Of a stretch of DNA of 64,000 bases, positions 1-64,000 are shown in pieces; position 1 is the first letter of the stretch; every line of letters begins with the position of its first letter. Source of the DNA: Siniperca chuatsi (Eukaryota; Chordata; Actinopteri; Centrarchiformes; Sinipercidae); the NCBI RefSeq assembly GCF_020085105.1, contig NC_058058.1, positions 5,367,675 to 5,431,674 of the forward strand. The letters are read 5' to 3'. The notes below the pieces were generated by a model. It searched no databases and was not told the origin of the DNA. It was given only the letters and a program-made list of their open reading frames with translations. Both the position numbers and the translations under genes were made by a program.

Positions 1-3000
1 ACTTGTGGGGCTTGGCCTCAGTGTGGGACTTGGCGTGGATCTGCATTTCTGACTTACTGAAGAACGTCACTGCACACATCCGACACCTAGGCAAGTAAGG
101 AGTGAGAGAGAGAGGAAATCCTTTATGGCACGCAAAGCAGTCAAAGCGAATTAATGTAAGTTATATGTAGGCTTACAAGTAGATTCTTCTGTATATAGTG
201 TCTGTATTGGCAGATGACGTGTTCTAAATGTTCAACAAAAATCTGTGATGCCACAAACAATAATGCTTTTTTAAATCTAAATATCTTTCCACTACCTGTA
301 CGACTTGGGGCCATCTTTGTTGGTATGATCATCCTCATCATTTGACAGGTCATATGGGTCAGCAGTGTGGTGCTGTAACACAATAACAATATAACACATA
401 CGAAGAAAGGCACAAGCACTGACAATTCATGCTGTGTAGAAAATCAGTAACAGCTATATCAGAAATCTAAGCAAAAGAAAAAGGAATATAAGTCCTTACC
501 TGTCCACCAGCGGCAAGGTGCGCCAATATTAATGCATCGCTTCCTGGAGGGAGGACCCCACCCACTCCAGCCACTCTTCCCATCACCTGTTTGCTCTTCC
601 TGCCTCGCTTTGACGGCGTCGGCATGACAACTGCAGGAGGGACAGCAATGTCCTCCTTCTTGTCTGGAAACAAGAGAAAAGTTAAAAAAAAATAAGAAAG
701 AGTAAAGAGGGTGAGGGAAGGGGGAGTCGGGGACTGTTGTGTGAAGACAGCATCTATTAGAGATGGTTGATATGCAGGGTTGTGCTGCCTTGGTCAGGGG
801 CAATACCAAATCTTATGAAAGAGTATGGACATACACAAGCCTATGTATGCTTGCATGTGTATGGATGTAACAACACAAAAGATGCAGGAATAAATAAATG
901 GTGGTTAGAAAACAGGACTCTCTTACTCAAATGAAATTAAATTTGTGTGTCTGGCCTTAATTTACTTTGATCTCACCTCAGGAGATGAAATGTTAAAATA
1001 CTGAGAATAAAAGGTTCTTATTACATCAAACTAATAATGAATTGTCCTCTATCAGTTTGTGTCACGGTGCCCTTAAGCGAAGTACTCAGTCCCACCTGGT
1101 GCACTGGAGCTGCTTGCTGTCCAGTGTTTACAGTGGGCAGTTTTAAGCTGTGCATTTTACTGTGAAAAAGCTAATATATTCCCAATATCCAACAAATCCC
1201 AGTTTGCATTCACATGTTGAAGTGATGGTGAACTGCGCCTGTGTTTTACCTGTATTTGAGGGGTGCAATGCAGACACTATCATGGTGGTGGCAGTGTGGG
1301 GTCCAGCTACAAATGACTGCGTGGAGGCAGTGGGGACCAGTGTGCCTTGAGGGGTGGTGATCACTAACCCCGCTAAGAGGAAAAGAGAAACTGTGATGTG
1401 GCCGTCCATTTGGTCAAAACAAACATTTTACATAAATTCTCTTGGCATTTTAGGCTACCATTAGTTACTAAGAGTAACTAACAATATGTGCACTGTCCAA
1501 ATAACCTTCATTACAGACGCTGCCAATATTTAAAGCCACAAAAATACTTTGTATAAGGGTCAAAGCCACAGCACTAACACATTAGACTTATCACAATGCT
1601 AATTTTTTCTTACAAATGATTCCTATCAATATTCTTTAACAACCTGTACCTTAAAACTGCTGCTTAGAACCTGTTAATACTGATATTGAATACATAGAGA
1701 CTTTTCTGGATACAAAGAAAATTGTTCAGATAAAGATTTGTAGCAGCTGCAGTTGAATATTTATAGTGTTCCTGACTCTCATGCACCCATCTTAAAGTGA
1801 TACCAACAAACAAACATAAGACAATACAGAAATGGCAAATGGAGTGTGGGATGTCATGATTCAGGCAGGAAAAAGGACACAGCAGCCCACTCACCTGCAG
1901 TCATGATACCCGTAGAGGGAACAGGCACAACGGTGATGTTCTGGGAGGTGTGCGACTGGTGCAGTTGTCCCCCGACCACACTTAAAGGTGCGCTGCCGCT
2001 GCTGCCACCACCAACTCCTCCTGCAGTACCCCCACCTCCTTCCTGTTTGGGGACCACCCGCAACCCAGCCCCTGCGTCCATTGACCCGGGTATGGCGAGC
2101 ACAGCCGTGGGGTAGTGGGGGGAGGAGGTGGAAGACGCAGAGGAGTGAGAGAAGGAGGGTGCATTGGTCTTCTCTGGACCTAGCTGCTCCTTTGCCTTGT
2201 TCAGGAACATGGCGTTCTCGATCTAAATAGGGATGAGTAGAGGGGCGGGTTGGTGGTAAGAGGAAAGAAAGGCGGAAGGGTGAAGTAATAAACAGGAAAG
2301 GAGTGTGGGATGGGTAAGGGTAAAACATTGGGAGATTTCACGAGGACGGCAGGGTAAGGATGGGGTGATGAAGCGATGTAGGATTAGAGGAAGCGAGAAC
2401 AGGGAAGGAAGATGAAGGGTGAAATGCACGGGGAAGGAGGATACGAAAGATGAGGAAGACAGGTGGGGTGTGAATAGGGGTGAGGAAAAGGAATGGCATG
2501 ATAATATACAAGGGTTGTGAGACAGGTGTATGAGGAAGGACGGCGAGGCAGATTGGAAGAAGTTGAAAAGGACAAAGGAGAGGACGGAAGAGGAGGAAAG
2601 AGAATAAAGGGGGGGATGGAAAGGAAGACACAAGGTTGGAGGAGGAGAAGAGGAGTAAAGGGTGGGTTAAGTTTACATGGAGAAAAAACACAGGAGCAGA
2701 TGTAGGTGATATAAGCGGTAAGGTAACAGAAAATGTGCGTGATGAAGGGACAAAAAAAGTAAGAAGAGTTTAAGTTAGCAGATGGGGAGAGTGAAGGGTG
2801 GGAGTCGATAATGGGTTCGATCCATGTAGGGAGAAGACAGGAGGAGAAGGAGGCAATGGGAGAGAAGAGACAACGAAGGCATGGTGAGATGCAAAAAGTA
2901 AACGAAAAAAGGAACAAAGAGGGGTTGAAGAGATGACAGAGGAGAGGGACAGGAGTGATCCCTCCCCATGTCAAGAACTCATATTCAAATAACTTCAATG

Positions 3001-3249
3001 TGAAGTTAAGCCAACTTCAACATGTTGAACATGTTCAGGGTCAAATCATTGTCTGGTATTATGCAATGTTTAAAGTATTTCCATAAACAGTCAAAGTGAT
3101 CATCGCTTCCTGGTATCTTTTGACATAGCACATACCACTATACCATGTGTATTTCAAGACAATTCCAACAATAAGGTTGTCTCTACCTGTCCTTGTACAG
3201 TGGGGACGGGAGACCAAAAGTATGATGAGTTGAAATGGGAATCGTCCAT
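1..3249 (-). CDS. znf384: ZNF384-type C2H2 zinc-finger transcription factor, 5' part (3' end outside window)
   Basis: Six coding exons read in phase on the minus strand: 3187-3249 (start, 21 aa), 1895-2222, 1250-1372, 500-663, 296-372 and 1-86, which runs off the window; about 280 codons are visible. The N-terminus reads MDDSHFNSSYFWSPVPTVQG and the next exon starts IENAMFLN and ends NITVVPVPSTGIMTA, both typical of ZNF384 (CIZ/NMP4). Later exons give a Gly-rich stretch, GLVITTPQGTLV, a basic KRGRKSK patch, an acidic DLSNDEDD segment, and the first C2H2 finger (C-x2-C-x12-H-x3-H; CRMC...HAKSH) followed by a TEAKPHK linker. Family knowledge: a nuclear DNA-binding protein that recognises A-rich sites and interacts with the focal-adhesion protein p130Cas. 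The remaining fingers and the usual C-terminal Q-rich part lie beyond position 1. Start chosen as the first Met matching the family, with acceptor TTACAG five bases upstream of the ATG. Which fish paralogue it is cannot be settled here. Confidence 0.92.
2223..2965. repeat. Long polypurine (+) / polypyrimidine (-) tract in znf384 intron
   Basis: About 740 bp that is almost all A/G on the plus strand with few interruptions. On the transcribed minus strand it is a polypyrimidine tract that runs straight into the splice acceptor of the exon starting at 2222. It generates many spurious Ser/Pro/Phe-rich open frames on the minus strand, which I do not consider genes. Confidence 0.7.
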
Positions 3250-3254
3250 TATTT

Positions 3255-5039
3255 CTGTAATTAAAAAGCAACACACTTAGAAAACACCTGTCCTCCTCCT
3301 CCTCTTCCTCCTTGCTATGCTTTTTTTTTTTTTTTTACTTTCACGTGAAACGAGACCATACATGGCTGCGTTTCAATCATCTTAGTTTGTTTCCTTTCCA
3401 TGTATCCTCTCCTCCATCAGCTGACACACTGAACATGGCAAATTTCAGGATCAGTGTGAAGTACTCACACTAGCTAGCAGCCTATGCTGCTAAATTTTAG
3501 CTGTTGCTGGTTAAGGTGTCTACTAAAGCAACCACTTGGCTAGGCAAGCAACCATTGTTTTGAGGGATCCCATTCCAAAAGTGTAAAACGGCTGTTACAA
3601 AACTGACTGGTTGAAGGGAAATGCTTTTAGGTTTATGCAGGTTGTTTTTTTAAATAATATTTGATCAGATTAACAGAGAAGAGGATGTGAAAGGAATCAG
3701 GCAAAGATGTTCAATCCCGGGAGGGATGGATATAAAAAAGGAGGACAGAAGAGGCAAGAATTGAGAAAACACTAATCATAATCAGTCTTTAAGGCTTTTG
3801 AAAATGTTTTGTAACACAGCCCATGCATTTCCTCACTAGTCCCTTACACAGTATGTGTTGCTATTAACAAATTACACAATCTTAGAGTGGTTGCTTTATT
3901 AGCAACATGTTAATGAGTCTAGTTTTGGAAAACAAAACAATGCTGTGTCAAAATGTTACAACTATGTTTTTTGCCTGCAAAAGTAAGACAGAGGCGTGTT
4001 CTCCCAAACTAGCGCTAGTACAGTATGTGTTGAAAATAACATCCTTTGCATATGGTTTGTTGAACACTCACTATTTACAAGACTACTGTCTATCTTTTCA
4101 TTATCAAACCTCTGATCTTCTGTTTCCTGATCACCTCCCACTGACACATAGGCAACATGTTTTCTGTAGCACAAAAAAGGAAGTTTCATAGTTTCATTGT
4201 TCTATTTTGGCATGCAATTACACTTTATTTTCCACATACTTTGCTACTGTTATAGACGAATAGTAAAAGACGTTTTGAGGTTTGGTTTTCCGTATGCATG
4301 TGAAGATTATGAATGCCATGCATAGCCATATTGCTTACATACCAAGAAAAGCATGCATGTTATTACATGTTAGTAAAGCCGAACTGACATTTAACATAAC
4401 TGATAACTGATAAACTTTTTAGGAGTATAGGCCCATGAAAAATAAACTTCAACATAACAAAGTAATACACTAATAAAATAAAGTCTGAAACAACTGAGGT
4501 AACGATATATCTCATGCAAAACATTAGCAAACTTAAGGCATGTTTAACGTTGTTTTTCATGAGCCTCCTCACCGCTCTGCAGTTGCACAACCTATAAATA
4601 AATGATGCAGCAAGCGTCTGAGGCAAATTAATTAATTTCCCACAGGCTGTAGCTATCTGGCAACTTAGGGGCCGTTATTAATGTAATACAAAGTCAATGT
4701 TTCAGGGCTCTGAGAGCCATTTTTGCCGAGGGGCACAAGCTGGCTCCAAAACTGTGGCACTGCTAGCTACAGGCTGTCGTTAGCAGTGATTGATGAAATT
4801 TTGTAAATACGAATTTGTCAGAAATCGTTTAAATAAGGGAGCCCCTTGCAAAGCACTCAGCCTGGATGTTTTACACTGCACCTAACCAGCTGCCAAGAGC
4901 TAAATGAGATATCTGGGTTGTAAACAAACATGGCTAGCGTTAGCTGGTTAACGCAACAAGACAAGGGGAGCTGGCTAACTTGCCTCCATTAATTTTCTCC
5001 TTTTGTTCGCTGGCTTGCACTAGCTACAAGGAGGCCTGT
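3255..5039. other. znf384 first intron, no gene seen
   Basis: AT-rich DNA between the first coding exon and the putative promoter. It holds a short T-run (3322-3337) and no recognisable exon on either strand. Confidence 0.5.
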
Positions 5040-5570
5040 ATATTCATATGCTTAACTAGCTTGTCGCTTAGTAAACACAAACATCCTTGCTCCCTACGCC
5101 TCCATTCCTCACTCCCTGCTCATCTCGCTGAGAGAAAATAAAAAAAGAGAAAAAAAAGTCTCGAATAAAAAAAAAAAAAAAAAAAAAAGACAGGAAAAAA
5201 AAACGTCGACGCCGTTGCCTCTGTAGGAGACGCAGCTTCATGCAGACTTCCGGCGGTTGGGACGACAGTGCTCTCAGACACACTGAAAATAACAGATCAT
5301 TAACAACCGATTAATAACTCTTGTGTTAATTACCGGTGAAATCGATTCCCCGTCAACCCCCCCGGAGCTTCCTCTGGTCGGGACAGTTGGGAAACTTTGT
5401 CCAAATCCGCCCCTCAAACCCCTCAGATATGCCTTTTTTTTTCTTCGTTTTTTTTTTTCCTTTTTTTCCCTCCAGCTCTCCTCAGCAGAGTCAAGTCAGT
5501 TAAACAGTCGCGTTTCCGGTCGCTCCTTTCAAAGTAAAACCCATATTGATTACTATCCGTTGCGTTTCAA
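5040..5570 (-). promoter_or_regulatory. Probable znf384 promoter / 5' non-coding exon region
   Basis: The first znf384 coding exon is preceded by a splice acceptor at 3255-3258, so a non-coding first exon must lie upstream (higher coordinates). The only CpG-bearing, locally GC-richer DNA there is about 5200-5550. It contains CCGGAAGT on the minus strand near 5247-5254, an ETS/GABP-type site common in housekeeping promoters, and a second CCGGAAAC near 5511-5520. A poly-A run (5167-5188) and a poly-T run (5433-5468) flank it. The exact start site and exon end cannot be fixed from sequence. Confidence 0.35.
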
Positions 5571-5598
5571 TCAAAAAAAGCAACCAATGTCAAATTTA

Positions 5599-6425
5599 CA
5601 GTGGCGGAAGAGCTATTCAGATCCCTTACTTAAGTAAAAGTACTAATACCACACTGTGAAAATACTCCACTAGAGTAAAAGTCCTGCAATCAAAACCTTA
5701 CTTAAGTAAAAGTATATGAGTATTATCAGCAAAATGTGCTGAAAGTATTAAAAGTGAAAGTACTCATTTTGCAGATAAATGGTCTCTGTCAGTGTTTTAC
5801 TATTATGTATGATGTTTTTGGATTAATATTACTGCTGCATCAATGTGTATGTTGCGTTTTACTGCTATAGATGTTTAAGGTTGTGTTAATTTTAACTACT
5901 TTATATACTGTTGGGTAGTTTAATCTACAGCAATGCATCATGGTCTATAAGAGCATCATGTTTGTAGCGTCTCTGTACTGTAAGAACCATGTATCTCTAA
6001 AAAGTCAACATTTCATGAGCTCAGAAAAACAAAAAACCTGCTTTTAGCTTTGTGACGATGCATTTTCCAGCTAATCCAAGAGGGGTTTAAAATAGTTTGT
6101 TTAGCTTAAGAAGTAGGAGAATTTCCTCAACCCAAAAAGGAAACACTTCATCCTTCAGTTTATCACAAACATTCAAAATCACCAAATTTGGAGATACTTG
6201 GTTTTCACCGGACAGGAAGTGTATGAAAAATTGTAATCTGAAAAGTAGCTAGTAACTAAAGTTGTCAGACAAATGTGGTGGAGTAAAAAGTACAATATTT
6301 GCCTCTGAGATATAATAGAGTAGAAATATAAAATTGCATAAAGTGAAAATACTAGTAAAGTACAAGTACCTCGAATTTGTACTTAAGTAGGCCTACAGTA
6401 CTCGAGTAAATGTACTCCACCACTG
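5599..6425. mobile_element. Non-autonomous hAT-like DNA transposon, complete, 827 bp
   Basis: The ends are inverted: left end CAGTGGCGGAAG, right end reading CAGTGGTGGAGT on the opposite strand. It is flanked by a perfect 8-bp duplication CAAATTTA at 5591-5598 and 6426-6433, the size expected for hAT transposition. Both subterminal regions are rich in ACTTAAGTA / AAAGTA motifs. There is no transposase reading frame. The sequence resembles a CAGTGG(T/C)GGA family that is common in teleosts (from memory, not searched). Confidence 0.88.
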
Positions 6426-6433
6426 CAAATTTA

Positions 6434-9400
6434 ACAATGTATTCACTACACAAGTGAGAACATTTATTAAAATAATAAATGTTGACTGTCTATTTGGCAG
6501 TAGATGCTGCTCTCCATATGTAATGTATTGGTCCCACTGAATGTTTTGAATTTTGTTCAATACACATATTAATGCCTGTTTTTCTCAGGCGGTTTATGTC
6601 TTAATTTTAAAGACAAAATCCTCTTACTTCCTGTACTAGTTTGGCTATCTCTAGCTAACTTGACACAGCTGCAAATCCACAGTGTCTTCCGGTGTATTAA
6701 TTATCTCGTCAGTGTGTGGGGTTGAGTAGGGCCTACATCATTAAGATTATCAATTTCTATGAAAGTCAGCATAACATAGTTCTTGTATCCACAATATCCA
6801 CTCACTATTATTATGTTCCATTTGTACTTAGCTTGTGTCCACATCAGAGTATCTGTCACAGAAACAGACCCACTTCTTTTATCAGCAAACATTTATCATG
6901 GCTTTGGGGTTGTGGTTAGATGGTTGCTAGTTTGAATCCCCAGACAAACAGAAATAAATTGAGATGGTACACCAGCAAGTTACTCTTGGGCAAGGGACCG
7001 TAGCTCCAATGGAGCTGCTCAGTGCAAACAGCAGAAAACTGCAACTCCCAGGGATGTGTAAGTGTGAACCAGACACATAAAATCATCATTAATATTCTTT
7101 GACAGATCAATGAAAGGAAAACCTTAAAAATGTTTAGAAAGAAAACTTTATTAGGACCCCACCATGCATGTGAGAGCTTCATGGAGTCCCCATAAAAACA
7201 TAATGCAGTTACAATGCTAGAGCAACACAACTTCCCCATTGATGAAAATAAAAATAAAAACAGGAACAAAAATACAAAGAACAAAACGGATGTGTAAACA
7301 GAAATAATACTTCAGCAAGTAAGACTAATAAGTAACATACAGCAGTAGAATTTAGGATACGACCACTCTGTTTTCAGAAACAGTAAAGAAGTGGTTTCTA
7401 TTTTGCAATTTAATGACAAGTTTATTGTTCACAGGATTGTAGAATAACATTTTCTTAAAAACACAAATTTCCTGAAGTGCACAGACAGTAATTAAAAAGC
7501 AACAAAGTGGTTTCATGTTTCATTTTGGCAGAACTTCACCAGCAAACTACAGCAGGAGTTGAAATAACAGAAAACTCTACTAAACTGACTACAGCTTAAA
7601 TACATTTATAATGAAACACTGGGGTTGCTGATAGTAAGAGTTAGTGGAGTTGTTAATAGTGACTTGTGAAGCAAACAGTGCTACTGTATCAAATATCAAA
7701 TATATACTGTATAAATACATCTATACCCATATGTAGTGCCACTTCAGAGTATCATTACACTTAAAACAAATATATTTCCTTTTCTATAGCTAACCAACAG
7801 GTAATCTCCTCCTGCTTTGGTAATTCCACAGTAAAGCAGCATACAGTGTCCTGACTGAAAACATATGCATTTGCGAGATTAAATTACAGTAAAAGTGTGT
7901 CAGGTATCAGTGCATGCATAATAATAGTAGTACTCATCTTCAAATGAATAAAATGTACCTTCAGACAGGACTGTTCTTGGATAAATCTAATGCTTGCAGT
8001 AGTGTAGTGATTGTAAGATTCTTAAATGTTGAAGTAGCTTTTGATGCCTTAAAATGTACGCTGATACAAAAAAGATACAGTGCCAACATAAACATGTTTT
8101 GAATACCCAGCCCCAGAGCTTATGGTGAGGTAGAGGGTGACAGTGTGATAGGGTTAGGGTATAAGGCAAGTTGGAATACTTTTTAGGAACCAACACTTCA
8201 GAGCTAGCTCCTAAACCTTCTCTAGCATATCATTCTGGGTGACACTAAGATGAGAAACAACTAATATACAATGTAAGAGATTTCCTTCCAATGCATTGTT
8301 TGGTATTAACTTTAAATATCAAATCATAAACATCCCTTTCCCTGAAGTACAAGCTGACAACACTTGACAATTAGTAATCTAACTGTTTAGCATCTCGTCC
8401 ATATATCTTCACATTAAGCTTTCATCAAAAATCCAATATTGATACACAGTTCAGCATTTCAATACAGTTATCTCTTAATTACACTGTGGTATTCCCATTG
8501 CAACGATAGAAGGCTAAAGCTATACTTTACACCACATTTACCTTTAGTTCCACAAGCTAGACCTTTATGAGAGCTGCTCCTAGTTGCTGCTATAACTGGC
8601 CATAATAACACAAATGGCACCACTTTACTTAAGGCATATGTACAATGTACTACTGGGCTGCAGGTCTGCAAGTCTCAAGGGAACCTGAACCAGAAGATCC
8701 AGGTTCAAGCTCCTGTTTTGGCCTAGATCTGTTTTGTTTAAGTGTCCTTAGGAAACGACAGTGGGGTCTGCAGCTGACCCCACTGTTGAGGATGGACAGA
8801 GAGGGGAATTTACCTATGATGGTCATCACAGCATCAGATGACAAAAAACAAACTGCTTTTGATCCATTAAAAATTCTTTCTCAACCATGAACTTTCAGCA
8901 TAAGATCTTAACTCATATCATCATGACGGTGAGGTTAACAGCAAATTGAGCTGAATTTCCTGAATTGCCGACGTTGTAAGCATCCGATAGAGAGGGCTGT
9001 AAGGTTTAAAGTGACCATTGCAGTGCTCTGATGATAAATATAAAAATATCAATTAGATAACAAACATGTTTAGTAGAACCTGAAGTCAGGGAAGATAGAA
9101 CTAAAGATGTGTTAGGGTTAGTGAACATGTATGACATTTGCATAAAGTCACAAAGGTGGGATAGGGCTCCTACACAGGTTTTTAATGTTTGATACTATAT
9201 TATACTGGTATGCTTTAAGCAAAGGGTCCTCAAAAAATATCTTCCTAAAATACTAAAAATGTTAACACTCATTCAGCAGGACAAGACTAGAGGACATTAG
9301 TAGACACTGCAAATGGAAAACACACAAATAGAAAACAAAAACAATGACAGATTTAAAAAATATAATACATAGTAACGGCGTACATATTTACAGATGGTAT

Positions 9401-10239
9401 CACAATTTTGATTACCTTCATGACAACTTCAAAGACTTAAGGATCGACAAAATGATTACCCTAATCTCGCCTGATAAATTAAATATGAATTCTGTCAGAA
9501 ATACATGATTAGAAATGAGTGACGGCTAAAACCACAGGCTGTGACTTTGGTCTAGTGTTAGACTATGTAATTTTAGTAGGATTAGTAAACGAAGGTTTTG
9601 AACGTATGTTTGCATTAAACTTCCGTGTTAAGATGCACTTAAGGTTTGGCAGCAAGGCAGTGGACAAGCAGTTATGGAGGAGATGTTAAAGGTAAACAAA
9701 GTGGGGAGAGAGTGTGACACAAACGCACAAAATGTGACATACTGTAGAGAGAAGAAGGTAGGACAGGACATAAGACTGTTAAGACAAAGTTTGGTGAAAT
9801 TATAAAAAGTACGGGATACACAGAGGCTACTGTTACATTTGTTGCTTGTTTCGATGCATTTTAAAGTCTGGTCAAGCTAATGTAAATCAAGTCACAGGCC
9901 CAAATTTTGAAAAGAAAATATGTGGGAAATAGTGTAATTTAAATGCTTTGGACATATAGACTATCTAAAAACAACTGTAGCCAGAGGAGCACAATACTTT
10001 AGCTCAGATAGAGCTGGGTATCAGTGACCAAAAACAATAAACAAGAAGAAAAAACACAAAGTGTATGCCATTTTCACAACACAGATGTCGACAGAGCTAC
10101 ATGAGGGAAACAGCTATACAGATGATGTAACACAGGAATGGGAGTAGAGGAAAGAGGCTGTTAGCAGACTCATGCAGAGAGTCCAGGCAGCTGATAAGAC
10201 AGAGGGAGAGTGAATCTGCCTGGCAGCCAGACTGGTTGA
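6434..10239. other. Gene-poor region downstream of flot1 / upstream of znf384
   Basis: About 3.8 kb of AT-rich DNA without a convincing exon on either strand. Part of it nearest 10246 may be flot1 3' untranslated sequence, but I see no clear polyadenylation signal on the minus strand close to the stop. A degenerate SINE-like stretch lies at 6895-7085. Confidence 0.5.
6895..7085 (+). repeat. Degenerate tRNA-derived SINE-like fragment
   Basis: It contains AGTTTGAATCCCC, close to a Pol III B box, followed by TTACTCTTGGGCAAGGGACC and TGCTCAGTG wording similar to the 'cttgggcaagg' body of fish tRNA-SINEs. No clean A box or target duplication was found, so the boundaries are approximate. Confidence 0.35.
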
Positions 10240-10245
10240 TTGTCT

Positions 10246-13200
10246 TCAGTCAGTACGAGAGGTCACCTGCAGAATGGAGGGACAAAGGGAAAGAGAGAGA
10301 GGTCCTTCTTGAAGTTTCATTTATCATTTTTTATATTAATAAGTGGCAACAAAATCTCAAAGCATTATAACCTAACTCTGCAGCTCTACAGAGTTTTTAA
10401 GCCCATTTACTGGTTAAGTCTTACTGCTCTGATCAACCCCCATTTCCAACAGCATCAAGCAGCTCTGATAAAACCATTGTATGCTACCTGCCCAATTCCA
10501 AATGGCGGAGTTAGCAACTAGCTGACAGAAAAGCTGCTAGATGTTCAATCTATGGCCAGGGACCCAGATCCAATGGAATCATAAATTTGCTCCGGGTCAG
10601 CTGGATCTGTAAATAGGCTGTTTGCTGACACATTATCCATGAACATGGTGATAAAATGCCAGGACTGTATGTGTGTCAGTGTTGAGTTCTTCTGTCCCCT
10701 ATTGGCAAAAAGAAAAAAATCAATGAATGCAGCTTTGATATACATGATGCATTTGAGCTGACATGTCTCAGCAGAGCAGAGACAGTAAGTCCAGTAAAAT
10801 ACAGTATAACATATGGAGAAAGTGCACACATACATTTGTGTGCATGAATGTGTTACCTGGGAGATGCTGACTCCGGTCAGTTTCTCCAACGTCTCAGGGA
10901 GGCGGGTCATGATTTCCAGCACCTCTCCTGAGAGTTTGGCTGCGCCCACCTCCCCGCCTCCACTGGACACCATGGTAACCTTGCTGGCTTCACACAGAGG
11001 TCTGCTGATCTCTTCTGCCATCTGGTGGAAGACAGATATTACCAAATGTTACAACAGTAATCAAACCTTTACAAACTCCTTCGTAGGCAGATGAAATTTG
11101 AAGAACATGAAGCAACTAAGTGATTCTAAGAAACCCAGAGATGACTGTGCAAGCCAAGCAGCAAAACTGTAAACTAATTGAATTAAATTAACTAAAATGT
11201 ATTAAATTGACACTGACAGTAGGCAGTCTTTAAACATATAGGATTCAAAATACATGTTAATTTGCACAATATCATAACTATTAGTAGTTTAGTTAGTTTA
11301 AAGGTTTTTTTTGTTTAAAAAAAAATTCAACAATGATACCCTTCTTTTTCTTCATGTTTTTGTAAAAGGTGCACTAAATAAAGCTAATCATTAGCTGCAA
11401 TTGGCAATAAGTGGAACCCAGGGATGGATTTGTAACCAAAAAACAACTACCAACATACAGCAGTGATGCATAATATAACAGTAGGCTGTATATAAGGTAT
11501 CAATGGCTGTTATGGATTATGCCGTATGTTGTCTCTCACCAGAGGCAGTTTTTCCAGCAGCATGTCCACCATGGCTCCATCCTTGTACTGCTGGAAGGCC
11601 TCTGCCTTCTTTGACATCTGCTCTGCCTCAGCGCGACCCTTGGCCTCCACTGCAAATGCCTCAGCCTCACCTTTAATCTGAAGCAGACAAGAGGAGGGGC
11701 TTATTTTACCAGAATACACTGTCCCACAAAGGGCAACTCCCATCTGAGATACTTTGTGAATTAGGCTCACACACAACAAGAAAGCTTGTGGGCATAAGAC
11801 CAATATTTCACAAAATTCTCAACATGATTTCCTTTTTAAACAGCTGAGTTGGGATTCTGCTGGAGTGATGAGTGACTCACCCTGATGGACTCAGCTTCGG
11901 CCTCTGCCTCCATGATCAACTTAAGACTGCAGAGTCAGACAGAGAGCAGACAGACACAGATTGGCCAATAGTGAACCATTCTACCACACTACTATATCAT
12001 GAACAATACTACAACATGAGGCATGACTTGTGTCTGATCTTTATTTTCACTTAATCATCATTTCATTGAAGACTCATCCCCCAAAATGCACCACAGAGCG
12101 CCACAGGAAGTCATTCCTGCCTGTGGCCATCAAACTCTTTAACCCCTCCCTCTAAGTCTATATGACCCTAAGTCATTAAACTGGACATTGGATCATTAAC
12201 ATCACTGCAATACTTGAAATAATTGTGCAATATTCTGTGTTTAATACTCCGGTGCAATATACTCTGTTTTCAGTTTAAAATTCCCTATTTATTGATATTT
12301 ATTCATACTTCTGTTACTGCTGTGCAATATCCACAGTCTCATAATCATCTCAATAAGCTACACTTAACTTGACAGTACATGCACTACTACATATCAGATC
12401 AATACAGTATTTCTGATTCTGATTCTGATTTTACTTTCCTCAAAAGAAGTACAGTATTATGGCAAAGTGAGGGCAAAGATCTGCCTAAAGTTCCACCTGT
12501 CTTGTTTTAATTTACCTTAACATATCATTAAATACCTTATCTATCTGTGTGAACACTAGTTGTAGAAAGCCTACCTACTATCATAAGAAGAATGGTTAGC
12601 AGTTGACAGATAGAAGCTTGCTATAATAGAGATGACAACTGATCTCCACCAAACAAGTTTCTGCAATCCTCCACAAGGGTCAGCTCAGCTACAAAACAAC
12701 AGGGATTCAGTATCTTGCCTAGGGACACATTTACAGGGAAAATGTACAGCAAACACAGGGGCCTTAAACTCTGGTACTAAAACTGACAGACCGTCTGCCT
12801 ACTCACAACACCACCCTGTTGTTTTGGAAGAGCAGCTATAAGACAACGAGCCTTGCAACTCACCGCTGAGCCTCAGCCAGTCTCTCCAGGCGGTACCTCT
12901 CAGCGTCTGCAGGTTTCTTCACCTTGGCCTCCAGCTCCTTCTCCCTGCGGGTGATCTCCTGCTCCTGCAGCATGATTTGCTGCGCCCGCTCAACCACCTG
13001 GACCTGCATCTTCTCCTCCTCAATACGTTGCTTCGTCTTCGCTACCTGGCAAAGGAAGATACAGTACATACATGTGATATTTCGTCATTCAATATTCTAA
13101 AATGTTACATCCAGTCTGTAAATGAGTGCGTTTACATTGTGGTTTGAGTCTTATATTGGTTTTGATCATACTCAGGATACGATGTTTACACAGAACATGA

Positions 13201-13742
13201 GAAAACTGGTTATTTGCATCCCTGTTTACACGATTCTAAGTATCCAGGTTTCTGATCATCTGTGGGCAGTTGTGTCTTGATTTCTCTCCATCTCAGCCGA
13301 TATGTTCTGTACCTACAGAGAATATTAAGAAACCAGGATGATGTGTTTACATGCCACAGTCTCCTGGTTTCTATCGGAGTACTCCAGGTGGCATATCCAG
13401 GCTTCTCAAAACCAGCATATGGTGTTTACACGCCCAACACATAACCGGGATACAAGTCAGTAACTTGCCAGATGCTGATCAATGCTGTGCAAGGCACTAA
13501 TGCACAAACTCTGGCTCAAACTTTACATTACAAATATCCAGCTCACTGATCAGATAACGTTACCCAGTTTTTATTCACTCTTGTGTACCTGCAGCTGGTA
13601 GGCCATCTCTGACTCAGCCTTCTTAGTGTTGACCTCGATGTCATAGGCTGCCTTCTTCAGCTCATAGTCCCTCTGGGCCTTTGCCATGTCGATCTCATTC
13701 TTGTACTGAGCCGAGATTTTCTCCTGCATTGCATGGGCCTCC

Positions 13743-13814
<72 letters not shown>

Positions 13815-16800
13815 GGGGAAAATAGGGATCAATGGGAATACCTCTTGAAAACAGGGCGAACAGGATGAAGATGTTAAAAATACGGAAAAGAGTTTAGCCA
13901 AATATCACTGGTGACTATGCAAAACAGACTAAGGAAAAAAAAGTGACTACTCTAAAAACAGACTTCCAAAAACAAGATGATCATCAAGACAGCCTGTGTC
14001 ACATGCTGCAGACAATATTAGTCTTAGTGCTTTTTAAAATAAAGAACACAATTCCAATAAACCCTTTTTCTGCCTGGTGCAAAGAAGGTGTTTATGCTGA
14101 AAAGAGGCACTTAGCTCCTTCATAGGAATAGCAGTATCCTAGATACTAGATGGAGACGAAGTGACATATCTCACCCTGATCACAGCATCTCTCTTGTTCT
14201 TGGCCTCTCCAATGCGAGCGTCTTTCTGAACCTGGGCTGTTCGAGCCTTCCCCAGTGAATGCAGATAATCCTGTGTACCAGAAAGAGACAGGAAAGTTAG
14301 ATGCACATTCTTCATTCAAGGCCGATTTAATCCAAGATGCAGAAAATTCCTTCTATTTTTGTGCTACCATGATGTTGCTATGGCAGCTCTTTCTGAGTGA
14401 GAAATGTGCACCTCGATGGCCTGTGTGATTCTTTTGTGTGCAGTTTTCCCCCCTTTTTATTTGAATTAGGAGTTAATCTATTTGTTACCCACTAAATACA
14501 CATCAAATCAAACTATATAATAAAAAAGTTACTACCCGGAAAATACTTGTTTGAAGATATGTGGATACCTGATCGTCATGAACATCTTTGAGTGTGTAGC
14601 TGACCACGCTGATGCCCATGTTGACCAGGTCAGAAGAAGCCACCTTAAAAACCTGCTCTGAGAACTTCTTTCGGTCCTTGTAGATCTCCTGTAAGATGAA
14701 GACGTTAGATAGGTTTTACATGTTCAGCCCTGTTAGAATCATCTGTGTTTAATGCAGGCGTCTCTGTGTGCCTTTACAGTTGAGAAGCAATGTGACATTA
14801 ACAAACCTTTAACATGAACCTCACTCTTTTAGTCAAATACTCACTGATCTTTGTTATGGAGTAAATCTGTCACGAACAGGGAAACATGGTTTCATTACTG
14901 ACTAGGGCTTTAAACCCTGAATTTAAACTCCAGGAAATCCAACACTGAAACTAACAACCTTCTTACCTCAACAGTCAGGTGGGCGATGATGGCCCGCTGG
15001 TGTCCCTCCAGCGTCTCCAAGGCGATGTGAGCAATCTCGGCCTCTGACTTCCCCATGAACATTTGGCAGGCTGCAGCCAGCATCTGTTTATTCTGACCCT
15101 GGATCTTCATCTGTACGAAACAGCAACTTCGTTTATTATTATTAAGACTACAGTGAAACACTGACATGATCGCTGGGTTCATTCCCCATGCGCACAATAA
15201 ATAGGAGTCCAGCAAAACAGCAGCTGGTGTTGTATGCAAACCAATACATGACGCTCTGATATTCTAAAACAAATCATATGAGATGAGAGATCTGTTGTCA
15301 TATGTGGCTGAAACTACATTTGGATGGGAATAGGGACTTACACTTGAATGCATACAAGTTGGTACTCATCCCTGATGCTGAGATTTTGACATTTTTGGGC
15401 TGCTTGATTCACTACATTAAATACATGCAAGGGTATGTATGTCTTTTTTGGTAAATGTCACACACTCAGAGATGTGGAGGAGCCATGATGGGCAACCTGC
15501 CTGAGTAGATACACAAACCTTCCAGCTACATCTAGATTATACAGTTCAGCAGTGTTTAGATGGCAACTGATGGATGACTCAAAGAAACTATTTGTCCATT
15601 CGTCTACACCTGTCCGCCTGAGCAAAACCTCCCCCTGCTTCACCTGTGAAGCAGCATGCTGTTTCCTCTGCAGTGAGGCACACTGACCTGGGCTATCCCG
15701 GTTACAGAGACCGGCACCCCGTGGCGGGTGTAGACTTTATCGCTCTTCACATTCAGAGTCAGAGTGTTCAGGGAGATCCTGGAGAGAGGCAGGGTAAGAC
15801 ATGTAAAGGAAAAGATGATTATTGATTGATTATCCACTGCTCTAATGGTATACATTAAAGTGTAGTCATTCCCTTGTACTCATACTGAGTTGCAAGCACT
15901 GAGTGCAGGATTTTACAGCCACAGGACCAAGGCTAACACTCAGACAAACAAAACACAAACAAAACCAAATCTGGTGCCATATGATGAACTGAACCTGCAG
16001 GCTATATATGATTAATTTGACAGGGAGACAGAAATCTAATGGCTCTTGAGAGGTTAATGTACAGCACAAACAACATTATTAGACATAATACAGATCATCA
16101 TTTTTATTTGGTGGATGGTCAGTGTTCTGAATCTGTGTCTACCAGCCATCCAGGCACTACAACTGCGAATTTGCTAACCATATTTATAGGATTTATTACC
16201 TTTTTATCAATATCCTTTAGTTTAAAGTCACCCTTTCCTTCCCGGTTTGGATTTATATTTTTTGCTGTCAGTTAAAAATGTCTCCCAAATGCCAACAACG
16301 TGAAATGTAAATGAAGGTGTTAGATGCAGCAACACCAGAAATTAAACTAAAGATCGGTACACAACAGTGGATAGCAGAAGATAAAAAAACCTTCACGTTT
16401 GCCTACCTCTGTATCTGCTGAATGCACGGAACGACGAACACTCGGCCTCCAGCTATCATCATTGGAGGAGAACGACAGAACCCTGGGAGAGATGAGAGAC
16501 CAAACAGAGCCTCAAATCAGAGAGCTTAGACCGAGGTTGAGTGATATGAACAAATTATTGCAAAATAATGTTTTTCTCATTTTTTGGTCTAAGAATACTT
16601 AAGAAAATTTACACCACAAAACGTTGGTAGCATGTTTCACTTCAGAATTGGATATTCAACCAAAAACTGGTTAAGAAGCATGGACAGTCATTTTTTATAA
16701 CACATGTTAGTGTCTAAATATTTTGAAATATTTGTAAATATTTGTATATTAGGTACATTTTGTCCACTTTGAATGAATGGAAACTGATGAATAACAACAA

Positions 16801-16829
16801 TGACATACTCTTGCTTATGGTATTGTATG

Positions 16830-16865
<36 letters not shown>

Positions 16866-16939
16866 GATGTGGCCATTATGCAGGCCATCATTTTACCTGA
16901 CACCACCATAGCCTCGTTGGGACCACAGGTGTAGAACAT
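10246..16939 (-). CDS. flot1: Flotillin-1, complete, 12 coding exons, 424 aa
   Basis: Exons in transcript order: 16897-16939, 16407-16482, 15688-15778, 14967-15110, 14569-14688, 14175-14270, 13589-13741, 12864-13045, 11881-11926, 11540-11677, 10857-11021, 10246-10266. They total 1275 nt, in phase throughout with GT-AG introns, and give 424 aa against 427 in human FLOT1. The protein begins [15 protein letters not shown] and keeps Cys34 in VFVVPC, the known palmitoylation site. The SPFH/PHB domain spans roughly residues 1-190 ([43 protein letters not shown]). A Glu/Ala-rich coiled-coil flotillin region ([22 protein letters not shown]) follows, then a C-terminal segment ending GVSISQ. Role known for the family: hetero-oligomerises with flotillin-2 on the inner leaflet of membrane microdomains, scaffolding endocytosis and signalling. 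The last six residues (VTSRTD) come from a tiny final exon and are the least certain part. Confidence 0.96.
12070..12430 (+). mobile_element. Non-LTR retrotransposon (LINE) 3'-end fragment
   Basis: Text around 12090-12150 (ACAGGAAGTCATTCCTGCC, TGTGGCCATCAAACTC) is typical of the end of a fish LINE reading frame. It is followed by an AT-rich 3' tail ending in the simple repeat TTTCTGATTCTGATTCTGAT (12410-12430). Its segment CTCAATAAGCTACACTTAAC recurs at about 24012 in the tubb intron, confirming a dispersed family. The clade (Rex or L2-like) is not determined. Confidence 0.6.
12630..12850. repeat. Possible decayed SINE-like fragment
   Basis: It contains AGTATCTTGCCTAGGGACAC, similar to the 'gtcttgcccaaggacac' motif of a widespread fish repeat; a related motif (GGTCTTGCCTAAGGACAC) is at about 25057. 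Ends not defined. Confidence 0.3.
13125..13445. repeat. Dispersed repeat with GTGTTTACA(T/C)G motifs
   Basis: The block lies in a flot1 intron and repeats GTTTACA words (13131, 13190, 13223, 13346, 13424) with inverted-looking ends (TGCGTTTACATTG / GGTGTTTACACGCCC). This suggests a non-autonomous DNA element. No target duplication was established. Confidence 0.35.
13745..13812. repeat. (GA)n microsatellite in the flot1 intron before exon 7
   Basis: About 34 uninterrupted GA units on the plus strand. On the flot1 transcript this is (UC)n and forms the polypyrimidine tract next to the acceptor of the exon beginning at 13741, only a few bases away. Confidence 0.97.
16838..16862. repeat. Poly-A (+) / poly-T (-) tract in flot1 intron 1
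   Basis: A homopolymer of about 26 A on the plus strand, just downstream (in transcript sense) of the first flot1 coding exon. Confidence 0.9.
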
Positions 16940-17419
16940 GTTTGCTGATCCTCCCTCAGACTGAAAACCAAAGAAAGTAGTAGAATAATCCATAAAAGAA
17001 GTCACAAATAAAGTCCCATCTTGCAAACTCCATTTCATAGAGGCATCACTTCTACTATATACACATTTATTTTATGATCTTATTTTCAAAAATAAGGCCT
17101 CCAAAAATTAGTAACAGTTTACGTTGTAACACTATGACTCCCATAATTAAAGAGGAGGGAGGGGCTGTGATGGACGCCAGAGAGCAGACCAGCAGGGCTA
17201 AAATCTAATTTACACAAATGTTGCGCAGTAAAATCCGCAAGATAAGCAGTAAGAATAACAGAAAACCCACACATTAGAGCCACTTGCTGAGGAAGAATAA
17301 CGCTGTAAAAATCTGTATAACGTTACTCTAACGGTTAGCTGTCAATCCATGAATCAATTTGGCACACACATTTGTTTATACAATAAGAATGGATGTGGAT
17401 AGAGGGGTAATATAGCCAC

Positions 17420-17500
17420 ACACTTACCGGGTAGTGTATAAACGATGTGGTTTAGGGAGAGTAGGGTGAAAATGGCGGAATAAGTAGCGGTCTGTCTTTG
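17420..17500 (-). promoter_or_regulatory. flot1 non-coding first exon and core promoter
   Basis: The coding exon at 16897-16960 starts with an acceptor (TTTTCAG), so there is an upstream exon. A consensus donor CCG|GTAAGTGTG lies at 17428 on the minus strand, giving a non-coding exon from about 17428 upward. AAAATGGCGG at 17469-17478 (plus-strand reading) fits a YY1 site, which is common at TATA-less housekeeping start sites. The exact start is not known. Confidence 0.55.
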
Positions 17501-17630
17501 TTAAAATGAATATAATTTTATCGCAAGTGACGGTTATTCCCATAAGATGCCAGCTGATGCGGTCAGTAAGTACAACACGGACTGCAGCTCAGCGGCTTGT
17601 ACTGAGCATGCCCATCATTCAAACTGTGTG

Positions 17631-17647
17631 CGTCCGCCATCTAGTGG
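17631..17647 (-). promoter_or_regulatory. Candidate CTCF site between flot1 and tubb
   Basis: The minus strand reads CCACTAGATGGCGGACG. Its first 13 bases match the CTCF core consensus CCASYAGRKGGCR at every position. It lies in the divergent flot1-tubb spacer, about 200 bp upstream of the flot1 first exon. This is a motif match only. Confidence 0.4.
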
Positions 17648-18363
17648 CGTGGTGGGGAACTGAGTACACCCGGTTCATATACAGTCTGTGGTTTACACTG
17701 GGACCTGGTTCCGTATGATCCTCCTCAATCTTTTTGCCTCACTGTAAATGGGCTTGTAAAATACTTTCATCCATGAAGTAACTATAGGCACCATGTAAAC
17801 TAACACGGTCCAATGCATACAATTTATTCAAATGTATTGTAAAACATTGTACCTTTACTTCATTATCAATATGTGTATAACATACATGTTTCTCCAACTC
17901 CAAATTAGATAAATGCATGCCAAAATGTGTGTATGTAGTGTATTATTTTAAAACTCAGGAACTACAAATATATCCAGATGTAGGGGTAAATCTTGTAATA
18001 ATGTGTCGCTCCCTTCTTTATAATCACCAAGCTCTTCATAAAAAGTCAGATCTTTAAAATCTTACATAATTTCCAGTGAAACATAAACTGAAAGTAATTT
18101 CCATTAGGTCACAGACCATTTTTATTTTATATTTTCAATTTTAAGTTTTACATTTATTCAGGATTATCTTGCATTTATATTTACTTAAGGGTCAACACTA
18201 GGTGATATCATTATATAAACTATGCTGATTACTAATAGCCTTCTTTAGTGTCCCTGCATTATGGCAACACAATAAGCAACTACTGCTATTCTATTGTATT
18301 CCCATTTTTGCTCCACACATTAAAGAAGTAGTAGGCCTTTTATTGTACATTAAACAGACATGT

Positions 18364-18600
18364 TAATTTTGTCTGAGTCAGTGTCTTCTTTTAAGTCTCT
18401 TCTCAAAAAGCATTTTTATCTGAAAACATGTCCTGATTTTACCTGAACTGGCTGTTTATGTTATTGCTTTTGTGTATTTTATTTCTTTATATTTCATCAT
18501 TCACTGTCGTATTTTATTTCTCTTGTTGTGAAGCACTTTGTACTTTGTTTTGATAAATGCTCTATAAATAAAGTTTTATCATTATTATTATTATTATTTT
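18364..18600 (+). mobile_element. LINE-type 3' tail ending in (ATT)n
   Basis: Reads TCTTTTAAGTCTCTTCTC near the start and later GAAGCACTTTGTACTTTG, then CTATAAATAAAGTTTTATC followed by (ATT)n. This is the usual 3' end of a fish non-LTR retrotransposon, inserted upstream of the tubb promoter. Confidence 0.5.
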
Positions 18601-18645
18601 ATTGCCTCTTTATAAAATGTAATAAAATAGAATATGACCTGCCCA

Positions 18646-18690
18646 TTCTATTCTATTCTATTCTATTCTATTCTATTCTATCATATTATA
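18646..18690. repeat. (TTCTA)n pentanucleotide microsatellite
   Basis: About seven perfect TTCTA units followed by degenerate ones, about 130 bp upstream of the tubb CCAAT boxes. Confidence 0.9.
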
Positions 18691-18779
18691 TTCTATTCTG
18701 CATTGTTTCATTGAGTTTAATGGAGCTCCAACGAGGCAGTGATGACAAAACCCGGCACTCCCTTTCCTCTTCCGGTCCT

Positions 18780-19021
18780 TGCCTTTGAGTCAAGGAAACC
18801 CCTTTAGAAACCCGTTCAGCCAATCAGCGGCGGGGCTACAGCGACAGCAGCCAATCATTAGCGTGAACGGCGTCATGGAAGCGTCCCCAAACTATAGCCC
18901 CGCCTGGGAGACTCGGCGCAGCCTGCAGCCTGTCAGCCAGTCTGTCTGGGTCCAGTCAGTAGTTCAGCAGCGCCGCCTTATCTCTGCTACACTTTACTTT
19001 CATCACCAACTACCATCCATC
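18780..19021 (+). promoter_or_regulatory. tubb promoter and 5' UTR
   Basis: GC-richer DNA directly upstream of the tubb start. Two CCAAT boxes lie at 18820-18824 (AGCCAATCAGCGG) and 18851-18855 (AGCCAATCATTAG), 31 bp apart, the dual arrangement bound by NF-Y. A TATA-like CTATAG lies at about 18892, so transcription probably starts near 18920, leaving roughly 100 nt of 5' UTR before the ATG at 19022. Confidence 0.65.
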
Positions 19022-27037
<8,016 letters not shown>

Positions 27038-29440
27038 AAAAAAGCAAGGAAAATTCAAGTAACATGAGCTGAAAAAAGTTAATAACCAAAAAGAAAAAAA
27101 TCTTAAAAAAAGTGGAAAAAAAAATTGTGATAAGGAATGTAGCAGAACAGATAAGGAAGGCTGGTTAGAGAAACATGGGGGTCTGAACTGGTTAACGGAG
27201 GGATAGAAACGATGGGATGAAGTAAGAATGAAAGTTGAATGTAGGCAGAGAAAACGAAAGAGAAGCAGGTGAGAAACAGGATAAAAATCACATGACCAAA
27301 TTAATGTGCCATGGTTTAAAGTTTATTGTGACGCCGTGTAGACCAGTTTTACCAAGACTAGCCTCCCTTTTACACTAAGTTCTTGTCTTGTAGCAAATGC
27401 ACTAATCAGAAGCACTTCTTAAACTTCACTTTAAATCACGTAAGATTATCTTTTCCTGTTTCCTAGAAAGTAAAAAGAAATTACTCTGAAAAATAAAGGA
27501 AGTAATCATGGTGGCTTTGTACTGTAAAGTTAATTCCACCTTGAACAAATGTGCTAAATGGTTTGATGACTGATTTAAAGTGTAATAATACACTTATATT
27601 CACTCACACTCGCAAACAAGCTTGTAAATTTTGCCAAATATTATTGATATGACATTACCTTCTGCATGAGAAACAGTATTTTACATTCCTTGAAAAAATA
27701 AATATCTGTGCTTCTGAGTTAGCAGTCAGAAAAGTCCAACTTTGGATGTTTTATTCCAGAGTTAAAGCATTTAAACAAGGGTGAAGTCAAAGAATATCAA
27801 GTGTTAGAAACCCTATAACTGTGACTTTGATTGTTTTGGAGAAACCAGACCTACTTCCTTGAGTGAACTTCAGAAATATGAAATCATGCCATTATCAGTG
27901 TTAATTACTTTTATCAGTGTTCATTACTTTTGCCATTTTTGTCAGCATTCAAGATCCACTCTCAAAGATAAATGTGAATTTGGGTAGTAGTTGGGACAAC
28001 ACTGTCAGTATTTTCTTCCTCACTGAGGCATGTACTGTAAGTAAATTGATCAGCACACGTTTTTTTTTTTTTTACTGCTTTCGTCCTTTGCATCCTTTTT
28101 AAGATTGCGTGTGAGATAGAAAACATTCTGGTAGATTCAGTCTTCATAACAAATCCTCATGATCAGGTCATTGTTTTCTCACTTCAGTTGTAACTTTTAT
28201 TTCATTCAGAAAGCACAAAATTAAAAATGTCAGATTTAATAGACATTTTTTAAGAAGTTTTTTTGTAAAAGAGCCTGCAGCCAATTCAACATATTTTATA
28301 TCAGTAATTGCAAATTCTGCAAGTTGTCAATGAGAACAAATCTCTGTTTCATTGAATTCCTGACAAGATTTCAGTAAGATACATTTTCATAGTTTTAATG
28401 CAACAGCAGCAGGATTTTTCTCAGACGCCAGCCAACGTCATGAGGACAATCACACACTGCAGATGCCCAGAACCCAGGTCAGGTCATGGAAAGCATATTA
28501 GCCTTTGCCTGATCTGTTTTCCATTACCTACTATTTGGGGACCTGAGATTTTAGACTCAAAAAGGCCTGAGCTCATCTTGACTAGAAGCATCTTTACTGT
28601 TGTTGGATTAGAACCATGTATCTGCCAAGTATTATATTTAAAAACTGCATTTGTTTTTTCTCTGAACTCCATGTATTTATATTTAAATATACATTTTTGT
28701 AATAGATTTCATGGGCCCAGTGGTCATGGGAATTACTCTAAACACAAATGACCACAAATTGGATTCAAGTATGGAAAATATCAGCAGTGTCACCTGCAAA
28801 TAATCCGTATGCTAAACCTCCAACAAAGTGACATGAATGAGCAGAGGATGTATTTTAAAGTATTAAAATCATGGAGAGAAGTTGAAGAATGCATGTTTTC
28901 CTTTTTTACTTTATCTCATCACAGTGAGAACTTCCAGCATTTTTCTGCATCTACAGCTCACTCTTGGTGCCCAGAAATGTCCAGTTCAACAGCTCAACTT
29001 CTGATGCTTGTGTATATCTGACATCTCATGAAGTCAGTTTAACATTGTAATTATTAAGGATTCTTGAACCACTTTTCAAAAATAAAATGCCTGGGTACTT
29101 TCACATTTGAAAGAAAAAGGAAAAACACCAATTTGCAGTTGTTTTGGCCTGTGAAGAAGTGCATAATGTTTACACTCTGAGCCTATTATTTGATCCTCAA
29201 CCATGCTGTCTGTATGTCTGTGTGTTTTTATTGTTTGTTAGTATATTTTTTAATTCCTGTGGAACGTTTGGGATCCCAGTGACTGAAACATTTGCAAGAA
29301 ATAAAAAGGCATTTGTGGGAAAAAGCTTCCAGGACATCGTTACACTTCTTATGATAACAACAAATGGAATGAGAGTTGCAGTGTGAAGGCAAGCATACAA
29401 AAACATCTGACATCTTTGACATCTCAAAAACATGGTCATG
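27038..29440 (+). other. tubb 3' UTR and downstream non-coding DNA
   Basis: The first ~450-660 bp probably form the tubb 3' UTR, judged by AATAAA at 27492-27497 and 27697-27702. The rest is AT-rich without a recognisable exon. Confidence 0.5.
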
Positions 29441-29448
29441 TGAATTGA

Positions 29449-29690
29449 CTGTAGGGCTGCAACTAAGGATTATTTTCATTTCAAGTTCCCAGAGTCCAAA
29501 GTATCAAATGTTTTTTTGTCTGACCAACAGGCCAGAACCAAAATATATTCAGTTTATGTTATAAAAGCAACAAATCCTCACATTTGAGGTGTAATCCAGA
29601 TAAATTAATTAAATGATTAATTGATCATCAAAATTGTTGGATATTCTGTCAATTGACTAATAGATTAATTGAGCAGTTATTTCAGAACTA
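29449..29690 (+). repeat. Second copy of the 'GGGCTGCAACTAA' dispersed element
   Basis: Starts TAGGGCTGCAACTAAGGATT, has CAAAATATATTCAGTTTATG in the middle, and ends in AATTGACTAATAGATTAATTG. It is a diverged relative of the element in tubb intron 1. Confidence 0.5.
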
Positions 29691-29929
29691 GTTCACTTAA
29701 TTTATACAGGAAATGATCTTTAATAAATTAGTCTTGGTTATTTTACTTAAACTCTATGTAATAAATGTCAAGACTCATTAAATAGAATGAAAACCCAAAA
29801 AGGGCAGCAGGGGAGTGTATGATATGTGTGTGTCCATAAATGAGTAAATAAATAGCAAATAGGGCTCATTAAATTTCAATCTAATTGTAAATCAGGCCCT
29901 CAGACAGCCCCTGAACCACTTGAGTGTTT

Positions 29930-30125
29930 AGGGGTGGAGAGGGGTCATTCCATACCATGGAAAGCAGCGATGCCAGAGGCTGAGACCAAAAATCAGGACC
30001 CGGGACAGCGTCAGCACCGCAAACGGAGTACAGGTCAGAAATTCAGGACCATGGAAAGCAGCGCCATATGGGGCTGGGAATGACCCATGACCTCGGACAG
30101 AGGTAGCTAACATTATTGCTTTACT
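29930..30125 (+). repeat. Low-copy repeat with internal duplication, related to 38680-38800
   Basis: It contains ACCATGGAAAGCAGCG twice (29955 and 30048). It also has GGACAGCGTCAGCACCGCAA and GGGCTGGGAATGACC...CCTCGGACAG, recognisable in diverged form at 38692-38795 (GGATAGCGTCTGCACCACAA, GGGCTGGGAAAGATT, CCCTCGGACAG). The two lie on either side of the minisatellite gene pair in the same orientation. Confidence 0.45.
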
Positions 30126-30570
30126 GCTGCTGAAACTGCATACATACTCGTAACACTTCATTCCTAAAACCTAATTTTGTGTTGTCTTTCAAATACAGGT
30201 TGTATAATACTGACAATCACTGAATATTACTGCGACCAGCTGAGCTAATAAACTGGACTTATCTATTAACCAGCAGGACTTGAGTCTGACTTACACATCT
30301 ACAGCTATGAAATGTAATTTCTCATTTTATTTATTTATAATTAAATTGAATTCAGTTTTGATGTTTTATTTGATCTTGATTTTATTTAATATTATTATTT
30401 TAATTTAAAATGTGGGAGGAAACCGAAGCACTCGGAGTAAACCCACACCAACACAGTGAGCACGCGTGTGCTTCTCACAGCAAGGAGGTCAAGGCCCAGA
30501 ACTGAACCCTCACCTTATTGCTGCGAGGCCACAGTGTTGAACACTGAGGTATCTGTGCGGCCCTGTGAGA

Positions 30571-30669
30571 CCTGAAGTCCTGCGTCACATCCAGCTTATC
30601 CTCTGTGCTACTAGTCGAACTGAGGCTAGTAGCGCAGAGGATAAGCTGGACATGAGGTGGGACTTCAGG
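30571..30669. repeat. Imperfect inverted repeat (44-nt arms)
   Basis: Arms 30571-30614 and 30626-30669 are reverse complements with about six mismatches around an 11-nt spacer. The core TCCAGCTTATCCTCTG pairs perfectly. It lies just downstream of the 3' end of gene copy A. Confidence 0.8.
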
Positions 30670-30880
30670 CCCCAATAGACCTTTTTCACAGCAGAGGTTT
30701 TGACTTGTCATAGCAGGAGCCAGCATGCACAATACCAGGACCCTGGAACTAGCTCAACTAAATGGAATTGAGTCGTTTTAAATTTTATCAATTATACTTG
30801 TGCTTTTCCTGCTGTGACAAGCCAAAATGTCTGCTGGGAAAAATGTCTGGTCCACCCACCCACCCTAAGACCGCCAATGA

Positions 30881-33685
30881 TTACTCTTTGCGGCCACATC
30901 TGAAGCAGGCAGAGAATGGCTTGGCCATGGTCTTGAAAACAGATCTGAAGATCGTGTAAGCGCAGCTCCTCTTTGGTGTCACTAGGTGCTCTTTTAGTGT
31001 CTCAGTTATACGTTTGTAAATCAATGCATCATGTGACAGCAGGCTCATCCGCAGCACCCCTGCGCTGCCTATCTTCTTGCACAGATCTTTGTGTACCGCC
31101 TTGGCTATCCGTTTAATATGGTGTCCACGTGGCTTGACAGCAATTTCACAGCCTGCGATGTCTGCCCACAGCATCTCTTTCAGTGTCATGATGGTGGTTT
31201 CGATATCATTATCGGACAGATTAATGGAATGATTTTTCAGAATCTGGTTAACCAGCCCTGACACCAGAATCAAGCAGTTCAGCTCATAGATTGAGTATGC
31301 TTTGGTCTCATAAGCAGCTTCATCAGCTCCACCACTGATAGCTGGCTCATCAGTGATAGAATCCGGTGCTGCTTCAAACGCAGATGGCTCATCGGTGATA
31401 GAATCCGGTGCTGCTTCAAACTCAAATGGCTCATCGGTGATAGAATCCGGTGCTGCTTCAAACTCAAATGGCTCATCGGTGATAGAATCCGGTGCTGCTT
31501 CAAACTCAGATGGCTCATCGGTAATAGAATCCGGTGCTGCTTCGAACTCAGATGGCTCATCGGTGATAGAATCCGGTGCTGCTTCAAACTCAGATGGCTC
31601 ATCGGTGATAGAATCCGGTGCTGCTTCAAACTCAGATGGCTCATCGGTAACAGAATCCGGTGCTGCTTCAAACACAGGTGGCTCATCGGTAACAGAATCC
31701 GGTGCTGCTTCAAACTCAGATGGCTCATCGGTAACAGAATCCGGTGCTGCTTCAAACTCAGATGGCTCATCGGTGATAGAATCCGGTGCTGCTTCAAACT
31801 CAGATGGCTCATCGGTAACAGAATCGGTGCTGCTTCAAACACAGGTGGCTCATCGGTAATAGAATCGGTGCTGCTTCAAACACAGGTGGCTCATCGGTAA
31901 TAGAATCGGTGCTGCTTCAAACTCAGATGGCTCATCGGTGATAGAATCCGGTGCTGCTTCAAACTCAGATGGCTCATCTGTGATAGAATCCGGTGCTGCT
32001 TCAAACTCAGATGGCTCATCGGTAACAGAATCCGGTGCTGCTTCAAACTCAGATGGCTCATCTGTGATAGAATCCGGTGCTGCTTCAAACACAGGTGGCT
32101 CATCGGTAACAGAATCCGGTGCTGCTTCAAACTCAGATGGCTCATCGGTGATAGAATCCGGTGCTGCTTCAAACTCAAGTGTCAAAGTGTCACTCTTCAG
32201 TACCAAGGGACTCTCTGTGAGTGCTGGCAGACTATCCACTGTGTTCTTAATCTGCGTCAGAACAACACTCGCGTGATCCCGGCTTCTCTCATGCTGTTGT
32301 GCCTGCTGGTTGAGCCAGTTCCACATCAGCTTTATAAACTTGTCCACTTCGGCCTGAACCTCGGCCTGAAACTGCTGCCTGTGTCCTTTGCCAGGTTGTA
32401 GATGGTGGGACACTACTTCAGTCAGCTGCTTAATGATGGTGTTTTGCTTTCCGCTGCAAATGTCATTGGCAATTTTTTGGTAGATGCACACCTCATCTGT
32501 GTCCTTTCTTATCTCCTCATCTTCCAGTGTTGGGATCATGTCCTCCACCAGGCTACCCACCTGGCTAATTAGATCGTCAGTATTTTGTTTAGTTGGTGGG
32601 AAGCAGCCAAGTTTGCTCCTCAGTTTTGCCACTAAGCTTAGGATTGACTCTTTAGCAAATCTTTGCACAAAGAATGCCTTGATTTTACTTCCCACCCTTT
32701 TCCAGCAGGACATTTTGCTAAATTTTGCTAGTTCTACCAATATAATATATTTAACAATCTTAGATGCTGCCTTGTCTGTATCCTGGGAGGTGCTGGACAC
32801 AATCAGGTCGCGTTCCTCATTTGAAATGTCACCATCATATTTGATGCAACTGATATTATTCGCCTGGTCCTTCAGGACCTTCTTCAAGGCTTTGGTGATT
32901 AGAATCTCTAAGCTTCTCCCAGAAGAATCCTTTTCTGGTTCATCCTCTTCCAGAGGAGTTATGGGGGTCTGGCTTGTCCCTCCAGTTTCACCCAGCTCTC
33001 TCGATTTGTTTTGCTCTGTTGCTGCTTCATCAGCTTCCATTTTTGGACTTTTCTGACCTATCTTGGACATGCATCTCATCTTAGCGGCGCATTTTTTAAG
33101 TATTTTCACCACATATCTTATCATTGCCTTTAGTCTGCCTGTGAAGGACTTGGAGGCCAGCAGTTCGCTTTCCTCGCTGCTGCTTCCGCTGCTTCCACAA
33201 CTTTTGGAGAGCTCGGCATTTACCCTCTCTGTTGCTTCTTTCACCAAGAGGTCTTTCATCTTCTGTGTGCTGGGGAAACAGATGTCCTCCTGAACACCCG
33301 TCGCCTCCTTAAATGTGTGTTTAATAGTGTCACCCAAAAACCTTTCAACTTCTTCTTCAGATATACTGACGTTCTTCTGTGACCCATCAGATCCAGAAGA
33401 GCATCTGGATGATCTGGGAGGACTTTGCGGCAAACGCAAGTCACTCACCTCTGTTAGGTTGTGTTTGAATGCCTCATAAATGTGTCTAGATACAGTGTTA
33501 ATTATATCCACACACATGTTCGTTATGATATTTTCTGTGGCCTTGTCAAGAGACCCGGATTCCAGCTTGGCCCACTGTGCGTTCGTCAGCTTCTTCAGGA
33601 ACTGTTGGACAAGTGGGCGAAGAGTGTCCGTTGTGGCCAGTGGAAGGTCCTGATCCATATTCTCTTGTCTATGTGTTGTATCCAT
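30881..33685 (-). CDS. Unrecognised intronless gene, copy A, with 14-residue acidic repeats; frame broken in the repeat array
   Basis: A continuous frame runs from Met at 33685 to a stop at 31850 (611 aa). A second frame in the same register (31675-30881, 264 aa) contains more repeats and a unique C-terminal domain ending RCGRKE. I do not recognise the family. The N-terminal ~490 residues are predicted soluble and helix-rich, with basic and Ser-rich patches (CGSSGSSSEESE) and no signal peptide or membrane span. The array follows, each unit like FEAAPDSITDEPSE, acidic and probably disordered. A C-terminal helical segment has WADIAGCEIAVKPRGHH. There is no intron. A TATATA box at 33789-33794 lies about 100 bp upstream of the ATG, supporting a real transcription unit. 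Three adjacent repeat units are 1 bp short, bringing in a stop codon before the frame recovers, so this copy is either truncated, a recent pseudogene, or mis-assembled in the array. Confidence 0.6.
31341..32176 (-). repeat. 42-bp minisatellite, array A, about 20 units
   Basis: Coding tandem repeat with a unit of 42 bp (14 codons). Variants differ mainly at two places: GTGATA/GTAACA/GTAATA (Ile or Val in the SITD/SVTD motif) and TCAGAT/ACAGGT/TCAAAT (SEFEA, PVFEA or FEFEA). The units at about 31820, 31861 and 31902 read GAATCGG instead of GAATCCGG and are 41 bp long. Because 42 is divisible by three, all open frames on both strands stay open through the array. Confidence 0.97.
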
Positions 33686-33779
33686 AGTATCGGCTTGTAT
33701 TGGTTTGCAGTCGTTGTGCTCGTCTCCTTGGAAGGATGTGTATGTGCTCTGAAAAATCTGAACTAAACTAACACTAGGA

Positions 33780-33800
33780 TTTGGGTCCTATATACAAGCT
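33780..33800 (-). promoter_or_regulatory. TATA box of gene copy A
   Basis: The minus strand reads TTGTATATAGGACCC, 95-109 bp upstream of the ATG at 33685. The same box is present upstream of copy B at about 37718-37723. Confidence 0.5.
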
Positions 33801-33837
33801 CTCAGACCAGATATTAGCCTACACATCAAAGGTATTT

Positions 33838-35337
33838 ACCTTTATCCTATTATACATTTAATAACTCATCCCATGCTTATCTTATTTTTTTTATACTTTA
33901 ATGTATGATATCTTATCATCTGTAACCTATTTTACTTGACATATTACTATCTTATACACTTCCTTAACTATTTTTACTTTTTATTTCTTATATGTATCAA
34001 ATGTATTAGTTATTTCTGTATGACTAAGTCACTGTAAATTTATTTTTCTGTCATAAGTTTAATTATTATATTGTTTTCATAATTTTAAGATGAAAAATTT
34101 CATAATTCAATTTCAATTTAAATTATTAACTACTAAATTCATCAATTTATAGTTATAATTTTAAAAAGAAATTCAAAATTCCCAATTTAATGTAACAGAT
34201 TTTTTTTGATAAATAATTATACAAAATTTCAATTTATTGTTAAATAATTAATAAATTATATCGAAAGTCACTTATTTTCAGGAAATGAGTTAATAAATTA
34301 GTTGTAAATATTAACTATTAATACTGTAAGAAGTTAAAGAATTTACTAATTACACTGATTGTAAAATGTCTGGCTTCATTAATTAAATAATAGAAAACAT
34401 CATGTAGAAGTACCTAAGACTGCTTCGGAAGAAAAGACGCTGCAGGTCTGAACTCTCTCGACACAGAAGCCCTCCACTGTGCACATCTGTTGGACGGGAG
34501 ACCACAATCTCGGCCGGGGTAAAGCTTCTGCCAGGCACATCCAGCTGGACATCCAGGAAGTCTGCTCAGAACGACATTCAGGACTGCTCCGAACTCAGGA
34601 CTTTTCCTGCCATTGGCCAGGACCTCTGCTAACCAGAGACTGTTGCTTTTCCCTGACTGTCATCTACGAATTTTTCCTAACCTCTCCCTAACTCCTAATG
34701 TGCAACTGAATTATTTACTGTCCCATAATTTCATAGACTTTTTTCATGTACTCTATTTGCACCCATATATGTAATTTCATAATACTCTGTCTTTACATAC
34801 CATATTTATTTTATATCATTACTACTTTTGCCATCCATTCTTTATATATCCATGCATACTTGTTTATATCCTATTCTATTTATATCCATTGTAACTTTTT
34901 ATAATTACTCATCTGTTTTACCTGTCTTCTTATTAATTCATTTAATTTACTCATTATCCTGCTTTAATTGTAATGAATAATTTTATCCATTATATGCTCA
35001 TTCATTCTCAATGAAATCAGGCCTAAGCCTAACCAATGTATGCAGAATGGTCATGAACAGGCCATATGACTGAGAAAAGGGACGGTACTAACCCAAAGTA
35101 CAGGTGAAAGTCATGCCATGAAAGAACAATGCAGGGATGCCAAATCAGGACGAGATAGCAACATATGCTTATGCTCGAAACGTACATAACATTGTCTAAC
35201 ACCATTTTGTTTTTAAACAGGTGATATGAAATTGTATTTAACTATTACTATAAATGATTATTTATTCATTGACTTGATTATTAAGTATTATATATGAATT
35301 GATATTACTGTAAATCTAAATAATGTTTATCTTATTA
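33838..35337. other. 1.5-kb AT-rich spacer between gene copies, origin unknown
   Basis: Copies A and B share upstream sequence up to 33837 / 37766 and then diverge abruptly. The spacer begins very AT-rich (33840-34400), has a GC-richer block (34420-34690), and abuts array B at 35338 in the middle of a repeat unit. No reading frame or terminal repeats could be established. It may be an insertion or the remnant of the original flank. Confidence 0.5.
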
Positions 35338-36107
35338 TGGCTCATCGGTGATAGAATCCGGTGCTGCTTCAAACTCAAATGGCTCATCGGTGATAGAATC
35401 GGTGCTGCTTCAAACTCAGATGGCTCATCGGTAATAGAATCCGGTGCTGCTTCAAACTCAGATGGCTCATCGGTGATAGAATCCGGTGCTGCTTCAAACT
35501 CAGATGGCTCATCGGTAACAGAATCCGGTGCTGCTTCAAACACAGGTGGCTCATCGGTGATAGAATCCGGTGCTGCTTCAAACTCAGATGGCTCATCTGT
35601 GATAGAATCCGGTGCTGCTTCAAACTCAGATGGCTCATCGGTAACAGAATCCGGTGCTGCTTCAAACACAGGTGGCTCATCGGTAATAGAATCCGGTGCT
35701 GCTTCAAACTCAGATGGCTCATCGGTAACAAAATCCGGTGCTGCTTCAAACTCAGATGGCTCATCGGTGATAGAATCCGGTGCTGCTTCAAACTCAGATG
35801 GCTCATCGGTAACAGAATCCGGTGCTGCTTCAAACTCAGATGGCTCATCGGTGATAGAATCCGGTGCTGCTTCAAACTCAGATGGCTCATCGGTAACAGA
35901 ATCCGGTGCTGCTTCAAACTCAGATGGCTCATCGGTAACAGAATCCGGTGCTGCTTCAAACTCAGATGGCTCATCGGTAATAGAATCCGGTGCTGCTTCA
36001 AACTCAGATGGCTCATCGGTAACAGAATCCGGTGCTGCTTCAAACTCAGATGGCTCATCGGTAATAGAATCCGGTGGCTCATCGGTGATAGAATTGCTTC
36101 AAACTCA
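35338..36107 (-). repeat. 42-bp minisatellite, array B, about 18 units
   Basis: Same unit family as array A but a different unit order and number. The left edge is cut within a unit at the junction with the AT-rich spacer. One 41-bp unit (GAATCGG) lies at about 35397-35403, and a partly deleted unit lies next to the unique region at 36062-36100. Confidence 0.97.
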
Positions 36108-37614
36108 AGTGTCAAAGTGTCACTCTTCAGTACCAAAGGACTCTCTGTGAGTGCTGGCAGACTATCCACTGTGTTCTTAATCTGCGTCAGAACAACACTC
36201 GCGTGATCCCGCTTCTCTCATGCTGTTGTGCCTGCTGGTTGAGCCAGTTCCACATCAGCTTTATAAACTTGTCCACTTCGGCCTGAACCTCGGCCTGAAA
36301 CTGCTGCCTGTGTCCTTTGCCAGGTTGTAGATGGTGGGACACTACTTCAGTCAGCTGCTTAATGATGGTGTTTTGCTTTCCGCTGGAAATGTCATTGGCA
36401 ATTTTTTGGTAGATGCACACCTCATCTGTGTCCTTTCTTATCTCCTCATCTTCCAGTGTTGGGATCATGTCCTCCACCAGGCTACCCACCTGGCTAATTA
36501 GATCGTCAGTATTTTGTTTAGTTGGTGGGAAGCAGCCAAGTTTGCTCCTCAGTTTTGCCACTAAGCTTAGGATTGACTCCTTAGCAAATCTTTGCACAAA
36601 GAATGCCTTGATTTTACTTCCCACCCTTTTCCAGCAGGACATTTTGCTAAATTTTGCTAGTTCTACCAATATAATATATTTAACAATCTTAGATGCTGCC
36701 TTGTCTGTATCCTGGGAGGTGCTGGACACAATCAGGTCGCGTTCCTCATTTGAAATGTCACCATCATATTTGATGCAACTGATATTATTCGCCTGGTCCT
36801 TCAGGACCTTCTTCAAGGCTTTGGTGATTAGAATCTCTAAGCTTCTCCCAGAAGAATCCTTTTCTGGTTCATCCTCTTCCAGAGGAGTTATGGGGGTCTG
36901 GCTTGTCCCTCCAGTTTCACCCAGCTCTCTCGATTTGTTTTGCTCTGTTGCTGCTTCATCAGCTTCCATTTTTGGACTTTTCTGACCTATCTTGGACATG
37001 CATCTCATCTTAGCGGCGCATTTTTTAAGTATTTTCACCACATATCTTATCATTGCCTTTAGTCTGCCTGTGAAGGACTTGGAGGCCAGCAGTTCGCTTT
37101 CCTCGCTGCTGCTTCCGCTGCTTCCACAACTTTTGGAGAGCTCGGCATTTACCCTCTCTGTTGCTTCTTTCACCAAGAGGTCTTTCATCTTGTGTGTGCT
37201 GGGGAAACAGATGTCCTCCTGAACACCCGTCGCCTCCTTAAATGTGTGTTTAATAGTGTCACCCAAAAACCTTTCGACTTCTTCCTCGGATATACTGACG
37301 TTCTTCTGTGACCCATCAGATCCAGAAGAGCATCTGGATGATCTGGGAGGACTTTGCGGCAAACGCAAGTCACTCACCTCTGTTAGGTTGTGTTTGAATG
37401 CCTCATAAATGTATCTAGATACAGTGTTAATTATATCCACACACATGTTCGTTATGATATTTTCTGTGGCCTTGTCAAGAGACCCGGATTCCAGCTTGGC
37501 CCACTGTGCGTTCGTCAGCTTCTTCAGGAACTGTTGGACAAGTGGGCGAAGAGTGTCCGTTGTGGCCAGTGGAAGGTCCTGATCCATATTCTCTTGTCTA
37601 TGTGTTGTATCCAT
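35338..37614 (-). pseudogene. Unrecognised intronless gene, copy B, truncated tandem duplicate
   Basis: Nearly identical to copy A; I count about ten differences over ~1.7 kb of unique sequence including the 5' flank. The frame starts at 37614 and stops at 36187 (475 aa), because a G present in copy A at 32281-32282 (CCCGGCTT) is missing at 36211 (CCCGCTT), just before the repeat array. Downstream the array continues, with further damage: a shortened unit at 36062-36100 and a 41-bp unit at about 35399. The sequence then breaks off at 35338, so the unique C-terminal domain of copy A is absent. The promoter and TATA box are intact, so transcription is possible; the product, if any, would be the N-terminal domain with a short out-of-frame tail. 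Confidence 0.65.
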
Positions 37615-37767
37615 AGTATCGGCTTGTATTGGTTTGCAGTCGTTGTGCTCGTCTCCTTGGAAGGATGTGTATGTGCTCTGAAAAATCTGAACTAAACTAA
37701 CACTAGGATTTGAGTCCTATATACAAGCTCTCAGACCAGATATTAGCCTACACATCAAAGGTATTTG

Positions 37768-40700
37768 AATGACATCATGACATTCCAGCGACTTCAAAGT
37801 CAAAGTAAGAAGAATTTAAAAGAAAACATTCAAAACTAAATGACGTTCGCTAAATCCCGCCCCCAAACACCGACTGTCCAATCGTAGCTTAGCAACCGTA
37901 TCCAGGCATGGCAGACACGCACACACACAAACACACACACACAAAGTGCGTGGAATAACAACAACTGAAAATGGGAAAATAATGAATACAGATAAATACA
38001 TAAATAATAATTTACTGAGTTTTGAAATCAAAAATAGGGAAAACAAAACGAAATAGGCTATCATTTCGTAGAACATATCATTTATACAAAATGAGGGATG
38101 ACCTACACACACACACACACACACACAAAAAAAGTTGCAGTGTGTAGTTTTCACTTTTTGTATTTGTATTTAAACTGCAAGTCTACAATGTATGATTATG
38201 ATTATCCCATCTTACTTATCTGTATATATTTTAATATCATTATTCTTCTTTTTACGTATGTTTCACATGCTTTGGCAATGTTAACATCTGTTTCCCATGC
38301 CAATAAAGCCCAATTGAATTGAACTGATGTTTTGAATGCTTTCTTTACCAGGATACAAGTTCATTAAAGAATTAATGAAAATCTTATGGTCAACCAAAAA
38401 CAGCCTGCTTTGACTTAGTGTTAACTATTTTTGACTTTTGAATGTGTAAATTCCCATAAAACACATAAGTTTTATGGAATGTAAAGAATACATTCATTAA
38501 TAAATGTTGCAAGTATAATATCAGTGTATAATTTAATGGTTTACATATTTAACTTTTAACAACAATTTGGCAATTAAACAATTATTATCGGTTTTCCTGC
38601 AAATGGAAAAATGAAGACTGTCTCCAGGAAAACAATACAAATTGACGCCAGTTGGCTGAGACAAAAAAAAAAAAAAAAAAATCTGACTTTGGATAGCGTC
38701 TGCACCACAAACGGAGAAGTAGGCCGACAGGTTAATACAGTCTGCGGTCTGAACCGACAGCATACAGGGCTGGGAAAGATTAAGGCCCTCGGACAGCGCT
38801 AATATTAGTTAACTGACCCACTTGAACTCGTCTACTTTATCAAAAAGGAGAAGTAAGCTATAACTCAGAACTGATGATACAATAATTTTGGGATTAGTAA
38901 CTAAGCAGCACAAGCTCATGTGGCTAGAGGAGGATTCCCACTTCAAACTGCGGTCTGCTTGACCGGATAAACTAACATGGGATTGGAGATATCGTGCATG
39001 TGTAATGGTGGCCTCGGGTTAAACTGCAGAGCGGCTGCTTGTGGCTCCAAGCCAGAACTGACGATTTTTTTTTTTTTTTTTCCGAAGCTTCCCGAGCACA
39101 GCCGATCTCAAATGGTCCACAAACCCGAGATCAACCGAAACTCTTATTCAGTTACTACCGATCCGGCCCCATTGAAGTGTGTTGTTGTCGGGTTGGGGGT
39201 GGTGGGGTGGAAGAGATTCATGAAATAAAGAAAAAAAAAAAAAGGCGATTTCCTGAAACCATCACTCCTGAGCCCCTCCCAGTCCAGTGATTTCGGATTC
39301 GAAGCTTGACAAAGGTAATTACCATCATCCAATTATAATTGTATATTACAGCAATCTTTTTCTCAGTATTTTGTTCAAACAGGGAGGTAGTGGGTTAAAT
39401 TCTGCAGTTTTTCCTTTGCTGTTTTGACTATTCGCTTGTGTGGAGCGGTCCCACACGGCAGTAACGGCTGATTTAGGGCGTGTAACCAACAGCAACACAG
39501 CGAAGGCGTGCAGGATGGCAGGAATTACTGTCATCTTCGCAAAAGAATAAAACAAGTAACGGTTTCATATAACAGAGGGGTAAACTTTCTGAAATGCCCG
39601 AGAAAAACGATGAAATCCACAGTATTTAGACAAGAATCCAAGCGTTGCTCAGACGGGACATTATTTAATAAGGTATTTGTGCACCGAATGGCCTCCTTTC
39701 TCCTTCTAATTTTGGGTTAATTTAGTAAATTCACTAATCTTTCTGCTGATGTCTCGGACACTTCTAAGATTAACCCCGTATTTACAAGCTGATGCAAATA
39801 ATCGGATAGTAACATGAGCAATATTTTATGTATGTTGCCCAGGCTGTGGTGCATTAGAATTCCTTGTATGCGGGATATACCCGTCTGAATTAACAGATAT
39901 TTTCTGGTCCATCCCGGGGGAAATGGTTACGCAATGTAGCGCTGCTGCACACATTAGAGCTGACTAAGTATTTGTCACATAGAAGAGTCATTTACAGAGT
40001 TATAGTTCCTGATATCTTATGAATTATAGGCTCCCCGGTGCTATGGCAAGTGCCCAAACCATCACCCAAATGATGTCTGTGAAAGAATGAAACAGTAGAG
40101 ACAGAGAGAGAATGCATGCTTTTCCCCAACACATAAAAGATGACTCTATTATGCACAGTCTCTGATATTAGAGTGGCTGGCAGTGGTGATAAATCCAACC
40201 CCAACCTCTCTTCAGTCGTTATCATTCTTCCCCTCTCATTTCCTCCATCTTCCACCCGGACATCCCCGTAACGGGACAGCCTCATTCATGCCGGTCGTGA
40301 CACACCCTTGGCTGCACAAGCAGCTGCTCCTGGTAGGGCTGCTGTAAAGCGTGAGGAGGGGGAGTGGGGGTGCAGGTGGGGGTGCAGACGAGGAAAGTGC
40401 AGGGGAAAAGCAGGTCGAGAGAGGGGACCCACTTGCATTGATCTCAGTATCAGATTAAAGGTTCTAGTATGAAATTGACTATTTTCTTGTTAAAAACGGT
40501 TAAATAGACACATGGGAGAACCTCTGTATTTGCATTTTGAACATCAGGACTCAACACTCTAAAATGCATGCAAATGGAATTAGCAGTAAGCAGCAATGGT
40601 AGAGAGAGCTCTTGAAATAATAACAGTAGAGGAGAAATGATCACATTAGCTTTGATGAGGTGATATTTAATATTAGGGCAATGCTTGCCCAATATATCAG

Positions 40701-42386
40701 TCCGACCATCATGGGATTTAATTAAGGAGCGAGTAAAGAAGACAACAAAGGGGAGAAAAGGCAGAACAAGACAGAAGTGTTTCAGAGGAAGATAAGAAAA
40801 AAGAGACAGAGAGAAGCAGAACTATGAGAGAGACGGCACTGTATGAAGAGGAGGGTGGAGGCATGATGCTACTGCCCTCCTGGCTTGTGTGGGAGAGGAG
40901 AGATAAGGGGGGAAAAGACTCAAGTCAGGATGGATGTCAGGCTGATGAGATCGGCCTGAAAGATGTAACCTCCACACCTCTCACCACGAGGAGGCTGCTG
41001 GATGTGTCACACGCACTTCAGTGAATGCTGCGCCTCGTACAGTTTGACTGATCTAATTGGTCATAACAGGAGACGGGAGAGCAGTGACCCCATTTAGAGT
41101 CAGACTTAAAAGGGACATCACGCCCTCAGCAAAAGGACAAGGGTTACATCTGTATTTCAGGCTTCTTAGCTGAATCTCTTATCCAGGACACCCAGTGGTT
41201 AGACAGTAGTCTTTCAGAATTTCCACCTTTTAATTACAGCACCTCTGAGGCAGCCTGAATGTTTATAATGGCTTCATCCTCCCTCCAGTTTTTATCAGAT
41301 TGTGTTGAAAATGTGTTCAAGTTTTGATCTTTATTCATAGTGCCCCCCATCAGGACAGCAGAACTTTTCTTTTTGGGTTGTAAAGGGGGAAAAGTTCAGC
41401 CCCTACTTGGCCTCGTGTAGCCTCTCTACACTGCTTTCAGTTGTATTATTTAGATGTACAACCACTACTCTGATTTCACTGAATACATTTTTCACGTGTC
41501 AGTTTTTGAATGTATGTGCATGTGTGCATCTTGTCAGTGTCATGCGGTAGGAACTTCATACAATCAGCAGCACTCACAAATGCAATAAGCTAATGGCTCT
41601 GTAGAACATTAAAGCAAGACGATTGAAACCTGCTTCACAGGTCACCGATTCCAAAATATGCTATGATTACTGTGTTTCTAAGGGCCCCTTGAGTAATCTT
41701 TCTGCCCACATTAATGTGAGGGTGTCATTTGGAAGTGACTTTGCGTCTGTTGATGTGCAGAGGGAAAGTAGATGGGCTTTCTTCTTGGCAGTGGCAGTCT
41801 AATCCCTCATCTGAAGAAGCTGACAAAAATTCAATTGGCTTTTTATTGTCCTCTCTTTCAGAGTCTAAAGATTCACTCTATTCCATAATGCTGCAGTGGA
41901 TACAGACAGGAAAATAACTCATACATCACTGATTTTGCAGAAACCTGCTTGATATTTTAAAACCTTTTACAGGCTAAAATTGGTAATATAGCACATAATT
42001 AAGTACACTATTAAGCTGTAGATGATATATAATCAACAGGTCTTTGGTATACATGTTCATCTTTTTTTTTTTTTTTTAGGTGTATACAAAATGTTTATGA
42101 AGTCTACACATTAAAGGGGTATATTGCTCAGTCACTTCCTTAGCCCATGACTACTGGTGCATTCCCCCTTTGCTTAACAGGCTTTCTGAAGTCAGTAGTT
42201 TCAGACATCTAGCAAGTGGATTGCACAGTTGTCGTCCAAGTGTCAGTGTCTAATTGTAGGTGTAGTGTTGAGACATTGGTTGTACTATAGATTAATGCAG
42301 TGTTGAGAGAAAGCAGACAGATTTGATGTAAATGCAATTATTTTCACAATCATAGTCATATTTTTTCAGTCAGTCTACCATAATAT
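37768..42386. other. Non-coding region between minisatellite genes and SINE
   Basis: AT-rich DNA with CA repeats at 37920-37942 and 38103-38127, A/T runs at 38664-38681, 39065-39080 and 39230-39243, and a copy of the 29930-type repeat at 38690-38800. I see no exon with support on either strand. Confidence 0.5.
38685..38800 (+). repeat. Diverged copy of the 29930-30125 repeat
   Basis: Shares GCGTCTGCACCACAAACGGA and GGGCTGGGAAAGATT...CCCTCGGACAGCG with the segment at 29995-30110, same orientation, on the other side of the duplicated gene pair. Confidence 0.45.
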
Positions 42387-42786
42387 CCATCCATCCATCC
42401 ATTTTCTACCGCTTGGTCCCCGTTAGGGGGTCGCGGGTGACTGGAGCCTATCCCAGTGACTTTGGGCCTTAGGCAGGGTACACCCTGGACAGTGGCCAAC
42501 TCGTCGCAGGGCTAACACAGACACAGACAAGGACAGACAACCATTCACTCACACATTCATTCAATACGGGCAATTTAGAGTTATCAATTAACCTACACAT
42601 GCATGTCTTTGGACGGTGGGAGGAAGCCGGAGAACCCGGAGAGAACCCACGGTAACACGGGGAGGACATGCAGACTCCACCCAGAGAGATTGTGTGATGT
42701 TGGTCCGGTCCGGGAATCGAACCCACGAACCCACGATCTCCTTATTGGGAGGCAGGAGCTGTAGCCGCTCTGCCACCGTGCACCCC
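42387..42786 (-). mobile_element. Complete tRNA-derived SINE, 400 bp
   Basis: Flanked by a perfect 14-bp duplication GTCTACCATAATAT at 42373-42386 and 42787-42800. On the minus strand the head starts GGGGTGCACGG and carries a perfect Pol III A box TGGCAGAGCGG and a B box GGGTTCGATTCCC. The body includes TTTGGACGGTGGGAGGAAGC (plus strand). The tail is (GGAT)n (plus-strand ATCC repeats at 42387-42402). Intact boxes and a perfect duplication point to a fairly recent insertion. Confidence 0.92.
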
Positions 42787-44084
42787 GTCTACCATAATAT
42801 AATTCTCACAAATCTACAGTCCTTATTCCTCAAAAATGCTACAACACCAAAGCAAATATGAGGTTTCAGTGGCCTGATTTAAACAAATCAAGCAGGTATC
42901 TTTGGCCAGGTAGTCATGTGTAGGTTTGTTGCTGGTATTTTGTCCTAACAAGTGTCAGTGGAAGAGCAAAATTCCTACTTAAAAGATTGTAACTTTGGAA
43001 GATAAAGTACATACAGGTATTATATTAAGATGTATTTGAGTTAAAATAGAAAAAAATGTATATAGGAATGTCATTCTTGTGGCAAATAGTCATTTTGTTG
43101 TAGTGCTGTTGTTGTTTTGGGAAATCTGACATCCATAATTTCACACTCTTAGTTGAGTTCAAGTTGACCAGGCTTGGCAAGGATCAGAGTGCTTTGAGAA
43201 GAGTTGTTAGTAATTTTGTTTTTTCATTCAAATCTTCTCTTTCCAGCTGTTTCTCTCTGTCTCTCCCATTATCTATCCATCTAATTATCCCACCTTAATG
43301 ACTCTGTGCTACTACTGCTTAGTCTAATCCAGTGCAGTAGTCGGAAAAGGTCAAAGAGTCTACTCATGCAAGCTGGCTCCTGTCCATCTCATTGTCCCCA
43401 TGGGATGACCACGAAGCTACTCTCGCATGTATATCTCTCTTGTACTCTCTGGTATACCCTCTCTTCCATCACCGTTTTTCTTTTCTCTGTCTTCTTTCCT
43501 TCCTTCCTCTCTTCCTTTCATCTGGTTTGTGGTCATTTTGTTGTGAGTGGAGAGCTGATTGACTCGTCACACTGCAGGAGAGCTGCTCTCCAGCTCACCA
43601 CACAGTGCCATGTCTTGGACTCACACACATCTCTTTCAGCTTTGAAGACGCTTTATCTATAAAACTCAGTTTAATAGTATATTTTACTTTACAGCAGCAC
43701 TATAGATTTTCTTGTCAAGGACTGTTGGCAGTGCTCTCCCTTGGGTATTTGAAGAGCTAATATGTGAAATGCTAGCGTAGCAGGATGGTGCAGAGCGGGA
43801 GGGGGAGGGAAGAGGGAGATTGAAGTTGGCATGCTTCTACTTTGCAGAGGTGTTCAATTAACCACTGATCTCAAATTAGCAATACATCTGTACCTTAAGA
43901 AATCTAACCTCTTTTAAATAAAAATATTCTCATGTCAAATAAAATGATCCCATCTTGATATAATTATCGCATTATATCTATTTTTAGAAAATTGTGATTT
44001 GAACCTAAAGGAGCCATAATGATGCTATAAAAAGTTTTTCTTATTTGTTGTGAGTTTCTTTTTTCCACACACAGACTATTCAAG

Positions 44085-47000
44085 ATGAAAGTAATCAGCG
44101 CTTTGGTGCTTTGCGCCCTGTTCTGCACTGGTAAGCACAAACATAATGAGTCACTTGGGAGCGGGTTTAGATAAATGAATGGCTGAAACAGACTTCCTGC
44201 AAAACTGAATTTGTTTCAACTGAATGATTAGCATAGATTCTATGAAAACCACACCAAAGGAAGCTTTTTTTAGTCAAGTTATTTTATGATCTATTTAATT
44301 TCTACTCATTTGCTTTCCTTCATTTTCTTATGAGAAAGACTGTATTTACATCTGGTCTATTTTTAGCTGTCATTATCGGAGGCATTTACATTTCAAATGG
44401 TTTCATACTTTTTGGGGAAGTGGTTTTTTAGTAAGAACAAAGGAACTCTGACTTATTTAGAGATCTTTGTACAAATCAGCAGACAACAAAAAAAAGTGTA
44501 TTTTAAAATAAACTCCTCTCTGTTTTTCTTTCACAGTTGTGTCAGCATCTTTGAAAGGTAAAACTGCATGCTTGTTTGGATTGCAATACATGACTAAGAA
44601 TGCTTTTTGAGAATTAACAGATTGTATGCATGAGAAAAGATGAGTGATAGTGTGATCAGTTTCAAATCTGGGCAGAGAAAGTAAATAAGAAATAGCAGGT
44701 TGTCTATAATATCTAATAAAACATCTTGATTATTTCGACTAGTCAAAGAGGAACACAGGACAGCTTTCTTTGGCGAGGACGTTCACATCGATGTCCCGCC
44801 TGGGAACGTTAGTGAGGTTGTGTTCAAACCCAGGACCAATCGCTCCTCTGAGGTGGTTCTGCTGCAAGCAGGCCAGGTGGTGAATTCACGGGGCCGTATC
44901 AACTCTCGGAGCCACCTTGTGCTGGAGGACGTGCAGGAGGAGGACGAGGGGTTGTACGTCATCAAGAACACCAACAACCCCAACACAGCCAAGCACTTCA
45001 TCCTCATTGTCAGGGGTAAGCTGTCTGCTGCACTCTTATCCAGAGGTGGGGAGAGCGTTAGAAAGGGTTCCCCTGACTAAAGTCTTAGTTCTGGGAGTGA
45101 ATAGTGGTACCTCTTTAGAAAACTGGTTTGGTGGGGGAGAAACAACTTGAACAAAGACTTTTATGTCTTTTCTGGAGAAATACAGAAAATGAACCTATAC
45201 AGATTCTTTGTCGTCCCACAATACAACTGTGGGAGGAATTACAAACCTGTTTTATAATCTTTTTTTTTTTTTTGATGTACTAGATAAACAGTGGCCCTAA
45301 TCTTTGTATTAGAAAATACAGAAACATGCTCGTCAGCAAGCTAGCTTGATTCCTTATCAACCGCTAGAAAACGTGCTGTATCAGGGCATACATAAGACAA
45401 ACACAGGTAAAAACATAGGACTATAAGAATGCTATTAGCACCAACAATTTGCTATGTCACAAAATACCATGTATAATCAAACAAATCGTATGTTGTATAA
45501 GTTCACCAAGCTTTATTTGTATAACACAAAATTTCAAAGATTAGGTAGATATAATAGAAGATTCTGTTAAGGTTTGGAGATTTCGCGTTAAAGTTAAGGA
45601 ATCACACAACCAGCCATAAAACTATTTCACCATTGATACTCTGCTGAACAACACAGTTGATTTGTACATAATGACTTCCACCACATCATGACAAAGCCCG
45701 GTCACCAAGATCCTGCTTTGACCTTTATTTCCTCTGGTCTTGTTTGTCAGACTGCGCTTTGGAGCAAGTGGTGAAGTATGGAGAATCTTACTACATCCAT
45801 CTCAACCACATCGAAGGCCCCATCACCCTGGAGTTCAGGTACGGTCAGTGAAAGTGCGACAGAAAAAAAGGATTCACAAATCTGGATTCAACATGGAGTC
45901 TATCACAGATTGTTTAGCTCTTCTGGCCTAAATTTAAAAGCCAACCAGGGACGGGGGCTGCAAAATTAGCTTCAGCTAGACGCCCTATATACATTACATC
46001 TGTTGTGTTGCTTCTCCGATGTTTATCTGTGTGGTCCCTGTTAAATAAACTCAAAAATAAATAAATAAATAGGACAGGGAAATGCTGCTGCTCTGCTAGC
46101 TGTTGGTTCAAACCTCTGACTCTACCCCAATCAGTGATGTCACAACAGGTGCAATTAGAGGTAAAACACCTGCTGCAACATCACTGATTGGGTTGAACAA
46201 GATTTACACAGATTGCTCAAATGTTAATTTAGGTAACATCTGTTCTCTCTATTTGATTTTTAACCATGTTAAGGCCCAGTCTGGTTCAGGCCAATCAGAC
46301 TGAGACACAGCACACAACAGAGCCTCCACCCGTGGTGCTGTACAACCAGACGGCAGTGTCGGCAGAAGAGTATGTGGGACGCCTCAGTGTGTCGGAGAAA
46401 CGGGTGACGCTGCACTCTGTCAGGATGACCGACGAGGGGAGCTTTACAGTGCTGGACCGTGAGGGTAAAGTCAGGAGGAGGAACTGTCTGAATGTCAGAG
46501 GTGAGGAGAGATCTGTGCTTTGCTGCATCCTCTCAGCTTTAATTGACCTATCAATCTCACGTGCATGTGTCATTATTCTGTACATGCTGGTGTTATGTGC
46601 ATCTGAGTGTATCTGATTTAAGTGCAGTGCTGATGTCTGCGCAGAGAATAATTGCTGAGAAATGTTACAAGCCAGGTCTTTGATATAAGCCTACATTGTT
46701 TTCACAAGGTGTTAGTTGTCTATACCTTTATTATAAAAGTACCAACTATGTTAGGCTTTTTGTGTTTCACATATTGCAAATTTTCATCTTGGCCTTGAGT
46801 CACTGTCTGCATTATCTCATTCCTGAGTGTATTACCTAATGCCTTAATCTCAGAAAAGGTCTTTATTTAATGTATTTAAAATGAGGTTAAACCTGCCTGC
46901 AGGGGTACTTGGTCTGCAGCAGTAAAGAATAGGATGTAGATAAAAATATATCAAGAACACATTTACTTTAATGAAGGTTAGGGAACAAAATAAATTAACT

Positions 47001-50000
47001 GATACAATGGCTTCTCTATGCTAAGAAAGAACACTTGGCTTTAAACAAGACTGAGCTAGTGACTCTTTGAGTCTGTTCTGTGGCACAGCGGTGGATTGAG
47101 CTAAATGCTAATATTAGCATGCTAACATGCTCACAATGGCAATGCTGATGTTTAGCAGGTAATGTTTACCATTTACGATTTTTGTTTTAATTAACATTAC
47201 CACGTCACACAAAATACAGCAGGAATATGAATTAGTATTGCAGATGATTTTTGGTCATAAATGAAAAACGTTTTGACGTGATGATGGTGCTGGATGAAAA
47301 GTAAAAGGATCACTAAAGTTAATAATTCATCCTTTGGATTACATGAATGATTCATCCTTTGGGTTACATGAATGTCTTTACCAAATATCATGTCAGTCCA
47401 TCTAATAGTTGTCGATACATGTCACTCAAAACCAAAAATGTCAAGCAGCTGGTGGCGCTAGTGGAAAGGTCAGGGAATAAACAAAGTCATTAGGATTCAT
47501 CCTCTGGGGAGCGTGGATGTCTGTACAAAACTTTGTGCCAATCCATCAAGTAGTGGACTAAAGTGATGGACTGACTGGTCAACGAACATTACCATGCCGC
47601 TAGCATGGCTAAAAATTATATCATGTACATCTCCTGACTATCGATGTATCTGCAAGGTGTTATTAGATATATAGGGTGGCAGTGCAATTGTATTGCGTTT
47701 TTTAGCTGTTTATGCTATTACTGCTAAAAGTGAACAACTAGCATCATTAAGACGGTGTAGTCCCTCATTCGTCCAGGAGTGTTCTATCGTAGAAAAGGTT
47801 TCAGTCGTAGTCATCTGGACACTGTTTTCAGAATCAAGACGTTTGGCTCCCATCCGGAAGTCACAATCTGAGAATGACTTCTGGATGGGAGCCAAACGCC
47901 TTGATTCTGAAAACAGTGTCCAGATGACTACGACTGAAACCTTTTCTACAACTAGCATCATTAGCTATTAGCTGTTCACTGCCACACTCCAAAAGGCTTA
48001 AATCAAATCAAACCCTAGAAATGTGTCTACATTAGCATATACACATTGCTAGGCTAGCTATTCATGCACGCTGTACATCTGTTTATGTTTCTCCCTTTGC
48101 TTTTCCACAGAGCACCAGAACTTCATGCACCTTTCCTATGGAGAAAACCTGAAAATTAAACTCTACGTGCACCATTCCAATGTTAACATTGTCTACAGGC
48201 GCAAATCAGACAATCAGGACCAGGTCATCCTGGACCAGGGGGTTCTGGTGACACAGCTGGACCCTCTGCTAGAGGGTAGGCTGACTGTGGAGGGATCAGA
48301 GCTCATCATGAAGAAGGTCCATGTGGCCGACACGGGTGTCTTCAAAGTGACAGATCTGGCTGGGTTTCCTGTGGCTCATGTCTACATAGAGGCAGACGGT
48401 AAGAGAAAAATACACATTTAAATGGTCAACATTTACAGTATGTATTTAGCAACATGCATTCTACATCTCCTGAAACAGTGCTCTGACTGCATGACCATAT
48501 GTTTTCAGACCTGTAACCTACCAAACTTTGAGAAACTGCTAGGCTACCTAAACCATAATGTTGCGCCAGTCAGAGTAAAACAACTGTAAAACATGGTATA
48601 AAGTTTATATACAAGGAGGCTGGCACATCCTGTGTGTGTGTTTACCAACCAAAGCTCATGTGCAAAAATTCAGAGCCTTTCTGAAGCAAATCCATCGATT
48701 TAGCATTGCACTCCCATAACATTGTCGGACTCATGATGCACAGTATAGAAAAAGAATATAAATCAATGCAGCAGAACCAGAGATATCGTCTTTTTTATTC
48801 CACACATTCTTCTTCCTTGTCAAAACATAGCACCTAACTTACCCACAGTGCAACTGAAACGCTGACAGTTTGGTCAGAGGTTCAAGTGTGTAATACTAGT
48901 AGCAGCTAATGTAGCCTCAAGCCGCTAGTCTCAAGTAGAGATGAGGAGCGGGCTACAGAGGTCTGGTAAGCTCACTTCTTTCTAACTCCACACCCCCAGA
49001 TATTTTTCATTTTCAAACTTATAGTCTTCAGCACCCACTGACGCTGACTCGAGTGACATCACTTGAGGCAAATTATCAGATTTAGTGCAGCTCCCTCTGG
49101 AGCCACAAAAGGCTTTATATAACTTTTTCACATATGCAGTAGGACTCCCCAAGACCTGTAAACAGACTTTGATGTGTAAAATTGGTCGAGTTCCCCATTA
49201 ACAGCTATTGGCAATTACTTTATACAATATTACAGTATATTGCTTTATGGTATTGCCTATTTTATGGAGCGATTTGAACTTTGCAACTGAACTGTTTGTG
49301 TCAAAGGGTAGTCATAAATGGAAATAATGAAACTGTGGCATGATATCAATAGCATATTTAAGGACGCGCAACACCATGATAACAGTGACTTAGACAATGG
49401 AAACAAATGAGATTGCCATGATTTAACTGATGACCTTTCATTTAGATATCCTAAGCTGTACAGGGGAAGAGATTTAATCTTTAACTAGATAACGACCAAC
49501 ATTTTAATGCAAGTTCATTAAAACAAGATTCAGTTTTAACAAGAAACTGAGATGAAAGATGAGTAGCTACACAGCAAAGTCAGTTTGAAACAACATTTCT
49601 GCAGTCACAGAAGACTTATTTTTCTCTGTGGTTGTTTTTGTTGTCTTCCCTCAGCCTATAAACTGCCTCCCCTGACTGTAGCCATCCTCTCCCTGCTGTG
49701 CCTGATCGCTCTCATGCTGCTGGTGTGCTTGCTGTCCTGTCTCTATAAAATGCATAAGAGGAACGAGAAGAGCAAGAAGCTGATGCTCATTGCTCAGCAG
49801 GCTGGCAAGGGAGACGGCGAGGCTTTCAGACAGGTAACACCCACCTAGTGCATTATCATTCTTCATTTCTGTGTGATGGAGGAATATTGTAGGGTCACTG
49901 CGATAGGAATAGGAAAAGGCTCGGAACGGTGGGCCTGTAGGCAAAATGAGTAGCGCATGTCATGTGGTAAGAGTTAGGTGTGTGTTTGTGTGTGTTGGCT

Positions 50001-53000
50001 GGGAAAGGATTAAAATGTAGAGGAGGGTTCTGTTCCTGCTGTGGGAGTCAGGATGGTCAGCTGGTTGACTTCCTCCCCTACAGTGCGGGACACATGGTTA
50101 CAGCAAAATTAAAGACAGCAACATGGCAGAGGACAACTCAGAGAAACATAGTATTTCTAGTACTGCTCCCTGGGTCTCTTTTCTCTTCCCTCACACCTAT
50201 ATGTACATGAACCATCCAGAGACACGAGTATGTCTGTCATATCTGTTTTTTTGAGAACTAGTCATTATTAGGTGCTATAGTCAGTGATCAAATTTTTTTG
50301 GATAATCCTCCTGCTGAATCCCATTGAATAGGAGCAGCAACTAAATGCCTAAAAGAGTAATGTAAATGTCAATGAACAGAAGGAATTCATGTGTGAAGTA
50401 AACCACTACAAATTCTATTTAAAGATTCAGACTAGATACAATGTTGACTGCAAATTGCTGTGACGCTGTTATTAACTACTCTATATGTTGGAGACTTAAG
50501 CCTGAAACATACTCCAACAAAAAAATCCACAAGTGTTGAAGCTTTGAGCTACAGGAAGCAATTTCCACACGTTTTGACGTCCTAAAATGTCACATTTTTC
50601 ATTTTTAATGAAGTACATGTACAGGTTACAGTCTCAAGCCTGGCACCAGATATTTCTGTACCAGCGCCTGAAATTGCAGTGTCTTTGCACAGAAAACACA
50701 TGATTAGTTGACAAATGAAAATGCTTTTTATCAATTTTAATGTACGTGCTGGTTAATAATACAAATCACTTCTGAACGTCAACAGAATATAGAGCACCCT
50801 GTGTTGTCACACAGATTCTCAGTTTAGCACCCACCATGTAAACAATAACATGTTTTTAGTTTGAGTTATTTTCACGATTTATTGTAATTTTGATTAATCA
50901 GTTTTTAGAGTGCCTTTTTTAAAATGGTTGATTTACTACAAAAAAGCCCTTTGAGGCGTCGTCATTACCATGTTTCTTGTTCTTAAAATGTAAATTTTGA
51001 ATAAAACTTTTCAATTAGGAATTAATTGTGAGCGCCCTCAAAGGTTGTGCTGAGCCTGTAGGGACAAAAATAAAATAAAATACAAACCAATGATTGTTTT
51101 CCAATTGGCTATTTCAAATCTTTGCTCTCCTTTTATTCACCTGCTCAATACTGGCTGATTAACTGACTGATTGGATGATTTAGAGGAGTTGACAGTTAAC
51201 CCTTCTATCACCACAACCCTCCACTCAGCGTCCCCAGTTGGGGGATTTGTTAACTGAATTATGGACCAATTAAAAACACATTACAAACAGATGACTCACC
51301 TATAGAAAACACTCATAAATCAGGCTGATTGCTCTACCAAGGGATACTAGCCCAATACAAAGACCAAACTGGTATAAGAAGGATGTCCAGATCAATTGTA
51401 TAAAAGTTTAATAAAAAAAAGTGTTGATGATGTATGCCATATATTATCACCAAAGATCATCAAAATTCAGCATTGATGTAATTCTGCTTTAATTCTGCTA
51501 TCATATATGTTTAAAGAAGGTGGGACGGATGGTTAGTTTACAACAGAACTATCTTAATTTGAAACAAATTCAGACAAACTAAATTACCTTTATATGATTT
51601 TTGCTAAGCTAATATAATAAAATCAGTGCCTTTTACTGCTTTCCCAAATGGTTGACTAAATTATTGGATCATTTAAAATAGGTGACAGTTAACCCCTCCT
51701 TCCCCAACCCGCAGCCCTACTACATGATCTTTTAAACTGATTGAATTTCTCCACTGCAGACAGACTCACTCGTTGTAAACAACCCAGAAACAGCCGCTGA
51801 GACTGATTGCTTTGCAGAGACTATTAAATGATGTTTAGACAATATATACGACATACATATTACTTAACCTGGAATTGTAAATCTCCGTTTGAGTTCAGCG
51901 TTGTTATGAGATAGGGAATTATGCATATTTTACAATTTGCATTCTTACCCCGTTCAAATCCAGCTCTCTTTGAAAACATTTTAATAGAGCTGCTACACAT
52001 AACCATAACTCATTTTTGAGCAATTTTTCAAATTGAAACTTTACAATTCTACTGTCACTTTACACTACAAATTAGTATTTCAATCAGGAGAGACAAGTGA
52101 TTGAAGTAAAGATAGAATTTATTAAAACAGATGATGAGCGGTGTTAATCTTGACAGAGTCTCTGGTGCTCAGACTCCGCGAGGAGATATTTGGCAGTGGA
52201 GGGCGTCTGCCCTGAGCAGCGGAGGAATAAATCCCCCTGTGGAGTCCGGACTCTGGTGGTGGTGGCTGAAGACTCTGCTGAGGCTGAAGGATGAGAGGCT
52301 GATGGGGTGATGAGCTGGAGGATCTGCGAGGACTGTGTGGAGATGGGGAGGTACAGGGCCGCACAGCCGTTTCATGAACGTACTGAAAGCAGAGAGAGAA
52401 TCATGACGGTAGTAGAATGATAGGTTGGCAAAGAAGATGTGTAACTGTTGGATTGACAAGACCAGCTGATGGAACAGCTGATGTCCCGATTTAACAGCCC
52501 AGGATAGTGACAGCAGGAATAATAGTGAGCATGTGTGAGAAGAGTGAATGGCAGAATGAAGATACTATGCCTACCATGCGAAAGTCTAGTCTTCCTGACT
52601 GAACTTACGCTAAAGCTTCATTTGTGTATGATGTCACATTTATGTTACTTATCTTTGTCTTTCTCTGTTCCCTCACAGTATTTGTGTTTCTGTGTTTTTG
52701 CTATGCCACCCTAAATTCATATTTAGGACACCTATGACATTATAAACAACTCTCAGGAATTTGCAGGGTACAGCTGACACTCTCGTGATGCTGTTCGATG
52801 CAAGAGTCCTTATCTCGAACTTGTCATTTTGAGTTTGCTTCACATTTTGGGTGGGTAACTACATTCAGTACATCGGCATTGCAACACAAAGACAACAACC
52901 AGCTGGATTTATAGGATAAATGTTGGTAGATTACCACAATGGGTTAGATTTAAGCTTTTAAGATAAGATTTAAGTTTATGCCTTGTATGTACGTATGTAT

Positions 53001-56000
53001 GTACGTTTGTATTTATTACTTCTAATATTTAAGAATCTCAGGAATGAGGTATCTCAAATGATAAATGTTTGTCCAGTTTATGATGTTTTTATGATGTGCA
53101 TCTTGGTTCAGTTTCACAAGTGGTGAGTGAATTCAAATTACCGCAGCAGACATTAGGCCTTTATACTCACAGCTGGATGTCTGTTGGTGGCCCAGCTAAT
53201 GCTGTTGCCTGTGCGTTGCGTTTCTCCCTCTTACTTTAAGGAACCTCAAACGGAGCCTCTTCTTGGTGAGAGAATTGTGTTCTGGCCTCTTTTTTCTGCT
53301 TTATCTTCTTCATATTGGTGTCTAGAGAAATGTACTGCTTTTTGGGCAAATAAGCTCCTTGATCAACTTGCTGTTGTGTGACAAGATTATTGGTGACAGT
53401 TTCAGAAATGTGTGTTCAGTATTTTGTAAATTGTGTTGCTTTTGAGATGATAACAATCCATTAAAGAAATTGAGCACCAGCAGACTAAATAAATCCTGGA
53501 CACTGAGGAGAAACTGCTGTCAATCTTAATGAACAAGCAGAAGTTTATCGAAGACCTAATTTGACAAAAAGTCAATACCTTAAATGGATCTAGCACCACA
53601 ACTTGGGACAAGCTGTCTCCGTGATCCTTACAGACTTTTCAATATTCAAATGACTGAGCTGTGCATGAGAATCCCTTTTTATATAAGTATTTATTAGTAT
53701 ATTTTTGTCATATGTGGTCAGATAGCTCCAAATTCTTTCATAAAATAGGAATAGAAACCAATGGTGATCAGGAACTTATGAAATTAATCTTAAAATGTAT
53801 AATGTACTTGATTGATTTAAATGATTGGCAGTAGTGTATGCATTTTGTAGTTTATAGACTAAACATGGAAATACACCAGTATGGCCCCTTAAGAAAAAAG
53901 AATGGGGTTAGATATAAGGCTCAATATCATTTTTTTAGCTTTGGTAAAGGGCATAGGAGGCCAGTTATATGTCGGTGCTTAATTTTAAAAAATGTGTTGG
54001 TTTGACAAGCTCAGTCAAGAGTACGATCTGTCTTCCAGGATTTTAGATACAGTTTTGAACCAGGTCGGGGTGCACACTGCAAAAAAGTTTCATTTTAACA
54101 AGTAACTGAATCCAATATTTTCTTTTAAAATCTTATGTTTCTTAAAACAAGTCAAAATCCCAGCTCAGGGGGAGAGCTGTTTGTACTTGGCTCCATTTCA
54201 GTTTGTGAAACAAGAGAAAGGAGGCCAGGTCTTTTCACTTGCTTTAAGAAAATGAGATTTTAAACTTGAGTGTAGAGACTAAATAACCTGTTGAGATGGT
54301 TTATATCTCCTCTATATTGGTGTGTAACTGCAGCTGAACAATAATATAGGGAAAGTCACACTAATGTCATGTGTGACTTTCCAACGTTTGTGACTGAACA
54401 TTTGCACCACCCATTCCTCTGCTTTGTCTTTCTTGCTTTCCTCCCTTGTTTCTTTCTTTCTTTTTCTCTCCGCTGATAAACTGCTCAGACCTAGCACACA
54501 CATGCACATATTTCTGACTTCAGTGTTTTATTGTGTGGGGAGAATTACAATGGAAATATCCGATGTGTATGTGTGGGTATCTGTGCTGGTTTTGCGTGTG
54601 GTGTACGTGTTAAGGGCAGTAGTGATTAACCTGTATGAGCTTTGTTAAATCTTCCATGATGTTATTCTTGGTTGTTTTCTAAGAATTGTCACTGTGTAAT
54701 CAACTACTTGCCCAGAAAGTCTGTGGGTGGGCTGCCAGTGTTTTTTTGTGTCTGTCTGTGTTTGTCTAGTTTTCTGTGCATTAGATGTTATGTGTTCATA
54801 TTGTAGTTTTCAAGTGATGCAAAGCAATAGATTAACGTGTGACATGACATCAAGACACTCCCTCTATGGCATGCTGTTTTTACATTTATTCCCAAATATC
54901 ACTAGTCACAAAAGACACCATTACTTACATTTTAATGACTAATCACTATTCCTCACGTTATTTGTTCCTTCTTTTGTATTAGTGAAGTCTTTTTAATGAG
55001 CAGTGGTCAGAAATTTGGCTCTAACTATTTACTTTTCTGGCTTTACTTGCAACTATTTAATATGGACTTGTACATATTTTTAATATTTCTAGTCACCAGT
55101 TTCTGTTTAAAAGGTAACAAGACAAAGAGTCTACAGCCACACTAGCGGCACTGTGGGTCTGTACTTTACTGTACTGCTAAATGCTAACGTCAACATGCTA
55201 ACATGCTCATGAAGACAATGTTGATGTTTAGCAGGTATAATGTTTACCATGTTCGCCATCTTAGTTTAGCATGTTTGCATGCTAACATTTGCTAACACAA
55301 ACGACAGCTGAGGCTGACGGGAATGTCATTAGTTTTGTAAGTATTCATAAACCAAAGTATTGAACAAATTCAAATTTGAACCTGATGATGGAGCTAGATG
55401 AAAAGTTAAGGAAAGAAGAGGTATTCATCCTGAGGGGAACATGAATGTCTGTACCAAATTTTATAGTTAAGAAGACGTTTCACTCAAAACTACAAATGTT
55501 AACTAAATGGCGGCGTTACAGGAAAAGTTAATCCATTGTGTAGATGTTGAGATATTTCACTGGATAAGTGAAAACTTTGACCTGCTGGTGGCGCTAAAGG
55601 AAAAGTCAGGGAATCTCTAAAGTCAGATTCATCTTCTGGCCACCATAAATGTCTGTATAAAATTTCATTCAGATCGACATTGCCATCCATACAGCCATGC
55701 CGCTAGCAAGCTTTAGTTATTAGCTTTTCAGTACTTACTAGTAGCTGTTATTTGCTCCCTAATTTAGCACAAAAAAGACCATTCTGTTATGATTTTCATG
55801 TCACTACTTCACTATTACTAGTAGCTAATAAATAGTGACTGGTAGTATTTTCATAGTTTTTATTCAGTGCCAAGATAAGTAGTATAACACTATACTAAAA
55901 TGAAAATAACATTAAAATAACATTACATTTCATATGTATTAGAGCTTCTTAAAAGGTTACTATAAAAAATGAAACATGATCAGTAAAAGTTAGTAAAAGC

Positions 56001-59000
56001 ACTGGAAGAACAGTCACTATAAATATGTGCTAATATCACATTTTGTAATGATTACTGAATAATATACAATAAATGTTAAATCAGCAGGTCATACTCCCCC
56101 GTATATCTCTCACTCACTGTATGTGTCTGTGTGTACAGGTATTGTTTGGGTGTGTGTTTGTGTATCCTTGTGTATTCATGTATATGCTTACAAAACAAAA
56201 TGTGTGCAAATGCTCATAATGTGCCTTTAAATTTTCATGTGTGTATGGGAACTTATAACTTGTGTTTGTGTATTGACCGTGGAGGTTGAGATGACAGCAG
56301 TTGCCCTTGATGTCGGTCATTCTGACACGTTATGGATTTCCTCATAGATCTGAGAACACAGACATGTCGGAGAGGATATCCGCAACCTTTTGGGACTTAA
56401 CCCAATAGGCCGACATGAAACGCAAATCAATCATACCTCTCCACATTACTCTTTCTCCCTCCCCTGAGTCCCTCTATCTCCATGTCTCGCTACCTCGCTG
56501 TTTTTTCATCCTACATATTTTCTTCCATCTATTTTACTTTCCATCTACCTCTCCATTGGTGTCCCTGCCTGTTTTCTCTGTATATCTTTATCATTTGTCT
56601 CGCTCCATTTCTCTCTTACTTTTCTTTTCACTCCTTCTCTCCTTTCACTTTAAGTCTCTTGTGTCTCACTATTTTGCGTTTGTCTTCTCACTCTCTGTGT
56701 CTCAATTTCCACTCACTTTCTCATCTCTTTTGTACCTTCTCTCCCTCATGTCTCTCTCTGACCAAAAGATGATCCACTATGGTGCTTCCTGTTAATACAG
56801 AAGTTGTTTTCATGCAAAAGACCCATGCTATTACTTTTACTTCTTAACTATTTTTAGTCAACATAATGTACAGTATCTTTTTGACAGGCAGGATGTAGGC
56901 AGCTAGCCTTTAATAGGTGTTTTTTGTGTGGTATAGATGGATATTAAAAATGTAATATCAGGTTTCATTTTGGAACTATTTCTGGGGACAAACCATATGT
57001 TCATTCAGTAATTTACCGATTACACATCACAAAACACAGACCGTTTCTGCTAGTTCACATCAACACATTATTTTTACATTATATTTCTTGTCATATTTAA
57101 CCCCTACAAAAAACTGCAAGATTTATCTCCGTGTGATATTAGAACAGTGTACAACCCCCTCATAATCAAAACGGGCCAGTACAACCCCCAAATATAACAT
57201 CATAATGATGAAAATGATAAAATATGTGGTTGGTTTTCTCGATTCAGTGTAATTCAATAATTATCACAGAATAATAGCACAACTAACAATCAAATGGCTA
57301 AAGATTTGTTGAGGAAGTAATAAATATTACATTATTATATTATATTATAATATTATTATTTTACTAATACTGGAACAACAATTTGACAACTGCACTAGTT
57401 GGAATATGTAGAGCATGTTGTTTTGGTATGTCTCTTCCCCTTAAAATTAATGCGAAACAGCATTTAAAAGCCTATTTGTGGAGATCTCAACCCCCCAAAT
57501 ATTCAACCCATAAAGTGGTCTCTATTCACTCCCATTTTTCTTCCGACTTGTTCTACCTCTTTCTCAACATATCCATCTTGGTCTTCCCTCTCCTCCTTTC
57601 CCACTTTTACTCTTCAAACCTAGTGCATCTTGCCTCCATCTACCTTCTCTCATGCTGTCTTTCTTGCAGTTCAGTGGAACTGAAAGTTTACAGCCCCTTT
57701 GGCTCTGTTTCCTCTCAACCTCCAGCCCCACCATGAAGACAAATAAAACAGCTTGTCTCTCAGTCATGTCACACAAGCTTCCTCTTGAATATCTTATATG
57801 TGTATTTAAGAGCTTTCTGTGCAGTTACATGTGCCTTGTGTGTGTTTATGCCCTCTCTAGCAGAGTTTCTGTATTTCTGATGACTAGTTTGCAAAAGCTC
57901 AGCTGCTGGGACATTACATAGTTGTGGCCACATTTTGACATGTATGTGTGTGTGTGTGTGTTTGTTTGTGTGTGTGTGTGGGGGGGGTCTGCAGGTCGTC
58001 CATGAGGCTTACACCAGGTTCGCTGAGGAATCTCTGATGCAGTCTGTGTGTGATAAGACCTCGGAGAGCACAGAGGTCACAATCAAGGTCAGTGGTGGAA
58101 CCGAGAAGCACAAATATAATTACATTAAAATACGTTGTAGAAAAGGTTTCAGTCTGAGAACTCAGAAATTTAGGAGTAGCTTAAATTTCTGAGTTCTCAG
58201 ACCATTTTCACAATTGAGAATGACTTCCGGGTGGGAGCCGAAACGTCTTGATTCTGAAAACAGTGTCCAGATGACTACGACTGAAACCTTTTCTACGATG
58301 GAACACTCCTGGACGAATGAGGGACTACACTGTATTAAAATACGTTATCAACATGTTGTAAGAAGTATGTGATTAAAAAAATATAACTGATTGCGTTTCA
58401 CTTTGACACAGATCAGTCAACAACTCAAGCTGTATCTATTCATCACTGTATAAGAGAGTTTGGTCTTGAAATAAAAATCAGGCTAATGGGTCAACAAAAC
58501 AAGGGTTTTAACAGCAGGGTTTTTGATAAGATACATGCTACAAGAATCATTACAGCAACAATACCTGAGAGTCAAGTCTTAATCTTGTTGACATTTTTGT
58601 TGTCTCCATGTAACAAGAAATATAGTAGTGGTGGCTGCATGGGAGTAGAAGGTAAATCTATAAATATGTACCTAGTAATATGTACATAAATTATTCATGT
58701 TGTTTTTTCATTGACCTCAATTTTTACCACTTCCCTTTCCTTCCCTTCCTCCATCCTACACCACCTCCCTCCATCTTGCCCACTCTGTTGGGGGAATCCG
58801 TTTTGTACTTGTCTCGCCCCATCCCCATCTTTTTTCTTGTGCTTCCCCTTAATTTCCGCCTCCTTTTTGTACTGGTTTCTTTTTCTTTCTGCTCCCCTTT
58901 TGTTTTATTATCGTCTTCTTTATACCTCATCTACTCTCCTCCTCTTCTTCATTTCCTTCTATTTTGTATTTTCTTTCCTTCTTGTCCTTGCCTTTTGTTA

Positions 59001-59563
59001 TCACATATTCCCCGTTGCCTTTCATCTCATTTGAACCTCACCCCTTCTCCTGTCCTCTACCCTTTTATCTCTCCTCTCTTCTCATGTGCTTCCTGCTCCA
59101 TCTTTTTCTGAAGGGCCTTGAGGTGTCCAAACCAGGCCGCTACCATGCTCTCACCTCAGACAATTTTCTGGAGGTGAGTGACTCTGGGGTGGAGTTTACC
59201 ATCTCTGGCTTCCCACTGGACAGTGACACTGATGCTGCGATGACCTACGCCTCCCACAAGCCCCTCCTGAATGCCATCTCCCCTACAGCCGTGACTGGAG
59301 GAGTTCACTCCGACAGCCTGGAGGCCACAGTGGCCCCCCACAGCGACCTCAGCGCCAGCCGGACCCCTGACTCTGCCATGAGTGCCAGCCCCGCCTCCAA
59401 TCCTCGCTCACTTGCAGCTGACACTCCCGATGGCAGCCTGCGCGGTGCTGCATCGCCTGGAACGGCCTCCAGGGGTACCGCTGGGTCGGATTCAGCCAAG
59501 ACAGAGGGAGGGGCAGAGAACGGAGAAGTTTGGCTGAAGGAGGAATCAGCTCAGAGCACCTGA
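44085..59563 (+). CDS. Single-pass membrane protein with Cys-poor Ig-like ectodomain, 554 aa, nine coding exons
   Basis: Exons 44085-44130, 44537-44557, 44743-45015, 45751-45838, 46274-46500, 48111-48398, 49655-49833, 57995-58087 and 59114-59563 join in phase (1665 nt). Residues 1-20 form a signal peptide (MKVISALVLCALFCT). The ectodomain has Ig-like wording: exon 3 LVLEDVQEEDEGLYVI, exon 5 RVTLHSVRMTDEGSFTVL, exon 6 LIMKKVHVADTGVFKV, i.e. three D-x-G motifs of an Ig F strand. Cysteines appear only in the second domain (DCALEQ and NCLNV). N-glycosylation sequons are NVS, NRS and NQT (twice). A membrane helix lies at about 318-342 (TVAILSLLCLIALMLLVCLL), then a basic stop-transfer MHKRNEKSKK. 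The ~210-residue cytoplasmic tail is Ser/Ala/Thr-rich, with no ITIM or ITAM that I can see. I infer a cell-surface adhesion or receptor-like molecule; ligand and pathway unknown. It resembles uncharacterised fish proteins. The start has an acceptor at 44074, so an upstream non-coding exon exists. AATAAA lies at 59757-59762. Confidence 0.85.
47090..47640 (+). repeat. Fish dispersed repeat ('GCTAACATGCT...GTTTAGCAGGT' family), copy 1
   Basis: Shows CATGCTAACATGCTCA, GATGTTTAGCAGGTAATG, GATGATGGTGCTGGATGAAA, GTCAGGGAATAAACAAAG and GCCGCTAGCATGGCTAAAAA. The copy at 55170-55720 has the same words in the same order and orientation. No reading frame. Confidence 0.65.
47750..47947 (+). mobile_element. 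Snapback retroposon, copy 1, 198 bp
   Basis: Flanked by a perfect 16-bp direct repeat ACAACTAGCATCATTA (47734-47749 and 47948-47963). Inside, a ~75-nt arm starting near GAAAAGGTTTCAGTCG is followed by its own near-perfect reverse complement, ending CGACTGAAACCTTTTC, with a spacer of only a few bases. The unit starts GTGTAGTCCCTCATTCGTCC after a few bases. No coding capacity. Related to 58137-58333 in opposite orientation. Confidence 0.8.
52122..52382 (-). CDS. Candidate antisense terminal exon (Pro/Ser-rich), nested in the Ig-like gene
   Basis: On the minus strand a good acceptor (TCTCTGCTTTCAG) at 52383 opens an 86-codon frame, YVHETAVRPCTSPS... to ...KINTAHHLF. It is rich in Ser, Pro and Gln, with SPHSPRRSSSSS, and is locally GC-richer than the surrounding intron. 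The stop TAA overlaps an AATAAA signal (52108-52113 region), so the 3' UTR would be very short. A possible upstream exon ends at about 53171 with donor GCT|GTGAGT and would read GNSISWATNRHPA before YVHE, but its acceptor is weak. No further exons were found. It may be the end of a nested minus-strand gene, or chance. Confidence 0.35.
   Translation of the reverse strand, partial: YVHETAVRPCTSPSPHSPRRSSSSSPHQPLILQPQQSLQPPPPESGLHRGIYSSAAQGRRPPLPNISSRSLSTRDSVKINTAHHLF
54070..54285 (+). repeat. Dispersed 'CACTGCAAAAA' repeat
   Basis: Begins CACACTGCAAAAAAGTTTC and contains TTTCTTAAAACAAGTCAAAA and CTTGCTTTAAGAAAATGAG, words typical of a short non-autonomous fish element. Ends approximate. Confidence 0.35.
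55170..55720 (+). repeat. Fish dispersed repeat ('GCTAACATGCT...GTTTAGCAGGT' family), copy 2
   Basis: CAACATGCTAACATGCTCAT, GATGTTTAGCAGGTATAATG, GAGGCTGACGGGAATGTCAT, GATGATGGAGCTAGATGAAA and GCCGCTAGCAAGC occur in the same order as at 47090-47640. It lies in intron 7 of the Ig-like gene. Confidence 0.65.
56440..56765. repeat. Pyrimidine-rich stretch in intron 7
   Basis: About 320 bp dominated by C/T on the plus strand. It gives Ser/Leu/Phe-rich spurious frames. Confidence 0.6.
57944..57987. repeat. (TG)n microsatellite and G-run next to exon 8 acceptor
   Basis: Interrupted TG repeats followed by eight or so G directly before TCTGCAG|GTCGTC, leaving almost no polypyrimidine tract at this acceptor. 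Confidence 0.9.
58137..58333 (-). mobile_element. Snapback retroposon, copy 2, 197 bp
   Basis: Flanked by a perfect 13-bp direct repeat ATTAAAATACGTT (58124-58136 and 58334-58346), 50 bp after exon 8 of the Ig-like gene. Read on the minus strand it starts with the same GTGTAGTCCCTCATTCGTCC as copy 1 and shares its first ~130 bp. Its 3' part differs: it contains a 20-bp perfect hairpin TCTGAGAACTCAGAAATTTA (58153-58172 against 58182-58201) before the shared end GAAACCTTTTCTAC. Confidence 0.8.
58715..59105. repeat. Long polypyrimidine tract before the last exon of the Ig-like gene
   Basis: About 390 bp of C/T-rich plus-strand sequence that ends at the acceptor TTTTTCTGAAG|GGCCTT of the exon at 59114. 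It produces spurious Pro/Phe/Leu-rich frames. Confidence 0.7.
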
Positions 59564-62500
59564 GATGATGCACCAGGGTGTATTTGTTTTAGCTCATGGT
59601 CCTTATACAGTAATGACATCCACAACCATCTGGCTGTGTTTCTGTGAACCTATCATATCCAAACACCACCAAGCCCTTGATCACTGCATTTGAAACAACA
59701 TCACAGACAAAATATTCATGCTTGGATCCGGATGTCAGTTTAGCCTAGAAGAAAATAATAAAAAGGCAGTTGCACAAAATGCACAATACAAAATAATGCA
59801 CTAAATGAGATGCAAAAGAGTAACCCCAAGCTCTATCAAAAGAGGAACAAAGCAATTCTGTGCATATGGAAAATGCATGCATTTAAATTAAACATTAAAG
59901 TAGATATCATAGTTCAGATCTACAGGATAATGCCGACGTTAGAGTAGACTGAATGCATGCAAGCTTCAATGGGCCAAAGAAACAGAGGCTCAAACAGAAG
60001 TTATGATGATGTGAAAAGGGTAAAACACTCAGCACTTTTAGGAAAACACCGAAATGGGATCAAATGATTTTAGCTCTTGTCGAAAGGTTGTCAAAAAAAC
60101 ACTACATGAGTTTGACAGTTTGACAGGTAGAGTCAGTAGGCTCCAAGGAATCAGACATTATTTTCTAAGACCAAGGCTACTAACAACAACAGCAAAGAGC
60201 TTCTCCTGTATTGAGGTGAATCTCAATGTGTTGCCTCTGACAGCACTTTTGTCTGCTCTCACGGCATCAGACAAACACTGCAATGATTGTTCATTTCATT
60301 CCACCCACACACATACTCTATTATTAACAGTACAAGTATGTCAGATAGTGTCTCCACCTCGCAGACAGAACTGCTTGTCTCAGCACTCATTCACCGCTAT
60401 CCATGAGAAAAACCTCCTCAACGTATTCTTCCTAAAAAACCTGCAAACCGAAACAAGCTCTGTCAATTGAACACCACCACTCCTATGCGAGCGCCGCTGG
60501 TTGTTTTACTTTCTCTCATATATTGGGTGTCAAATCAGACACATTTGAAGGCATCATCTAAAGAAACCTGTCGAAGACGTCCACCTCATCTCACTCCCGC
60601 TAATGATGAATGCCAGAGAAAACATGCACAAGAACGACAGCTAACTGAAGAAACCACCCTCATCTATTTTTATTTTTCCCCCAGTGGAGTTGTCACAAGC
60701 CCTGTAAGAGCAAAATGAAATTCGGAGAATACTGCAACACTTCTGGGACTTTTGGTACAGCTCCTGGGAACGTAATTGGATTCTCTGTCTCTTCACAGAA
60801 GGACCGATTCACCACAGTGAGTGTGGGAGAGAGGAGTGGTGATAAAAGAGACGACAGAGATGGAACAGGGTACTATTCGGGTAACAGATAAATGACTTGC
60901 ATGATTTAAAGCCTCCTATTTTCATCTCAGCCCCCATCCATTGGACAGAGCTCTGATTATCGTAGCTCAGTTGTTTGCCAAAATGAAGTGACTGGAAAGA
61001 CGCAGTTGGATCAATCTGTGATAACGATGCAGCCTACAGCCCCAATGGAATGAGACTGAATAACAGTGAATATGAGAGGTGTGTGTGTGTGTGTGTGTGT
61101 GTGTGGAGGGGGGTTCACACAAAGCATCCTACAATATTAGACATTCAGTGCGCTACATGATTCCTTTCAGTCCAAGAAAAATAGGAAATGAAAAAGAGGA
61201 GGAGATTCTCAGACTATAAAAATCCTGGATTAATGGTTAAAGTAATATCAATAACTAAAAAACTGTGAGTCCATACATTTGCTGCTGGTGCTCCATGAAT
61301 CCAAACCCACTATACAATTCAGTGACACTGATGCTACTGTTGACCAGTAATAGTATTACAAAGGTGTCTCGCTCAAAATCTGCTTAACCATCGAAGTAAG
61401 GAAGGTCAAATATTTACACCTACTCCAGTTTAAATATATTAAGCTACTCTGTGACCAGGTTACGCTTTTATTGAGTCAAGGGCATTCAAATCCCAATAAC
61501 TGAGTTCATACTGTAGATTTGTTTACTTTAAAGAGCTCTAAATCATGTGCGTTTTAAGGCAGTTTTGTTTTTCAAGGATCCCCACACAAGGAGACCTGGG
61601 TAAATCAGCAGTCGCTCTTTTAATTAGACACTTAATAACAATTAAAACAGTTTGTGGGAGAATAAAGAAAGAAAAGACACAAGTGATGTACCACAGAAAT
61701 ACAGATGAGAGAGTACAAAAAGTGACATGGCACAAGTTCAAACGTATTTATAGAGAAGCATGGACAAAGTCAATTAGATTAAGCACTCACAGCCCTAACA
61801 ACTGCTTTTGACTAATCAGTTCACTTTCCTTGCTGTGGAAGAAGCCTGTGGGCTAATTCAGGTCAGGAAACTGATTTACACCAAAGACATTTCACAGAAT
61901 GAGAGCGAGACATCTCACACGGCTGAGGAAACTCCGTCCAAGCGTGTCCCCCCTCCACAAGGCCAAACAGTCTGTGAGAGCCCCTGCACACTAAGAGTGC
62001 AACACCTTTACACCTTTAGGGAATCAGAGCAGCATCCAGGGCAACATCAATCACGTGCTTCACTTACTGTAATACACCAAACCACAGTGATCTTCATCAC
62101 AACAAGGCTCTGCTGTCCCAAGGATCCCATTTAATGCCACTGTTATTGTTGCCATATGGCTGCCTCATGCTGTAACTGTATTGATGTCAACCTGGAAAGT
62201 CTGCAAGATTTACGACCTATACCTCTAAGGGTTACTAAAAGCAGTCAGACAGACACAGATGTTTGGTGTCTGGACAAGATAAGCACAAAATTTAACACAC
62301 GTGATCCTTTTGAAACAAGGAAAAGGTTCACATTGTTATTAAAAGGGGTAAAAAAAGTAGCAGCTATTGTAAATACATTAAATGGGTCTGCAAAAAATGA
62401 CTAGGCTAACTAGCTCCCTTCTTATTCAGGAAAATGTAGTTTGGATTGAGTCTTTATTTACTGCAGAGGTAAAATGTTAAATATAGGAATCATGAGTGTG

Positions 62501-64000
62501 TAAAAGACTTGCATACCCTACTTACATGTCACTGAATTATTGATTTTGTATGGCTGTTTTATAGGGCAGTGCTTTTGCTCGTGCAGGGACTTCTTCAGAT
62601 ATAAATATTAACACTAAGAGGCCACAGTCAGGCTCCTAAAGCTGACTTTGTGTATGATGTAAATATCAGGTTGATTCAAGTAAGAAGGTTAGGTATACTA
62701 AAGACAAATTGATGATCAATTCAGTTCAATCTAAAGCAATATTAATGACAATAGCACTGAGACATCTCTAACATCCACTGGGAAAGAGGAATCTGACATA
62801 ACACATCTCAGCATCAGTCACTCTTAATCATCCCTTTTTCACTATTGTAAATATAAAGATATGTGATCTGCATGTGTTTAGTGTGAAAATATTAATATGT
62901 TCCTTACTGCAAGGCTTATGCAAGATTTTATACTATCGCTGCATTGATCCTTTAACCACACATCCACAGTAGGTAGAAAACAAACACGCAGGGCTGGAGA
63001 TGCCTTCAGCTGGGAAGACTCTCCCGTCTAACTCATGTCACGTTTACATGTTTGGGTCACAGTGATACTGTGTGAAATCCTTTCATCAAAATTTGCTTCA
63101 GCTGTGTTGGAGTATCTCTAGTCACCTCAGGGGTGCACTGTTTGACACAGCAACAGTGTTGTAGTACTTAACCGGGTAGTCCTATTTAGACTGTTCATTT
63201 CAGGACTGGGTCTACAAAGCAGGACAAAGACAGACAAAAGTCAGATAATCAACATGCTGTAGGCTACAATTATGTCAAAAAATGTCAAAAATGTATGCTT
63301 ATTAAAGCAGCAATCAAATGACAAACCATTAGGGTCAAATCCCAATTCTATATAAAACTTGTTTTAAAAATATAAGCCTTGATAATTTAAAAACATGCTG
63401 AGAAAATGTTAAAGAAGAAAACCAACGATTTAAAGAAATACTGGGAAAATACATGTTTGCTGTCTAGCCAGAGAGTTTGACTCCAAGACCTATTTAGCAG
63501 AACAGAACCAGAACAAACTCTACTGAGGGCACAGCAATTGCACTGATGTAGATCTTTTCATTCAGCTTTTCTTCCAACTATTGTACAGACTGTAATTACA
63601 AGCAGCTGAGTGGGAAAAACTTTTACGTCAGCCTCCTAGTTGTAGTCAGAGTCAGAGTCAGAGATATTGGGAATTTCTAATATTATGATAGCTTCCACTT
63701 GGACTACGCCCGTATCAACAAACCAGTGGCAAAATGGCTACAAAGCCACCATTGCCGGCAGTTATGTTAAAATAAAATCCTACATTAAAACTAATGCAGT
63801 CACTTCAGCTAATAAACAGGAGCTATACACTGTTTATGTGGTTTTATTTGTACCGTATCGCCACAAATAACATGAGAAACTTTATCATGCCATTTATCTG
63901 GTGTGACGACATGGCTAGCAATGCAGGTAACCCTCTTGGAATAACTCATGAAAGCTGGAATAATGAGAGGTTTTCCTATTCTCCCCATTCTGCCAACATT
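59564..64000. other. 3' UTR of the Ig-like gene, then non-coding DNA
   Basis: A polyadenylation signal AATAAA at 59757 suggests a 3' UTR of about 200-220 nt. Beyond it I see only AT-rich DNA, a (TG)n run at 61080-61105 and a short AGTCAG repeat at 63645-63662. No exon recognised on either strand. Confidence 0.5.

Follow-up and report, generated by a model that had tools for sequence, protein, structure and literature searches.

Codfish antifreeze glycoproteins consist for the most part of what a short, amplified coding unit encodes, and the locus described here resembles that case in being a fish gene with such an amplified unit. The codfish genes have been described as de novo (PMC8622921), whereas ours is a member of an older family and its amplified unit is internal. 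The locus may also be compared with the zinc-finger array of Prdm9 (PMC3890296), a coding minisatellite in an open frame with a unit length divisible by three and with copy number and order that shift quickly; here, however, the repeated segment is acidic, 14 residues long and of no known fold, and the paralogues hold one unit.

In the literature searched the gene is named nowhere, a possible salmon counterpart aside. Table 1 of an account of the salmon MHC-linked region gives TCF19, UNKNOWN, TUBB and FLOT1 consecutively, the UNKNOWN gene (EST DW569240) being possibly teleost-specific according to its authors (PMC1971071). Our gene adjoins tubulin and flotillin-1 exons, and both genes lie near TUBB and FLOT1, a resemblance in gene order. 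An Ig-like multi-exon locus elsewhere in the window, at 44.7-49.8 kb, is an equally possible counterpart of UNKNOWN. A PHD-like pattern scan and reading by eye revealed no TCF19 in the window. A virus-resistance region of tilapia lists flot1a, tcf19l and pvrl2l (PMC12774591).

The window, i.e. the whole 64,000-nt stretch analysed, comes from Siniperca chuatsi (GCF_020085105.1, NC_058058.1, positions 5,367,675-5,431,674, forward strand); coordinates are window positions and both gene copies lie on the minus strand. The family was searched in one 719-Mb genome assembly. Family ORFs were taken from an ORF listing, and related segments were located by tblastn and by an alignment (A1) of the window protein with family paralogues, which also served as a profile against the PDB. 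We propose, with a probability of roughly 0.64, that a member of an intronless family amplified a coding unit in frame and later underwent a partial tandem duplication, and that the frame breaks of the assembled copies are mostly erroneous.

The paralogue family

With one query, at least 14 intronless loci were retrieved from the genome, including the window gene, a cluster at 7.21 Mb and loci on C18, C20, C15 and C1; they contradict the initial annotation's view of a lone new gene. The cluster (C17:7,209,874-7,227,564), 1.8 Mb from the window gene, comprises five head-to-tail gene units that are 99.6-99.9% identical, and in A1 the window protein is 65% identical to it in the N-terminal part and 71% in the C-terminal part. 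Across the family, related N-terminal and C-terminal segments lie in one exon, as annotated from the window alone, copy 2 of the window lacking the C-terminal segment. A seven-row tree joins the window copies to the cluster gene with 100/100 support; in it the branch of paralogue L014 is long. Homologues with open frames exist, of about 681 codons in cluster unit U4 and about 611, 640 and 835 codons in L012, L013 and L014, respectively, which goes against one half of the refuting condition set in the initial annotation, a lack of such homologues.

As for the terminal domains, which had been assignable to no family, Pfam searches of three window pieces and seven paralogue pieces returned no match above the curated cut-off, the lowest E being 0.0011 for L013 and PF01401, at 18.1 bits where the cut-off is 23. 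Single sequences gave best E values of 0.13 and 0.83 against the PDB, none significant, and with the A1 profile no row appeared at E 10 or below. At an E limit of 10, a Foldseek search with the low-confidence N-terminal model yielded 136 matches, of which none reached 0.001, and it was not used. Pattern scans found no match in viral contigs and 20 in prokaryote contigs, of which none was confirmed. Internal protein repeats, at best 5.3 SD against residue shuffles among many segment pairs, are not relied on. Single-sequence structure models of the N-terminal and C-terminal parts are mostly helical at low confidence (mean pLDDT 46.8 and 51.7), in line with the helix-rich protein first suggested. 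This is apparently an intronless fish protein family without earlier description.

The two copies and the 42-bp array

The features of the locus are collected in Table 1. The copies start at 33685 (copy 1) and 37614 (copy 2), in a register of 3929 bp, and share a block (31426-33837 and 35337-37766) of 97.5% identity over 2432 columns, array included. Over the unique part (about 1660 bp) they differ by nine substitutions and one single-base indel, a divergence of 0.54%, and their common 5' flank, TATA box included, extends over 152 bp. The period-42 arrays hold 20.0 and 17.6 copies at 94% match. These values reproduce what had been read from the window alone: same-orientation starts 3929 bp apart, about 150 bp of shared flank with a TATA box, around ten differences over about 1.7 kb, and some 20 and 18 repeat units. 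The TATA-type core promoter, also borne out, is common to cluster unit U4.

Table 1. Features of the locus, in window positions
Feature	Positions	Strand	Remarks
Ancestral upstream region, copy 2	37767..38646	-	kept by copy 2 only; inverted CCAAT (ATTGG), GC box (GGGCGG)
Core promoter and 5' leader, copy 2	37615..37766	-	TATATA 37723-37718
N-terminal coding region, copy 2	36104..37614	-	frame broken near 36211
42-bp array, copy 2	35338..36103	-	about 18 units; ends without C-terminal domain
A+T-rich junction spacer, 1.5 kb	33844..35336	.	at the duplication junction
Core promoter and 5' leader, copy 1	33686..33837	-	TATATA 33794-33789; ancestral distal upstream absent
N-terminal coding region, copy 1	32174..33685	-	about 504 aa, no frame break; low-confidence helical prediction
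42-bp array, copy 1	31343..32173	-	20 units of 14 acidic-rich residues
C-terminal domain	30881..31345	-	single occurrence; low-confidence helical prediction, basic tail, stop
3' region	30349..30880	-	also in cluster paralogues; poly(A) signals begin about 480 nt past stop
Hairpin, 99 nt	30571..30669	-	within 3' region; also in cluster copies

The cluster provides the direction of the duplication. Its upstream DNA matches that of copy 2, contiguously to 37914 and in patches out to 38646, and matches copy 1 only from 33843; its 3' DNA aligns with copy 1 at 31383-30349, and copy 2 stops at 35338. By this comparison the duplication is partial, copy 2 alone keeping the ancestral upstream region and copy 1 alone the C-terminal domain and 3' region. 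Of the recent tandem duplication initially annotated, its recency stands and the copying of a whole gene finds no support. The spacer matched neither the rest of the window nor loci L003-L020, and Rfam matched nothing within the window. The hairpin differs from its cluster counterpart at 8/99 sites, against 79/374 in the flank (p 0.002), a contrast not relied on because part of the flank is misaligned.

The array units continue the N-terminal frame, which in the assembly is broken by four 41-bp units and by the damaged start of the copy 2 array. In copy 1, units 7-9 (31921-31799) are of 41 bp each; in copy 2, unit 17 is of 41 bp and the first stretch is damaged (59 bp), with a 25-bp shortfall that is not error-like. 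The last units of both arrays correspond, by eye, through an FE variant. The array alone is weak evidence of coding, since its other reading frames are open too. Each of the five cluster genes holds one unit at the array position, so the array would be a young amplification. The young, lineage-specific gene of the initial annotation therefore survives in part: the array and the duplication appear to be its young parts, but the gene is not alone.

Could the pair be two alleles of one gene set side by side by the assembler? A divergence of 0.54% lies within the usual range of heterozygosity and would be compatible with this, as would array lengths that differ as those of alleles do. However, the block edges are sharp, with unrelated DNA beyond them and no homologous flanks, one side is truncated inside the array, and the window contains no N; we consider a false duplication very improbable. 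Sharp edges would also suit a mobile-element gene that copies itself, the pair being a product of transposition, and an imperfect 14-bp direct repeat (ATAATAAGATAAAC / ATAATAGGATAAAG, 12/14, found by eye) flanks the spacer. Yet transposase, integrase and reverse-transcriptase families were absent from the Pfam rows of the scanned window and paralogue pieces, the cluster copies stand head-to-tail with their upstream and 3' regions included, and one query recovered at least 14 loci, which leaves transposition with hardly any credit.

Frame maintenance and frame breaks

Between the window and cluster genes, the aligned coding parts contain no stop, when 10.7 and 10.6 were expected from two simulation starts and zero was never reached in 20,000 runs from each. 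Coding gap runs are multiples of three in 6/8 cases, the other two (16 and 26) summing to 42, against 2/17 in the flanks (one-sided Fisher, p 3.6e-3 with the 16 + 26 pair counted against, 2.8e-4 without it), and differing sites amount to 345/1911 in coding parts and 132/755 in flanks (p 0.78), the flank rate and gap counts being rough owing to a partial misalignment of the 3' flank over a 24-bp array. With dN 0.231 and dS 0.250 in the N-terminal part, and 0.151 and 0.118 in the C-terminal part, the fast evolution initially proposed is supported against the cluster gene. This comparison shows that, after the split from the cluster gene, the unique coding parts acquired no stop and largely kept their phase, with amino-acid replacement running at roughly the silent rate. 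A dN/dS near 1 fits weak constraint as well.

In the assembly the frame of each copy is interrupted. Copy 1 is open for 611 aa and then broken at the three consecutive 41-bp units; copy 2 is open for 475 aa, until the loss of one base near 36211 (GCCGGG to GCGGG), upstream of the array, breaks it. All five single-base deletions of the window (copy 1 units 7-9, copy 2 unit 17 and the one before the copy 2 array) remove one base from CCGG. Among themselves, the five cluster units show 11 small indels, ten of them single-base, against nine substitution columns; one of the indels is the same GCACCGGATTC loss as in the window units, and an A-deletion at alignment column 1589 occurs in four of the five.

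These breaks may be read as decay, both copies being pseudogenes whose real single-base deletions end the frames before the C-terminal domain, while the family persists through other members. Copy 2 lacks that domain, copy 1 lacks the distal promoter, only one of the five cluster units is open throughout, and the deletion at column 1589 could be a real lesion common to cluster units; likewise, unequal exchange could have propagated a genuine 41-bp unit to give the three adjacent ones. Against decay stand the stop-free unique parts with gaps mostly in phase, the confinement of the window deletions to CCGG, with the same base missing from one cluster unit, and the changes between the copies, five silent and three replacement (p 0.013, or 0.11 with three clustered silent changes taken as a single event). 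Gene conversion was considered as the source of these three silent differences, which fall within 13 bp, and was rejected because the outgroup assigns two of them to copy 1 and one to copy 2. A pseudogene pair is, in our judgement, unlikely, although it deserves serious consideration; the single-base breaks are probably, for the most part, consensus errors of near-identical repeats.

Proposed history and significance

Under the favoured reading of amplification followed by partial duplication, the ancestral gene would have held a single FEAAPDSITDEP unit, the most economical start given the paralogues of the same genome. In the window lineage, this unit would have been amplified in frame to about 20 copies. 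Afterwards an internal segment of 2.4 kb, beginning 152 bp before the ATG and ending close to the 3' border of the array, would have been duplicated in tandem. Copy 2 would thereby have the original upstream DNA, the N-terminal part and the array but no C-terminal domain; copy 1 would have only the core promoter, followed by the N-terminal part, the array, the C-terminal domain and the 3' region, and the spacer would part the two.

The protein might be a scaffold or adaptor of helical make-up, with its basic C-terminal tail past an acidic disordered spacer that varies by whole 14-residue steps, but this role is a guess, because the structure models are of low confidence. More speculative still would be a family under conflict-type positive selection, with one locus beside FLOT1/TUBB in a possible MHC region, in which, in this species, an in-frame minisatellite derived from one unit outpaces the rest of the gene in length change and tunes the distance between helical body and basic tail.

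Within one genome a coding repeat occurs here in a one-unit and in a ~20-unit state, which offers a before-and-after view of amplification, and paralogues reveal the direction of the partial tandem duplication beside it. The locus also carries a lesson for assembled genomes, namely that frame breaks in near-identical repeats do not amount to gene death unless reads show so. It further points to a fish family without Pfam match in which the frame is kept and replacement changes roughly match silent ones in rate, as is found in conflict genes and in weakly constrained genes alike.

Partial duplication and probable growth of the repeat array

The two intronless copies, both on the minus strand, start at 33685 and 37614, and their 3929-bp register bears out the arrangement proposed in the initial annotation, namely same-orientation copies at this spacing. 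Its counts of about ten differences in some 1.7 kb of unique sequence and of about 20 and 18 array units also hold, since the common non-array part (~1660 bp) differs by nine substitutions and one single-base indel, and the 42-bp arrays comprise 20.0 units in copy 1 and 17.6 in copy 2, with a unit translation of approximately FEAAPDS(I/V)TDEPSE. Using as outgroup U4, an open-frame unit of a paralogous cluster on the same contig, five of the nine substitutions fall on copy 1 and four on copy 2; the coding differences amount to five silent changes and three residue replacements.

The copies thus stand in tandem, as had been proposed, but comparison with the cluster indicates that a 2.4-kb internal piece, not whole genes, was duplicated. 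Upstream of copy 2, similarity to the cluster is contiguous to 37914 and continues in patches to 38646, with an inverted CCAAT box and a GC box; upstream of copy 1 it is found only from 33843 on. Downstream, it extends as far as 30349 for copy 1 and only to 35338 for copy 2. The original gene would therefore have spanned the copy 2 upstream region to the copy 1 C-terminal domain, and a 1.5-kb spacer lies at the joint of the duplicated internal piece. Neither the rest of the window nor the compared loci contain a match to this spacer, except the two loci (L001 and L002) that come from the same place. The copy 2 array abuts unrelated A+T-rich DNA at 35338/35337, and copy 2 consequently lacks the C-terminal domain; copy 1 is the only window copy with this domain, yet retains the core promoter alone.

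A single FEAAPDSITDEP segment occupies the array position in all five cluster genes (one base short in unit U3), and Tandem Repeats Finder detected no array of 42-bp units either in the cluster or in paralogous loci L012, L013, L014 and L018, the last carrying an unrelated two-copy 44-bp repeat outside its gene relic. The one-unit state of the cluster and the lack of an array in the other paralogues make expansion within the window lineage most likely, loss in the cluster lineage being less economical; as both copies carry the array, its growth would have preceded the duplication.

Coordinates of the features discussed
Feature	Position	Strand	Remark
Shared block of copies 1 and 2	31426-33837 vs 35337-37766	minus	array included
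Block GGTTGCTAAGCTAYGATTGGACA	37875-37897	minus	conserved, copy 2 vs U4 upstream
Long-stem hairpin, 99 nt	30571-30669	minus	3' region of copy 1
Flotillin-1 exon	within 14913-15263		neighbour of the gene pair
Tubulin exons	within 25368-27034		neighbours of the gene pair
Cluster units	C17:7,209,874-7,227,564 (L009, L010, L011)		head-to-tail; 3690, 3687, 3679, 3686, last 2949 bp
L016 family member	L016:4367-5491, C18:4.854 Mb		open ~375 codons, middle absent
Family loci	window; C17:7.21-7.227 Mb; C18, C20, C15, C1		copies 1 and 2; five units; three, one, two, one

The gene family and its genomic setting

Searching the genome (718,788,923 bases, 65 contigs; window at C17:5367675-5431674) with the N-terminal 500 residues returned 24 rows with E no higher than 1; we grouped these into at least 14 loci for this one query. 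Two rows were weak (E 0.0013 and 0.17), and their loci, L016 and L017, are backed by tblastn with other members. The initial annotation had named a total lack of transcription and of open-frame homologues as evidence against its gene; four paralogues are open as assembled (U4, ~681 codons; L012, ~611; L013, ~640; L014, ~835), L016 is open but without its middle, and L015, L017 and L018 are either broken or incomplete. None of seven scanned paralogue pieces reached the Pfam cut-off, and a PDB search with the family profile found nothing. The cluster units are mutually 99.6-99.9% identical. By eye, NFATC-like and P4-ATPase-like ORFs flank the cluster (L019 2409-3473, L020 891-1265), and arylsulfatase-like and dimethylglycine-dehydrogenase-like ORFs lie on either side of L016.

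U4 and copy 2 both retain TATATA, a block surrounding the probable start site, a CCAAT box and a GC box; this conservation suggests that the promoter was functional in their common ancestor. The conserved block GGTTGCTAAGCTAYGATTGGACA, by resemblance a candidate RFX X-box, adjoins the inverted CCAAT box. The 3' hairpin (stretch 30560-30680: MFE -82.4 kcal/mol, z -12.9) has a counterpart after U4 (L010:9410-9620, MFE -100.5, z -12.6), adjoined by a 24-bp tandem repeat resembling one hairpin arm; the hairpin may represent a palindromic element or give rise to double-stranded RNA.

In the Atlantic salmon MHC class IA region, TCF19, a gene designated UNKNOWN, TUBB and FLOT1 are consecutive in Table 1 (PMC1971071), and UNKNOWN, with TUBB and FLOT1 as neighbours in that table order, may be the counterpart of the window gene. 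Exon-like open frames at 44730-49845 (+), by eye resembling a small Ig-domain membrane protein (four pieces, no Pfam match at E 0.001), could also be the counterpart of UNKNOWN. A ~160-bp palindromic element (self-match 93%) at 47747-47949, with a related copy 10 kb off at 58208-58338, is possibly a miniature transposon.

Reading frames, constraint and the predicted protein

As assembled, copy 1 encodes 611 residues, with a stop inside the array within a run of three consecutive 41-bp units that jointly restore phase, the C-terminal part reopening as an ORF from 31675. The copy 2 frame ends at 475 residues because a 1-bp deletion precedes its array, whose first stretch is 59 bp and whose unit 17 is 41 bp. 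These breaks are more probably consensus errors than real deletions (probability roughly 0.65, judged from sequence). Among the five cluster units, 11 small indels (10 single-base, mostly in short runs) accompany only nine substitution columns, six of them in two triplets, a ratio that resembles consensus error more than natural divergence, and one identical base of GCACCGGATTC is lost in three copy 1 units, one copy 2 unit and one cluster unit. Real deletion is favoured by one cluster deletion common to four of the five units.

Copy 1 and U4 differ at 288/1476 and 57/435 aligned sites in the two coding parts, and at 45/282 (5') and 87/473 (3') flanking sites. The aligned coding parts contain no stops, against ~10.6 expected under random substitution, and none of 20,000 simulations from either starting sequence was stop-free. 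Six of eight coding gap runs are multiples of three, the others (16 and 26, close together) summing to 42, versus 2 of 17 in the flanks. For the N- and C-terminal parts dN/dS comes to 0.93 and 1.27, respectively, and across N-terminal segments it ranges from 0.55 to 2.04, peaking at residues 210-300, where the alignment may inflate the value. With the frame preserved, values this close to one are compatible with weak constraint at most residues or with a mixture including positive selection, two sequences being too few to separate these. Between L012 and L013, dN/dS is 0.58, and of 12 gap runs 10 have lengths divisible by three.

Low-confidence structure predictions from single sequences show almost nothing but helix, unstructured stretches aside, for both the N-terminal 503 residues (pLDDT 46.8) and the C-terminal 154 (pLDDT 51.7). 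The one array unit checked has 5 acidic and no basic residues out of 14; in the C-terminal domain of copy 1, 23 residues are basic and 15 acidic, and U4, L012, L013 and L014 each end in a stretch of 40 residues that is net basic. Our best guess, a tentative one and less likely than not, is that the protein may act as a scaffold or adaptor in which an acidic spacer varies in length.
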